DNA of 64,000 bases from Agromyces laixinhei (lineage in GTDB: Bacteria > Actinomycetota > Actinomycetes > Actinomycetales > Microbacteriaceae), in contig NZ_CP040872.1 in the NCBI RefSeq assembly GCF_006337065.1, positions 2,418,001 through 2,482,000 of the forward strand, given 5' to 3'. Each line of letters begins with the position of its first letter. Within the stretch, counting starts at the first letter, position 1. Under the pieces are notes generated by a model, which had not been told where the DNA came from, did no database searches, and saw nothing but the letters and a program-made list of their open reading frames with translations. The position numbers were made by a program, and so were the translations under genes. Shown here one piece after another: positions 1 through 64,000 of the stretch.

Positions 1-761
1 GGCGACGACGTCGCGGCTCGAGGTGCCGTCGATCGAGTTCTCGGCCGGGCCGCCGAGGCCGAGGTCGCGAGCGACGGATGCCGCGTCCAGCCCGAGCGTC
101 GAACCGGCGAGGGCTCCCCCGCCATACGGCGAGACATCCGCTCGCTTCGTCCAGTCGACGAGCCGTTCGAGATCGCGCGAGAGCGCCCACGCGTGCGCGA
201 GGAGATGATGGGCGAGCAGCACCGGCTGCGCGTGCTGCAGGTGCGTGCGCCCGGGCATGATCGCCGTGCGGTGCGCGTCGGCCTGCGCGGCGAGCGCATC
301 GATGAGGTGCACGAGGTCGCGTCCGATGATCGCCGCGTGATCTTTCAGATAGAGGCGAACGAGGGTCGCGATCTGGTCGTTGCGGCTGCGACCCGCACGG
401 AGCTTGCCGCCGAGTTCGGCGCCGACGATGGCGATCAGCGCCGCCTCCAGCGCACCGTGCACGTCTTCGTCGGTCTCACCGGCGACGATCTCACCCGAAA
501 CGACGCGCGCCTCGAGGGTGTCGAGCCCCGCGAGCATGGCGTCGAGTTCGTCGGCTTCGAGGTATCCGGCTGCGGCGAGTGCCCGCGCGTGCGCCCGGGA
601 CCCCGCGAGGTCGTAGCCGGCGAGCTGCCAGTCGAAATGCGTCGACTTCGAGAGCCGCGCCAGCTCAGGGGCCGGGCCCGACGCGAAACGCGCACCCCAG
701 AGCGATCCCTCGTTGGTGCCGTGGGCTTCGGCCGCCCCTCCGGCTTCGGTCACGTCGCTCA

Positions 762-762
<1 letters not shown>
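1..762 (-). CDS. argH: Argininosuccinate lyase, N-terminal part (cut by window edge)
   Basis: Last step of arginine biosynthesis: splits argininosuccinate into arginine and fumarate in the cytoplasm. About 254 N-terminal residues are visible; roughly the last 210 of the usual 460-470 lie beyond the window. Family signatures are clear: GRSRNDQ near residues 124-130, [10 protein letters not shown] near 171-180 with the conserved catalytic-region histidine, and [11 protein letters not shown] further on. The ATG shares one base with the argF stop (TGATG), so the gene is translationally coupled as the last visible member of argCJBDFH. The catalytic SS loop (GSSIMPQK) lies outside the window and cannot be checked. 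Confidence 0.95.
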
Positions 763-2904
<2,142 letters not shown>

Positions 2905-2908
<4 letters not shown>

Positions 2909-3822
2909 GCCGCGACCACCTCTGTGCCGATGCCCGATTGCGTGAAGACCTCGAGCAGGATCGAGTGCGGCACTCTTCCGTCGATGATCGCGGCCTTCGA
3001 GACGCCGCCCTCGACGGCTTCGAGGCACGCGGCCATCTTCGGGATCATGCCCGATTCGAGGTTCGGCAGCAGATCGATGAGCGAGGGCACATCGATCACC
3101 GAGACGAGCGAGTCGCGGTTCGGCCAGTCGCGGTAGAGCCCGGCCACGTCGGTGAGGATGACGAGTTTCGCCGCGCCCAGTGCGACGGCCAAGGCGGCCG
3201 CCGCCGAATCGGCGTTCACATTGAGCGATTGCCCCGTCACGTCACCGTCGGGGGCGATCGAGGAGACCACCGGAATACGGCCGGCGTCGAGTTCGGCGAG
3301 CACCGCGGCGGGGTCGACCGCGACGACGTCGCCGACGAGACCGAGGTCGACCTCTTCACCGTCGACGACGGCGCCGCGCCGCCGGCCGGTGAACAGCCCG
3401 GCGTCTTCGCCCGAGAGGCCGGATGCCAGCGGTCCGTGCTCGTTGATGAGCGAGACGAGTTCACGGTTCACCTGGCCCGAAAGCACCATGCGCACGACGT
3501 CCATCGTCTCTGGGGTCGTCACCCGGTAGCCGCCGCGGAACTCACTCGGAATGCCGAGCCGCTCGAGCATCGTCGAGATCTGCGGGCCACCGCCGTGCAC
3601 GACGACGGGTTTGATGCCCGCGTAGCGGAAGTAGACCATGTCTTCAGCGAATGCGCGCTGCAACTCGGGGCTCACCATGGCGTTGCCGCCGAACTTCACG
3701 ACGATGGTCTCGCCGTGGAATCGCTTCAACCAGGGCAGCGAGTCGATGAGCACCTGCGCCTTCGCGGCGGCATCGTTCGTGTCGTCGGATCCTGTTTCGT
3801 CGGGTTCTGTGTCGTCGCTCAT
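2905..3822 (-). CDS. argB: Acetylglutamate kinase
   Basis: Phosphorylates N-acetylglutamate, the usual arginine-feedback-controlled step. The 305-residue protein has the amino-acid kinase signature VVKFGGNAM near residues 38-46 and the glycine-rich VVHGGGPQI. An acidic stretch ([12 protein letters not shown]) precedes the fold and is longer than in many homologues. It starts two bases after the argJ stop and its own stop overlaps argD (ATGA). Arginine sensitivity cannot be judged from sequence alone. Confidence 0.96.
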
Positions 3823-3824
3823 GC

Positions 3825-4982
3825 TCAACTCGCGTAGGCGCTGTTCTCGTGCACGTAGTCGTGCGTGAGATCGTTCGTGAAGATGGTGGCGGATGCCTCG
3901 CCGGCATGCAGCTCGATGAGCACGTGCGTCGCTCGCGGCGTGAGGTCGACGTCGTCGCGCGGCGCGTCGGGCCGCCCGGCATGACACACCCGAACCCCGT
4001 TCATCGAGACGTCGACGAGATACGGATCGAAGGGCGCGCTCGTGGTGCCGATCGCGGCGAGCACCCGGCCCCAGTTGGGGTCGTTGCCGAAGATCGCTGC
4101 TTTGAAGAGGTTGTTGCGGGCGACCGAGCGACCGACCTCGACCGCGTCGTCTTCGGTCACGGCGCCGACGACCTCGATCGCGATGTCGTGGCTCGCGCCC
4201 TCGGCGTCGGCCTGCAGTTGCATGGCGAGACTCCGGCAGGCCTCGGTGAGCGCCGCGGCGAACTCGGTGGGTTCGGGCGCCACGCCCGACGCGCCCGACG
4301 CGAGCAACGTCACCTGGTCGTTCGTCGACATGCAACCGTCGGAATCGAGCCGGTCGAAGGTCACGCGGGTCGCGGCGCGAAGCGCGGAGTCGAGGTCAGC
4401 AGCCGACAGTGCGGCGTCCGTCGTCACGACCACCAGCATCGTCGCGAGACCGGGTGCCAGCATTCCGGCACCCTTCGCCATACCGCCGATCGACCAGCCG
4501 TCGCCCACGACGACGACCTGCTTCGGCGTGGTGTCGGTCGTCATGATGGCGCGAGCCGCATCGTCGCCGCCACCGTCTTCGCTCGACAGGCGAGCGATCG
4601 CCGACACGACCCCCTCTTCGAGCACCTCGCCGTCGAGTTGATCGCCGATGAGCCCCGTCGAGCAGACGAGCACATCACCGGCGGCGACGCCGAGTCCCGA
4701 CGCCGCTGCCTCGGCTGTGCGGTGCGTCACCTGGAACCCCTCGGGCCCGGTGAAGCAGTTGGCCCCGCCGGAGTTCAGCACGATCGCCGAGACGATGCCG
4801 TCGGCCGCGACCTGCCTCGACCAGATGATCGGGTTCGCCTGAGCGCGATTCGAGGTGAAGACCGCCGCCGCCTGCTGTGCGGGCCCTCGATTCACGACGA
4901 GTGCGAGATCGAGCGCTCCCGTTCGCTTGATGCCGGCCGCGATTCCCGCCGCCTCGAATCCCTGTGGGTGGGTGATGGTCAC
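3825..4982 (-). CDS. argJ: Bifunctional glutamate N-acetyltransferase / amino-acid acetyltransferase
   Basis: Transfers acetyl from N-acetylornithine back to glutamate (cyclic arginine pathway) and usually also makes N-acetylglutamate from acetyl-CoA. The 385-residue precursor has the self-cleavage site in the segment [14 protein letters not shown], where the chain is cut before the nucleophilic Thr. The start is a GTG overlapping the argC stop (GTGA); the peptide VTITHPQGF after it matches family N-termini. With argJ present, the operon needs no argE. Confidence 0.95.
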
Positions 4983-6022
4983 GGGGCGACTCCGTTCACG
5001 GGGAGTCCGGTCGACTCGGTGAGCCCGAGCGCGATGTTCGCGGACTGGATGGCGGCACCCGCGGTGCCCTTCACGAGATTGTCGACGGCGGCGACGACGA
5101 CGACGCGGCCCGCCTTCTCGTCGATCTGCAGGCCGAGGAGTGCGGTGTTCGCGCCGAGCACGTCGGCCGTGCGCGGAAACTGCCCCGCGGGCAGCAGCTG
5201 CACGAAACGCTCGCCCGCGTAGGCGTCTTCCCACGCGGTGCGCACCGCAGCGGCATCCGTACCCGGCACGATGCGCGCCGTCGAGGTCGCGAGGATACCG
5301 CGCGACATCGGGACGATGACCGGGGTGAAGGAGATGGTCGGGTTCCCGCCGCCCGCCCAGCGCAGCGCCTGCTGGATCTCGGGGATGTGGCGGTGCACGC
5401 CGCCGACCGAGTACGGGTTCGCCGAGCCGAGGAGCTCTGACCCGAGCAGGTGCGCCTTCAGGCTCTTGCCCGCGCCAGAGGGGCCGACCGCGAGCACCGC
5501 GACGACGTCGGCTGCCTCGATCACGCCGGCACGAATGCCGGGAGCGAGCGACAGCGCGACCGTCGAGGCGTTGCAGCCCGGTGCCGCGATGCGCTTCGTC
5601 TTCGCGAGCCGGTCACGCTGCGTGCCCGACAGCCGGGGCAGCTCGGGAACGCCATAGGTCCATGCGCCGTGGAACTCGCCGCCGTAGAACGCCGCCCAGT
5701 CGGTCTCGCTCTCGAGGCGGTGGTCGGCACCGCAGTCGATCACGAGGGTCTCGGGGGGCAATTGCTCGGCAATCGCACCGGATGCCCCGTGCGGCAGTGC
5801 GAGGAACACGATGTCGTGACCGGCGAGGTTCTCGGCCGTCGTGTCTTTCAACGTGAGGTGCGTGTAGCTGCGCAGGTGCGGCTGCACCGCGATGAGCGGC
5901 TGGCCGGCGTTGGAGTGCGCGGTCACGGTGCGCACGTCGAAGTCGGGATGATCGGCGAGGAGGCGAAGGATCTCGCCCCCTGCGTAGCCGGACGCGCCGG
6001 AAACGGCGACGGTGAACGTCAT
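4979..6022 (-). CDS. argC: N-acetyl-gamma-glutamyl-phosphate reductase
   Basis: NADPH-dependent reductase giving N-acetylglutamate semialdehyde, the first gene of the arginine operon. 347 residues with the Rossmann GASGYAGGE at 9-17 and the active-site cysteine C150 in PGCNAS. An AAGGTGG ribosome-binding site lies 4 bases before the ATG, inside the first unit of a 48-bp tandem repeat, so the repeat carries a second RBS-like copy further upstream. All downstream arg genes are coupled by overlaps, so control of the whole operon probably acts here. Confidence 0.96.
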
Positions 6023-6033
6023 GGTTCCACCTT

Positions 6034-6125
6034 AAAGGTCGAAGCGGGCGAGGGATGGTTCACGGCGACACTCACGACCTGAAAGGTCGAGGGGCGCGAG
6101 GGATGGTTCACGGCGACACTCACTG
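6034..6125. repeat. 48-bp imperfect tandem repeat before argC
   Basis: Two adjacent units start at AAAGGTC (6034 and 6082), period 48, nearly identical across AGGGATGGTTCACGGCGACA. Each unit is centred on a short palindrome: ACCTT-A-AAGGT at the argC ribosome-binding site and CGACCT-GAA-AGGTCG at 6075-6089. No match to the known actinobacterial ARG box is evident. It may be a leader duplication or paired regulator sites. Confidence 0.8.
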
Positions 6126-6243
6126 GCGGCGTCATTGCCGCGTGCGGGGTCGCCTAGAGTCGGCGCTCGCCACGACGTCGGTTGCGCACCACGGCACGCG
6201 TGACGCGTACGGAGCCTGCGAACCGAGCGGCGGACATACGGCG

Positions 6244-6273
6244 ACCTTATCGGGCGCGGGTCGAGCCGCGCAA
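6244..6273 (-). promoter_or_regulatory. Possible argC operon promoter
   Basis: On the minus strand TTGCGC and TAAGGT are separated by 18 bases, about 220 bases before argC. It is the best sigma-70-like match in the gap, but the long leader and loose -35 leave it uncertain. Confidence 0.25.
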
Positions 6274-6316
6274 ACACGTGACTGTGGGGAACGGCCGCCA
6301 TGTTCACCGCAAACAC

Positions 6317-6390
6317 GAGGGGATCGGCAGTTCCGAGGGCGGTTCGGGGTTTGAGTATCCTCGGAATCGCAGATCTCCTCGGAATCGCGC
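6317..6390. repeat. Hairpin repeat family, copy A
   Basis: Left arm 6317-6338 and right arm 6359-6380 pair over 22 positions with about 18 matches, followed by another partial CTCGGAATCGC unit. Same sequence family and orientation as copies B (61578) and C (62646). It lies 53 bases beyond the pheT stop, so it may also end pheST transcription. Confidence 0.85.
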
Positions 6391-6442
6391 AGCTTCAGGA
6401 AGACCGCGGCGGCACCCGCCAACGGTCGGTGGGCCACGGCCG

Positions 6443-8968
6443 TCACTCGCGGATGGTGGCCCCCAAGCGCTCACGCGCGAGCGCCGCGCCCGCGAGCTTC
6501 GCCTCGCTCGCCTCGCCGGCCGTCAGCGTGCGATCGTCGGCACGGAACCGGAGGGCGAACGTCAGGCTCTTCGAACCATCCGGAACTCCGGGTCCGCGAT
6601 AGTCGTCGACGATCGAGACGTGTTCGAGCAGAGCTCCCGCACCCTCGCGCACCGCCGCCGCAACCATGGCGGCGGCGACCTCGTTGGGAACGATGAGCGA
6701 GAGGTCCTGCGTCGCCGCCGGCAACGTGCCGATGGCGTGCGCTTCGAGGCTCGGTTCGGTGAGCGCGATGACGGCGTCGAGGTCGAGTTCGACGATCGCG
6801 ACGACCCGCGGCAGGTCGGACTCGGCGGCGAGTGCCGGCAGCAACTCCCCGGCGAAACCGACGACGGTGTCGCCGATTCTCAGCTCGGCGGTGCGGCCGG
6901 GGTGCATCGCCTGGTGGGCGCCCTGCGCGATGTCGATGTGGGCGCCCGTCGCGAGCTCGATCTGGCGCACGACGTCGAGCGCATCGGCGATGCCGGCCGG
7001 CACTGCGGCCTGGCCCGGCTGCTTCGGCACCACCTCGCCGACGATGAGCGCGCCGAGGTGGCGCGGTTGCGGCGGGATACCCGCGTCGAGGGCGGCAAGC
7101 ACCTCGTCGCTCGGCCTCTCATTGCCGACGGGCACCTCGAGTGACCCGTAGGTGCGACCCGGCTCGGGCAGGAACACCGTGCCGATCTCGAAGAGATCGA
7201 GGTCGGTGAGTCCGCGCGAGAGGTTGCGTCGCGCAGCGCCGATCAGGCCGGGCACGAGCGAGCGACGGAGGAACGGAGCGGTCTGGTCGAGGGCGTTCGC
7301 GATGCGCACGGATGCCACGGGCGAGCCGTCGGCGCTGCCGAACACGGCATTGTCGGCTGCGGAGGCGAACGGGAACGAGAGCACTTCGGTCGACCCCGCA
7401 GCCGCGAGCGTGTCGGCCGTGCGCCGGCGCAGCCGCTGCGAGCGGGTGAGGCCGCGCCCGGGCGGCGCGACGGGAAGCACCGAGGGAATGCGGTCGTAGC
7501 CGATCAGGCGGGCGACCTCCTCGGCGAGTTCTTCGCGACCGGTCAGGTCTGGACGCCACGCTGGCGGCACGACCGAGAAGCCGCTGTCGAAGGCGGTGAT
7601 GGCGCCGCCGATCTCGGCGAGTGCGTCGTGCACCTCATCGGCGGTGTACTCGATGCCGATGATCGACGAGACGAAGCCGTCAGGCAGGAGAATCGCCTCA
7701 CGCGCCGGTGCCGTCGAGATCAGGGAGCCGCCCGCGTCGGCGGTGCCGCCTGCGAGGTCGACCATGAGCTGGGCGACACGGGAGACGGCCGCGCCCGCGA
7801 TCTCGGGGTCGACGCCGCGCTCGTAGCGTTTGGCCGCCTCGCTCGGCAGCTTGTGCCGGCGAGCAGTGCGCGCGATCGACACCGGGTCCCAGTTGGCCGC
7901 TTCGATGAGCACGTTGCGCGTCTCACCGCCCATCTCGGTCTCGGCGCCGCCCATGACGCCGCCGAGGCCGATCGGCCCGCGGTCGTCGGTGACGACGAGG
8001 TCTTCGACGTGAAGCGTGCGCTTCTTGCCGTCGAGCGTGGTGAACTTCTCCCCCACAGTCGCTCGCCGCACGACGATGCCGCCGCGGAGCCGGTCGAGGT
8101 CGTAGCCGTGGATCGGCTGGCCGAGCTCGAGCATGACGTAGTTCGTGATGTCGACGAGCACCGAGATCGAGCGGATGCCGGCGAGCTTCAGCCGCGCGAT
8201 CATCCACGCCGGGGTCGATCGCCTCGGGTCGACTCCGCGCACGATACGCGTGGCGAAGACCGATGAGCCGAGCTTGCCGCGGATGGGTGCGGCGTCGTCG
8301 ATCACGACGGAGAACGCGTCGTCCGATCCATCCGCCGGCGTCGCCTGCTCGACCGGGTCGCGGAAGCGGGCCCCCGTCGCATGGGCGTACTCACGAGCGA
8401 CACCACGGATCGAGAACGCGTAGCCGCGGTCGGGGGTGACGTTGATCTCGATCGCGGCGTCGTCGAGGCCGAGGAGCTTGATCGCGTCGGTGCCGACTGG
8501 CGCATCGATGCCGAGTGTCGAGAGCCGCAGGATTCCGTCGTGCTCGTCGCCGAGCCCGAGTTCACGCGCCGAGGCGATCATGCCGTCGGAGACGTGACCG
8601 TAGGTCTTGCGCGCCGCGATCGGGAACGGCCCGGGCAGCACTGCGCCGGGCAGCGTCACGACGACCTTGTCGCCGACGAAGAAGTTGCGGGCACCGCAGA
8701 CGATGCCATGCACGGCGTCACCGCCGTCGGCCGCCATCTCGCCCTCTGGGGCGACGCGCACCTGGCACCAGCGGATGGTCTTGCCGTTGGACTGCGGTTC
8801 TTCGACGAATTCGAGCACCTCGCCCACGACGATCGGTGCCTCGAGCTCGAAGGTGTGCACGTCCTCCTCTTCGAGGCCGACCCTGACGAGGGCGGCATGC
8901 ACGTCTTCAGGCGTCGTGCCGGGCACGAGCTCGACGTACTCGGCGAGCCAACTCAGTGGAACTCGCAT
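6443..8968 (-). CDS. pheT: Phenylalanine-tRNA ligase beta subunit
   Basis: Beta chain of the alpha2-beta2 PheRS that charges tRNA-Phe. At 841 residues it has the full bacterial domain set: N-terminal EMAP-like tRNA-binding fold (about 40-150, with VVGEVLEF and CGARNF), B3/B4 editing region, B5, the catalytic-like module and the C-terminal FDX-ACB domain. The ATG at 8968 begins MRVPLSWL, the usual N-terminus. It follows pheS after a 69-base gap created by a short duplication of the junction. Copy A of the hairpin repeat lies downstream. Confidence 0.97.
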   Translation of the reverse strand: MRVPLSWLAEYVELVPGTTPEDVHAALVRVGLEEEDVHTFELEAPIVVGEVLEFVEEPQSNGKTIRWCQVRVAPEGEMAADGGDAVHGIVCGARNFFVGDKVVVTLPGAVLPGPFPIAARKTYGHVSDGMIASARELGLGDEHDGILRLSTLGIDAPVGTDAIKLLGLDDAAIEINVTPDRGYAFSIRGVAREYAHATGARFRDPVEQATPADGSDDAFSVVIDDAAPIRGKLGSSVFATRIVRGVDPRRSTPAWMIARLKLAGIRSISVLVDITNYVMLELGQPIHGYDLDRLRGGIVVRRATVGEKFTTLDGKKRTLHVEDLVVTDDRGPIGLGGVMGGAETEMGGETRNVLIEAANWDPVSIARTARRHKLPSEAAKRYERGVDPEIAGAAVSRVAQLMVDLAGGTADAGGSLISTAPAREAILLPDGFVSSIIGIEYTADEVHDALAEIGGAITAFDSGFSVVPPAWRPDLTGREELAEEVARLIGYDRIPSVLPVAPPGRGLTRSQRLRRRTADTLAAAGSTEVLSFPFASAADNAVFGSADGSPVASVRIANALDQTAPFLRRSLVPGLIGAARRNLSRGLTDLDLFEIGTVFLPEPGRTYGSLEVPVGNERPSDEVLAALDAGIPPQPRHLGALIVGEVVPKQPGQAAVPAGIADALDVVRQIELATGAHIDIAQGAHQAMHPGRTAELRIGDTVVGFAGELLPALAAESDLPRVVAIVELDLDAVIALTEPSLEAHAIGTLPAATQDLSLIVPNEVAAAMVAAAVREGAGALLEHVSIVDDYRGPGVPDGSKSLTFALRFRADDRTLTAGEASEAKLAGAALARERLGATIRE

Positions 8969-9037
8969 GTTCTAGACCACCATTCCGGATGACAGGGAGG
9001 GATTCGAGCCGCAGTGGGCTGCGCACGTGGCCATGTT

Positions 9038-9053
<16 letters not shown>
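8966..9053. repeat. 22-bp direct repeat spanning the pheS-pheT junction
   Basis: The same 22 bases occur at 8966-8987 and 9032-9053, 66 bases apart. Each copy holds the last codons and TAG of pheS plus an ATG; the copy at 8966 supplies the pheT start. A 66-base segment duplication explains it. Confidence 0.9.
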
Positions 9054-10078
<1,025 letters not shown>

Positions 10079-10130
10079 GAGAACCGAGTCTACCGGCGGC
10101 AGCCGGTTGCTCGTGTCCGATTCCGGTCGG

Positions 10131-11057
10131 CTACGTTCTCGGTTCGTGGCTCTCGGACTGTCGTGCGGATGCGCTCGCTTCGGCGACGAGCACCGCCTGG
10201 TTCGGGTCCTCCGGGTCGAGTCGCTTGCCCGACGAACTCGACGAGGTGCGCTTCGACAGCCACCGCGCGAACCACGACAACGACAGGTTCATGGCGAGGT
10301 AGAGCACGAGGGTGACGACGAAGAACGAGAAGAGGTACCGGTTGCCGTAGAAGTTCACGAGGTTGTTCATGTTCACGCGAAGCAACTCGGTGTACCCCAC
10401 GATGTAGCCGAGGGAGGTGTCCTTCAGCAGCACGACCAACTGGGCGACGATGATCGGCAGCATCTGGCGGAACGCCTGCGGGAACTCCACGAGCATCTTC
10501 GATTGCAACGGCCGCATGCCGAGGCTGAGGCCTGCCTCGCGTTGCCCTCTCGGCAGTGCCGCGAGCCCGGCCCGCAACGCCTCGCCGATGAGCGCCCCGT
10601 TGTACAGTGTGAGCGCTGCGACGACCGCCCAGAAGGCTCCGGTGTTCAACACCAGCAGGATGAACAGCATCATGAGCAGCACCGGCATGCCGCGCACGAA
10701 CTCGAGCACGACGGCCGTGGGAATGCGAATCCACGCAATGGCGGAGCTGCGCAGGAGCGACAGGATGATGCCGAGGATGATCGCGAAGACCGAGGCGATG
10801 AGCGCCGCTCGGAGCGTGCCGAACACACCCTCGAAGACGATGAAGGACCACAACTCGGGGTCGGCGAAGATGTCCCAGCGACTCGGATCGAAGAAGCCGG
10901 GAAGTGTGATGCCGCCGCTCTCGCGCGGTGCGGCGAGCGTGAGCGCCATCCAGGCGAGCCCACCGACGATCAGCACACCGGCGACGATCGACGAGATCAA
11001 CGACGCCCGACGAGCCTTGGGACCCGGCGCATCGAAGAGAACACTCGAGCCGCTCAT
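10131..11057 (-). CDS. gluD: Amino-acid ABC transporter permease (GluD-like)
   Basis: Integral membrane permease of the polar amino-acid uptake family (HisMQ type). 308 residues with one N-terminal transmembrane helix, a periplasmic-side loop and then a typical cluster of membrane spans with the ABC-interacting EAA loop (GEALRAGLAALPRGQREAGLSLG). The start ATG at 11057 overlaps the gluC stop (ATGA), so I prefer it to the in-frame codon a few residues earlier. The tail after the last helix is long and Ser/Glu-rich. Glutamate is the likely substrate by similarity to Corynebacterium GluABCD, but this is not proven by sequence. Confidence 0.88.
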   Translation of the reverse strand: MSGSSVLFDAPGPKARRASLISSIVAGVLIVGGLAWMALTLAAPRESGGITLPGFFDPSRWDIFADPELWSFIVFEGVFGTLRAALIASVFAIILGIILSLLRSSAIAWIRIPTAVVLEFVRGMPVLLMMLFILLVLNTGAFWAVVAALTLYNGALIGEALRAGLAALPRGQREAGLSLGMRPLQSKMLVEFPQAFRQMLPIIVAQLVVLLKDTSLGYIVGYTELLRVNMNNLVNFYGNRYLFSFFVVTLVLYLAMNLSLSWFARWLSKRTSSSSSGKRLDPEDPNQAVLVAEASASARQSESHEPRT

Positions 11058-11701
11058 CGCTGCACCACCCACTTCCGCTCGAGTTGTGCTGCGATCACTC
11101 CGAGCGGAATGGTGATCACGAGGTACAGGGTCGCGGCGCCCAGGAGGATCGCGATGACGGCGTCACCGTTCGCATTCGCGAGCCGACTGGTTGCGCCGAA
11201 GAGTTCGAAGACGAAGAAACCGCCGGCGACGGACGTGTTCTTGGTCAGAGCGATGAACACATTGATGAGCGGCGGGATGGTCATGCGGAACGCCTGCGGC
11301 AACACGATGAGGCTCACGGTCTGGCCGAAGCCGAGCCCGACGCTGCGGGCTGCCTCGGCCTGACCGACCGGCACCCCGTTGATGCCGGAACGAAGCGCCT
11401 CGGCGACGAACGGCGACGTGTACACCGACAGGCCGACCATCGCCGAGGCAGCGTACGCCAGGTCGGGGCCGAGGTACGGCAGCACGATCGCGCAGAAGAA
11501 GAGCACGAGGGTCAGTGGCGTGTTGCGCACGAGTTCCGTGTAGACCGTGGCGAATGCGCGCAGCGACGGAACAGGTGAGATTCGCATGGCGGCGACGATC
11601 GTGCCGAGCACGAGTGCCGAGATGCCGCTCACGACGAGCAGCAACAGCGTCATCCTGAAGCCCTCGAAGTACGTCGGCAGGTTGTCGATGACGGCGTCCA
11701 C
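11054..11701 (-). CDS. gluC: Amino-acid ABC transporter permease (GluC-like)
   Basis: Second permease of the same transporter, 215 residues and about five membrane spans. The EAA loop reads AEALRSGINGVPVGQAEAARSVGLG. It starts with GTG at 11701 after a strong AAGGGAGG ribosome-binding site. A perfect hairpin lies between gluB and this gene, so the permeases may be made at a lower level than the binding protein, as is common in this transporter class. It forms a heterodimer with the GluD-like subunit. Confidence 0.9.
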   Translation of the reverse strand: MDAVIDNLPTYFEGFRMTLLLLVVSGISALVLGTIVAAMRISPVPSLRAFATVYTELVRNTPLTLVLFFCAIVLPYLGPDLAYAASAMVGLSVYTSPFVAEALRSGINGVPVGQAEAARSVGLGFGQTVSLIVLPQAFRMTIPPLINVFIALTKNTSVAGGFFVFELFGATSRLANANGDAVIAILLGAATLYLVITIPLGVIAAQLERKWVVQR

Positions 11702-11734
11702 GCGCCTCCCTTCTGCAAGTCGGTGTCGGGTTCA

Positions 11735-11763
11735 CGGCCCGGGCGGTTGAACCGCCCGGGCCG
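11735..11763 (-). terminator. Hairpin between gluB and gluC
   Basis: A 14-bp GC-rich perfect inverted repeat (CGGCCCGGGCGGTT with its complement, one central base) lies just after the gluB stop. There is no T run, so it is more likely an mRNA stabiliser or partial terminator that sets the binding-protein to permease ratio. Confidence 0.7.
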
Positions 11764-11771
11764 GGTACCGA

Positions 11772-12638
11772 TCAGTAGCGGTCGGGAGCGGGCGGATCGA
11801 CGAACGGCAGCACCGTACCGGCGGTCGCGTCCCAGGCCTCTTCATAACGGCCGTCTTCATACGACTCCTCGAGCACATCGTTGATCCAGTTACGGAACTC
11901 GGTGTCTTCGAGAGCCAGGCCGATACCGTAGGGCTCTTCGGTGAACGGTTCTCCGACGACCTTGAACTCGCCCTCATTCTGGGTGACGAGGCCGGCGAGG
12001 ATCACGTTGTCGGTCGACACGGCGACGACCTCACCGCGGCGCAGCGGCTCCAGGCAGTTCGAGTAGGTGTCGGTCGCCACGAGTTCAGCGCCGAGTTCCT
12101 GCAGGTTCGCAGCAGACGTGGATCCGGTCACCGAGCACACGGGCTGGCCGACCAAGTCTTCCTCCGACTTGATGTCGTCGTTGTCGGCGAGCACCAGAAT
12201 CGACTGGCCGGCCATGTAGTACGGCCCGGCGAACGAGACGACTTCCTTGCGCTTGTCGTTGATCGTGTACGTCGCGACGACGATGTCGACCTGGCCGTTC
12301 TCGATGAAGGGCTCGCGGTTGGCCGAGACGGTCTCGGTCCATTCGATCTTGTCTTCTGAGATGCCGAGCTCTGACGCGATGATCTTGGCGATCTCGACGT
12401 CGAAGCCCTCGGGCACACCCGACGGACCCATGAGCCCGAACAGGGGCTGGTCGAACTTCGTGCCCACGGTGATCGTGCCCGCATCGGCGAGCTCAGCCAT
12501 CGTCGTTCCGGCCTCGAAGGTGGGGGCGGGTTCGGCCGAAGGCTCTTCTGTGCCGCCGGTGTCACCGCCGGCACAGCCGGCGAGCGCGAGTGCCGACGCC
12601 GCTGCAGCTGCGACGAGTGCGATTCTCATGCGTTTCAT
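11772..12638 (-). CDS. gluB: Amino-acid ABC transporter substrate-binding lipoprotein (GluB-like)
   Basis: Extracellular solute-binding protein anchored by lipid. 288 residues: signal peptide with lipobox LALAGC (Cys22), a Gly/Thr/Glu linker, then the SBP family 3 fold (ITVGTKFDQPLFG, GFDVEIAKIIASELG, VDIVVATYTIND). I chose the ATG at 12638 because it gives a normal signal peptide. The ligand is probably glutamate or a related polar amino acid. It follows gluA after 68 bases. Confidence 0.92.
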   Translation of the reverse strand: MKRMRIALVAAAAASALALAGCAGGDTGGTEEPSAEPAPTFEAGTTMAELADAGTITVGTKFDQPLFGLMGPSGVPEGFDVEIAKIIASELGISEDKIEWTETVSANREPFIENGQVDIVVATYTINDKRKEVVSFAGPYYMAGQSILVLADNDDIKSEEDLVGQPVCSVTGSTSAANLQELGAELVATDTYSNCLEPLRRGEVVAVSTDNVILAGLVTQNEGEFKVVGEPFTEEPYGIGLALEDTEFRNWINDVLEESYEDGRYEEAWDATAGTVLPFVDPPAPDRY

Positions 12639-12706
12639 GTCTCTGCCTCTTCTCTGTGGTTGGTTCCCTCGCGGCCCCGGGCTCGGTGGCACGGTGCAGC
12701 GGAGGT

Positions 12707-13495
12707 CTAGTGCTCGAGGATCTTCGAGAGGAAGTCCTTCGCGCGGTCGGTCTCGGGGTGATCGAAGAACACGGCGGGAGTCGCTTCTTCGACGATCTTG
12801 CCGTCGGCCATGAAGAGCACACGGTCGGCGGCCTTGCGGGCGAAGCCCATCTCGTGCGTCACGACGATCATCGTCATGCCGTCTTTGGCCAGACCGATCA
12901 TGACGTCGAGCACCTCGTTGATCATCTCGGGGTCGAGCGCACTCGTCGGCTCATCGAGCAGGATGAGCTTCGGGTTCATCGCGAGCGAGCGCGCGATCGC
13001 GACGCGCTGCTGCTGGCCGCCCGAGAGCTGCGCGGGCATCTTCTTCGCCTGGTTGGCGACGCCGACGCGCTCGAGGAGTTCCATCGCCTTGGCATCGGCG
13101 TCTTTGCGCGACATCTTCTTGACGCGGATCGGTGCGAGCGTCACGTTCTCGAGCACGGTCTTGTGGGCGAAGAGGTTGAACGACTGGAAGACCATGCCGA
13201 CGTCAGCGCGAAGCTTGGCGAGCGCCGCGCCCTCTGCGGGCAGCTCTTGACCGTCGATCGCGATCGAGCCCGAGTCGATCGTCTCGAGCCGGTTGATCGC
13301 CCGGCAGAGGGTCGACTTGCCCGAGCCGCTGGGGCCGATGACGACGACCACCTCGCCGCGGTTCACGACCGTGTTGATGTCGTTGAGCACATGCAGCTCA
13401 CCGAAGTGCTTCTCGACGTGATCGATGACCACGAGCGGCTCACCGCGACGCACCGAGATGTTCGACGTCGGCGGGGCAGGCTGCGTTGGCTCCAT
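12707..13495 (-). CDS. gluA: Amino-acid ABC transporter ATP-binding protein (GluA-like)
   Basis: ATPase of the transporter. 262 residues with Walker [10 protein letters not shown], the Q loop, signature [16 protein letters not shown] and Walker [15 protein letters not shown]. The ATG is preceded by TAGCGT seven bases away and by TTGTCG a further 18 bases upstream, so the transcript is probably leaderless. It is the first gene of gluABCD. Confidence 0.95.
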
Positions 13496-13502
13496 ATTCC
13501 CA

Positions 13503-13532
13503 ACGCTAGGGCCAGCGAGGCCCGAGCGACAA
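13503..13532 (-). promoter_or_regulatory. gluA promoter, leaderless type
   Basis: TTGTCG (13527-13532) and TAGCGT (13503-13508) are spaced by 18 bases; the -10 ends 7 bases before the gluA ATG. Confidence 0.65.
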
Positions 13533-13551
13533 CACGCGACGCGGAGGTTAT

Positions 13552-14364
13552 CTAACCGTGATGCGAGCTGCGCTGGGCGAAGGCGCTTTCATACAGGCAG
13601 ACGGATGCCGCGGTCGCGAGATTCATCGACTCGGCGTGCCCGTAGATCGGCACCCTGACCACCCGATGGGCGAGCGCGAGCTGCTCTTCGGGCAGGCCCC
13701 GCGCCTCGTTGCCGAACACCCAGGCCGTCGGCCCCGCGAGCACGCCGTCATTGCGGGCGACGAGCAGGTCGTCGCCTTTCACATCGGCGGCGAGCACGGT
13801 GAGGCCCGCTGCACGCACCCGCACGAGCACGTCTTCGAGCTCGGCCCCCATGGCGACCGGCAAGTGGAAGATCGAGCCCGTCGACGAGCGCACGACCTTC
13901 GGGTTGTAGAGATCGACCGTACGGCCGGTGAAGATGACAGCGTCGGCGCCGGCGGCATCGGCGGCCCGCACGATGGTGCCGGCGTTGCCGGGATCGCGCA
14001 CCTCTTCGAGGATGGCGACGAGCTTCGGCTTCGACGCGAAGACGTCTTTGACCGCCGTCGGGAACTGGCGGCAGATGGCGACGAATCCCTGCGGCGTGAC
14101 GGTGTCGGCCATCGAGTCGAGCACCTCTTCGGTCACGTACTCGATGTCGACGTCGGCCGACGCCGCGGCTTCGGCGATCTCGCCGTGGCGTTCGAGCGCG
14201 CTCGGCGTCGCGAACAGTTCGACCACGAGCTCCGGGCGGAAGGTGAGCGCCTCGGCGACCGCCTGCGGACCCTCGAGCAGGAACAGCCCGCTCTCGACGC
14301 GGGCCGCCTTGCGGGCGAGCTTCGCCACAGCGCGAACGCGCGGCGAACGGGGATTCTCGAGCAT
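13552..14364 (-). CDS. SpoU/TrmH-family RNA 2'-O-methyltransferase
   Basis: SPOUT-fold methyltransferase acting on rRNA or tRNA. 270 residues: an N-terminal L30e-like RNA-binding part with [14 protein letters not shown], then the knotted catalytic part with [39 protein letters not shown] and the closing [26 protein letters not shown] motif 3. It follows the infC-rpmI-rplT operon beyond a strong terminator and has its own leaderless-type promoter. The target nucleotide cannot be told from sequence; the common tsnR label would be a guess. Confidence 0.9.
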
Positions 14365-14370
14365 GCTTCG

Positions 14371-14376
14371 ATTCTA
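14371..14376 (-). promoter_or_regulatory. -10 hexamer of the SpoU methyltransferase gene
   Basis: TAGAAT ends 6 bases before the ATG, predicting a leaderless mRNA that starts just after the rplT terminator. Confidence 0.6.
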
Positions 14377-14388
14377 TTGCCGGGATGC

Positions 14389-14440
14389 CGAACGGCCCGG
14401 CACGCCCCGCGTGTTCACGCAGTGGGTGCCGGGCCGTTCG
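14389..14440 (-). terminator. Terminator of infC-rpmI-rplT
   Basis: A 15-bp perfect stem (arms 14389-14403 and 14426-14440, starting CGAACGGCCCGGCAC) with a 22-base loop lies 15 bases after the rplT stop. It has no T tract, as is usual in high-GC actinobacteria. Confidence 0.85.
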
Positions 14441-14455
14441 AGCAAGAATTCGCGC

Positions 14456-14842
14456 TTATGCAGCGTTCTTCGGTGCCGAGGTGTCGGCGGGGAGTGCCTT
14501 CTTGGCCGACTCGACGATCGCGGCGAACGTCGCGGGTTCGTTGACCGCGAGGTCGGCGAGGATGCGACGGTCGACCTCGATGCCGGCGAGGCCGAGGCCC
14601 TGGATCAGACGGTTGTACGTGAGGCCGTTCGCACGCGACGCGGCGTTGATGCGCTGGATCCAGAGACGACGGAAGTCGCCCTTCTTCTGGCGGCGGTCGC
14701 GGTACGCGTAGACGAGGGAGTGGGTGACCTGCTCCTTCGCCTTGCGGTAGAGACGCGAACGCTGACCGCGGTAACCCTCGGCGCGCTCGAGGATGACCCG
14801 GCGCTTCTTGTGGGCGTTGACCGCCCGCTTCACTCTTGCCAT
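14456..14842 (-). CDS. rplT: 50S ribosomal protein L20
   Basis: Early-assembly 23S rRNA-binding protein. 128 residues with the standard N-terminus [15 protein letters not shown] and the conserved [11 protein letters not shown] and [12 protein letters not shown] segments; the C-terminal tail is Ala-rich. Third gene of infC-rpmI-rplT, followed by a strong hairpin terminator. In several bacteria L20 or IF3 represses this operon, but I could not identify the RNA target here. Confidence 0.98.
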
Positions 14843-14873
14843 GACTCTGTTTCTTCCTTATGGGTCTCGCGGC

Positions 14874-15068
14874 TCAGCGGCCGAGAAGCTTCTTGATGAC
14901 CTTGGCGTCGGGGGCCGACACGACCTTGTCCTGGTTCAGACGGGCCTTGCGCTTCGAGGACTTGACCTCGAGGTTGTGGCGCATACCGGCCTGCTGCTTC
15001 TTGACCTTGCCGCTGCCGGTGATCTTGAAGCGCTTCTTGGACCCGGAGTGGGTCTTCTGCTTCGGCAT
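14874..15068 (-). CDS. rpmI: 50S ribosomal protein L35
   Basis: Small basic ribosomal protein of 64 residues, beginning [16 protein letters not shown] start it at the ATG at 15068; longer in-frame readings extend into the infC-rpmI spacer and are not supported. It lies between infC and rplT in the conserved order. Confidence 0.98.
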
Positions 15069-15123
15069 CTCGTATTTCTCCTTGGTTCTGCCGTCACGCG
15101 GGTGACGGACGGGGATGTTGGCT

Positions 15124-15744
<621 letters not shown>

Positions 15745-16007
15745 GCGTGTTCTCCTCTACTCAAGCTGTTTCGCTCGGCCGGGAAGCGATTGCCGCCCGA
15801 CGACGAAAGGAGAGATCCACGCATCCGCGCACGGAATCCCACCGTGCAACTCATGCGGCACCCTGTCTACTCCCGAGTCTTGCGACGCGGAAGCGGAGTG
15901 CAATCGACCCGGTAACCTTGATGAAGCGGTATGCGCGGGTGGGAGAATCTCCACTTTCGTACCGGGGTGAAGCCCCGGAGCCCGAAGTAGTCTAACAGAG
16001 GAAGTCC
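15745..16007. other. Divergent infC / DUF1844 intergenic region
   Basis: A 263-base gap that must hold the infC leader (minus) and the DUF1844 promoter (plus). TTGATG near 15918 and GAGAAT further on are loosely promoter-like for the plus strand. I see no clear terminator or known leader RNA. Confidence 0.5.
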
Positions 16008-16358
16008 GTGAACAGTAGTTCAGACGAGACCACGGTCGAGGGCGCCACCCGCGACATCGCCGAGGTTCCCGCAGTCGAGATCATCACGACCGCAGCAGTG
16101 CACCTCATGAGCGCCGCCGCCGTGAAGGTCGGGCTCGCAGAAGACCCCGAGGAGCAGATCGACCTCGACGAGGCGCGCAAGCTCATCAACGCCCTCGCCG
16201 GGCTCATCACGGCCGGCGCGCCCGAGATCAGCGACATGCACGCGCGAAGCCTGCGCGACGGACTCCGTTCGCTGCAGCTCGCATTCCGTGAGGCATCCGT
16301 GGTTCCCGACCCGATCGGCAAGGGGCCCGGCGAGAAGTGGACCGGTCCGGTCAACTGA
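16008..16358 (+). CDS. DUF1844 domain protein
   Basis: Small protein of 116 residues of unknown function, widespread in Actinobacteria beside infC. It starts at GTG after GAGGAAG. The conserved helix-rich segment runs from VEIITTAAVHLMSAAAVKVGL through DEARKLINALAGLI and the rest is hydrophilic. It is convergent with nei2 and divergent from infC. No enzyme motif is visible. Confidence 0.9.
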   Translation: MNSSSDETTVEGATRDIAEVPAVEIITTAAVHLMSAAAVKVGLAEDPEEQIDLDEARKLINALAGLITAGAPEISDMHARSLRDGLRSLQLAFREASVVPDPIGKGPGEKWTGPVN

Positions 16359-16370
16359 ACCGGCCGCGCG

Positions 16371-17147
16371 TCAACGCTGGCAGTTCGGGCACCACCACGA
16401 CTCGCGCAGCTCGATCTCGGTGCGCCCGAGCCTGCCGTGTTCGATGAGCGCGCCGCAGCGGCGGCACGCCTCACCGGCTCGGCCGTGGACCCAGAGCCGG
16501 CGGCCTCGACGCGTGTCGCCGGTCGTCGTGCGCACCGCACGATCGCGATTGGCACGGATGACGCGCACAGCGAGCGCCACGACGGGATCGAGTTCGACCT
16601 GCCCGACCGGCCGGGTCGGCAGGATGCCGCGGAGGAAGCACACCTCGTTGACGTAGACGTTGCCGAGCCCCGCGAGGTTGCGCTGCTCGGCGAGGGCGAC
16701 CGCGATGGGCGTCTCGGGCACGCTCGCGAGTCGGCGCACCGCCTCCGCGGCGTCCCAGTCGGCCCCGAGCAGGTCGGGGCCGAGGTATAGGAGACGCTCG
16801 GCCTCCTCGGCCGCGCCGAACAGCTCGAGGGTGCCGAGGTCGAAGCCGACGGCCGAGGCCTCCGGTACCTCGACGATCGCGCGCGCCTGCCAGGCCGGTC
16901 GCCGCCACGGTTCACCGGGGCGGAACACCCGCCACTCCCCCTCCATCTTCAGATGCGAGTGCACGACGATGTCGCCGATGCGCAACAGCACGTGTTTGCC
17001 GCGACTGCCGACGGAATGCACCGGCAGGCCCGCCAGATCGACCTCGGCGAGCGCGGGCACCCGGAAGTCGGTGCGCGTTATCGTGTGGCCGGCGAGGGCC
17101 GCCTCGAGCACGCGTGCGGCTTGAAAGACGGTGTCACCCTCGGGCAT
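16371..17147 (-). CDS. nei: Endonuclease VIII-like DNA glycosylase (Nei2)
   Basis: Removes oxidised bases and nicks abasic sites. 258 residues; after Met removal the catalytic Pro2-Glu3 (MPEGDTVFQAA) is intact. The helix-two-turn-helix NLAGLGNVYVNEVCF is present, and a C-terminal zinc finger is formed by CRRCG and CPNCQR. The start overlaps the lhr stop by 14 bases, so it is coupled to Lhr. The same lhr-nei pair occurs in Mycobacterium, consistent with a joint repair role. Confidence 0.93.
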   Translation of the reverse strand: MPEGDTVFQAARVLEAALAGHTITRTDFRVPALAEVDLAGLPVHSVGSRGKHVLLRIGDIVVHSHLKMEGEWRVFRPGEPWRRPAWQARAIVEVPEASAVGFDLGTLELFGAAEEAERLLYLGPDLLGADWDAAEAVRRLASVPETPIAVALAEQRNLAGLGNVYVNEVCFLRGILPTRPVGQVELDPVVALAVRVIRANRDRAVRTTTGDTRRGRRLWVHGRAGEACRRCGALIEHGRLGRTEIELRESWWCPNCQR

Positions 17148-20100
17148 CGAAGCGAAGCCCCCTCGGCGTCTCGCGGAACCCGGCCGCGCGGAGCGGCCGG
17201 TCGAGCACCGAGCCGAAGACTCCGCCGCCGTTCACCGTCTCGACTCGGAGCCGTTCGGTGCGGCCTCGGATGAGCGCTGCGGCGAGCGCAGCGGTCGCCG
17301 CCACGAGCGCCGCCTCGTCTTCGGTGAAGACGAGGGTCGTGCGCCCGCCGCGTTCGAGGTAGAGCACGGCCTCGCCGTCGACGATCGCGACGAAGGCGCC
17401 GGCCTTGCGGCCCGGTCGATGCGCGCTCTCACCGGGAAGCTCGGGCCAGTCGAGGGCGGCGCCGAACGGATTGGCCGGATCGGTTGCCGCGAGCGCGACG
17501 GCCTCGCCCTTCGGCGCAGCGCGGAGACGGTCGACGGCCGCGCCCGTCGCGAACTGGGCCCCGCCCTGACCGTCGATGAAGTACCCGCGCCGCACGCGGC
17601 CTGAATCCTCGAAGCCCGAGAGCGTGCGATAGGCGAGCGCGAAGCCGCCGACGTGCGCCTCGGCCATGACGGACCCACGGGTCACGATGCCGTAGCGCTC
17701 GAGGAGTGCTTCGCCGAGCGCGTGGGCCCGCGGTGTTGCCGCCGAGCTGGCGAGCGGCAGCACCGACCATCGGCCGGCAGCCCTCGGGGGATTGGCTCGG
17801 GCCGTGGCTGTGCGCCCGGCCTGCACAGTCGCCGCGAGCGAGCGTCGCGAGAGCGAACCCGCCCGCAGCCGGGCCCGCGGGGTCGGCGCCGTGGTCTTGT
17901 GGGCTCCCCCGCCGGTCAACAGGCCGCGCACCGGTGCGAAGGTGTCATTGGTGACGAGCCCCGCCCAGGCGAGGCGCCAGAGCGCATCGGCTAACGCACG
18001 GTCGCCGTCGGCATCGAGCCCAGCGGCACCGACCGCCTCGGACAACTGCCGGAAGAAGTAGCCTCCCCCGCCGCCGAGCACCGCGATGAGCTCGGATTCG
18101 AGCGGATCGAGCGGTGCTGCAGCAGGCGGCGGCAGTGTGAGCTCGGCCGTCTCGGCGAGGTGCAGGCTGATCCAGCCGTCGTCGGCGCCGAGCGACCCCG
18201 TGCCCGCCCAGAGCACCTCCCCGGCCGCCGTCAGCTCATCGAGCATTCCGGGCCGGTAGTCGGCGACCCTGGCAGGCAGTACGTACGCCTCCCATGCCGA
18301 GGCGGGGATGCGCGCACCCTCGAGTTGCTCGACCACCGCCGCGACGCCATCGACGCCGCCGAGCCCGCCGCCGACCTGCTGCCAACCCGGCAGGAAACGG
18401 GCGAACTCCCGCGGCTCGACAGATTCGACCTCATTGCGGAGTGCCGCGAGCGAACGGCGCCGGATGCGCCGCAGCACCCCGCTGTCGCACCATTCCATGC
18501 CGGAACCGTGCGGGAGGAACTCCCCCTCGACCACACGGCGCTCTGCGCCGAGCCGTGCAAGAGCAGCGGATGCCACGACGTGCCCGATGCCGAAGCGCGC
18601 CGCCACGGTCTGGGCGGTGAACGGCCCGTGGGTGCGTGCGAAGCGGGCCACGAGATCGCCGAGCGGGTCGCGCACCGCCTCGCCGAACGCCTCGGGGAGC
18701 CCCGGCGGGATCGGCACGCCGAGCGCATCGCGCAGCCTGCTCACGTCTTCGACGGCGACGAACCACGATTCACCCGCGAATCGCACCGGAGCCGCGCGGC
18801 GCGCGGCGACGAGCTCGGCCAGGGCCGCAGCGGCATCCGTCTCGTCGTCGACCCGCGCCGCGAGCTCGGCGGCCGTGAGCGGCCCGAGGTCGCTCAGCAG
18901 ATCGGCGACCCCCTCGCCACCGCGCGCGACACGGTCGGGATGGAGACGCTGGAGCATGCGCTCGACCTCGTCGACCACGTCGGGGTCGAGAAGCTCGCGC
19001 AGCTCGACGGTGCCGAGCAGCTCGGCGAGGAGCGCGGGGTCGAGCGAGAGTGCGGCAGCACGCCGCTCGGCGAGCGGCGCATCGCCCTCGTACATGAACG
19101 CGCCCACGTACCCGAAGAGCAGGCTCGAGGCGAACGGACTCGGCGACTCGGTCGTGACGTCGACGAATCGCAGCTCGCGGCGGTCGATGCGTTCAGCGAG
19201 CCGGGTCAGGGCCGGCAGGTCGTAGACGTCTTGCAGGCACTCGCGCACGGCCTCGAGCACCATCGGGAACTCGGGGAAGTCGCGGGCGACCTCGAGCAGT
19301 TGCGAGGCCCGCTGGCGCTGCTGCCAGAGGGGCGACCGCTTGCCGGGGTTCGAACGCGGCAGGATGAGCGCCCGCGCGGCGCACTCGCGGAATCGGGCGG
19401 CGAAGAGCGCCGAACCGCCGACATTGGTCGTGACCAGCTCGGTGAGTTCGGCCGGTTCGAACGCGAACAGTTCGGCCCCCGGCGGGTCATCGCCGGTGTC
19501 GGGCATGCGCAGCACGATGCCGTCGTCGCTCGCGACGGCGTTCGAGTCGACGCCGCTCTGTTCGCGCACCCGCGCCCCGATGGCGAGGGCCCACGGTGCG
19601 TGCACGCGCATGCCGTAGGGCGAGTGCAGCACGATGCGCCAGTCGCCGAGCTCGTCGCGGAAGCGCTCGACCACGAGGTTGGTCGCGTCGGGAACCACCC
19701 GGGTGGCGGCGCGCTGGTCTTCGATGAACTTCACGAGATTCGTCGCGGCGCGCTCGTCGAGCCCGGCAGCGCGGCTGCGAGCGAGGGCGTCGGATGCCGG
19801 TGCGCCCGAGAGTTCGGCGATGAAGCCGCCGATCGCCGCCCCGAGCTCGGCCGGGCGGCCGATGCCGTCGCCTCTCCAGAACGGGAGCCGCCCGGGCTCC
19901 CCGAACGCCGGAGCGACGAGCACGCGATCGTGCGTGATCTCTTGGATGCGCCAGCTCGTGGCGCCGAGCGCGAACACGTCGCCGACGCGGGACTCGTAGA
20001 CCATCTCCTCATCGAGTTCGCCGACACGGCGACCCGGCCCGGCCTCTCCGACCATGAACACGCCGAACAGGCCCCGGTCGGGGATCGTGCCGCCGCTCGT

Positions 20101-21750
20101 GACCGCGAGGCGCTGCGCCCCGCGGCGGCCGGAGATCGTGCCGGCGTCGCGGTCCCAGACGATGCGTGCGCGCAACTCGCCGAAGCGATCGGATGGGTAG
20201 CGCCCCGCGAGCAGGTCGAGCGTCGCGTCGAAGGCCGACCGGGGCAGCGCGGCATAGGGCGCGGCGCGGCGCACGAGCTCGAACCACGCCTCGACGTCCC
20301 ACTCGTCGAGTGCTGTCGCCGCGATGGTCTGCTGCGCGAGCACGTCGAGCGGGTTCGCGGGGATGCGGAGCTCTTCGATCGCCCCGCCGATCATGCGTTC
20401 GGCGACGACCGCGGAATGCAGCACATCGGCGCGGTGCTTCGGGAAGATCAGGCCCTTCGACACCTCGCCGACCTGGTGCCCGGCCCGGCCGAGCCGCTGC
20501 AGGCCGCTCGCGACCGATGGCGGAGACTCCACCTGCATGACGAGGTCGACGGCGCCCATGTCGATACCGAGTTCGAGGCTCGAGGTCGCGACGACGCAGC
20601 GCAGCCGACCCGACTTGAGGTCGTCTTCGACGAGGGCCCGCTCTTCTTTGCTCACCGAACCGTGATGCGATCGGGCGATCACGGGCGCCGCTCCGCCCGT
20701 GACGCCCGAAGCACCGACCGCCTCGGCGGGCGATCGCCGCGCTGCCGCAGGCACGCTGGACGCCTCGACGGCCACCTCGGCCGAGGCCGTCACCGGCACC
20801 TCGACCGACGCCACCGGCGCCGCGATCGGCCCCGCAGCGCGCTCGGCCCACAACTCGTTGAGCCGTGCGGTCAACCGCTCGGCCAGGCGCCGGGAGTTCG
20901 CGAAGACGATCGTCGAGCGATGCGCGAGCACCTCGTCGAGGATCGCCTCTTCGACGTGCGGCCACACCGTGCCCGCCCCGGTCTCTCCGGCGAGGTCGGA
21001 GAGGTCGTCGACCGGCACGGTGACCCGCAGGTCGAACCGCTTGCCCGACGGCGGCGCCACGATCGTGACCGCCCGCGTGCCCCCGAGGAATCGCGCCACC
21101 TCTTCGTGCGGCCGCACGGTCGCCGACAACCCGATGCGCTGCACGGGCTCGGCGGTCAGCTCGTCGAGCCGTTCGAGCGAGAGCGCGAGATGCGAACCCC
21201 GCTTCGTTCCCGCGAGCGCGTGGATCTCATCGACGATGACCGTCTGCACCCCGCGAAGCGTCTCACGGGCCGCCGAGGTGAGCATGAGGAAGAACGACTC
21301 GGGCGTCGTGATGAGGATCTCGGGCGGATGCGCCACGAGCCGGCGCCGCTCGGCCGGCAGCGTGTCACCGGAACGCACCCCCACCGAGACCTCGGGCACC
21401 GTGGTGCCATGGGCCGCAGCGGTTCGGGCGATGCCCACGAGCGGCGCCCTGAGGTTGCGTTCGACGTCGACGCCGAGCGCCTTCAACGGTGAGAGGTAGA
21501 TGACGCGGGTGCCGGTCGAGGCCGCCTCGGCCCTCTCGCGGTGCAGCCGGTCGATCGCCCAGAGGAACGCGGCGAGGGTCTTGCCAGAGCCCGTCGGCGC
21601 CACGACGAGCGAGTGGTCGCCCCGCGAGATCGCCTGCCACGCGCCGTTCTGCACGGTCGTGGGGGCGCTGAACGACTCGGTGAACCACGCCCGCGTCGCC
21701 GGCGAGAACGCGGCGAGCGCCTCAGGCGGGTCTCCGTTCACCTCGGGCAT
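17134..21750 (-). CDS. lhr: Lhr-type large DEAD/H-box helicase
   Basis: ATP-dependent 3'-5' DNA translocase/helicase with a role in DNA damage repair in mycobacteria. About 1538 residues, the expected size for full-length Lhr: N-terminal RecA-like pair with Walker A PTGSGKT (52-58) and DEIH box (VDEIHAL), motif VI-like GRAGHQ, winged helix and Lhr-specific beta-barrel region, then a long Lhr C-terminal extension with repeated winged-helix segments. I chose the ATG at 21750; a TTG four codons earlier lacks a ribosome-binding site. A Val/Ala-rich low-complexity insertion sits near residues 290-330. Overlaps nei2. Confidence 0.94.
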   Translation of the reverse strand: MPEVNGDPPEALAAFSPATRAWFTESFSAPTTVQNGAWQAISRGDHSLVVAPTGSGKTLAAFLWAIDRLHRERAEAASTGTRVIYLSPLKALGVDVERNLRAPLVGIARTAAAHGTTVPEVSVGVRSGDTLPAERRRLVAHPPEILITTPESFFLMLTSAARETLRGVQTVIVDEIHALAGTKRGSHLALSLERLDELTAEPVQRIGLSATVRPHEEVARFLGGTRAVTIVAPPSGKRFDLRVTVPVDDLSDLAGETGAGTVWPHVEEAILDEVLAHRSTIVFANSRRLAERLTARLNELWAERAAGPIAAPVASVEVPVTASAEVAVEASSVPAAARRSPAEAVGASGVTGGAAPVIARSHHGSVSKEERALVEDDLKSGRLRCVVATSSLELGIDMGAVDLVMQVESPPSVASGLQRLGRAGHQVGEVSKGLIFPKHRADVLHSAVVAERMIGGAIEELRIPANPLDVLAQQTIAATALDEWDVEAWFELVRRAAPYAALPRSAFDATLDLLAGRYPSDRFGELRARIVWDRDAGTISGRRGAQRLAVTSGGTIPDRGLFGVFMVGEAGPGRRVGELDEEMVYESRVGDVFALGATSWRIQEITHDRVLVAPAFGEPGRLPFWRGDGIGRPAELGAAIGGFIAELSGAPASDALARSRAAGLDERAATNLVKFIEDQRAATRVVPDATNLVVERFRDELGDWRIVLHSPYGMRVHAPWALAIGARVREQSGVDSNAVASDDGIVLRMPDTGDDPPGAELFAFEPAELTELVTTNVGGSALFAARFRECAARALILPRSNPGKRSPLWQQRQRASQLLEVARDFPEFPMVLEAVRECLQDVYDLPALTRLAERIDRRELRFVDVTTESPSPFASSLLFGYVGAFMYEGDAPLAERRAAALSLDPALLAELLGTVELRELLDPDVVDEVERMLQRLHPDRVARGGEGVADLLSDLGPLTAAELAARVDDETDAAAALAELVAARRAAPVRFAGESWFVAVEDVSRLRDALGVPIPPGLPEAFGEAVRDPLGDLVARFARTHGPFTAQTVAARFGIGHVVASAALARLGAERRVVEGEFLPHGSGMEWCDSGVLRRIRRRSLAALRNEVESVEPREFARFLPGWQQVGGGLGGVDGVAAVVEQLEGARIPASAWEAYVLPARVADYRPGMLDELTAAGEVLWAGTGSLGADDGWISLHLAETAELTLPPPAAAPLDPLESELIAVLGGGGGYFFRQLSEAVGAAGLDADGDRALADALWRLAWAGLVTNDTFAPVRGLLTGGGAHKTTAPTPRARLRAGSLSRRSLAATVQAGRTATARANPPRAAGRWSVLPLASSAATPRAHALGEALLERYGIVTRGSVMAEAHVGGFALAYRTLSGFEDSGRVRRGYFIDGQGGAQFATGAAVDRLRAAPKGEAVALAATDPANPFGAALDWPELPGESAHRPGRKAGAFVAIVDGEAVLYLERGGRTTLVFTEDEAALVAATAALAAALIRGRTERLRVETVNGGGVFGSVLDRPLRAAGFRETPRGLRFDARG

Positions 21751-21810
21751 GCCTCCATTCAAGCGGATGCCACCGACGATGGCTCTTCCCCGCCGACGTC
21801 TCGAGACCCG

Positions 21811-23256
21811 CTACCCGATCGGCGGCGCCTCGGCCTCGAGCCCGACGAGCGCACGGGCGACGGCGTCGACCGTGCGGCGCACCTCTGCGGCATCCGTGCG
21901 CCAATTGCTCACCGAGAAGCGCACCACCGTGCGGCCATGCCATCGCGAGGTCATGGCGAGCACCTCGCCGTCGTTCCAGAGTCGCTCGCTGAGCGCGGCG
22001 GTCGCCTCGTCGGTGTCGAGGGCGATGCACACCTGGGTGAAGACGACCTCGTTCAGCACCTCGACGCCTGGCAGCGCCCCGACGCCGTCGGCGATGCCCC
22101 GCGCGGCTTCGGCGAGGCCGTCCACGAGTTCGGCGACGCCGTCACGGCCGAGGGAGCGGAGCACCGCCCAGGTCGGAACGCCGCGGGCGCGTCGCGACAG
22201 CTCGGGCGCCTTCTCCTGCGGATCGGAACCGACGGCGGTGGATTGCAGGTAGCTCGCGTGCATGCCGAGCGCGTGCCGCATCGCGGCGGGGTCGCGCACG
22301 ATCGCGATGCCGCAGTCGTAGGGCACGTTCAGGGTCTTGTGGGCGTCGGTCGACCAGGAATCGGCGGCCTCGAAGCCCGACGTCAGGTGTCGGAGCCTCG
22401 GCGACGCCGCCGCCCAGAGACCGAACGCACCGTCGACGTGCACCCATGCGCCCGCCGCGTGGGCGACCGTGATCGCGGCAGCGAAGTCGTCGAACCCGCC
22501 CGAGTGGATGTTGCCGGCCTGCAGCGCGACGATCGCCGGGCGATCCTCTTCCGCGAGCACCGCGGCCAGGGCCTCGACGCCGATGCACCCCTGCTCATCG
22601 GCCGGCACCGTGACCGGCGCCCCCAGGCCGAGGTACCGGGCCGCGAGGTCCATCGTGCCGTGGCGCTCCTCGCCGGCGATGTACCGCACTGCCGGGCCGC
22701 CCGCGAGCCCATCAGCTTCGACGTCCCACCCGGCTCGGCGAAGCACGTCGCCGCGCGCTGCCGCCATGCAGGAGAACTGCGCCATCGTGGCGCCGGTCGT
22801 GAATCCGACATCGCACTGCGCCGGCAGGCCGAAGAGATCGAGCAACCACTCGCCGGCGAGCTCTTCGACGGCGACCGCTCCCGGTGTGATCGCCCGGAGC
22901 CCGGTGTTCTGGTCCCACGCGGAGACGAGCCAGTCGGCGCCGAGCGCGACGGGCTGCGTGCCGCCGATCACCCAGCCGTAGAAGCGCGGCGAACCGATCG
23001 CGATGAGCCCGGGCTCGACGCCCTCGGCGAGTCGTGCGATGACCTCGAGATCGGGTTCCCCCACCTGCGGGAGTTCTCGCCCGAGGCGGTCCTTGATGTC
23101 GTCGGCGCTCGCATGCGGCGGAATCGCTCGTTCGCGCACTCCCGAGAGCCACCCCAGCGCGTGACCGGCCGCTGCTGCGACGACCTCGTCGTACGAGGCA
23201 TCCGCTGCTGGAACGCTTTCGCCGATGCCACCGGTCGTCGTGTTCGCATCATGCAT
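21811..23256 (-). CDS. PLP-dependent group II decarboxylase
   Basis: Amino-acid decarboxylase of the aromatic/glutamate/aspartate decarboxylase superfamily, 481 residues. The cofactor lysine is in STDAHKTLNVPYDCG and the ring-stacking aspartate in AWVHVDGAFG; the TTGATMAQFSC segment is also typical of this fold. Start at the ATG at 23256. The substrate cannot be set: the family includes tyrosine/tryptophan, DOPA, glutamate and aspartate enzymes, and the neighbours lhr and sseB do not help. It is transcribed towards lhr after a 60-base gap. Confidence 0.85.
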   Translation of the reverse strand: MHDANTTTGGIGESVPAADASYDEVVAAAAGHALGWLSGVRERAIPPHASADDIKDRLGRELPQVGEPDLEVIARLAEGVEPGLIAIGSPRFYGWVIGGTQPVALGADWLVSAWDQNTGLRAITPGAVAVEELAGEWLLDLFGLPAQCDVGFTTGATMAQFSCMAAARGDVLRRAGWDVEADGLAGGPAVRYIAGEERHGTMDLAARYLGLGAPVTVPADEQGCIGVEALAAVLAEEDRPAIVALQAGNIHSGGFDDFAAAITVAHAAGAWVHVDGAFGLWAAASPRLRHLTSGFEAADSWSTDAHKTLNVPYDCGIAIVRDPAAMRHALGMHASYLQSTAVGSDPQEKAPELSRRARGVPTWAVLRSLGRDGVAELVDGLAEAARGIADGVGALPGVEVLNEVVFTQVCIALDTDEATAALSERLWNDGEVLAMTSRWHGRTVVRFSVSNWRTDAAEVRRTVDAVARALVGLEAEAPPIG

Positions 23257-23353
23257 GGCACACCCGGATTCCGTGCGCCGAGCGCACACCCCGATTGTGC
23301 GCCGCATCGGTGGCCCGGTCAACGGGGTCGCCGCACGCGGCGGGCGGCAGGCC

Positions 23354-24154
23354 TCAGCCGGCGGGCGAGCCCACGAGCTTCACGGTCAGCGAATCCACCG
23401 AGGTCGCGATGAGATCGTCGGCGGCCCAGCGCCGCGCGAGACGCGCAGTGATCGCGTCGAGCTGCTCACGGCTGAGACCGCCGACGAGTTCGAGCCGCAC
23501 GACGAGCTCGGGCCCGGTCAGGCGTGCCGTCGGATCACCCGCATGCAGGGTCACGTCGAGCACGGCGAGCTCCCGCTCGATCGAGATTCGGAAGGCCGCG
23601 CCGACGGCGGGCGACTCGAACGGCGGCTGCCAGTCGAGCGCCTGCGCGACCGACCACACCGCGGGGCGGCGCAGCACGAATTCGGTCGGCGAAGCGGGGT
23701 CGAGCACGATGAGGTCGGTACCGTCGTCGGCGGCTGCCAGCGCCACTCGAACGCCGTCGGCCGGAACGGGCCTCGCAACGGGGTTCCAGCGCGACATCGC
23801 TTCGACCGAGGCGAACACCGGCAGCACCGTGCGCCCGTCGGGCCCCTGCACCGTGACGATCGAGAGCTCCTGGCTCTTGTCGATCGCGAGCCCGTGGGCC
23901 CCGACCGCGGTTGAGCCGTCGGGCTCGCCCTCGTCTGCCGAGGGGTCGCCGTGTTCGGCGAGCAGCGGGATCAGGAGCCGGGAACGCGCGAACTCCGCCA
24001 CCACGGGCGCCTGACCTGCTTCGCCGGATCGGAAGGCATCGAGCGCGGCGACGAGCGCCTCGGGCGCGCGGCCGTCGTCGGCCGCGTGCGTGTTCGGCTG
24101 GAACGACCGCCCGGCCCACGGCACGCCCGCCGAGTCGGCCGCATCACCGGTCAC
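23354..24154 (-). CDS. SseB family protein
   Basis: 266-residue protein with the SseB N-terminal fold (LLIPLLAEHG, LPVFASVEAMSRWNP, DLIVLDP). Its role in Actinobacteria is unknown; it often ends the hisH-priA gene group. A GTG start (VTGDAADSAG) lies 9 bases after the priA stop, so it is probably co-transcribed with the his genes. No signal peptide or membrane segment is seen. Confidence 0.82.
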   Translation of the reverse strand: MTGDAADSAGVPWAGRSFQPNTHAADDGRAPEALVAALDAFRSGEAGQAPVVAEFARSRLLIPLLAEHGDPSADEGEPDGSTAVGAHGLAIDKSQELSIVTVQGPDGRTVLPVFASVEAMSRWNPVARPVPADGVRVALAAADDGTDLIVLDPASPTEFVLRRPAVWSVAQALDWQPPFESPAVGAAFRISIERELAVLDVTLHAGDPTARLTGPELVVRLELVGGLSREQLDAITARLARRWAADDLIATSVDSLTVKLVGSPAG

Positions 24155-24163
24155 GCGACACCG

Positions 24164-24910
24164 TCACTGGGAAGCGACATCCAATGCCTCGACCAGTGTG
24201 AACGCGCCCGCGTACAGCGCCTTGCCCACGATCGCGCCCTCGAGGCCGAGCGGAACGAGTTCGCGCAGCGCCACGATGTCATCGAGGCTCGAGATGCCAC
24301 CCGACGCCACGACCGGGCGATGGGTCCGCTCCATCACCTGGCGGAGCAGGTCGAGGTTCGGGCCCTGCAGCGTGCCGTCTTTGGTGACGTCGGTCACGAC
24401 GTAGCGCGCCGCGCCGGCCTCTTCGAGGCGATCCATGACCTGCCAGAGGTCGCCGCCGTCTTTGGTCCAGCCGCGTGCGGCGAGCGTCGTGCCGCGCACG
24501 TCGAGGCCCACGGCGATCGCCTCGCCGTACTGGGCGATGACGGAGGCGGCCCATTCGGGGTTCTCGAGCGCCGCGGTGCCGAGGTTGATGCGCTTGGCGC
24601 CGATCTCGAGTGCATGTTCGAGCGACTCGTCGTCGCGAATGCCCCCCGACAACTCGACATTGACCCCGCGCACCTGCCGGATGGTTCGCTTCAGCACGCC
24701 CGCGTTCGAGCCGCGGCCGAACGCCGCGTCGAGGTCGACGAGGTGGATCCACTCGGCACCCTGATCGGCCCAGTCGGCCGCGGCGTCGACGGGGTCGCCG
24801 TAGCTCGTCTCGGTGCCGGCCTCACCCTTGGTCAGGCGCACCGCCTTGCCGCCGGCGACATCGACCGCAGGGAGCAGCACGAGGCGGGCGGTTCTGTTGA
24901 ATTCACTCAT
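24164..24910 (-). CDS. priA: Phosphoribosyl isomerase PriA (HisA/TrpF)
   Basis: TIM-barrel isomerase that in Actinobacteria serves both histidine (ProFAR) and tryptophan (PRA) synthesis. 248 residues. The N-terminal catalytic Asp is in [15 protein letters not shown] and the second catalytic Asp in [15 protein letters not shown]; the phosphate sites GGIRDD and SGGISSLDD are present. I prefer PriA to plain HisA because actinobacteria usually lack trpF, but its absence cannot be tested in this window. It follows hisH after 100 bases. Confidence 0.92.
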
Positions 24911-25010
24911 TCACTGTCCTAGTCATCGCGGTCGCTTCTTGCGAGTCGGCACAGTCACAGCATCCTAGTCCGCCCGGGTCGAAGCGGTCTGCACGTGACG
25001 TCGAAACGGC

Positions 25011-25649
25011 TCAGCCGAGGGTTCCGATCCAGTTCGCGAGCAGGCGGATGCCCGCCTCGGCCGACTTCTCGGGGTGGAACTGCGTCGCCGTCAGCGGTCC
25101 GTTCTCGACCGCGGCGAGGAATCTGCCGCCGTGCTCGGCCCAGGTCAGAGCCGGTTCGGGAAACGGCGGTTCGACGTCGAGCAGCCACTCCTGTGCTGCG
25201 AACGAGTGCACGAAGTAGAAGCGCTCGTCTTCGATGCCGGCGAAGAGCTCCGAGCCATCGCCCGCCTCGACCGTGTTCCAGCCCATGTGCGGCAGCACCG
25301 GCGCCGGGAGCTCGGTGACCACGCCGGGCCATTCGCCGATGCCCTCGGTATCGACGCCGCGCTCGACGCCGTGCTCGAACAGCACCTGCATGCCGACACA
25401 GATGCCGAGCACCGCGCGCCCGCCCGCGAGTCGGCGGTCGATGATCTCTTCGCCGCGCACCGCGCGCAGCTGATCCATGACGGCCTTGAACGCCCCGACA
25501 CCCGGCACGAGCAGTCCGTCGGCCTCCAGTGCCGCCGTTCGGTCGGCGGTCACCGTGACTTCAGCACCGGCGAGTTCGAGTGCCTTCGCGGCCGAGTGCA
25601 CGTTGCCCGAGCCGTAGTCGAGCACGACGACACGACGGCTGCGGGTCAC
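25011..25649 (-). CDS. hisH: Imidazole glycerol phosphate synthase, glutaminase subunit
   Basis: Class I glutamine amidotransferase that feeds ammonia to HisF. 212 residues with the nucleophile Cys84 in LGICVGMQ and the His/Glu pair in TQFHPEKS near the C-terminus; the oxyanion segment PGVGAF is present. GTG start overlapping the hisB stop (GTGA). hisF is not in the window. Confidence 0.95.
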
Positions 25650-26260
25650 AGGGCGCCCTTGGTCGACGGCACGCCCGACACCAGCGGGTCGAACGCCTTG
25701 GCCTGGCGGAACGCGCGCGCGAACGCCTTGAACTCCGCCTCGGCGATGTGGTGCGGGTCGCGACCGCCGAGCACGGTGATGTGCACGGTGAGGGCCGCGT
25801 TGAAGGCGATCGCCTCGAAGACGTGTCGCACCATCGAACCGGTGAAGTGCCCGCCGATGAGGTGGAACTCGAAACCGGCCGGCTCCCCCGTGTGCACGAG
25901 GAACGGGCGACCCGAGATATCGATGACCGCCTGTGCGAGCGCCTCGTCGAGCGGCACGAGCGCATCGCCGTACCTGGAGATGCCGCGCTTGTCGCCGAGC
26001 GCTTGCCTGATGGCCTGCCCGAGCACGATGCCGACGTCTTCGACGGTGTGGTGCACGTCGATCTGGATGTCACCGCTCGCTCGCACCGTCAGATCCGTCA
26101 GCGAGTGCTTGGCGAACGCCGTGAGCAGGTGATCGTAGAACGGCACGCCGGTCTCGATGTCGCTCGTGCCTGTGCCATCGAGGTCGATCGAGAGGTCGAT
26201 GCTGGATTCGCTCGTCTCACGCTGCACGCGGGCAGTGCGCGATGGGCTGGATGCGGTCAT
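25646..26260 (-). CDS. hisB: Imidazoleglycerol-phosphate dehydratase
   Basis: Manganese enzyme of histidine synthesis, 204 residues, monofunctional (no phosphatase domain). Metal-binding histidine motifs are visible: [23 protein letters not shown] and a second pair in GGHF and [11 protein letters not shown]. Coupled to hisC by ATGA and to hisH by GTGA. Confidence 0.96.
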
Positions 26261-27348
26261 GGGGCCATTCTATTCGGGGCGGAAACGGCGATCGCCTCGA
26301 GGAAGGCGGTGGTCTCGGCCTCGGTGCCCGCCGTCACTCGAAGGTGCCCGGGGATGCCGATCTCGCGGATCAGGATGCCGCGCTCGAGCAGCTGCTCGAA
26401 GACGCCGCGCGGGTCGGCGACCCCGCCGAACAGCACGAAGTTCGACCCACTGCGGTAGGGGCGGAACCCGAGTCTCGCGAGCTCGTCGCTGATGCGCTCG
26501 CGCTGGACGCGGATCTCGTCGACCATCGCGAGCATCTCTGTTGCGTGGGCGAGTGCGCCGAGTGCCGCCGCTTGCGTCAGTGCCGACAGGTGGTACGGGA
26601 GTCGCACGAGCCGGAGCGCATCGATCGCGGCGGGATCGCCGGCGAGGTAGCCCACGCGGGCGCCCGCGAACGCGAAGGCCTTGCTCATGGTGCGGGAGAC
26701 GAGCAGCCGAGGTCGGCCGGCGAGCAGCGTGAGCGCGCTCGGGGTGCCGGGGTCGGCGAACTCGAAGTACGCCTCGTCGACCACGACGATGCCGCGCGCG
26801 GCGTCGGCCACCGCTTCGATCGTCTCGATCGAGACCGGCGTGCCGGTCGGGTTGTTCGGGGCGCAGAGCATCACGATGTCGGGATCGTGCTCATGCACTG
26901 CCGCGACGGCGGTCGCCGTGCTGAGCTCGAAGCCGTCGTCACGCCCGGCGGTGATCCACTCGGTGCCGGTGCCCGAGGCGAGCAGCCCGTACATGGAATA
27001 GGTCGGAGCGAACCCGAGCACGGAGCGACCCGGCCCGCCGTAGGCCTGCAACACCTGCTGCAGCACCTCGTTCGAGCCGTTCGCCGCCCAGATCTGCGCG
27101 GGATCGAGCCCGTGGCCGAGGTAGCCGGCGAGTGCACGGCGCAAGGCCGTGAACTCGCGGTCGGGATACCGATTCAGCGTCAGGATCGCTGCGGCCACCC
27201 TGGCGACGATGTCGTGTGCGACGTCTTCGGGAATCGGATGCGAGTTCTCGTTGACGTTGAGCGCGACCGGCACGGTCTTCTGCGGGGCCCCGTACGGGGA
27301 ACGCCCACGAAGGTCGTCGCGGATGGGGAGGTCGTCGAGACTCGTCAC
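26257..27348 (-). CDS. hisC: Histidinol-phosphate aminotransferase
   Basis: PLP aminotransferase of histidine synthesis, 363 residues. The PLP lysine is in [23 protein letters not shown] and VVDEAYFEF are the usual cofactor-site motifs. I place the start at the GTG at 27348, because TAGGCT ends 6 bases before it and predicts transcription from its first base; the ATG one codon earlier would lie outside such a leaderless mRNA. First gene of hisC-B-H-priA-sseB; hisD, often upstream, is absent here. Confidence 0.92.
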
Positions 27349-27354
27349 CATGCA

Positions 27355-27360
27355 AGCCTA
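27355..27360 (-). promoter_or_regulatory. -10 hexamer of hisC
   Basis: TAGGCT ends 6 bases before the hisC GTG, a leaderless-type layout. Confidence 0.5.
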
Positions 27361-27390
27361 CGAGGCTCGCCAGCGTGTGTCAGACGGCTC

Positions 27391-27780
27391 TCACGGTGCG
27401 ATCGGCAGCGCGAGCCGCTGCCCGGGCTCGACCATCGCCCCATCGAGACCGTTGAGACGGATGATCTCATCGATGACCTCGCGCACGTCGGCGTTGGGAT
27501 CGACCGTTTCAGCGATGCCCCAGAGCGAATCGCCGTGCCCGACGGTCACGTACTCGAAGGAAACGGCAGCGCCCGCACCGTCGATATCGGCGGCGGCACC
27601 CCCGGAGCCGAGCACGATGACGAACGCCCAGATCACGATCGGGAGCGCGGCCAGCGAAGTGAAGACGATGCGGCCGCGCCGCGTCAGTCGGAGTCGGGTA
27701 CGCGAAGACTCATCTCGCACCCGGTCGCGCGGGAGCACCCGTGCGGCTTGAAAGCCCGTCGTTGCGATCACTGCGCTCAT
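27391..27780 (-). CDS. LysM domain membrane protein, SOS-controlled
   Basis: 129-residue protein with a cytoplasmic basic N-terminus, one transmembrane helix (about 38-58) and an extracytoplasmic LysM peptidoglycan-binding domain (about 76-128, with VTVGHGDSLWGIAE and EPGQRLALP). It is divergent from lexA and its promoter overlaps a LexA box. The same arrangement holds for M. tuberculosis Rv2719c (ChiZ) and C. glutamicum DivS, SOS-induced division inhibitors. A role in halting division after DNA damage is inferred from context. Start at the ATG at 27780. Confidence 0.88.
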   Translation of the reverse strand: MSAVIATTGFQAARVLPRDRVRDESSRTRLRLTRRGRIVFTSLAALPIVIWAFVIVLGSGGAAADIDGAGAAVSFEYVTVGHGDSLWGIAETVDPNADVREVIDEIIRLNGLDGAMVEPGQRLALPIAP

Positions 27781-27844
27781 GTCACACCTCCTGTGGGAGT
27801 CGCACCCGACCCTCGGCCGGGAGGGCCGGGTGCGAATCTCTGTT

Positions 27845-27860
27845 CCGAACATATCTTCGA
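27845..27860 (-). promoter_or_regulatory. LexA box at the LysM-gene promoter
   Basis: CCGAACATATCTTCGA matches the actinobacterial SOS box TCGAAC-N4-GTTCGA at 10 of 12 positions and overlaps the -10 of the LysM gene. Confidence 0.75.
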
Positions 27861-27876
27861 TTGCTGACGACCGCAA
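27848..27876 (-). promoter_or_regulatory. Promoter of the LysM gene
   Basis: TTGCGG (27871-27876) and TATGTT (27848-27853) on the minus strand, spaced 17 bases; the -10 lies inside the LexA box. Confidence 0.65.
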
Positions 27877-27921
27877 GGCCGAAACCCGGAAACTTCGAGC
27901 AGTCTCGAATCTCCGACACAC

Positions 27922-27937
27922 TCGAACAAGTGTTTGC
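27922..27937 (+). promoter_or_regulatory. LexA box at the lexA promoter
   Basis: TCGAACAAGTGTTTGC has a perfect left half and a 4/6 right half of the SOS box, and overlaps the lexA -35. It fits autoregulation of lexA. Confidence 0.7.
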
Positions 27938-27962
27938 CGCACGCACGTGAGACGGATACAGT
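27934..27962 (+). promoter_or_regulatory. lexA promoter
   Basis: TTGCCG (27934-27939) and TACAGT (27957-27962) spaced 17 bases, about 75 bases before the lexA start. Confidence 0.55.
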
Positions 27963-28037
27963 TTCGAATGTCTGGAAGACAGTCGACCAGACACCACCGA
28001 CATCCCGGCCGTTCGGCCGCAACGAGGGGCGGAGACG

Positions 28038-28727
28038 TTGAGCACCGACATCGACGACACGCAGGCTGCGGGCAGACCTCGCCGCCGCAAGAGTCTGAGC
28101 GCGAAGCAGATCGCGATCCTCGAGACGATCCAGCGCTCGGTCTCGAGCCGCGGCTACCCGCCGAGCATGCGCGAGATCGGCGATGCGGTCGGCCTCTCCT
28201 CGCTCTCGAGCGTGACGCACCAGCTCAACCAGCTCGAACTCGCCGGGTACCTCAGGCGCGACCCCAACCGTCCGCGCGCACTCGAAGTGCTCATCGAGCT
28301 GCCTGGCGTCACCGATCGCACCGCCACTGCGGCAGAGCACACTCCCGTCGGGGATGCGGCGATGGTGCCGCTCGTCGGGCGCATCGCCGCCGGTGTTCCG
28401 ATCACCGCCGACCAGCAGATCGACGAGGTCTTCCCCCTCCCCCGCCAGCTGGTCGGCAAGGGCGAGCTGTTCATGCTGAAGGTCGTCGGCGAGTCCATGA
28501 TCGATGCCGCCATCTGCGACGGCGACTGGGTCGTCGTGCGGTCACAGCGCACCGCCGAGAACGGCGAGATCGTGGCGGCGATGCTCGACGGCGAGGCGAC
28601 CGTCAAGGTGTTCCGCCAGCGCGACGGTCACACCTGGCTGCTCCCCCGCAACAGTGCGTTCGAACCGATCGTCGGCGATCACGCCGAGGTGCTCGGCAAG
28701 GTCGTCGCGGTGCTTCGCGCGGTCTGA
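28038..28727 (+). CDS. lexA: SOS repressor LexA
   Basis: Repressor-protease of the SOS regulon. 229 residues: winged helix-turn-helix (about 20-80, [21 protein letters not shown]), cleavage site Ala118-Gly119 (GRIAAGVP), and catalytic dyad Ser153 (GESMIDAAI) and Lys190 (ATVKVF). The start is a TTG at 28038 preceded by GGGGCGGAG. Two LexA boxes lie in the divergent gap to the LysM gene. Confidence 0.96.
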
Positions 28728-28778
28728 GACCGCCTTCGCAGGCTGCAGTGCCGGCGGGGAATGAACGGAAGCCGTCCG

Positions 28779-29576
28779 CTACGCGGAAGAACTCCCGACG
28801 GCCGGGCGAACGACTGCCGAACGCGTGACGACTGGAACCGGGCCGGGATCGGTCGGCGCGAGTTCGCGCAGCCATCCGAGCACGGCGTCCATGAAGCCGG
28901 CGTGATCGTCTCGGAACACGGTGTGCCCGGTGCCGCGCACGGTCTCGACCGTCATGCCCTGACGCCGCAGCTGCCCGGCGACCTTCGTCGTGATGAGCAG
29001 GCTCTTCTCGGCGAGCACGACGAGCGTGGGTGCCACGAGCCGGGCCGGCGGCACGAGCGGACGGGTGTCGGTGAAGCCGAGGATCGTGCGCTTGTCCCAG
29101 TCGCGCAGCGTCGCAAGTTCGATGTCGACGTCGACCGCGCTCCATTTCGGGTTCATCCGCACGAGCGCCGAGCGACGGGGCCGCGGCGCCACGGCGAAGA
29201 AGGCCTTGAACGCCCAGCCTTTGACGCCCTTCGGGAATGAGAAGGCCGGGTCGATGTAGATCGCCGCGCGCGGGGCGAGTCGATCGGCGACGAGACTCGC
29301 GACGAGTCCGCCGAGCGAGTGGCCCATGACGACCTCGGGAGGCCCGTCGAGCAGCGGCTCGAGGGTTTCGACGACATCGCTCGCCCAAGCGGCCGGAGAG
29401 TACCTCGCGGCGCGGGGGCTGCGGCCGTGGCCGGCCAGATCGACCGCGAGCACCCGGAATCCCTGCGCCTCGAGTTCGCCGGTGACGCGATGCCAGGCGC
29501 GCGAATCCGACATGATGCCGTGGATGAGGATCGCGGTGCGCCCGCCCCCGCCGGATTCGTGGACCGCGAGTTGCAT
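28779..29576 (-). CDS. Alpha/beta hydrolase
   Basis: 265-residue alpha/beta-hydrolase fold enzyme of unknown substrate. The oxyanion segment LIHGIMSDS, nucleophile elbow GHSLGG, an acidic residue after LVVLAEKS and a late catalytic His (GTGHTVFRDD) are visible. I start at the ATG at 29576 (MQLAVHESGGG); in-frame upstream codons add a doubtful stretch. It is convergent with lexA and lies after metE. It could be an esterase or lactonase. Confidence 0.8.
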   Translation of the reverse strand: MQLAVHESGGGGRTAILIHGIMSDSRAWHRVTGELEAQGFRVLAVDLAGHGRSPRAARYSPAAWASDVVETLEPLLDGPPEVVMGHSLGGLVASLVADRLAPRAAIYIDPAFSFPKGVKGWAFKAFFAVAPRPRRSALVRMNPKWSAVDVDIELATLRDWDKRTILGFTDTRPLVPPARLVAPTLVVLAEKSLLITTKVAGQLRRQGMTVETVRGTGHTVFRDDHAGFMDAVLGWLRELAPTDPGPVPVVTRSAVVRPAVGSSSA

Positions 29577-29661
29577 GGCTCGACGGTACGCGACGCCCCT
29601 GAGCATCACCCCGGCACGAGCCGAGCGGATGCCGCGAGCCGCGACATCCGCCCGGTCCCTG

Positions 29662-32013
29662 CTATCCGGCGAGCACCGGGGCGGAGCGCTCTGCCCGAAC
29701 CGCCACGGTCGCCTCGACGATGTGCCGCAGCGACTCGACGGTCTCGTCGTACCCGCGCGTCTTCAGGCCGCAGTCGGGGTTGACCCACAGCCGCGTCGCG
29801 GGGATCGCCCCTGCGGCGCGCTCGAGCAGCGCCTGTACCTCGGCGACACCGGGAACCCGCGGCGAGTGGATGTCGTACACACCCGGGCCGATGCCGTGGT
29901 CGAAGCCGCTCGTCTCGAGGTCGTCGACGACCTCCATGCGGCTGCGGGCCGCCTCGATCGAGGTGACGTCGGCGTCGAGGTTCCTGATCGCGTCGATCAC
30001 CACACCGAACTCGGAGTAGCAGAGGTGCGTGTGCACCTGCGTGCCGGGCACCGCGCCGCCAGTCGCGAGGCGGAACGAACCGACCGACCAGTCGAGGTAG
30101 GCCGGCTGATCGGCCAGCTTCAACGGCAGCAGCTCGCGCAGAGCGGGTTCGTCGACCTGGATGATGCGGATGCCCGCCGCCTCGAGGTCGGTGATCTCGT
30201 CACGAAGGGCGAGTGCCACCTGTCGGGCGGTGTCGCCGAGCGGCTGGTCGTCACGCACGAACGACCAGGCGAGGATCGTGACCGGACCGGTGAGCATGCC
30301 CTTCATGTGCTGCTCGGTGAGCGACTGCGCGTAGCTCGACCACTCGACGGTCATCGGCGCCGGCCGTGAGACATCCCCCCAGAGGATCGACGGCCGCGTG
30401 CAGCGCGAACCGTAGGACTGCACCCAGCCGTGCTTCGTCACCGCGAATCCGTCGAGCAGTTCGGCGAAGTACTGCACCATGTCGTTGCGCTCGGGCTCGC
30501 CGTGCACGAGCACGTCCAGACCCAGCTCCTCCTGCAGTCGCACGACGCGCTCGATCTCGGCGCGCATGAGCGCCGCATACTCGTCGGCGGGCAGCTCTCC
30601 CTTGACGAGACGGGCGCGCGCGCGACGGATCTCGGCCGTCTGCGGGAACGAGCCGATCGTGGTCGTCGGCAGCTCGGGCAGGCCGAGCGACTCCTGCGCC
30701 GCGACGCGCTCGTCGTAGCTCACCCGGGCGAAGTCCCGCTCGGCGAGACCTGCAAGTCGGTCGCGTACCGAGGGCACGCGCACGCCGGGCGCGGCATCGC
30801 GGTCGGCGAGGGCTGCGGATGCCGCGGCGAGCTCGCCCTCGATCGCGTCGCGCCCCTCGGCCACCCCGCGACCGAGCACGGCCACCTGGCCGACCTTCTG
30901 GTCGGCGAACGCGAGCCACGAGACGAGGCGTGCATCGAGCTCGTCTTCATCGGCGACGTCATGGGGCACGTGCAGCAGCGACGTCGAGGTCGACACCGAC
31001 ACGGCCGGCGAGAGGTGCTGCACGGCTGCGACGCGGTCGAACGCGCCGGCGAGGTCGCCGCGCCAGATGTTGTGGCCGTCGATCACACCGGCGACGAGCG
31101 TCTTCGCGGCGAGCGACTCGGCCGTCGCCGGGTCGAGGCCGCCGGGCAGCGATCCGCGCACGAGGTCGAGTCCGATCGCCTCGACGGGGGTCGCGGCGAG
31201 TGCCGGCAGTGCATCGTCGAGCGAGCCGTAGGGTGCCGCGACGAAGATCGCCGGGCGGGCGTCGAGTGCGCCGAGCGCGTCGTAGGCGATGCCGACCGAC
31301 TCGATCGCGCGGGCCCGGTCGACGTCGATGCTCTCGCTCACGAGGGCGGGTTCGTCGAGCTGGACCCACTCCGCGCCGGCTGCGGCGAGCTGCTCGAGCA
31401 GCGCAGCATAGACCGGGACGAGATCGGCGAGCCGGTCGATCGGCGCGAAGCCGGCCGGAGCGCCCTCGGCCGCCTTGGCGAGGAGCAGGAACGTCACGGG
31501 TCCGACGATCACGGGCCTCGTCGTGAAGCCGGCCGCCTTCGACTCGGCGAACTCAGCGAGGATGCGCTCGGCATGCAACGTGAAGTCGGTGTCGGGTGCG
31601 ATCTCGGGCACGAGGTAGTGGTAGTTCGAGTCGAACCACTTGGTCATCTCGAGCGGGGCGTCGTCGCCGGCGCCGCGGGCGATCGTGAAGGCGGCGGCGA
31701 GGTCGAACCGGCCCGCTTCATCGGCGAGGCCGGCGAAGCGGGCGGGAATGGCTCCGACCGCGAGAGCGGCGTCGAGCACCTGGTCATAGAACGAGAAGCT
31801 CTCGGGGATCGAAGCATCGTCGCGGCCGAGGCCGAGCGCGGCGAGTCGTTCACGCGTTGCGGCACGGAGCTCGGAGGCCGTGCTCTCGAGCTCCTCGGCC
31901 GTGATCGAACCGGCCCAGAACGCCTCGACGGCTCGCTTGAGTTCGCGTCGGCGCCCGATGCGCGGATACCCGAGGATCGTCGCATTCGGGAAGGCGGGTG
32001 CAGGGGTGGTCAT
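29662..32013 (-). CDS. metE: Cobalamin-independent methionine synthase
   Basis: Methylates homocysteine with 5-methyl-THF polyglutamate without B12. 783 residues, full length with the N-terminal barrel (GYPRIGRRRELKRA) and the C-terminal catalytic barrel. Zinc/homocysteine site segments are present: THLCYSEF, IQVDEPALRE and NPDCGLKTR, as well as TIGSFPQT. Its ATG overlaps the metF stop (ATGA), so the methyl donor and its user are made together. I found no convincing cobalamin or SAM riboswitch in front of metF. Confidence 0.97.
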   Translation of the reverse strand: MTTPAPAFPNATILGYPRIGRRRELKRAVEAFWAGSITAEELESTASELRAATRERLAALGLGRDDASIPESFSFYDQVLDAALAVGAIPARFAGLADEAGRFDLAAAFTIARGAGDDAPLEMTKWFDSNYHYLVPEIAPDTDFTLHAERILAEFAESKAAGFTTRPVIVGPVTFLLLAKAAEGAPAGFAPIDRLADLVPVYAALLEQLAAAGAEWVQLDEPALVSESIDVDRARAIESVGIAYDALGALDARPAIFVAAPYGSLDDALPALAATPVEAIGLDLVRGSLPGGLDPATAESLAAKTLVAGVIDGHNIWRGDLAGAFDRVAAVQHLSPAVSVSTSTSLLHVPHDVADEDELDARLVSWLAFADQKVGQVAVLGRGVAEGRDAIEGELAAASAALADRDAAPGVRVPSVRDRLAGLAERDFARVSYDERVAAQESLGLPELPTTTIGSFPQTAEIRRARARLVKGELPADEYAALMRAEIERVVRLQEELGLDVLVHGEPERNDMVQYFAELLDGFAVTKHGWVQSYGSRCTRPSILWGDVSRPAPMTVEWSSYAQSLTEQHMKGMLTGPVTILAWSFVRDDQPLGDTARQVALALRDEITDLEAAGIRIIQVDEPALRELLPLKLADQPAYLDWSVGSFRLATGGAVPGTQVHTHLCYSEFGVVIDAIRNLDADVTSIEAARSRMEVVDDLETSGFDHGIGPGVYDIHSPRVPGVAEVQALLERAAGAIPATRLWVNPDCGLKTRGYDETVESLRHIVEATVAVRAERSAPVLAG

Positions 32014-33020
32014 CGTGCGGTGTTCCTTTCGTCGGCGAGCCGCTCGGCGAGCAGCCCGAGCCGGTCGACGACGTCGAGCACGGCCTCATGGCGGTTGAAG
32101 GTGTAGAGATGCAGGCCGGGCGCCCCGCCCGCGATCACTTCGGCGGCGAGCCGGGTGGAGAAGGCGATGCCGAGTTCGGCCTGCGCCGCGGCATCCGGTT
32201 CGATCTCGAGGTCGATGGCGAGCGCTGCGGGCGGTTCGACGCCCGTCAGCTGCGTCAGCCGCGCGAGACGAGCCGGAGTCGTGACCGGCATGATTCCCGG
32301 AAGGATCGGGATGGTGACCCCGCCCGCGCGAGCGCGCTCGACGAAGCCGAGGTAGTCGTCGGCTCGCCAGAAGAGCTGGGTGATCGCGAGGTTCGCCCCG
32401 GCGATCTCCTTCGCGAGGAGGGTGTCGACGTCGTGCCCGAGGTTCCGCGATCGCGGATGCCCCGTCGGGAACGCTGCGACCGCGACCCGCTCGGGGCGAG
32501 GCCGCGCCCTGATGCGTGAAGCGCCGGGAATGCCGGGGACCCCGATCTGCTCGAAGGGCTCGCGCTCCTCCTGCACCCGGTGGATGAGCTGCACGAGTTC
32601 GGCCGCGCTGCCCAGGTCGCCGATGCCGGAGTCGGGGGCGGAATCCGTCGACAGGCCCGTCGGCGGGTCCGTCGGCGGATCTCCGCGCAGCGCGAGAAAG
32701 CTCGTGATGCCCGCGTCGAGGAACTCGCGGACGAGTTGGTTGGCCTCGGCATGCGAGGAGCCGACACAGGTCAGGTGCGCCATCGGCTCGACGTGCGTGT
32801 GCTCGAGCATGTACCGCAGCACGGTCAGCGATCGGGCGCGCGAGCTTCCACCCGCGCCGAACGTCACCGAGACGAAGGCAGGGTCGACCTCGGCGAGCCG
32901 GTCGATCGTGCGACCGAGCGCGAGCGCCGCCGCATCGGTGCGCGGCGGGAAGAGTTCGAAGGAGATCGGCACGGGGGCCGGACCGTCGGCGCCCGATGCG
33001 TCGGGTGCGGTCGATGCCAT
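32010..33020 (-). CDS. metF: Methylenetetrahydrofolate reductase
   Basis: Supplies 5-methyl-THF to MetE. 336 residues with SFELFPPRT, FVSVTFGAGGSS, LTCVGSSHAEANQL and ITSFLALRGDPP, all typical of the FAD-binding barrel. ATG at 33020 after AGGAG with good spacing. The segment after GASRIRARPRPERVAVAAFP is a little unusual, but the fold motifs resume with QLFWRADDYLGF. Coupled to metE. Confidence 0.95.
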   Translation of the reverse strand: MASTAPDASGADGPAPVPISFELFPPRTDAAALALGRTIDRLAEVDPAFVSVTFGAGGSSRARSLTVLRYMLEHTHVEPMAHLTCVGSSHAEANQLVREFLDAGITSFLALRGDPPTDPPTGLSTDSAPDSGIGDLGSAAELVQLIHRVQEEREPFEQIGVPGIPGASRIRARPRPERVAVAAFPTGHPRSRNLGHDVDTLLAKEIAGANLAITQLFWRADDYLGFVERARAGGVTIPILPGIMPVTTPARLARLTQLTGVEPPAALAIDLEIEPDAAAQAELGIAFSTRLAAEVIAGGAPGLHLYTFNRHEAVLDVVDRLGLLAERLADERNTAR

Positions 33021-33200
33021 GGTGCTCCTGCGTGGCGAGCGGCAACGGGAAGAACACGGCAGGCCGCGTTCCCCCGGCCGGAACGGCGGGTGGTTGTCGC
33101 GGGCGGGTGCCGGGCTCGGCGGTCGCTCCAAGTGGTCGGCTTCGGGCCGGTCACTGATCGATCATGAGCGACGATACGCGCCGGTGCGCGCCGATGCATG

Positions 33201-33215
33201 ACTGTGACGCACAGT
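33201..33215. promoter_or_regulatory. Palindrome upstream of metF
   Basis: ACTGTG-ACG-CACAGT is a perfect inverted repeat in the 208-base hflX-metF gap, about 180 bases before metF and 14 bases after the hflX coding end. It could be an operator or part of an hflX terminator; no known met regulator site is matched. Confidence 0.3.
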
Positions 33216-33228
33216 GACGCCGCGCGGC

Positions 33229-34767
33229 TCAGGCCTCTGCCGGCACCGTCTTCGCTGCAGCGAACTCTTCGAGCTGCCCCGCCAGCTCGGGCGATGCGAG
33301 GGCACACACGCGTGTGCCCTCCTCGTCGTACTCGATCGAGAGCACGCGCCCGGTCTCGTGCAGGGTCGAGACGATGTCGCCCCGGTCGTACGGCACGAGC
33401 AGGTCGATCTCGACGGCGGGGTCGGGCATCATGCGCCCGATCGCGTCGAGCACTTCGGGGATGCCCTCGCCCGTTCGCGCCGAGGCGAAGATCGCGCGCG
33501 GTTCGAGCCCGCGCAGCACGAGTCGGTCTTCGGGAGTCACGAGGTCGGCCTTGTTGAAGACGACGAGTTCGGGGATGTCGCGTGCACCGACCTCGCCGAT
33601 GACGTCACGCACGGTGGCGATCTGGCCGGCCGGGTCGGGGTGCGCGGCATCGACGACGTGCACGATGAGGTCGGAGTCGCCGACCTCCTCGAGCGTCGAG
33701 CGGAACGCCTCCACGAGCTGGTGGGGAAGGTTGCGCACGAAGCCCACAGTGTCGGCGATCGTGTACACGCGCCCGTCAGCCGTGGTGTTTCGACGAACCG
33801 TCGCGTCGAGCGTCGCGAACAGGGCGTTCTCGACGAGCACCCCGGCGCCGGTGATGCGATTCAGGATGCTCGACTTGCCGGCGTTCGTGTATCCCGCAAT
33901 CGCAACCGACGGCACGGCGTTGCGCCGGCGGTTGGCACGCTTGGCCTCGCGGGCCGGCTTCATGCCCGCGATCTGCCTGCGGAGCTTCGCCATGCGCGAG
34001 TGGATGCGGCGACGATCGAGCTCGATCTTCGTCTCACCGGGGCCGCGGGAACCCATGCCGGCACCCGCGCCGCCGACCTGGCCACCGGCCTGCCTCGACA
34101 TCGACTCGCCCCAGCCGCGCAGCCGCGGCAGGAGGTACTCGAGCTGGGCGAGCTCGACCTGCGCCTTGCCTTCGCGGCTCTTCGCGTGCTGGCTGAAGAT
34201 GTCGAGAATGACGGCCGTGCGATCGATGACCTTGACCTTGATCACGTCTTCGAGGGCGCGCCGCTGGCTGGGCGCGAGCTCGGTGTCGGCGACGACCGTG
34301 TCGGCGCCGAGGGAGGCCACGATGTGGCGCAGCTCGTCGACCTTGCCGCGGCCGAGATAGGTGCTCGGGTCGGGGTGCGGCCGGCGCTGCAGCACGCCGT
34401 CGAGTACCCGCGCGCCCGCCGTCTCAGCGAGGGCGGCCAGCTCGCGCATGGAGTTCTCGGCCTCCTCCTGCGAGCCCTGCGCGTACACGCCGATGAGCAC
34501 GACGTTCTCGAGACGCAGCTGCCGGTACTCGACCTCGGTGACGTCTTCGAGTTCGGTCGAGAGACCGCCGACCCGGCGCAGGCCCGCCCGCGCCTCGCGG
34601 TCGTACTGCTCGCCGTCGGTGTCGGAGGCCGCATCGCCGGCCGAATCGGGCGACATGAGCGCCTCGGCGGTCTCGATGCCGAAGCGGGTCAGGCCCGCCC
34701 TCGTCTCCGCACCCCTGAGCACCCGGTCGACGGCGTCGTCTGCGGAGTTCTGTTCGGCGTCATTCAT
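33229..34767 (-). CDS. hflX: GTPase HflX
   Basis: Ribosome-associated GTPase that rescues stalled or heat-damaged ribosomes. 512 residues: N-terminal HflX domain (ELAALAETAGARVLDGVLQRR, YLGRGKVDEL), glycine-rich linker (QVGGAGAGMGSRGPGETKIELDRR region), then the G domain with GYTNAGKSS (G1), DTVGFVRNLPHQL (G3), NKADL (G4) and SARTGEG (G5). It begins about 95 residues before the conserved core with an acidic extension. ATG at 34767 with TAGGGT 7 bases before it. Confidence 0.95.
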   Translation of the reverse strand: MNDAEQNSADDAVDRVLRGAETRAGLTRFGIETAEALMSPDSAGDAASDTDGEQYDREARAGLRRVGGLSTELEDVTEVEYRQLRLENVVLIGVYAQGSQEEAENSMRELAALAETAGARVLDGVLQRRPHPDPSTYLGRGKVDELRHIVASLGADTVVADTELAPSQRRALEDVIKVKVIDRTAVILDIFSQHAKSREGKAQVELAQLEYLLPRLRGWGESMSRQAGGQVGGAGAGMGSRGPGETKIELDRRRIHSRMAKLRRQIAGMKPAREAKRANRRRNAVPSVAIAGYTNAGKSSILNRITGAGVLVENALFATLDATVRRNTTADGRVYTIADTVGFVRNLPHQLVEAFRSTLEEVGDSDLIVHVVDAAHPDPAGQIATVRDVIGEVGARDIPELVVFNKADLVTPEDRLVLRGLEPRAIFASARTGEGIPEVLDAIGRMMPDPAVEIDLLVPYDRGDIVSTLHETGRVLSIEYDEEGTRVCALASPELAGQLEEFAAAKTVPAEA

Positions 34768-34774
34768 CGTGTTA

Positions 34775-34780
34775 ACCCTA
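34775..34780 (-). promoter_or_regulatory. -10 hexamer of hflX
   Basis: TAGGGT ends 7 bases before the hflX ATG. It faces the divergent methyltransferase -10 across 16 bases. Confidence 0.6.
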
Positions 34781-34796
34781 CTTCCCATGCCTGCGA

Positions 34797-34802
34797 TAGG
34801 TT
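34797..34802 (+). promoter_or_regulatory. -10 hexamer of the methyltransferase gene
   Basis: TAGGTT ends 7 bases before the ATG at 34810, a leaderless-type promoter in a 42-base divergent gap. Confidence 0.6.
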
Positions 34803-34809
34803 CCCGTGT

Positions 34810-35424
34810 ATGGCCTCCGACCACTACTTCTCCTCTCGTCCGGGCGGCGAGGCCACTCTCCGCACCATCACCGTGACCCTTGCCGGGCGCGAACTCTCGC
34901 TCGCCACGGCCGGCGGCGTCTTCAGCCCCGAGCACCTCGACACCGGCACCCGCATCCTGCTCGATCGTGCTCCGGCGCCGCCGCCGAGCGGCGAGCTGCT
35001 CGACCTCGGCTGCGGGTGGGGGCCGATCGCGATCTCACTGGCACTTCGGTCGCCGGATGCCACGGTGTGGGCCGTCGACGTCAACGAGCGAGCCCTCGAC
35101 CTCGTACGGCGCAACGCCGCGCGGCTCGGCATCTCGAATGTCAACGCGGTGCTGCCCGGCGATGTTCCCGATGGAGTGCGATTCGCCGGCATCTGGTCGA
35201 ATCCGCCGATCCGGATCGGCAAGCCCGAATTGCACGCCCTCCTCGAGCACTGGCTCCCCCGCCTGCACGACGATGCGAGCGCGTGGCTCGTCGTTGCGAA
35301 GCACCTCGGCGCGGAGTCCCTGCAGCGCTGGATCGCCGAGGAACTCGATCTCGATGTCGAGCGGACGGCGCAGGACAAGGGCTTCCGGGTGCTCGGAGTG
35401 AGCGCCGCGGCATCCGCTCGCTGA
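34810..35424 (+). CDS. RsmC-like class I methyltransferase
   Basis: SAM-dependent RNA guanine N2-methyltransferase-like protein, 204 residues, equal to the C-terminal catalytic half of E. coli RsmC. SAM site LLDLGCGWGPIAI and catalytic motif NPPIRIG are clear, and the N-terminal HYFSSRPGG matches short RsmC-like proteins. Likely target is 16S rRNA, but this is inference. Divergent from hflX and convergent with dapF. Confidence 0.88.
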   Translation: MASDHYFSSRPGGEATLRTITVTLAGRELSLATAGGVFSPEHLDTGTRILLDRAPAPPPSGELLDLGCGWGPIAISLALRSPDATVWAVDVNERALDLVRRNAARLGISNVNAVLPGDVPDGVRFAGIWSNPPIRIGKPELHALLEHWLPRLHDDASAWLVVAKHLGAESLQRWIAEELDLDVERTAQDKGFRVLGVSAAASAR

Positions 35425-35429
35425 GCTCG

Positions 35430-35446
35430 GCCGCTCGCTGAGCGGC
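35430..35446. terminator. Bidirectional terminator-like hairpin
   Basis: GCCGCT-CGCTG-AGCGGC forms a 6-bp stem in the 25-base gap between the convergent methyltransferase and dapF genes. Confidence 0.45.
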
Positions 35447-35449
35447 GCG

Positions 35450-36331
35450 TCAGGCGAGGCTGAGCACTCCGTCGAAGACGAGTTCGGCCGGGCCCGAGAG
35501 TGCTGCGTGCTCGCCGTCGGCGGCCTGGAACATGCGTACGCCGAGCACGCCGCCCGGCACCTGCACACGCCACCGATCCGGAGCGGCTTCACCTGCCCAG
35601 TGGCGCACCGCGAGCGCCGAGGCCACTGCGCCGGTGCCGCACGAGAGCGTCTCGCCCGAGCCGCGCTCGTGCACTCGCATGCGGATGCGTCCGATACCGT
35701 CTTCGACGAGCGGTTCGGCGGGCACGACGAACTCGATGTTCGCGCCCGCCTCTGGCTCAGGTTCGACGACCGGCCGGTAGCCGAGGTCGAGCCCGTCGAG
35801 CTCATCGTCGTCGGCAAGGGCCACGACGATGTGCGGGTTGCCCACGTCGATGCCGAGACCGGGCCGTGCGACCGAGAGGCTCTTGCCGCGCACGAGCGGT
35901 TCCCCGCCGTCGAGGCGCCAGTTGCCGAGGTCGGCTTCGAACCCCGTCGACGTGCGGCGCACGGTGCGAACCCCGGCGCGGGTGCCGATCGCGATCGAGT
36001 CGTCGACACCGAGGTCGGCGAGCCCCTGGTCGATCAGGTAGCTCGCGAAGACGCGGATGCCGTTGCCGCACATCTCGGAGACGGTGCCGTCGGCGTTCCA
36101 GTAGTCCATGAACCACGACGCGTGCGGCTCTTCCGCGAGCGACGCGGCGCCGGCGTCGAGGTTCTTCGATCGCACGGCGCGGATGACTCCATCGGCGCCC
36201 ACTCCGAACCGGCGGTCGCAGACGGCGACGATCTGCGCAGGGGTGAGGTCGGACTCCCCCTCGGGGTCGCTGTAGAGCACGAAGTCGTTGCCCGTGCCCT
36301 GGCCCTTGGTGAAGCGCAGATCGAATGCCAT
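35450..36331 (-). CDS. dapF: Diaminopimelate epimerase
   Basis: Converts LL- to meso-DAP for lysine and peptidoglycan. 293 residues with both catalytic cysteines, Cys88 in MCGNGIR and the second in [10 protein letters not shown] near 232; GTGNDF near the start is also typical. The start lies 4 bases after the miaA stop, yet TAGACT overlaps the miaA end 6 bases before the ATG, so dapF may have its own leaderless transcript in addition to read-through. Confidence 0.96.
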
Positions 36332-36335
36332 CCGA

Positions 36336-37256
36336 TCAGTCTATTGTCGTGATGCGCGCGAGTTCGGAGGCCCGCGCGGCTGGATCGTCGGCATCGATCG
36401 TGCATGCGTCGCGGTAGCGCTTGAACCAGCTCACCTGCCGACGCGAATAGGTGCGCGTGAGCTGCTGGGTCTCGGCGATCGCCTCCGAACGGTCGAGCCG
36501 GCCGGTGAGCTCGCCGAGCGCCTGTGCGTAGCCGATGGCCCGTCGAGCGGTCACTCCGCGCTCGATGCCCGCCGGGATGAGACCCCGCACCTCGTCGACG
36601 AGGCCATCGCGCCACATGTCTTCGACACGGGCGTCGAGGCGCTCGACGAGCGCCGCACGATCACTGCGGAGGTGCACGATGCGGTGCGGCCGCCACGGCA
36701 CGGGCGCCTCGGGCAGCCGGGCGGCCTTCGACTCTCCGGTCACTTCGATCACCTCGAGGGCGCGCACGAGCCTGCGCCCGTTCTGTGCGTCGATGTTCGC
36801 GGCCGTCTCGGGATCGATCTCGCGCAGGCGCGCGTGCAGCAGGCCCGGCCCGCGCGCGGCGAGTTCGGCCTCGAGCCGCGCCCGCACCGCGGCATCCGTG
36901 CCCGGAAAGCGGAAGTCGTGGATGACCGACGAGACGTACAGACCCGAGCCGCCGACCAGGAGCGCCACGCTGTCACTGGCGAGCACCTCGTCGACCGCGG
37001 CGCGCGCCGCCGACTGGTACTCGGCGACGGATGCCTCGTCGACGACGTCGAGCACGTCGAGCTGGTGGTGCGGCACGCCCCGCCGCTCGTCGAGCGGCAA
37101 CTTGGCCGTGCCGATGTCCATGCCGCGGTACAGCTGCATCGCATCCGCGTTCACGACCTCGGCCGCCCGGCCGATTCGGCCGTACGCCTCGGCGAGGTCG
37201 AGCGCGAACGCGGACTTGCCGGTGCCGGTCGCACCGACGATCGCGATGAGGGTCAC
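36336..37256 (-). CDS. miaA: tRNA dimethylallyltransferase
   Basis: Adds the dimethylallyl group to A37 of tRNAs reading UNN codons. 306 residues: P-loop [11 protein letters not shown] at the start, [24 protein letters not shown] and the C-terminal [12 protein letters not shown]. The GTG at 37256 sits one base after the miaB stop and keeps the P-loop at the normal position. Partner of MiaB, which modifies the product further. Confidence 0.95.
36338..36343 (-). promoter_or_regulatory. -10 hexamer of dapF
   Basis: TAGACT at the end of miaA, 6 bases before the dapF ATG. Confidence 0.5.
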
Positions 37257-37257
37257 G

Positions 37258-38871
37258 TCAGCGTTGGCCGTCAGTGGGATCGTAGATCGGCAGGGTGCCG
37301 ACGCCGGGTGCGACGAGCGGCTCCGCGCCGCTCGTGCGCAGGGTCGGCAGCCCGAGCGAGACACGACCGGCAGCGGATGCCCCGGTGGCGGCGGCCGGCA
37401 CGCCGCAGCTCTCGGCCTGCGCGCGGTCCCATGCGTCGCCCGCCCGCGTGCGACGGATGCGGAGCGGGGCATCGCCCTGCGAATCGGCGATGAGGTGGAA
37501 CGGCGCGGCCTGCGTGACGGTCACCGAGACGACATCGCCGGGTCGCGGCGACTCGGAGCCTGACGGCACTTCGAAGTGCACGAGGCGGCTGTCTTCTCCG
37601 CGACCGCTCAGGCGGTGGGTCTCTGCGTCTTTCTTGCCCTCACCGGTGGAGACGAGCACTTCGACGGGTCGGCCGATGAGCCGCTGGTTCTCCTCCCACG
37701 AGATGCGGTCTTGGAGGGCGAGGAGGCGTTCGTAGCGCTCCTGCACGACCTCCTTCGGCACCTGATCGCTCATCGTCGCCGCTGGCGTGCCGGGGCGGAT
37801 GGAGTACTGGAAGGTGAACGCCGATGCGAACCGTGCGGCCTCGACGACGCGAAGCGTCTCCTGGAAGTCGTCTTCGGTCTCACCGGGGAACCCCACGATG
37901 ATGTCGGTCGAGATCGCCGCGTTCGGAATGCGCGCGCGCACCCGATCGAGGATGCCGAGGAATCGCTCCGAACGATAGGAGCGGCGCATCGCCTTCAGAA
38001 TGCGGTCGGAGCCCGACTGGAGGGGCATGTGCAACTGCGGCATGACACTCGGCGTCTCGGCCATGGCATCGATGACGTCGTCGGTGAACGCGGCGGGATG
38101 CGGGCTCGTGAAGCGGATGCGCTCGAGTCCCTCGATGCTGCCGGCGGCCCGGAGCAGTTTGCCGAATGCCTGCCGGTCTCCGAACTCGACGCCGTACGAG
38201 TTCACGTTCTGGCCGAGCAGGGTGATCTCGACCGCACCGTCGTCGACGAGGGCCTGGACCTCGGCGAGGATGTCGCCCGGCCGACGATCCTTCTCTCTGC
38301 CGCGAAGCGCAGGAACGATGCAGAACGTGCACGTGTTGTTGCAGCCGACCGAGATGGAGACCCAGCCGCTGTAGGTGGAGTCGCGCTTGGTGGGGAGCGT
38401 GGACGGGAACACCTCGAGCGAATCGAGGATCTCGAGCTGCGCCTCGTCGTTGTGTCGCGCGCGCTCGAGCAGGCGCGGGAGCGCGCCCATGTTGTGGGTG
38501 CCGAAGACGACGTCGACCCACGGCGCCTTCTCGAGGATGACGTTCTTGTCTTTCTGGGCGAGGCAGCCGCCGACGGCGATCTGCATGCCGGCGTGCCGGC
38601 GCTTGACCGATGCGAGGTGGCCGAGGTTGCCGTAGAGCTTGTTGTCGGCGTTCTCGCGAACCGCGCAGGTGTTGATCACCACGATGTCGGGCTCGGCACC
38701 ATCGGCGGGCACGTATCCGGCGGCCTCCAGCGAGCCCGAGAGTCGTTCGGAGTCGTGCACGTTCATTTGGCACCCGAAGGTGCGGACCTCGTACGTTCGC
38801 GGCGACACTGCCGCTTCAGCGACCTCGTCGCGGGGCATCCCGTGCAGGGGTACGTCGTGAATGGTGCTCAT
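37258..38871 (-). CDS. miaB: tRNA-2-methylthio-N6-dimethylallyladenosine synthase
   Basis: Radical-SAM methylthiotransferase acting on i6A37. 537 residues: UPF0004 domain with three cluster cysteines ([24 protein letters not shown]), radical [11 protein letters not shown], then a TRAM domain. About 75 residues after TRAM, Ala/Gly-rich and ending [11 protein letters not shown], are longer than in many homologues. TAAACT lies 9 bases before the ATG at 38871. Coupled to miaA. Confidence 0.95.
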
Positions 38872-38883
38872 GATCGCACCAGT

Positions 38884-39573
38884 TTACGAGCCTTCTTCGG
38901 TCAGTGCGGCCGTCACAGCCTCTCTCACGATGTCGCCCGGGTAGCCCCGCCGCTGCAGGAACGCCGACAACCGGCGCTCGGCGGTGCGCCGGTCGAGGCC
39001 GCGCAGTTGCCGCGCCCGGCGCTCGGCCACGGCATGGGCGTTGTCGAGTTCGGTCTCGGGGTCGAGATCGTCGACCGCCGCCCGCGCGACCGTCGTGTCG
39101 ACTCCGCGTCGCCCGAGCTCCTGCAGGATCGCGCCGCTGCCGCGACCTCGGCGCACGCCATGGCTGTGCACGACCTGCTCGGCGAGCTTCGCATCATCGA
39201 GGTAGCCGAGTCGTTCGTACCGCTCGATCCACTCCTCGACCTCGACGTCGTCGAGGCCGTGCTCGACGAGCACCGATCGCACTTCGGACACCGAGAGGGC
39301 GGAGCGTCGCAGCCGGGAGACGACGAGCCGGTCGACGCGTTCGTCGCGCTCCGCTCCGGTCTCCGGCTGCTCTTGCGTGACTGAGCGCTCGTCATCACTC
39401 GAGACCGAGTGCAGGTCGCTCGGAACGGGGCGCAGACCGCCGCTGCCGCCTTCGCTCTGCGGCCGCCTCTGTGGGGCGGGCGAAGACGACGCGACCGGTG
39501 CTGCCGTCGGCTCCGTCTTCGCCCACGGCAGGTACGTGACCGGGGCGAGCTGTTCTGATGATGCGTCGCTCAT
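38884..39573 (-). CDS. recX: RecX regulatory protein
   Basis: Inhibitor of RecA filament activity, 229 residues. The helical RecX repeats occupy about 95-225 (VSRLRRSALSVSEVRSVL, YLDDAKLAEQVVHSHG, RRGYPGDIVREAV). A Pro/Ser-rich disordered N-terminus of about 85 residues precedes them. ATG at 39573. It follows recA by 35 bases and is probably co-transcribed in the SOS response. Confidence 0.93.
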   Translation of the reverse strand: MSDASSEQLAPVTYLPWAKTEPTAAPVASSSPAPQRRPQSEGGSGGLRPVPSDLHSVSSDDERSVTQEQPETGAERDERVDRLVVSRLRRSALSVSEVRSVLVEHGLDDVEVEEWIERYERLGYLDDAKLAEQVVHSHGVRRGRGSGAILQELGRRGVDTTVARAAVDDLDPETELDNAHAVAERRARQLRGLDRRTAERRLSAFLQRRGYPGDIVREAVTAALTEEGS

Positions 39574-39608
39574 GTCTGACTCACCCCGGTCATGCTCGTG
39601 CACGGAGC

Positions 39609-40673
39609 TCAGGCGCCCTTGCGCCCGAGCTTCGGTGCGATGGGCTCGACGTTCGACGGAGCGGACGCACCGGCCGGTTGCCCGATGCCGAGCTTGACGA
39701 GGATCTTCTGCTCGATGTCGGCGGCGATGTCGGGGTTCTGCAGCAGGAAGCTGCGGGCGTTCTCTTTGCCCTGACCCAGTTGGTCGCCGTCGTAGGTGTA
39801 CCACGCACCGGATTTCTTCACGATCGCCTGGTCGACGCCGTAGTCGATGAGACTGCCCTCGCGGGAGATGCCGACGCCGTAGAGGATGTCGAACTCGGCC
39901 TGCTTGAAGGGCGGCGCCATCTTGTTCTTCACGACCTTGACCCGAGTGCGGTTGCCGACGGCATCGGTGCCGTCTTTCAGGGTCTCGATACGACGGATGT
40001 CGAGACGCACCGAAGCGTAGAACTTCAGCGCTTTGCCGCCGGCGGTCGTCTCGGGGCTGCCGAAGAACACGCCGATCTTCTCGCGCAGCTGGTTGATGAA
40101 GATCATCGTCGTGTTGGTCTGGTTGAGACCGCCCGTGAGCTTGCGGAGCGCCTGCGACATGAGACGGGCCTGCAGACCCACATGCGAGTCGCCCATCTCA
40201 CCCTCGATCTCGGCCCGAGGCACGAGCGCCGCGACGGAGTCGATGACGATGAGATCGATGGAGCCGGATCGCACGAGCATGTCGGCGATCTCGAGTGCCT
40301 GCTCACCCGTGTCGGGCTGAGAGACGAGGAGTGCGTCGATGTCGACGCCGAGCTTCTTCGCGTACTCGGGGTCGAGCGCGTGCTCGGCGTCGACGAACGC
40401 CGCGATGCCGCCGTTGCGCTGCGCGTTGGCGATGGCGTGGAGGGTGAGCGTCGTCTTGCCCGAGGACTCCGGGCCGTAGATCTCGATGATGCGGCCACGC
40501 GGAAGCCCGCCCACGCCGAGCGCGACGTCGAGCGCGATCGAACCGGTGGGGATGACCTCGACGGGGGCGCGCTCCTCACTGCCGAGGCGCATGACCGAGC
40601 CCTTGCCGAACTGGCGGTCGATCTGCGCGAGTGCGGTCTCGAGTGCTTTCTCGCGGTCTGCTGGTGATGCCAT
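39609..40673 (-). CDS. recA: Recombinase A
   Basis: Strand-exchange protein and LexA co-protease. 354 residues, with Walker A GPESSGKT (67-74), Walker B-like [14 protein letters not shown]2-region [18 protein letters not shown] and the standard acidic-poor C-tail. No intein. I start at the ATG at 40673 ([15 protein letters not shown]); in-frame codons up to 40787 give an unlikely basic extension. The presumed promoter and LexA box are about 200 bases upstream, so the mRNA has a long leader, unlike many neighbours. Confidence 0.98.
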
Positions 40674-40869
40674 GGGTGGGGCTCCTTCTTGCTCGATGCT
40701 GCTGCCTCTAGGCTGTCGTTCCACTCCAGCCGGCCTTCTGGCCGACTGGATCTTGCGACAAGGCGGTTGCGGTGTGTTCCGACGCATCGACCGTATGACC
40801 GGCCACCGACATCCGCCGGCGATCTCGACGAGGATGTGGACAGATGCGCTGTTCCTCCTGCTGTTGAGG

Positions 40870-40900
40870 AGCCTAGCGCAGCCACCGAACGCATGTTCGA
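40870..40900 (-). promoter_or_regulatory. recA promoter with LexA box
   Basis: CCGAACGCATGTTCGA (40885-40900) differs from the SOS box at one position. TAGGCT (40870-40875) is a likely -10 and the box covers the presumed -35 region. Confidence 0.75.
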
Positions 40901-40915
40901 AGAATCGCCCGCGTG

Positions 40916-40931
40916 TCGAACACGCCTTCGG
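40916..40931 (-). promoter_or_regulatory. Second, weaker LexA box upstream of recA
   Basis: TCGAACACGCCTTCGG has a perfect first half and a 4/6 second half, centred 31 bases from the stronger box. Confidence 0.45.
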
Positions 40932-40949
40932 ACTCGCCGGCGACCCGCC

Positions 40950-41195
40950 CTACAACTGCCGCGGCGTGCGCGTCTCCCCGGGCACCGGGCGACCGGCACC
41001 GTGCCGGCGCTCCTCCGGGACATCCGTCGCCTCGCAGAGGGCGAGCCAGACCTCACGCGGCCGGACGCCCGCGGCGAGCGCCTCACGGGCGGTACGGCTG
41101 CCGAGCGACGTGAGGACGAGGTCACCGACGACCACACCGCCGTACCCGGCGCCGAACTCCTCGGTGACCGCGGTCTGGAACTCGCTCAACTTCAC
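40950..41195 (-). CDS. DUF3046 protein
   Basis: 81-residue protein of unknown function found next to recA across Actinobacteria. Conserved features are the start MKLSEFQTAVTEEFG and the segment VLTSLGSRTAREALAAGVRPREVWLALCEA. No catalytic motif or membrane segment. Transcribed after the clgR-like gene, beyond a strong hairpin. Confidence 0.9.
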   Translation of the reverse strand: MKLSEFQTAVTEEFGAGYGGVVVGDLVLTSLGSRTAREALAAGVRPREVWLALCEATDVPEERRHGAGRPVPGETRTPRQL

Positions 41196-41213
41196 AGGAG
41201 CATCTCCCGGACA

Positions 41214-41247
41214 GACGATCGGCCGGTCGGAGGACCGGCCGATCGTC
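41214..41247 (-). terminator. Terminator after the ClgR-like gene
   Basis: A perfect 15-bp stem beginning GACGATCGGCCGGTC with a GGAG loop. Symmetric enough to act on both strands. It separates the regulator from DUF3046 and recA. Confidence 0.85.
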
Positions 41248-41265
41248 GATTCGTATCTGGAGTGG

Positions 41266-41574
41266 TCAGTGGACCATCAGGTCGGCGTCGAACTCGGCCA
41301 CGAGCTCGTCGGGCAGGCTGTCGGGCACCACCGAGAGGCCTTCGATCACCGCGATGCGGTCACCGACCTCATGCATGATCACCGAGATGGGCGTATCGAG
41401 AGCATCGGCGACCGAAGCGAGGATCTCGGAGGAGGCCTCTTTCTGGCCGCGCTCGACCTCACTCAGGTAGCCGAGCGCAACGCTGGCCTTGGATGCGACC
41501 TGACGAAGGGTGCGGCCCTTCTGCAGGCGGAAGTCCCTCAGCACATCGCCGATCTCCTGTCGAACCAGGACCAT
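41266..41574 (-). CDS. ClgR-like helix-turn-helix regulator
   Basis: 102-residue XRE-type DNA-binding protein resembling ClgR/PopR, activators of clp protease and stress genes in Actinobacteria. The helix-turn-helix spans about 8-62 (LRQVASKASVALGYLSEVERGQKEAS). It ends DLMVH and lacks the C-terminal AA that marks some ClgR proteins for Clp degradation. Preceded by AGGAGGTTCCCG. Position next to cinA and recA is as in other Actinobacteria. Confidence 0.85.
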   Translation of the reverse strand: MVLVRQEIGDVLRDFRLQKGRTLRQVASKASVALGYLSEVERGQKEASSEILASVADALDTPISVIMHEVGDRIAVIEGLSVVPDSLPDELVAEFDADLMVH

Positions 41575-41718
41575 CGGGAACCTCCTTCTCTCTCTCAGCG
41601 ACTCCGCCGGAGCGGAAAACGAAGCGTCAGTCTAGCCGATTCTCCGTGCTTCCAATCTAGCGTCGCACACTGGGGCTTTCGTGTGAACCTGCCACATGTA
41701 ACAGGGTGCTCACGATGA

Positions 41719-42243
41719 CTATTCCGCAAGCCGGCGAGAAAATGAGCCGCTCGTGACACGGGCGAGCGCCGCCTCGATCGCCGCCAGCACGGTCGCCGCC
41801 CTGATCTCGGTTCGGCTGCCGCGGAGCGCGAGCCCGATCGCCTCGACCTCACCGCCGAACGCGATGCCGACGTAGACGGTTCCCGGCGGCCGGCCGTCTT
41901 GATCGGTCGGACCGGCGACCCCGGTGGTCGCGATGCCGAGGTCTGCCGCTCGGTCGTCGACCGCGAGCACGGTACGCACGCGATCGGCCATCTGCCTGGC
42001 GACCTCGGGGTGCACGGCGCCCTCGGCCGCGAGCAGCTCCGCCGGCACACCGAGCACCGACCGCTTCACCGCGGAGTCGTAGGCGACGACGCCGCCGCTC
42101 ACCACGACGGATGCCCCCGGCACGCTCGTGAGCTCGGCCACGACGAGTCCGCCCGTCAGCGACTCCGCGACGGCGACCCGCAACCCGCGCCCAGTGAGTT
42201 CGGCGATGAGGCGATTCGCCGGGTCACCCGTTGCAGGAGGCAT
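41719..42243 (-). CDS. cinA: CinA C-terminal domain protein (NMN amidohydrolase type)
   Basis: 174 residues equal to the CinA C-terminal domain (PncC), which deamidates nicotinamide mononucleotide. VAVAESLTGGLVVAEL, VVSGGVVAYDSAVKRSVLGV and TTGVAGPTDQDGRPPGTVYVGI are signature segments. I use the ATG at 42243, 13 bases after the pgsA stop; a GTG at 42279 would overlap pgsA. The N-terminal MoaB-like domain of full CinA is absent. Confidence 0.88.
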   Translation of the reverse strand: MPPATGDPANRLIAELTGRGLRVAVAESLTGGLVVAELTSVPGASVVVSGGVVAYDSAVKRSVLGVPAELLAAEGAVHPEVARQMADRVRTVLAVDDRAADLGIATTGVAGPTDQDGRPPGTVYVGIAFGGEVEAIGLALRGSRTEIRAATVLAAIEAALARVTSGSFSRRLAE

Positions 42244-42256
42244 CCGCTCGCCCGTC

Positions 42257-42859
42257 TCAGCTCGCGTCGCGCGGCTCACGTGCGAGACGCACGGCGTCGC
42301 GCACGTAGGCGAGGCCCGACCACAGCGTCAGCACCACGGCCGCCGTCATGAGCACGCCGTCGACCCAGAAGATCCAGTCGCCGACGACGGTCCAGAGCGG
42401 CACGAGCGCGAAGGAGATCGCGACTGCCTGCACGAGGGTCTTGAGCTTGCCGCCGGATGACGCGGGCACGACGTTGCCGCGTCGCAGCTCCACGAGTCGC
42501 CACACCGTGATGCCGACCTCGCGCACGACGATGATCGCCGTGACCCACCACGGCAGCTCACCGAGGATCGAGAGGCAGATGAGCGCGCCGCTCGTGAGAA
42601 GCTTGTCGGCGATCGGGTCGAGGATCTTGCCGAGATCCGTGACGAGGCCGCGGGACCGGGCGATGTGGCCGTCGATGCCGTCGGTCGCGATCGCGAGGAT
42701 GAAGAGGGCTGCCGCGGCCCAGCGCAGCCAGCCGTCGTCGCCCGCGTCGGCCAGCAGCATCCAGAAGAAGACGGGTGCCGCGATGATGCGGACGACGGTG
42801 ATCGCGTTCGGAAGGTTCCAGTTCGCCGATCGCGCGGGCGTTCCGGCGGAAGAGGTCAT
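42257..42859 (-). CDS. pgsA: CDP-alcohol phosphatidyltransferase (PgsA)
   Basis: Membrane enzyme that makes phosphatidylglycerol phosphate from CDP-diacylglycerol. 200 residues, about five to six helices, with the catalytic CDP-OH-P motif at about 63-85 (DGHIAR...GKILDPIAD). Other alcohols (inositol phosphate) are handled by related enzymes, so PGP synthase is the best but not the only reading. TAGTCT lies 6 bases before the ATG. Confidence 0.92.
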   Translation of the reverse strand: MTSSAGTPARSANWNLPNAITVVRIIAAPVFFWMLLADAGDDGWLRWAAAALFILAIATDGIDGHIARSRGLVTDLGKILDPIADKLLTSGALICLSILGELPWWVTAIIVVREVGITVWRLVELRRGNVVPASSGGKLKTLVQAVAISFALVPLWTVVGDWIFWVDGVLMTAAVVLTLWSGLAYVRDAVRLAREPRDAS

Positions 42860-42865
42860 GGTGCC

Positions 42866-42871
42866 AGACTA
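42866..42871 (-). promoter_or_regulatory. -10 hexamer of pgsA
   Basis: TAGTCT ends 6 bases before the pgsA ATG; leaderless layout. Confidence 0.55.
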
Positions 42872-42901
42872 CCCGGCGGACCCGCCGACGACCGTGTCGC
42901 C

Positions 42902-45820
42902 TCAGTCGCGTCCGGTCAGTCCCCAGGCGTCTTCGTCGGCGTCGCCGTCGACCTCGGGAAGCCCTTCGCTCATGCGGGCGACGGGGTCGGTGTAACGCTC
43001 GTCGGGCGCGTCGTACGCCTCCTTCGCGGCGATGCCGTCACCGAGCGGACCGGTCTGCGCGCCGGCGGGTGCCGCAGGGCGCGCGGCGGGCTGCTGTGCC
43101 GCTGCTGCAGCCGGCGCGGCAGCGGGCTCTTCGCCGCGCAGTCGCGCGAGCACGCCCGGCAGTTGCTCGGCGGTCACGAGCACGTCGCGCGCCTTCGAGC
43201 CCTCGGACGGGCCGACGATCTCACGCGACTCGAGCAGGTCCATGAGGCGGCCGGCCTTCGCGAAGCCGACGCGGAGCTTGCGCTGCAGCATCGACGTCGA
43301 TCCGAACTGGGTCGACACGACGAGCTCGGCGGCGGCGAGGAGCAGTTCGAGATCGTCGCCGATGTCGGAGTCGATCTCCTTCCGTTCGACGGCTGCCGCG
43401 ACATCCTGCCGGTATTCGGGCCGAGCCTGCCGGGTGACGTGCTTGACGACTCGCTCGATCTCGTCTTCGTTCACCCATGCACCCTGTACGCGCAGGGGCT
43501 TCGACGCGCCCATCGGCAGGAAGAGCGCGTCGCCCTGACCGATGAGCTTGTCGGCTCCCGGCTGATCGAGGATGACTCGGGAGTCGGTGACGCTCGTGAC
43601 CGCGAACGCGAGCCTCGAGGGCACGTTGGCCTTGATGAGACCGGTGACGACATCGACGGACGGTCGCTGGGTGGCCAGCACGAGGTGGATGCCGGAGGCG
43701 CGGGCGAGCTGCGTGATGCGCACGATCGAGTCCTCGACGTCGCGCGGGGCCACCATCATCAGGTCGGCGAGCTCGTCGACGACGACCAGCAGGTACGGAT
43801 ACGGCTTGAGTGTGCGCTCCGAGCCGGCCGGCAAGACGATCTCGTCGTTGATGACGGCCTTGTTGAAGTCGTCGATGTGACGGAAGCCGAACGACGCGAG
43901 GTCGTCGTAGCGCATGTCCATCTCCTTCACGACCCACGAGAGCGCCTCAGCGGCCTTCTTCGGATTCGTGATGATGGGCGTGATGAGGTGCGGCACACCG
44001 GCGTACGGCGCGAGCTCGACGCGCTTCGGGTCGATGAGCACCATGCGCACGTCGGAGGGCTTCGCCCGCATCAGAAGCGACGTGATCATCGAGTTCACGA
44101 AGCTCGACTTGCCGGAACCCGTGGAGCCGGCGACGAGCAGGTGCGGCATCTTCGCAAGGTTCGCGACGACGTAGCCGCCCCCCACGTCTTTGCCGACGCC
44201 GATCGTCATCGAGTGTGCGGCATTCGCCGCATTGCCGGAGCGGAGCACGTCGCCGAGCGTCACGATCTCGCGGTCGGCATTCGGGATCTCGATGCCGATC
44301 GCACTCTTGCCCGGGATCGGCGAGAGGATGCGCACCTCGTTGGAGGCGACCGCATAGGCCAGGTTCTTCGAGAGCGCCGTGACGCGTTCGACCTTGACGC
44401 CGGGGCCGAGCTCGATCTCGTACTGCGTCACCGTCGGACCGCGCGAGAAGCCGGTGACCTTCGCGTCGACGCCGAACTGGTCGAGCACGCCCGTGATCTG
44501 GCGCACGACGTCGTCGTTGACCTGCGAGCGCTTCTTCGCCGGTGCGCCGGCCGCCAGCGTCGACGCGGCGGGCAGGCTGTATGGGCGCTCGGGTTCGGCG
44601 GGCGCCTCCGCATCGAACTCCGAAGACCCGGGCGCGTCGGAGCCGGCCGCCCCGGTCGCGGCGCCTGCGACGTCGAACGCCGCGAGCACATTCGTGGCGC
44701 CGGCGTCGTCGCCGCGGAGGCCGGTGCCACCCTGCGGCACGTCGCCCGTGAACTGCTGCAGCGCGGACTCGGCGCGCTCGAGGTCGCCGAGCACTTCGGT
44801 GTCGTATCCGGGGCCGCCCGCTCCCTCGAGGGGCGACTCGAAGCCGCCGGCGGCGGAACCCGCTCCGAACACCTCGGTGAGTCCCTCTGCACCGCCGGAG
44901 GCGAACGCCGGGTCTTCCTCTCGGTTCGAGTCGTTGCGGCGCCACCACGGCAGCATGCCGCCGCGCGGCTGGTCGTCGTCGCCGTCGCCGAGTGCGTCGA
45001 TGCCGTCGAGTTCGGCCTGCACCGATTTCCTGCGCTCGCGTCTCGACGGTTTCGGCTCGCCCTCTGGCGCTTCGGTCTCGTCGTGGGTCGCACCGAAGAG
45101 CCATTCGTAGAGCTCACGGAACCGCGCGGGAATGCGGGTCGGCGGCGTCTTCGTGATGATGAGCAACGACAGGAGGAGCAGCACGATCACGACGATCGTG
45201 GCTCCCACCTGCGTGATGAGCGCGGTGAGCGGCGCCGCGACCATCCAGCCGAGGATGCCGCCGGCACGGGCCAGCACTGCCATGCCGTCGCGCGGCTCGG
45301 GCTGGCCGCCGAAGAGATGGCAGAGTGCGGAGACGGTCAGGAGCAGGAGGCCGAGCCCGATGCCGATGCGCGTGTTGTCGTGCACCGAGCTCGGGTGTCG
45401 GAAGAGCCAGACCGCGAAGAGCAGCATCACGACTGGCAGGGCGAAAGCGACCCGGCCGAAGAGGCCGCCGAAGGTCCATGAGTCGAGCGTCTGTGCGATG
45501 GGTTCGTTGATGAGGAACCACTCGACGACGGCGCCGATGATCGCGAGCACGACGATGAAGAACGGCAGGCCGTCGCGCCGCTCCTCTTTCGAGAGGGTCT
45601 CGGGGCCGAGCGCGCGGGCGGCCCCGCCGGTCAGGTGCGCCAGGCCCATCCATGCCCGCACGAGGATGTTCGGCCGCTCTGGGGCCGCGGGCGCCTTCTT
45701 CGTCGCGGCGGCGCGGGTGTTCGCCGGCAGCTTCTTCGTGGGTGCGGTGCTCTGGCGCGTCGACGTCGTGCGGGCGGACGTGCCCGATGCACGCTTGTTC
45801 GATCGGGTGCCCGTAGCCAT
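42902..45820 (-). CDS. ftsK: DNA translocase FtsK
   Basis: Septal DNA pump needed for chromosome dimer resolution. 972 residues: basic Thr/Ser/Ala N-terminus, four to five membrane helices (about 65-230), a long acidic Gly/Ala-rich linker, the alpha/beta motor with [14 protein letters not shown] and [11 protein letters not shown], and a C-terminal gamma winged helix ([26 protein letters not shown]). ATG at 45820 with TAACCT 7 bases upstream. Confidence 0.96.
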
Positions 45821-45827
45821 GGAGTCA

Positions 45828-45833
45828 AGGTTA
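45828..45833 (-). promoter_or_regulatory. -10 hexamer of ftsK
   Basis: TAACCT ends 7 bases before the ftsK ATG; leaderless layout. Confidence 0.55.
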
Positions 45834-45936
45834 CGGCGCGGCGGCGACACCACGCCGCATCCGCCCGCGAGTGTCTGCGATCCGCGGACGCCCGCGCCTG
45901 ATGCGCCGACGCGCCCCGCGCCTACGCCCCGCGCCT

Positions 45937-47613
45937 CTACGCCTCGATGACGAGCGGCACGAGCATCGGCCGGCGACGCAGGCGCCGGTTGACCCAACCG
46001 CCGAGCACGCGCCGCACGATCTGCGACAGCGCGTGGGAGTCGCGCACGCCGCTGTGTGCGGCCTCGGCGAGGGCGTCGATGATCTTGGGCTTGACATCGT
46101 CGAAGACCGAGTCGTCTTCGGCGAACCCGCGCGCGTGGATCTCGGGCCCGGTGATGACTCGGCCCGTGGACGCGTCGACCACGACGATGACCGAGATGAA
46201 GCCCTCCTCTGCGAGGATGCGGCGGTCCTTGAGGTCGGCGTCGGTGATCTCGCCGACGGTCGAGCCGTCGACGTAGACGAAGCCGAGGTCGAGCTGCCCG
46301 ACGACGCCGAGCACGCCGCCCCGCAGGTCGTACACCGTGCCGTTCTCGCCGATGAAGGTGTTCTTCTCGGGGATGCCGGTGTCTTGCGCGAGCTTCGCGT
46401 TCGCGAACAGGTGCCGGTACTCACCGTGGATCGGCAGCACGTTCTTCGGCTTCAGGATGTTGTAGCAGTAGAGGAGTTCGCCGGCGGCCGCGTGCCCCGA
46501 GACGTGCACCTTCGCGTTGGCCTTGTGCACGACGTCGGCGCCGAGCTTCGTGAGACCGTCGATGACGCGATAGACCGCGTTCTCGTTGCCCGGGATCAGG
46601 CTCGAAGCGAGGATCACCGTGTCGCCCTCGCCGATCTCGATCTGGTGGTCGCGGTTCGCCATGCGCGAGAGCACCGCCATCGGCTCGCCCTGCGACCCGG
46701 TCGACATGTAGACGATCTCGTCGTCGGGCACGTTGCCGGCCTTCTTGTAGTCGATGAGCACGCCCTCCGGCACCTTCAGGTAGCCGAGATCGGCGGCGAT
46801 GGTCATGTTGCGCACCATGCTGCGGCCGAGGAGGGCGACCCGGCGGTGGTTGGCCCACGCGGCGTCGAGCACCTGCTGCACGCGGTGCACGTGGCTCGAG
46901 AAGCTCGCGACGATGACTCGGCGCGGCGCACGGTTGATGACCTCGTCGATCACGGGGCCGATGGAGCGCTCGAGCGGGGTGAAGCCGGGGACATCCGCGT
47001 TCGTGGAGTCGACCATGAAGACGTCGACGCCCTCTTCGCCGAGGCGCGCGAACTCGCGCAGGTCGGTGAGTCGTCCGTCGAGCGGCAGCTGATCCATCTT
47101 GAAGTCGCCGGTCGCGAGCACGGTGCCTGCGTCGGTCTTGATCGCGACGGCGAGGGCGTCGGGGATCGAGTGGTTGACGGCGATGAACTCGAGACGGAAG
47201 GGGCCGATCTGCTCGTGCCCGCCCTCTTTCACGGTGAGGGTATAGGGCTTGATGCGGTGCTCTTTGAGCTTCGCCTCGATGAGCGCGAGCGTCAGTTGCG
47301 AGCCGATCAGGGGGATGTCGCCCCGGAGCTTGAGCAGATAGGGCACCGCGCCGATGTGGTCTTCGTGACCGTGCGTGAGCACGACACCGACGATGTCGTC
47401 GATGCGCGACTTCAGGAAGCCGAAGTCGGGCAGGATCAGGTCGACGCCCGGCTGGTGCTCTTCGGGGAAGAGCACGCCGCAGTCGACGATGAGGATCTTG
47501 CCGTCGATCTCGTAGCTGGTCATGTTGCGGCCGACCTCCCCCAGGCCGCCGATGGGGATGATGCGGAGCGTTCCGGCCTCGAGCGGGGCAGGATCGATGA
47601 CTTGGTCGGGCAT
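45937..47613 (-). CDS. rnj: Ribonuclease J
   Basis: Metallo-beta-lactamase/beta-CASP ribonuclease with 5'-3' exo- and endo-activity in mRNA and rRNA processing. 558 residues: [11 protein letters not shown] at 80-90 gives zinc ligands His81, His83, Asp85 and His86; further ligands lie in [15 protein letters not shown] and the beta-CASP VHVSGHA. The C-terminal domain is complete. ATG at 47613 after AGAAGGAGG. Confidence 0.96.
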
Positions 47614-47719
47614 GAGCCCTCCTTCTGTTGCGGTGTTCAGTTCGGTGCCGGCGCTCTGACCGGCGGATGTCTCGGGGAGGACGTCGCGGCGGGCAGGGCG
47701 CGCCGCGGCATCCGCTCGT

Positions 47720-48694
47720 TCAGCGGGTGGTGCCGGCGACCTTCGGCAGCGCGCCGCCTGCGGCGGCGTTGCGGTCGGGACGGAAGTTGTGGAAGTCGAC
47801 GCCGTCGATGCCGCTGACGTGGTCGATCTCGTCTTCGATGAGGGCGGCCTCCCACTCTTCGGGGCCGACGAGGGGAAGGCGTACTCGCGGGCTCCCGATG
47901 CGGCCGAGACCGTGCAGGATGTACTTCGCGGCGACCGTGCCCGGAACATGGGTCATGACGGCTCGCACGAGCGGCTCGAGACGCTGGTGGGCGGCGGTGG
48001 CCGTCGCGAGGTCGCCCGCGTTCACCGCGTCGATGATCTGACGGTAGGGCGCGGCGGCGATGTTCGCCGTGATGCCGATGAGGCCCGTCGCGCCGATCGA
48101 GAGGTGCGGCAGCACGTTCGCATCGTCGCCCGAGAAGTACATGAGGTCGGTCTGGTTCAGCACCCGGCTCACCTCGGAGAAGTCGCCCTTGGCGTCTTTC
48201 ACCGCGAGGATGTTGGGGTGCTTGGCGAGCCGCAGGATCGTCTCGTACCTGATCGGCACGCCCGTGCGCCCGGGGATGTCGTAGAGGATGACCGGCAGAT
48301 CGGTGGCGTCGGCCACGAGCCGGAAGTGCGTGAGGATGCCCGCCTGCGTCGGCTTGTTGTAATACGGCGTGACGATCATGATGCCGTCGGCGCCGGCCTG
48401 CTCGGAGTGCTTGTAGAGCTCGATCGCGTGCGCGGTCTCGTTCGAGCCGCCGCCCGTGATGATCTTGGCGCGGCCTGCGGCGACGTCTTTGCCGACCTCG
48501 ACCAGGCGGATCTTCTCGGGGTCGGTGAGGGTCGAGGTCTCGCCCGTGGTGCCGGTGACGACTATGCCGTCGGCGCCCGCCGAGATGACGTCGTCGATGT
48601 GCTTCTCGACCCCGGGCCAATCGACTTCGCCGTCCGCCGTCATCGGCGTGACGAGCGCGACGAGCACTTGTCCGAAGGGGTTCTGGGAGGTCAC
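47720..48694 (-). CDS. dapA: 4-hydroxy-tetrahydrodipicolinate synthase
   Basis: First step of the DAP/lysine branch, condensing pyruvate with aspartate semialdehyde. 324 residues. The Schiff-base Lys166 (LAVKDAKGD) and the proton-relay Tyr138 (LYDIPGRTG) are in place, with GTTGETSTL at 48-56. The start is GTG at 48694; TACGCT ends 7 bases before it and a 21-bp tandem repeat occupies the -35 region. Confidence 0.95.
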   Translation of the reverse strand: MTSQNPFGQVLVALVTPMTADGEVDWPGVEKHIDDVISAGADGIVVTGTTGETSTLTDPEKIRLVEVGKDVAAGRAKIITGGGSNETAHAIELYKHSEQAGADGIMIVTPYYNKPTQAGILTHFRLVADATDLPVILYDIPGRTGVPIRYETILRLAKHPNILAVKDAKGDFSEVSRVLNQTDLMYFSGDDANVLPHLSIGATGLIGITANIAAAPYRQIIDAVNAGDLATATAAHQRLEPLVRAVMTHVPGTVAAKYILHGLGRIGSPRVRLPLVGPEEWEAALIEDEIDHVSGIDGVDFHNFRPDRNAAAGGALPKVAGTTR

Positions 48695-48701
48695 GCAGTC
48701 C

Positions 48702-48707
48702 AGCGTA
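48702..48707 (-). promoter_or_regulatory. -10 hexamer of dapA
   Basis: TACGCT ends 7 bases before the dapA GTG. Confidence 0.5.
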
Positions 48708-48709
48708 TC

Positions 48710-48751
48710 GGGTCGACGCGGGTCGCGGCCGGGTCGACGCGGGTCGCGGCC
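48710..48751. repeat. 21-bp tandem repeat at the dapA promoter
   Basis: Two exact 21-bp copies of GGGTCGACGCGGGTCGCGG plus CC, with the next bases continuing GGGTCG. It covers the spacer and -35 region of dapA. Confidence 0.9.
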
Positions 48752-48854
48752 GGGTCGGGCCGCCACCCGTGCCATCAACCGCACCACTCCCCTCCCTGCC
48801 CGCACCCGGCGTGTCGGCAGCGAGGAGCCGGGGCGAAGGACACAGACCCGGAGG

Positions 48855-50179
<1,325 letters not shown>

Positions 50180-50186
50180 CCCGTCA

Positions 50187-50192
50187 AGGCTA
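50187..50192 (-). promoter_or_regulatory. -10 hexamer of thyA
   Basis: TAGCCT ends 7 bases before the thyA ATG. Confidence 0.55.
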
Positions 50193-50315
50193 TCCCTCCA
50201 TGGCCGAACGACGGCGAAGGCGAGCGGATGCCGCGACCGCGATCTTCGCCGCGTTCCTCAACGGGCGCCGGCGCTCGCGGCTAGGCTGGAAGTCCGGCTC
50301 GACGAGGAGGATGAC

Positions 50316-50741
<426 letters not shown>

Positions 50742-50744
50742 TCG

Positions 50745-51650
50745 ATGCGGCTGCTCGTCGCCGGTGCCTCCGGATTCATCGGCACTCCGCTCGTGGCCGC
50801 ACTGATCGCCGACGGGCACGAGGTCGTGCGCCTCGTGCGACGTCGAGCCGCGGGCGATGACGAGTCGGCGTGGTCGCCCACTGCCGGCATCATCGACTTC
50901 ACCGTCATGGATCGCGTCGACGCGGTCGTGAATCTCTCGGGAGCGCCATTCACGCGTCTGCCCTGGACGAAGGCGTACCGCTCCGAGCTTCTCGGATCCC
51001 GCATCGCGGCGACCCGCACCCTCGCCGACGCGATGCGCAAGGCACGGCGCCCTCCCACCGTCTTCCTGAACGCCTCCGCGGTCGGGTACTACGGTGATCG
51101 CCCCGGCGAACTGCTCACCGAGCACTCGAGCGGCGGCACGGGATACCTCGCGGATGTCGTCAGGCGTTGGGAGGCGGCGGCATGCCTCGCACCCGAGGAG
51201 ACTCGCACGGTCGTCTTCCGTTCCGGCGTCGTGGTGGGGCAGGGCGGGGCCATGAAGCGAGTCGCATCTCTGACCCGGCTGGGCGTGTCGGGCCGGCTCG
51301 GCACCGGCGGCCAGCACTGGCCGTGGATCGCGCTCGACGACGAGGTCGGCGCGCTCATGCACTTGCTCGGCTCCTCACTTTCGGGAGCGGTCAACCTCGT
51401 CGGCCCCAGACCGTCGACGGCGGATCGGGTGATGACCGCGATGGCCGAACGGATGCACCGGCCGTACGTGCTCGGCGTGCCCGAGCGCATGCTCGAGATC
51501 GCACTCGGCCGCGCGGCCGACGACCTGTTGCTCGCGAGCCAGAAGGTACGGCCGCAGCGGCTCATCGACGACGGCTACCGGTTCCGGCACGCGACGGTCG
51601 AGACGGCGCTCGACGCGATGTTGAGCGCGCCGCGCACCGTGTCTCAGTAG
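50745..51650 (+). CDS. TIGR01777-family epimerase (YfcH-like)
   Basis: Extended short-chain dehydrogenase-like protein of 301 residues. N-terminal NAD(P) site GASGFIGTPL, conserved NLSGAPF, SAVGYYGDR and the C-terminal DUF1731 part (RMLEIALGRAADDLLLASQKVRPQRL). The biological substrate of this family is unknown. Coupled to osmC and convergent with the TPR gene. Confidence 0.88.
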   Translation: MRLLVAGASGFIGTPLVAALIADGHEVVRLVRRRAAGDDESAWSPTAGIIDFTVMDRVDAVVNLSGAPFTRLPWTKAYRSELLGSRIAATRTLADAMRKARRPPTVFLNASAVGYYGDRPGELLTEHSSGGTGYLADVVRRWEAAACLAPEETRTVVFRSGVVVGQGGAMKRVASLTRLGVSGRLGTGGQHWPWIALDDEVGALMHLLGSSLSGAVNLVGPRPSTADRVMTAMAERMHRPYVLGVPERMLEIALGRAADDLLLASQKVRPQRLIDDGYRFRHATVETALDAMLSAPRTVSQ

Positions 51651-51674
51651 TCACCCGTGCGCCGTCGTCACTGC

Positions 51675-52115
51675 TCAGCCTCCGGAGCGTGAAAGCTCGA
51701 TCGCGCGTCGCACCGCGTGCCGGGCGTTGCGACGGTCGCCTGCCGCATCGTAGGCGAGCCCGAGTCGGAGCACGGCCCGCCACGAGTCTGGCGTCTCCTC
51801 GGCCGCAGCACGGAAGCCGTCGAGTGCGGCGCGCGCCGCGGCGCGCTCGGGTCGACCGCTCGCCATGAGCGGCAGTCCGAGGTCGAGCAGGCCCTCGGCA
51901 TCGAGCCGCTTCACGAGCTCGTGCGAACGGATGCCGAAGCTGAGTTCGCGCCAGAGCGCCCAGAGGGCGATGAGCGGCAGCACGAGCAGGGCGACCCCCA
52001 TGGCGATCGCGACCGGTTCGCCGGTCGCGATGAACTGCACGGCGCGCCAGCCCGCGAGCGCGAGATAGAGCACGAGGAGCGCGGCCATGATGAGCGCGCC
52101 GAGCTTCGTGGTCAT
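51675..52115 (-). CDS. Membrane protein with TPR-like tail
   Basis: 146 residues: two N-terminal transmembrane helices (about 7-28 and 36-57), then a helical tail with a TPR-like stretch (AVLRLGLAYDAAGDRRNARHAVRRAIEL). Function unknown. It is coupled to dapB (ATGA), as in other Microbacteriaceae, but no lysine-pathway role is evident. Confidence 0.8.
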   Translation of the reverse strand: MTTKLGALIMAALLVLYLALAGWRAVQFIATGEPVAIAMGVALLVLPLIALWALWRELSFGIRSHELVKRLDAEGLLDLGLPLMASGRPERAAARAALDGFRAAAEETPDSWRAVLRLGLAYDAAGDRRNARHAVRRAIELSRSGG

Positions 52116-52864
52116 CGGGAGGTGCCGGGCAGTCCGAGGTCGAGCAGGGCGTCGAGGCCGACCGTGACACCGGATGCCTCGGGGGCGTTGCGGATGGCGA
52201 GCAGGATGCCGGCCTCATACGACTTCGGGGAGAGCGTCGAGTGCGTGATCGTCAGGGTCTCGCCGTCGCCGCCGAACACGACGCGCTGCTCGGCCGCGAC
52301 CCCGGCGAGACGCAGGCTGTGCACGGGGACCCCGCTCACGAGCTGCCCCCGCGCGCGCTGGTCGGCATGCGGCGCGGCGATCGGGCCCCCCTGCACGCGC
52401 GCGTCGCCGATGAGCTCGGCGGTTCGCACGGCCGTGCCCGACGGCGAGTCGACCTTGCCTGCGTGGTGCGCCTCGACGATCTCGATCGAGTCGAAGAACG
52501 GTGCCGCAAGCCTCGCGAAGGCGGTGCCGAGCACACTGCCGATCGAGAAGTTCGGGACGAAGAGCACGGCGCCGGCGTCGGCATGACCCCGCACGAACGC
52601 CGAGATCTCGGCGATGCGGTCGCTCGACCAGCCAGAAGTGCCGACGACGACCGGGATGCCGGCGCCCGCGGCGAACTCGACGATCTCGGCGCTCGCTCCG
52701 GGATGGGTGACATCGAACGCCACATCGGCGCCGAGCATGAGATCGAGGCTCGAACGGGAGTCGAGCGCGGCGTGCAGTTCGAGGTCGTCGGCCTCCTCGA
52801 TCAGTCGACGCGCCAGCAGCCCCATCTTGCCGGTGGCTCCCGCCACGGCGACCCGTATCGTCAC
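52112..52864 (-). CDS. dapB: 4-hydroxy-tetrahydrodipicolinate reductase
   Basis: Second DAP-pathway step. 250 residues with VAGATGKMG (NADH site), FVPNFSIGSVLG and the catalytic EAHHAGKVDSPSGTA motif with His-His and Lys. GTG start; TAGGGT ends 6 bases before it, so the mRNA is probably leaderless. With dapA and dapF nearby, but each under its own promoter. Confidence 0.96.
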   Translation of the reverse strand: MTIRVAVAGATGKMGLLARRLIEEADDLELHAALDSRSSLDLMLGADVAFDVTHPGASAEIVEFAAGAGIPVVVGTSGWSSDRIAEISAFVRGHADAGAVLFVPNFSIGSVLGTAFARLAAPFFDSIEIVEAHHAGKVDSPSGTAVRTAELIGDARVQGGPIAAPHADQRARGQLVSGVPVHSLRLAGVAAEQRVVFGGDGETLTITHSTLSPKSYEAGILLAIRNAPEASGVTVGLDALLDLGLPGTSR

Positions 52865-52870
52865 GGTTTC

Positions 52871-52876
52871 ACCCTA
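52871..52876 (-). promoter_or_regulatory. -10 hexamer of dapB
   Basis: TAGGGT ends 6 bases before the dapB GTG. Confidence 0.6.
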
Positions 52877-52946
52877 GCAAGAGCGCACCTGGCGACGGAC
52901 GCCGCGGGGTCGCAGCGGCACGCGGCATCCGCTGCCGACCTGGTCA

Positions 52947-52952
52947 TAGTGT
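52947..52952 (+). promoter_or_regulatory. -10 hexamer of the GNAT gene
   Basis: TAGTGT ends 6 bases before the ATG at 52959; the intervening GGAGGC is too close to act as a normal ribosome-binding site. Confidence 0.5.
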
Positions 52953-52958
52953 GGAGGC

Positions 52959-53441
52959 ATGCTGCGTCTCAGAGAAGCCTCCGTGACCGACGCCGATGCA
53001 CACGCATTGCTCGGCGCCTACTTCGCAGAGCGCGCCGCGGGGTTTCCGGCCGCACAGGGCGAGTACCGCCCGGCCTGGCCGACAGCGGAGCAGTTCACGC
53101 CGCCCGCCGGCGTCTTCCTGATCGTCGTCGACGAGTCGGACGCCGCCGTCGGATGCGGCGGGGCGCGACGCATCCGGCCCCGTCCAGGCACCCGCGAGGT
53201 GCGCTTCGAGATCAAGCACCTCTGGCTGGCGCCCACGGAGCGCGGCGGCGGCGAGGGGCGCCGTCTACTCGCCGAACTCGAGCGGCGGGCGGTGGAGTAC
53301 GGCGCCCGGGAACTCGTGCTCGACACGAACGCGAGTCTCGAAGCCGCGGGCGGCCTCTACCGCTCGAGCGGATACGTCGACGTCGAGCCCTACAACGACA
53401 ACCCGAACGCGACGAACTGGTACGGCAAGCGCGTCGGCTGA
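52959..53441 (+). CDS. GNAT-family N-acetyltransferase
   Basis: 160-residue acetyltransferase. The acetyl-CoA loop is LAPTERGGGEGRRLL and the C-terminal YRSSGYVDVEPYNDNPNATNWYGK is typical of a small-molecule subgroup. Substrate unknown. Divergent from dapB with facing leaderless-type promoters; convergent with the phosphatase gene. Confidence 0.85.
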   Translation: MLRLREASVTDADAHALLGAYFAERAAGFPAAQGEYRPAWPTAEQFTPPAGVFLIVVDESDAAVGCGGARRIRPRPGTREVRFEIKHLWLAPTERGGGEGRRLLAELERRAVEYGARELVLDTNASLEAAGGLYRSSGYVDVEPYNDNPNATNWYGKRVG

Positions 53442-53457
53442 TCAGACCGAGGCCGAA

Positions 53458-54060
53458 TCAGATCAGGTAGGGTTCCGGCAGTCCGGTGCGCAGCTCGGGC
53501 GGCAGATGCGCGATGTCGTTGTGCGCGACGAGACTCCAGGGGCGGCCGGGCTTCTGGGTGAGCACGGTGAGACCGCAGTTGGCCTGGTTCAGCGAGACCC
53601 AGCGCCAGTCGGGAGCACCGAGCACCTCGCGCACGAACCAGGCGATGACGAAGTTGTGAGTGATGAGCAGCTCGTGGCGATCTTCGCGGTGCGAGCGCAG
53701 GAACTCCGCGGCGGCATCGGCCATCTGCGCACTCCCGGCCTCGATCTCGGCCTCGGTCACCGAACCGAAGAATGGATCGTACGCCTTCGGCGTCTCGGGC
53801 GCCGGCCCCGACGGAATGCAATCGAAGAGCAGCGCCGAGGGTTCGGAGTTCAGCGCCGGCATCTTCGCCGCGATGATCTCGGCCGTCTCAGCGGCCCGCT
53901 GCAGCGGTGAGTGCCACGCGTCGTCGAAGGGCACTCCGCCGAGACGTTCGGCGAGCAGTTCGGCCTGCCGGCGCCCACGGGGTGACAACGGCCCGTCGGG
54001 CAGGCCGTGCTCGGCATCGAGCTGTTCGCCGTGTCGGACGAGATAGAGGTGGTTGGCCAC
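53458..54060 (-). CDS. Histidine phosphatase family protein
   Basis: 200 residues with the phosphoglycerate-mutase-like catalytic LVRHGEQ at 7-13, HSPLQRAAETAEI and the second histidine in LITHNFVIAW. Start is GTG after GAGGAG. The substrate is not predictable. It follows the M16 peptidase gene with a 36-base gap. Confidence 0.87.
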   Translation of the reverse strand: MANHLYLVRHGEQLDAEHGLPDGPLSPRGRRQAELLAERLGGVPFDDAWHSPLQRAAETAEIIAAKMPALNSEPSALLFDCIPSGPAPETPKAYDPFFGSVTEAEIEAGSAQMADAAAEFLRSHREDRHELLITHNFVIAWFVREVLGAPDWRWVSLNQANCGLTVLTQKPGRPWSLVAHNDIAHLPPELRTGLPEPYLI

Positions 54061-54096
54061 GGATATCCGCTCCTCTGCTGCAGGGTGGTGCCGCGG

Positions 54097-55482
54097 TCAG
54101 GCGACGTCGGAACTCGGGGCGACCGCATCGGACGCGCCCGTGAGGCCGGCCTCGTCGATCGCGCCGACGGCAACGAGCGAGAAGGCGCGGGAGGCGAGGT
54201 CGGCGGCGAGCTGCTGCACGTCGTCGGCGGTGACGAGTGCGATGCGACGCAGCGCCTCGTCGAGATCGACGAACTCGCCGAGTGTGAGTTCGGCACGGCC
54301 GAGCCGCGACATCCGGGTGTCGGAGTCCTCGAGCGCGAGGGCCGAGGCGCCCGCGAGCTGACCCGAAGCCCGGCGCAGTTCGTCGGCGGTCACGCCGTCG
54401 GCTGCGAGTCGCTCGAGTTCGTCGCGCATGAGCGCCGCGACGGTGCCCGCCTTCGACGGCGCGCATCCCGCGTACATGCCGAAGAGGCCGGCATCGGAGT
54501 AGCCGGGTGCGAAGGAGTAGACGGAGTATGCCAGCCCGCGGCGCTCGCGCACCTGCTGGAAGAGTCGCGACGACATGCCGGAGCCGAAGATCGCGTTGAG
54601 CACGCTCATCGTCGGCCGCCGCGCGTCGGTCGCGACGAGGCCGGGCACACCGAGCAGGAGGTTCACCTGCTCGGTCGGACGTGAGACGACGGTGATCTCG
54701 GGACCGGCCTCGAGGGCGGCGGGCACGACGGAACGCCGCTCGACCGGTCGCCCCGCTGCGCCGAGGTCCCATCCGGACGTGGAGAGTGCGCGCTCGAGTT
54801 CGGCCACCAGCACGTCGTGGTCGACGGCGCCGGCGACGGTGACGACGAGGTCTTGCGGGCGGTAGTTCGCGCGGTAGTGCTCCCACACGCCGCCGCGGGT
54901 GGCGCTGCGGATGGTCTCGGGGTTGCCGCCGATGGGGCGCCCCAGCGGGTGAGCGCCGAGCAGCACTTCGAAGAAGCGCTCGTTCGCAACATCTCCGGGG
55001 TCGTCACCCGCCATCGAGAGTTCTTCGAGGATCACCCCGCGTTCGCTCTCGAACTCGGTCGGATCCAGCAGCGAGGAGGTGAACATGTCGGCGAGCACCT
55101 CGACCGCCATCGGCAGGTCCCGGTCTTGCACCTTGGCGTAGTAGCACGTGTACTCCTTCGCGGTGAGCGCGTTGTGCTCGCCGCCGACCGCGTCGAAGGA
55201 GATGGCGATGTCGAGGGCCGATCGGGTGCTCGTGCCCTTGAAGAGGAGATGCTCGAGGAAGTGCGTCGATCCGTAGCTCGCGGGGTGCGCGGCATCCGCT
55301 CGCTGTTCGTCACGCGAGCCGACCGCGACCCAGAAGCCGATGGTCGCACTGCGACTGCCCGGCACCTGTTCACTCAGCACTCGCACGCCCGACGGGAGCA
55401 CGCTGCGCCGAACTCGCGCGTCGCCTGCTGCGGTGAAGGAGAGCTCGGCCTGGCCGAGCGGGAGGTCGACAGCGCCGTTCAT
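54097..55482 (-). CDS. M16-family zinc peptidase
   Basis: Processing-peptidase-like metalloprotease of 461 residues. The inverted zinc motif HFLEH (GSTHFLEHLLFKG) and the downstream Glu (ESERGVILEEL) are intact, so it should be active. The C-terminal inactive half is also present. In many actinobacteria this gene follows gpsI (pnp), which is absent here. TAGGCT ends 7 bases before the ATG at 55482. Confidence 0.92.
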   Translation of the reverse strand: MNGAVDLPLGQAELSFTAAGDARVRRSVLPSGVRVLSEQVPGSRSATIGFWVAVGSRDEQRADAAHPASYGSTHFLEHLLFKGTSTRSALDIAISFDAVGGEHNALTAKEYTCYYAKVQDRDLPMAVEVLADMFTSSLLDPTEFESERGVILEELSMAGDDPGDVANERFFEVLLGAHPLGRPIGGNPETIRSATRGGVWEHYRANYRPQDLVVTVAGAVDHDVLVAELERALSTSGWDLGAAGRPVERRSVVPAALEAGPEITVVSRPTEQVNLLLGVPGLVATDARRPTMSVLNAIFGSGMSSRLFQQVRERRGLAYSVYSFAPGYSDAGLFGMYAGCAPSKAGTVAALMRDELERLAADGVTADELRRASGQLAGASALALEDSDTRMSRLGRAELTLGEFVDLDEALRRIALVTADDVQQLAADLASRAFSLVAVGAIDEAGLTGASDAVAPSSDVA

Positions 55483-55489
55483 CCCGATC

Positions 55490-55495
55490 AGCCTA
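55490..55495 (-). promoter_or_regulatory. -10 hexamer of the M16 peptidase gene
   Basis: TAGGCT ends 7 bases before the ATG. Confidence 0.55.
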
Positions 55496-55532
55496 TGCCA
55501 CCCGGGCCGGGAGCGGCTCGGGAAGCGCGGGA

Positions 55533-56678
55533 TCAGTGCGACGCGCGGTCGAGTTCGACGATCTCGGATCGCTGCAGCTCGACGCACGCTGCGGCCATGA
55601 GCGCCTCGACCTGTTCGGGTCGACTCGCGCTGACGACGGGTGCGACCACCGTGGGCCTCGCGAGCAGCCACGCGAGAGCGATCGTCGCGGGCTGAACGCC
55701 GTGAGCGAAGGCGATCTCGTCGACCGCGGCGAGCACGCGGCTCCCGCGCCGGCCGAGGTGGCGGGCCTGGCGCTCGCCCCGGGCATCGCGACGCACGTCT
55801 GCCCGGCGACGCACCTGGCCGCCGAGGAACCCGCTCGCGAGGGCGAAATACGGCAGCACGGCGAGCCCCTGCGCGTGCGCGACGAGCTCAGGCGCGCCCT
55901 CGAACGGCCGCCGCTCCAGCAGGTTGTACTTCGTGGTCAGTGCCTGGAAGCGGGGCAAACCGTTGGCGGCGAGCACACGCGCCTCGATGAGGCGCTCCGG
56001 TGTGAAGTCCGCGGCGCCGATCGCGCCGACCTTGCCTGCGGCGATGAGCGCATCGATGGCACCGAGGCTCTCTTCGAGCGGCACCTCGGGGTCGTCGCCA
56101 TGGAAGTAGAGCAGGTCGAGGCGTTCGGTGCCGAGGCGCAGGAGCGAGTCGTCGACGGCGGCCGCGATCGCCGCCGGCGCCAGGCCGCGGCGGTCGGGGT
56201 GCTGGCCGATCTTCGTCGCGATCGCCATGCGGTCACGCGTGCCGCGCGAGTCCATCCACTTGCCGATGATCGACTCGCTCCGGCCCGCCGCATAGCTGTC
56301 GGCCGTGTCGAGGAGCGAGCCACCGACCCCAGCGAAGCGGTCGAGCACGTCGAACGACTGCTCGGTGCTGAGTGTCCAGCCGAACGTACTGCCGCCGAGC
56401 GCGAGCGGATGCACTTCGATGCCGGTGTCGCCGATCGGCACCCGCCGGGGAACGCTGATGGGGCCGGAGAGCGGGTTCGAAGCCACGACCTCGACGTGGA
56501 TGCCGTCGAACGTCGCGGTGCGCGCGTCGGCCGCGCCTCGGTCGACACCGAGTTGGTCGACAGCGTCGACAGCGCGCTCGTCAGCGACGCGCTCGTCAAC
56601 GTCTCGCTCGTCGACGAGTGCGAGGGCCGCCCCCGTGCCGTTCGCCTCATGCGCCCGGTATATGTGTCGCCGTGCCAC
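55533..56678 (-). CDS. Aldo/keto reductase with N-terminal extension
   Basis: NADPH-dependent oxidoreductase, 381 residues. The AKR barrel starts near 80 (RVPIGDTGIEVHPLALGGSTFG) and contains the expected DTADSYAAGRSE (catalytic Asp and Tyr), ATKIGQHPD (Lys) and LDLLYFHGDDP (His). The first 75-80 residues are an extra acidic, repetitive stretch (DERDVDERVADERAVD). The start GTG at 56678 has a very strong GGGGAGGAGGGG just upstream, so the extension seems to be translated. Substrate unknown. Confidence 0.85.
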   Translation of the reverse strand: MARRHIYRAHEANGTGAALALVDERDVDERVADERAVDAVDQLGVDRGAADARTATFDGIHVEVVASNPLSGPISVPRRVPIGDTGIEVHPLALGGSTFGWTLSTEQSFDVLDRFAGVGGSLLDTADSYAAGRSESIIGKWMDSRGTRDRMAIATKIGQHPDRRGLAPAAIAAAVDDSLLRLGTERLDLLYFHGDDPEVPLEESLGAIDALIAAGKVGAIGAADFTPERLIEARVLAANGLPRFQALTTKYNLLERRPFEGAPELVAHAQGLAVLPYFALASGFLGGQVRRRADVRRDARGERQARHLGRRGSRVLAAVDEIAFAHGVQPATIALAWLLARPTVVAPVVSASRPEQVEALMAAACVELQRSEIVELDRASH

Positions 56679-56835
56679 GTTCCCCTCCTCCCCAGGATTG
56701 ACTCCGAGGATACGTGGGCTTCACGCGGTCACGTGCGCGATCCGGTGAACGGCGGTTGAACCGTTATCGAATCGTTTTATTCGACCACCGAATGGGGTGC
56801 AGACCAGCGGATTCGGCGGTATGGCAGCCTCGGAA

Positions 56836-57651
56836 TCAGCCGCCCGCGCGGCGCACGAGCGCAGCCGCCTGCCGGAGCACCGGCGCATCGACCATCCCGC
56901 CGCGGAAGGCGAACACCCCGCCCTGTTCTTCGGCCGCCGCGAGCACGGCGCGCGCCCACTCGAGCTCTTCGGCTTCGGGCCGGAACGCCTCGCGCACCGT
57001 GTCGACCTGCCCCGGATGGATGCACGCCGTCGCGGCGAAGCCGACCGCCATCGCGTCCTCGGCTTCGGCACGAAGCCCGTCGATGTCGCCGATGTCGAGG
57101 TGCACGGCGTCGATCGCGGCGATGCCGTTCGCCCCGGCCGCGAGGAGCACCTGGGATCGGGCGTGCCTCGCGACATCGCGGTAACGGCGATCGGCGAATC
57201 GGCTCGACGAGCCGCCGAGGGATGCGACCAGGTCTTCGGCGCCCCACATGAGCGCCGTGACGTTCGCCGACGCCGCGGTCTCGTTCGACGCGAGCACACC
57301 TCGGGCGGTCTCGCAGAGCGCGATGACCTCGAACCCGGCGAGATCGACGAGGTCGGCCGGGCCTTCGCACTTCGCGAGCATCACCGTGCGGTACTCGGCG
57401 GCGGCGAGCGCGGCGAGATCGTCGCCGAGGTACTCGCTCGACGCCGGGTTCACGCGCACGATCACCCGTTCCGGATCGAGCGGCGTGCCGAGCAGCGCGA
57501 GGCGCGCAGCGTGCTTCGCATCGCCGGCGACCGCGTCCTCGAGGTCGAGGATCACGGCGTCGGCGCGATCGAGCGCCTTCTCGAATCGATCGGGTCGGTC
57601 GGCAGGGCAGAAGAGCAGGGCAGGGCCGAAGCGGAAGGCCGGACGCGTCAT
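56836..57651 (-). CDS. CitE-like CoA-ester lyase
   Basis: HpcH/HpaI-CitE fold lyase, 271 residues; relatives cleave citramalyl-CoA or related beta-hydroxyacyl-CoA. Signature segments are [34 protein letters not shown] and [14 protein letters not shown]. It matches by position Rv2498c in the M. tuberculosis leucine operon. Its ATG overlaps the maoC stop (ATGA). Confidence 0.9.
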
Positions 57652-58205
57652 CCGCTCGCCTCTGTGTCATCGGACGCGCCGGAGGTGCCGGCCGCGGGCA
57701 GCCGCTCCCCCGCCTCGCGGAACCACACGAGCATCGTGCGCGACGCCGTCGCGACGACCTCTCCGTGCTGATTGCGCGCGGTGTGGGCGAGCGTCACGAT
57801 GCCCTGCCCGGGGCGTGAGGCCGACTCGCGCTTGGCCTCGACCGCACTCTCGCCGTAGAGCGTGTCGCCGACGAAGACGGGGTGCGGAAACGCGACGGCG
57901 CCGAAGCCGAGATTCGCGACGAGCGTGCCGCGTGTGAGCTGGCTCACCGACTGGCCGACGAGGGTCGACAGTGTGAAGAGCGAGTTCACGAGCGGTTGCC
58001 CGAACGGCTGCGACGCCGACCACGCTGCGTCGAGGTGCAGCGGCTGCGGGTTCATCGTGAGCGTCGTGAACAGCACGTTGTCGGCCTCGGTCACCGTGCG
58101 CCCGGGGCGGTGCAGGTAGCGCACGCCCGGCTCGAACTCCTCGTACCAGAGTCCGCGCTCGACGACCTCGCGCGGGGAACTCCGTTCACCGGATGCATCC
58201 GTCAT
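57648..58205 (-). CDS. MaoC-family hydratase
   Basis: Hot-dog fold enoyl/mesaconyl-CoA hydratase-like protein, 185 residues, with [24 protein letters not shown] (catalytic Asp and His of the hydratase motif) and [14 protein letters not shown]. Corresponds in order to Rv2499c. Coupled to the citE-like gene; it starts 9 bases after the acyl-CoA dehydrogenase stop. Confidence 0.9.
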
Positions 58206-58214
58206 GTGAACCGC

Positions 58215-59378
58215 CTAACCGATGCCGAGCTCGCGTGCGATGACCATGAGCTGCACCTCGTTCGTGCCCTCGCCGATCTCGAGGATCTTCGAGTCACGGT
58301 ACTGCCTCGCCACGAGGGACTCGTTCATGAATCCCATTCCGCCGAAGATCTGCGTGGCGTCGCGCGAGTTGAGCATGGCGGCGTCGCTCGAGACGAGCTT
58401 GGCCATCGCCGCCTCCTTCTTGAACGGAAGGCCCGCGTCGACCCGTCGCGCCGCATCGTGCCACGCGAGACGCGAGGTGTGGACGCGTGCCTGCATCTGG
58501 GCGATCGTGAAGGCGATGTACTGGTGCGACGCGATCGGCACGCCGAAGACGTTGCGGGTCTTCGCGTAGGCGAGCGCCTCGTCGAGGCAGCCCTGCGCGG
58601 CGCCGGTGGCGAGCGCGGCGATCGCGATCCGCCCCTCGTCGAGCGTGCGAAGGAAGTTCGCGAAGCCGCGGCCTCGTTCGCCGAGCAGGTTGGCGGCGGG
58701 CACCCGCACGTCGTCGAAGGTGAGCGGATGCGTGTCGGAGGCACGCCAGCCCGACTTGTCGTACCCCGGAGCGACCGTGAACCCCGGCGTGCCGTTCGGC
58801 ACGATGATCGTCGAGAGTTCCTTCGAGACGGAGCCGTCGGGGCGCGTGCGCTCGCCGGTCACCGCGGTGACGGTGACGAACCGGGTGATCGACGTGCCGG
58901 AGTTGGTGATGAACTGCTTCGAACCGTTGACGACCCACTCGTCGCCGTCGAGCACGGCGGTCGTGCGGGTGGCGCCGGCGTCGGATCCGGCTTCGGATTC
59001 AGTGAGGCCGAAACCCGCGAGGGCGCGCCCCGCGACGAGGTCGGGCAGCAGCTCGGCCTTCTGCTCTTCGGTGCCATGACGGTAGACCGGCATGGCACCG
59101 AGGCCCACTCCGGCTTCGAGGGTGATCGCGATCGACTGGTCGACGCGCGCGAGCGCCTCGATGGCGAGGCACAGTGCAAGGTAGTCGCCGCCCTGGCCGC
59201 CGACCTCCTCGGGGAACGGCAGTCCGAAGAGTCCGAGATCGCCCATCTGCGCGACGACGTCCATCGAGAGCGTGTGGGTGCGGTCGGCCTCGTAGGACTG
59301 CGGGGCGACGACGGTGTCGGCGAACTCGCAGACCATGTCGTACAGCTGCTGTTCCTCTGAGCTCAGCTCGGTGCTCAC
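58215..59378 (-). CDS. Acyl-CoA dehydrogenase
   Basis: FAD-dependent dehydrogenase, 387 residues, probably isovaleryl-CoA dehydrogenase-like (Rv2500c FadE19 position). GFGLTESEAGSDAG binds FAD, and IFGGMGFMNES and ILEIGEGTNEVQ are the C-terminal family motifs. The start is the GTG at 59378 after GAGGAG; the in-frame region before it is proline/arginine-rich and lies within the accA1 end. The substrate assignment rests on operon context. Confidence 0.92.
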   Translation of the reverse strand: MSTELSSEEQQLYDMVCEFADTVVAPQSYEADRTHTLSMDVVAQMGDLGLFGLPFPEEVGGQGGDYLALCLAIEALARVDQSIAITLEAGVGLGAMPVYRHGTEEQKAELLPDLVAGRALAGFGLTESEAGSDAGATRTTAVLDGDEWVVNGSKQFITNSGTSITRFVTVTAVTGERTRPDGSVSKELSTIIVPNGTPGFTVAPGYDKSGWRASDTHPLTFDDVRVPAANLLGERGRGFANFLRTLDEGRIAIAALATGAAQGCLDEALAYAKTRNVFGVPIASHQYIAFTIAQMQARVHTSRLAWHDAARRVDAGLPFKKEAAMAKLVSSDAAMLNSRDATQIFGGMGFMNESLVARQYRDSKILEIGEGTNEVQLMVIARELGIG

Positions 59379-59388
59379 TGCGTGCTCC

Positions 59389-61392
59389 TCATTCCTGGTG
59401 GTGTGCGGTCGGATGCGCGGCCGCGCGCGCTGTGCGTGGCGATGCGGCGTCGGCGGCATCGGTGGTACCGGATGCCTCGTGATGGGGCTCGACGCGGGCG
59501 ACGGCCTGATCGCGTGCGACCTGCTGCCCCACCGCGATCGAGAGTCGCACGACGCCGGCAATCGCCGCGGTGACGCGATGTTCCATCTTCATCGCCTCGA
59601 TCGCGACGACGGCGTCGCCCGGTGCGACGGTGTCGCCGTCGGCGACGAGCACGGCGGTGACGGTGCCGGGCATCGGCGCGCGGAGTTCCGGGTCGGCAAG
59701 GCCGCCGCGTTCGATCATCGCGAGGCGGGCGTCGAGAGCGGCCCGGCGATCGGCGGCCGGAATCCGCCAGATGCCGCTGGGCGTATGCAGCCAGAGCGCG
59801 CCGTCGGCATCGGTTGCGACGGCGTCGGGGCCGTCGGCATCGGTCGCATCGGCGTCGGCGCCGTCGGCGGTAGTCGCGCCGAGTCGCCAGTCACGAGCGG
59901 TCAGCCACGCGTGGGCACCGTCGGCGCGCGCCGCGACGATCGCTTCGGCGGAGCGCACGGTCGCAGCGGCTGCGAGCACCTCGGGCGGAGCGGCATCCGC
60001 CTCGGGTTCCGGCATGCGGTCGATGAGACCGGTGTCGAGGTCGCCGCGCTGCACGGCGGGCTCGGCGAGGAGGCGCCGGAGGAACCCGAGGTTCGTGTCG
60101 ATGCCGAGCACGACGGTGTCGGCGAGCGCAGCGTCCAGGCGCGAGATCGCCTCTGCGCGGTCGTCGCCGTACGCGATGACCTTCGCGAGCATGGGGTCGT
60201 AGTCGGCGGTGATCTGCTGCCTCGAACGGATGCCGCCGTCGACTCGCACTCCGGCCCCCGCCGGCTCCCGCCAGACGAGCAGTTCGCCGGTCGACGGCAG
60301 GAAACCGCGCTCTGGGCTCTCGGCGTAGAGGCGCGCCTCGATCGCATGCCCGGCGAGGTGCACGTCGCCCTGACGCAGCGAGAGCGGCTGGCCCGCAGCG
60401 ACTCGCAGCTGCTGCTCGACGAGGTCGACGCCGGTGACGAGCTCGGTGACGGGGTGCTCGACCTGCAGCCGGGTGTTCATCTCGATGAAGAAGAAGTCGC
60501 CCGGCGCGGCATCCGACACCAGGAACTCGACGGTGCCCGCGCCGCGGTAGTCCACGCTTCGAGCGGCATCGCATGCCGCTTGCCCGATGCGGGCGCGGGT
60601 CGCGGCATCGAGCAGGGGCGACGGCGCCTCTTCGATGACCTTCTGATGGCGGCGCTGCAGTGAGCACTCGCGCTCGCCCAAGTGGATGACGTCGCCGAAG
60701 TCGTCGGCGAGCACCTGCACCTCGATGTGGCGCGGTCGTTCGATGAGTCGTTCGAGCAGCAGCGTGTCGTCGCCGAATGCGGCGCGGGCGACGCGCCGTG
60801 CCGCGGGAATCGCCGCAGCGAGTTCCCTCGCGTCGCGGGCGATCTGCATGCCCTTGCCGCCGCCGCCGGCACTCGGCTTGACGAGCAGCGGATACCCCAC
60901 CGATTCGCCGGCAGCGGCGAGTGCGGTGTCGTCGAGTGAGGGATCGGCGATGCCGGGAACCGTCGGCACACCGGATGCCTCGACATGCAGCTTCGCGCGG
61001 ATCTTGTCGCCCATGATCTCGAGCGCCTGGACGCCCGGTCCGATGAAGACGATGCCGGCCGTGCGGCAGGCTTCGGCGAAGCCCGCATGTTCGGAGAGGA
61101 AGCCGTAGCCGGGGTGAATGGCCTCTGCACCGCTCTCGCGCGCTGCGGCGATGATGCGGGCCGGGTCGAGGTAACTCTCCGCGGCTGCTGCGGGACCGAT
61201 GCGCACGCTGTCATCGGCGAGGCGCACGTGCGGCGCGTCGGCGTCGGCGTCGGAGAAGACGGCGATCGAGCGGATGCCGAGGCGCCGGAGCGTGCGGATC
61301 ACGCGCACCGCGATCTCGCCGCGGTTCGCGACGAGCACCCGGTCGAACGGGCGCGTCGGCCGTGTCGCATCGACGGCGTCGACCATGCCCAT
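59389..61392 (-). CDS. accA1: Acyl-CoA carboxylase alpha subunit (biotin carboxylase + BCCP)
   Basis: Biotin carboxylase and biotin carrier fused, 667 residues; with AccD1 it probably carboxylates methylcrotonyl-CoA. N-terminal [19 protein letters not shown]-grasp [12 protein letters not shown], catalytic [16 protein letters not shown], and the C-terminal biotin site EAMKMEH. Between the domains is an Ala/Asp/Thr repeat ([13 protein letters not shown]). ATG at 61392 follows AGGGAGG. Two TetR-like palindromes lie 36-77 bases upstream. Confidence 0.93.
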
Positions 61393-61427
61393 TCGCGCCT
61401 CCCTGCGCTCGACGTGCGCGACAATCA

Positions 61428-61469
61428 GTTAACGCACACTAACTGGAACCGATGTTAGTGGTCGTTAAC
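61428..61469. promoter_or_regulatory. Two TetR-type operator palindromes before accA1
   Basis: GTTAACGCACACTAAC (61428-61443) and GTTAGTGGTCGTTAAC (61454-61469) both fit GTTARYG-NN-CRYTAAC and are mirror images of each other about 61448.5. Such paired sites are typical of TetR repressors of acyl-CoA catabolic operons. The resident regulator seems to be lost (next entry). Confidence 0.7.
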
Positions 61470-61494
61470 TGAAATCGCAAGCAGGCGGCGAGGG

Positions 61495-61577
61495 TCAGCC
61501 TGCTCGCGGTGCGAGGGCAGCGGCGATGCGCTCGACGCCGAACTCGAATGCCCGATCGACGTCGTCACAGCTGAAGC
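61495..61577 (-). pseudogene. 3' remnant resembling the end of a TetR gene
   Basis: About 25 codons in front of a TGA at 61495 encode DDVDRAFEFGVERIAAALAP, which resembles the last helix of TetR-family C-terminal domains (FEFG followed by an amphipathic helix). The frame runs straight into hairpin repeat B and no helix-turn-helix part exists on the other side. Position next to TetR-like operators supports a truncated repressor. The match is short, so this is an inference. Confidence 0.5.
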
Positions 61578-61670
61578 GAGGAGATCGGCGATTCCGAGGG
61601 CGGGCAAGGGCTCGGTCACCCTCGGAATCGCAGATCCCCTCTGAATCGCAGATCCCCTCGGAATCGCGCG
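61578..61670. repeat. Hairpin repeat family, copy B
   Basis: Arms 61578-61600 and 61619-61641 pair over 23 positions with two mismatches around an 18-base loop; the right arm continues as tandem CTCGGAATCGCAGATCCC units (18 bp). It ends 3 bases beyond the DUF559 stop and directly abuts the TetR-like remnant. Confidence 0.9.
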
Positions 61671-61673
61671 GGC

Positions 61674-62570
61674 TCAGCGTGTGCGGTGCAGCCCTTGCGC
61701 CACGGCACGCATGATGAGGTCCTGAACCGTGTGCCAGCGTTCGACGATCTGCCAGTAGCCGATTCGGATCACGTGATACCCGAGCAGCGTCAGCTGCGCA
61801 TCGTGCTCGATGTCGGACTCGCGCTGCTCGCCGACGTGATGGCCGCCGTCGATCTGCAGCACCAGGCGCTCCCCGATGAGGAGGTCCACCCGATGCCCGG
61901 CGAGCCAGACCTGCGGCACGAGCGGGATCTTCATCCATGCCAGTCGCGGCACCACGAACGACTCCAGGCCGGAATCGGAGAACGGCAGTGCGGCAGCGAG
62001 AATCTTCCGCGAGACCGCGGGGAGCGGCAACCGTTCCATCGCCTCCCGGTCGACGATCGCCTGTCGCAGCGCTGACTCCCACACCGCGAAGGCCGCCTCG
62101 AACGGCTGACACGCCGCCACGAGAACGAGCACGTTCTCGATCGGGTCGACGAGGGCGTCAGGATGCCGCGGTACGAGCGGCTTCGCCCAGTGCACGGTCG
62201 CGCCTCTCGGCGTGGCGCATCCGGAGTGCGCTGGCGCGGCGACGTGGGAACGATCCTCTCGGAACACCCAGAGCCCGAGACGCCGGGCCTGGGTGACGCA
62301 TGAGACCACCACCCCAGCACGTGCGGCCGCGACGAGGTACGCATCGGCGCCGGGAGCCGCCACCCACCCCTTACGCACCCGGAACACGGCTCCGCCCGCG
62401 AGGGCCCGCTCGATGCGATGCCGGCTGTACCCGGCCCGGATCAGGCTTCGAGTGCGCGTGACCCCGCCGTCCTCCTGCACATACGCGGCAACGGACGGGG
62501 TCGCGGGCTCGCAGTCACCCGCATCGACACTGTTCACACCCCAACCCTGCGCGAGTACTCGATCCGGCAT
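61674..62570 (-). CDS. AbiEi-like winged-helix / DUF559 nuclease-fold protein
   Basis: About 298 residues. Near 25-75 is a winged-helix part like AbiEi antitoxins (GGVTRTRSLIRAGYSRHRIE, FRVRKGWVAAP). The C-terminal 80 residues are DUF559, a Vsr/PD-(D/E)XK-like fold, with RVDLLIGERLVLQIDGGHH and RESDIEHDAQLTLLGYHVIRI; the acidic residues expected for metal binding are present. Start is uncertain: ATG at 62570, or GTG at 62537, which has the better AGGG. It lies inside a catabolic operon and between two direct hairpin repeats, so it is probably acquired. Cellular role unknown; nuclease activity is inferred. Confidence 0.85.
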   Translation of the reverse strand: MPDRVLAQGWGVNSVDAGDCEPATPSVAAYVQEDGGVTRTRSLIRAGYSRHRIERALAGGAVFRVRKGWVAAPGADAYLVAAARAGVVVSCVTQARRLGLWVFREDRSHVAAPAHSGCATPRGATVHWAKPLVPRHPDALVDPIENVLVLVAACQPFEAAFAVWESALRQAIVDREAMERLPLPAVSRKILAAALPFSDSGLESFVVPRLAWMKIPLVPQVWLAGHRVDLLIGERLVLQIDGGHHVGEQRESDIEHDAQLTLLGYHVIRIGYWQIVERWHTVQDLIMRAVAQGLHRTR

Positions 62571-62645
62571 CGTCGTCGAGGCACATCCGAGGACGGTTCG
62601 ACTCGTCGGGAGGATGTGGAGGAGGGATGTCGCCGTGCAGGAATC

Positions 62646-62742
62646 GAGGAGACCTGCGATGCCGAGGGCGGCCGCCAGCTCGATCACCCTCGGAATCGCA
62701 GATCCCCTCGGAATCGCAGATCCCCTCGGAATCGCCGATCCC
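62646..62742. repeat. Hairpin repeat family, copy C
   Basis: Arms 62646-62668 and 62687-62709 pair with about 20 of 23 matches, and three tandem 18-bp units extend to 62742. Same orientation as B, on the other side of the DUF559 gene, about 75 bases before its start. Confidence 0.9.
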
Positions 62743-62749
62743 CACGACG

Positions 62750-62785
62750 CTTCCGCAGGGTCACGATTCTTCCGCAGGGTCACGA
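62750..62785. repeat. 17-bp direct repeat after accD1
   Basis: CTTCCGCAGGGTCACGA occurs at 62750-62766 and 62769-62785 (period 19), between repeat C and the accD1 stop. Confidence 0.9.
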
Positions 62786-62796
62786 CGCGAACGGAG

Positions 62797-64000
62797 CTAC
62801 ATGCGGAACAACCCGAACGCCGGCTCGGGCAGCGGCGTGCGGCTCGCAAGTTCGAGCGCGAGAGCGAGCACGGTGCGCGTGTCCTCAGGCGCGATGATGC
62901 CGTCGTCCCAGAGCCGCGCCGTCGAGTGGTATGGGCTGCCCTGATCGTCGTATTGGGCTCGGATCGGATCCCTGAACTCCTGCTCCGCGGCATCCGACCA
63001 TTCTTCGCCCTTCAGCGCGAGCTGGTCGCGCTTGACGGTCGAGAGCACGGATGCCGCCTGCTCGCCCCCCATCACCGAGATGCGCGCGTTCGGCCACATC
63101 CAGAGGAACCGCGGCGAGTACGCCCGGCCGCACATCGAATAGTTGCCTGCGCCGAACGAACCGCCGACGACGACCGTGAACTTCGGCACCCGGGTCGTCG
63201 CGACGGCCGTGACCATCTTCGCTCCGTGCTTGGCGATGCCGCCCGCCTCGGCGTCGCGGCCGACCATGAAGCCCGAGATGTTCTGCAGGAAGACGAGCGG
63301 GATGCCGCGCTGGTCGCAGAGCTCGATGAAGTGCGCGCCCTTCATGGCCGACTCGGAGAAGAGCACTCCGTTGTTCGCGACGATGCCGACGGGGTGGCCG
63401 TCGATATGGGCGAAGCCCGTCACGAGCGTGTCGCCGTACTCGCGCTTGAACTCGGCGAACTCACTGCCGTCGACGAGCCTCGCGATGACCTCGTGCACGT
63501 CGTAGGGCTGCTGCACATCGACCGGCACTGCGGCGGTGAGCGTCGACGGGTCGACTGCCGGCGGTCGCGGCTCGCGCACCGCCCACGCCCTCGGAGCGGG
63601 TTCGGGCAGGGTCGCGACCATGTCGCGCACGAGCTCGAGCGCATGCTCGTCGTCTTCGGCGAGGTGGTCGGTGACGCCCGAGACCCGGGAGTGCAGTTCG
63701 CCGCCGCCGAGCTCCTCCGGCGTCACGACCTCGCCGATCGCCGCCTTCACGAGCGGCGGCCCGCCGAGGAAGATCGTGCCCTGGCCCCGCACGATGACGG
63801 TCTCGTCGCTCATCGCCGGCACGTAGGCGCCGCCCGCTGTGCAGGAGCCGAGCACGGCGGCGAGCTGAGGGATGCGCATCGACGAGAGCTGCGCCTGGTT
63901 GAAGAAGATGCGGCCGAAGTGCTCGCGATCGGGGAAGACCTCGTCTTGCAGGGGCAGGAATGCACCGCCCGAGTCCACGAGGTAGACGCAGGGCAGCCGA
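62797..64000 (-). CDS. accD1: Acyl-CoA carboxylase beta subunit, partial (AccD1-like)
   Basis: Carboxyltransferase subunit, about 400 C-terminal residues; the N-terminus is beyond the window. [50 protein letters not shown] and [31 protein letters not shown] are hallmarks of methylcrotonyl-CoA carboxylase beta chains rather than propionyl-CoA ones. With accA1, the dehydrogenase, MaoC and CitE it forms the leucine-degradation set. Its stop is followed by the repeat/DUF559 insertion. Confidence 0.93.

Follow-up and report, generated by a model that had tools for sequence, protein, structure and literature searches.

In the study by Bertels and Rainey (2011; PMC3116915), the RAYT is described as a single-copy gene that largely tracks the species tree and is adjoined by a palindromic repeat class of its own. 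That study also describes repeats that are dispersed between genes, and different gene–repeat pairs that differ in type; RAYT proteins belong to the Y1 tyrosine transposases and have relatives in IS200/IS605, and REPINs are predicted hairpins (PMC3116915).

Here we analyze a block in the genome of the actinobacterium Agromyces laixinhei, in which a gene of the DUF559 family stands between two copies of a repeat. DUF559 genes are common in actinobacteria, and the family libraries that we used assign no role to them. The stretch of DNA analyzed, hereafter the window, is 64,000 nt long (contig NZ_CP040872.1, positions 2,418,001 to 2,482,000 of the forward strand). With slightly better than even confidence, we read the block as a single-copy nuclease gene with its own paired recognition sites, a REPIN/RAYT-like unit built on an unrelated enzyme. 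A wider proposal, which we hold more tentatively and put somewhat short of an even chance, is that actinobacteria harbor a REPIN-like world in which a large family of single-copy AbiEi–nuclease genes takes the place of HUH transposases, the active site is fixed and each gene is bracketed by private, spreadable dyads.

Nuclease gene and repeats in the window

The initial annotation, made from the sequence alone, had placed one gene between two repeats of the same orientation, B and C, and this arrangement was borne out, with B (61573–61667) and C (62641–62735 in the alignment) being 88% identical across 95 nt (Table 1). A copy of the window repeat is a dyad of ∼70 nt, which in B and C is accompanied by additional 18-bp units. 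The 20-mer CCCTCGGAATCGCAGATCCC, with up to three mismatches allowed, has nine matches in the window versus 0.01 expected: two in copy A (at 6320 and 6358), three in B and four in C. Besides A, B and C, the genome contains two further copies outside the window; a pattern match at position 2168316 was dropped by eye as a chance match.

Table 1. Features of the block, its neighbors and the solo copies of the window repeat (window coordinates unless a locus is named)
Feature	Position	Strand	Description
Nuclease gene	61674..62561	−	AbiEi-like part and DUF559/Vsr-like nuclease domain; 295 aa from the annotated start, start codon uncertain
Repeat B	61573..61667		Downstream of the nuclease gene, 6 nt past the stop codon; dyad and extra 18-bp units
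Repeat C	62641..62743		Upstream of the nuclease gene; dyad and extra 18-bp units
Solo copy A of the window repeat	6316..6389		In the argC–pheT spacer (genes named by eye)
TetR-family gene tail	61494..61572	−	Rest of the gene absent; ends beside repeat B
accA1-type biotin carboxylase	59389..61392	−	Left neighbor of the cassette
accD1-type carboxyltransferase	62797..63999	−	Right neighbor of the cassette; runs past the window end
Solo copy of the window repeat	L012, ∼4063–4131		Downstream of ilvC (gene name by eye)
Solo copy of the window repeat	L013, ∼3823–3890

The encoded protein

The window protein scores above the Pfam cut-off for DUF559 (PF04480; 25.5 bits, with the cut-off at 20.6) and matches MTES_1575 below the family cut-off. 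For the same protein, NCBIfam gave no family at 1e-3 and PHROGs none at 0.1, PADLOC returned weak AbiEi matches only, and the sole sensible lead in a PDB sequence search was 3hrl (E 0.088). The AlphaFold2 model (pLDDT 89.7) matches both 6y8q (AbiEi) and 3r3p (the catalytic domain of the homing endonuclease I-Bth0305I); AbiEi and Vsr-like folds account for both of its halves, in line with the initial description of an antitoxin-like winged helix joined to a Vsr-type nuclease. The only match to the AbiEii toxin in the genome (G000:C1:3190866-3191516) lies ∼710 kb from the cassette.

All 18 aligned members of the family match DUF559 (PF04480) and REase_MTES_1575 (PF18741) with E 0.01 or better; AbiEi_4 was detected in 11 of them and DUF5741 in one, while a Pfam search of the 18 at E 0.01 found no transposase. 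The nuclease fold carries four acidic residues, E200, D226, D238 and D250, that are invariant across 75 intact aligned proteins.

The presumed recognition helix was considered as the specificity determinant and rejected: its sequence varies more than that of any other segment compared (mean conservation 0.43 versus 0.77 for the nuclease), yet repeat similarity does not track its residues 37–58 (rho 0.07; the middle part gives 0.22 and the nuclease 0.15). For the whole winged-helix part the partial correlation, allowing for the nuclease, was 0.16, a value reached in 0 of 500 permutations. Since the middle part of the protein correlates as well as or better than the winged-helix part, we claim no specificity determinant.

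Related genes are bracketed by their own repeats

On inspection, the flanks of related genes looked similar within a gene and dissimilar between genes. For 80 loci from named genomes, mostly Microbacterium, we matched 330 nt of upstream sequence against 250 nt of downstream sequence, trying both orientations; 78 loci had enough flank, five of them Agromyces loci that also came up in the search of Agromyces relatives, and 4326 window pairs with equal spacing from the same loci served as controls. Flank similarity exceeded the 99th percentile of the controls in 61 of the 78 loci, and every control in 35, with the other 17 at or below that percentile. Placement of the repeats at random relative to DUF559 genes, an outcome that would have counted against the initial annotation, is therefore not what is observed.

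A class-wide set of 40 loci was chosen before the flanks were inspected. It consists of 38 loci from the matches listed in the class-wide search, with open frames of 294–389 aa, and two from the search of Agromyces relatives, and it includes three other family genes of the window genome. With 1514 mismatched pairings as controls, 28 of these loci lay above the 99th percentile and 12 did not; the top mismatched pairing scored 138, and none of the 40 genes exceeded that score. In an early and cruder test with 32 loci, eight beat every mismatched partner, the partners including close relatives. Of 118 genomes sampled from the class, 84 have relatives of the family. The bracketed arrangement holds across a bacterial class and the repeat sequence is gene-specific, neither of which could be seen from the window alone.

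Among 86 genes, all 66 pairs with at least 70% protein identity share flanking DNA, which gives no support to frequent jumping of the whole cassette. The earlier picture of a cassette that moves or excises is retained for a repeat-bounded unit that some genomes have and others lack at a fixed site, but not for frequent movement of the unit as a whole. The nuclease gene is best read as single-copy and mostly vertically inherited. Repeat similarity falls with protein identity.

Repeat architecture

A clear common repeat could be defined for 72 of 105 genes. Self-matches of at least nine in 10 bases recur at lag 18 in 26 of the 72 repeats and at lag 19 in nine; every other lag from 9 to 44 was seen in at most three, and shuffled copies gave at most two. 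The recurrence of lags 18–19 indicates that the sequence varies from gene to gene while the spacing stays. The downstream repeat begins a median of 16 nt past the stop codon (n=59).

The repeats could pair, though pair counts do not support selected hairpins, and the emphasis that had been put on hairpin structure was not upheld. In 27 aligned copies of the repeat type of genome G017 there is no compensatory excess (86.6% of cells paired versus 87.6% in shuffles), and when the upstream and downstream flanks of 53 genes are compared, 26 changes are compensatory and 185 one-sided. These counts favor double-stranded half-sites over selected hairpins. The gene of G010 looks like an opposite exception, having perfect but differing palindromes on its two sides.

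A separate observation is a motif, TCCTCC(A/C)CA(G), in the interval that separates the upstream dyad from the gene (window ∼62608–62628, minus strand). TCCACA is present in 61 of 112 upstream stretches versus ∼2% of control windows and TCCTCC in 78 of the 112 versus ∼6%, and a stricter set of variants in 42 of 80. The motif resembles a degenerate DnaA box or an anti-Shine-Dalgarno stretch.

Copies away from the gene

Eight genomes were tested with the repeat type of their own gene. Five of them (the window genome G000, G017, G018, G061 and G187) have copies elsewhere in the genome as well; in G060, G064 and G065 no copy turned up beyond the gene and its vicinity. The window genome has three solo copies. 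A 17-mer of the window repeat, with at most one mismatch, has 12 matches in its own genome, nine in G018 (Agromyces sp. Root81) and 0–2 in each of 58 others; the reversed 17-mer, used as a control, has none. Six of the G018 matches lie away from the gene and three of these are dyads, the matches at 125774, 1831653 and 1599487 having been dropped by eye as chance. For copy A, BLAST found no counterpart at the argC–pheT junction in 22 other Agromyces genomes, among the matches listed. Judged by match coordinates, the argC–pheT spacer is ∼90–100 nt shorter in G003 and G012; in most relatives it is too variable to define a clean empty site.

The repeat type of G017 has 29 matches in that genome versus 0–1 in 15 others (reversed pattern, 0). 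They make up 25 elements at 13 places and four at the gene; one of the 25 (L293:257) is counted although its left half is not clear. In G187, which belongs to another family, three of eight matches are at the gene and five at four other places, at three of which both arms are visible in the stretch inspected. Elsewhere the G187 type gave one two-mismatch match each in G004 and G290 and none in 13 other genomes, and the reversed control gave one match in G187 itself. G061 has the two flanking copies and three three-mismatch matches, two of which are dyads and count as solo copies; the match at 1202503 was dropped by eye as chance. The solo copies may have been spread by the nuclease protein, or might be moved by a RAYT or other transposase.

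Some dyads in G017 lie close together. At L289 (G017:C1:1586400-1589200) four consecutive dyads of the G017 type are spaced at 170 bp, and elsewhere in the genome there are additional pairs with spacings of 116–417 bp. Clusters have been described for REP elements, and the G017 rows resemble these.

Gain and loss at orthologous sites

Full, solo and empty states occur at one orthologous site in Microbacterium, and comparison of the states reveals how the gene is distributed and that it has been gained or lost. The query, L161:2800-6200 from Microbacterium oleivorans, which carries the full state, gave some match in 119 of 119 genomes. In G089 (94% identical) the site is empty: query positions 996 and 2120 are only 7 nt apart, with the gene and both repeats missing; G129 and G180 join at the same two positions. 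In G127 (91–93%) the site is solo: the flanks overlap over a single repeat, and the outer flanks are as in the full L161 on both sides. Recombination between the direct flanking copies explains this state; it is what such recombination would leave. At the same M. oleivorans cassette site G179 (L255) has a solo dyad of a different type, with GCGAGAAACCA half-sites. The empty form could be ancestral or could reflect clean loss; no target-site duplication was recognized at the empty Microbacterium site.

The comparison of accD1–accA1 junctions proposed in the initial annotation was carried out on 37 Agromyces genomes (that of the window and 36 others), of which 33 have accA1 and accD1 in one stretch. 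Those left out were G026, with accD1 outside the stretch, and G014, G022 and G027, with an ambiguous accA1 match that was no better than the match to other biotin carboxylases. The two genes are directly adjacent in 14 of the 33, separated by ∼1.6 kb in 11 and by 4–5 kb in five, and the nuclease gene stands between them in three. The block does part accD1 from accA1 in the window; direct adjacency, the arrangement noted for M. tuberculosis, is seen in only those 14 Agromyces genomes. In a tree of accA1 plus accD1 from the 33 genomes, all three occupied genomes belong to a six-member clade with support 0.98, a pattern that fits a single gain followed by two losses, or several independent gains.

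The other two occupied genomes, G018 and G029 (Agromyces italicus), are of the same genus as the window genome, and their nuclease proteins are 80% and 78% identical to that of the window, respectively; both genes have dyads of altered sequence on both sides. Beside its cassette G018 keeps genes for a TetR protein and a metallo-beta-lactamase-fold protein, identified by HMM, and genes of both kinds were recognized by eye in the ∼1.6-kb spacers of the 11 genomes, for which only the spacer ends were read. For the exact cassette borders at the Agromyces site, the short accD1–accA1 spacers of gene-free relatives were compared by eye, and these do not align.

The TetR and metallo-beta-lactamase-fold genes that stand between accA1 and accD1 in relatives (L075:5033-6463) are absent from the window apart from the TetR tail, which breaks off near repeat B, and G029 likewise lacks them. 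Their absence may point to a break at the repeat. A second, more distant family gene (37–39% identical) lies ∼11–13 kb from accA1 in several Agromyces species (e.g. at G018:C4:58274, G029:C12:68045, G019:C1:240410 and G021:C4:64427).

Proposed mechanism and alternative explanations

Each proposed recognition site is a double-stranded dyad of ∼70–90 bp, in which two direct half-sites at a distance of 18–19 bp are followed, after a short spacer, by an inverted copy of the pair. The gene has one such site upstream and another shortly past its stop codon. Its protein would bind the dyads through the AbiEi-like part. Just as AbiEi regulates itself, binding at the upstream dyad may be self-regulatory and keep expression of the gene low. 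The homing-endonuclease-like domain would nick or cut at the dyads, and repair after cutting could copy the site elsewhere, giving rise to solo copies, could keep the two flanking copies alike and could sometimes delete the gene between them. What the comparisons show is the anatomy of the block, its distribution and its states in relatives; binding and cutting of the sites by the nuclease protein, and their mobilization by it, are what we infer.

We see a real but clearly smaller chance that the protein is mainly a DNA-binding regulator, with the upstream dyad as its operator, the downstream one as an insulator or terminator, the solo copies as other sites and the nuclease as secondary. AbiEi relatives are annotated as transcriptional regulators, AbiEi_4 is detected in 11 of the 18 members, the AbiEi fold is present, and the sites look like double-stranded dyads without compensatory excess. 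Regulation alone, however, leaves the near-identical site past the stop codon unexplained, and the invariance of the acidic nuclease residues in the 75 intact proteins, the long architecture retained in solo copies and the absence of copy A from its junction in the 22 relatives (among the matches listed) all speak against this account. It is improbable, though less so than the two accounts that follow, that the repeats are passive, with homologous recombination between flanking copies deleting or exchanging the gene and gene conversion keeping them alike. The solo state of G127, with the outer flanks of the full L161 state on both sides, would suit such passive recombination, but the repeats surround a class-wide gene family and are missing from the control windows of the same loci, and neither the constant 18–19 bp spacing nor the dispersed copies would be explained.

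A defence or addiction module, the function that had been suggested at the outset, appears very improbable. An AbiEi-like N-terminal part joined to a nuclease domain would fit it, but the cassette contains no partner gene, the distance of ∼710 kb separates it from the sole AbiEii match, the AbiEi matches in PADLOC are weak, and the site is empty in related genomes. We give even less credence to an ordinary free-standing homing endonuclease gene with a fixed insertion target: the protein has a Vsr-like fold and conserved acidic residues, as do Vsr-like homing endonucleases, but homing genes usually interrupt their own target, whereas here the sites flank the nuclease gene and also stand alone elsewhere.

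Under the preferred reading of a nuclease gene with its own paired sites, the pair being private to each gene and changing between genes, a target can be predicted for each protein, so that binding and cutting become testable from sequence. If the nuclease does spread the sites, unrelated enzymes would have given rise to REP-like elements, and the family would offer many natural protein–site pairs for studying change in DNA recognition.

Comparison with known systems

The family descriptions of DUF559 and REase_MTES_1575 (PF04480 and PF18741) give, as far as consulted, no link to flanking repeats. A limited literature search found, by title, no paper on DUF559 together with palindromic repeats, and the arrangement may be undescribed. 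With the antitoxin AbiEi of type IV AbiE systems (PDB 6y8q) the window protein has the AbiEi fold in common; it differs in carrying a fused nuclease domain, in lacking a toxin partner and in having sites on both sides of its gene. As no toxin gene is found nearby, the block is not a type IV toxin–antitoxin pair. With I-Bth0305I (PDB 3r3p) it has the nuclease domain alone in common, the window gene being flanked by sites and not set into one.

The block is not a RAYT either, since no transposase domain is found in the 18 members at E 0.01 and the folds are those of AbiEi and a Vsr-like nuclease. REPINs are predicted hairpins, and the present sites show no selection for pairing. REPINs reach hundreds of copies, and the solo copies of the nuclease-gene sites look fewer than that. 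As in REPIN/RAYT systems, a single-copy gene has a repeat class of its own on its flanks (61 of 78 loci; 28 of 40 in the class-wide set), and different genes have repeats of different type. Copies away from the gene were seen in five of eight genomes and not in the other three; where they occur, the stable position of the gene combined with the dispersal of its sites is reminiscent of REPINs and RAYTs.
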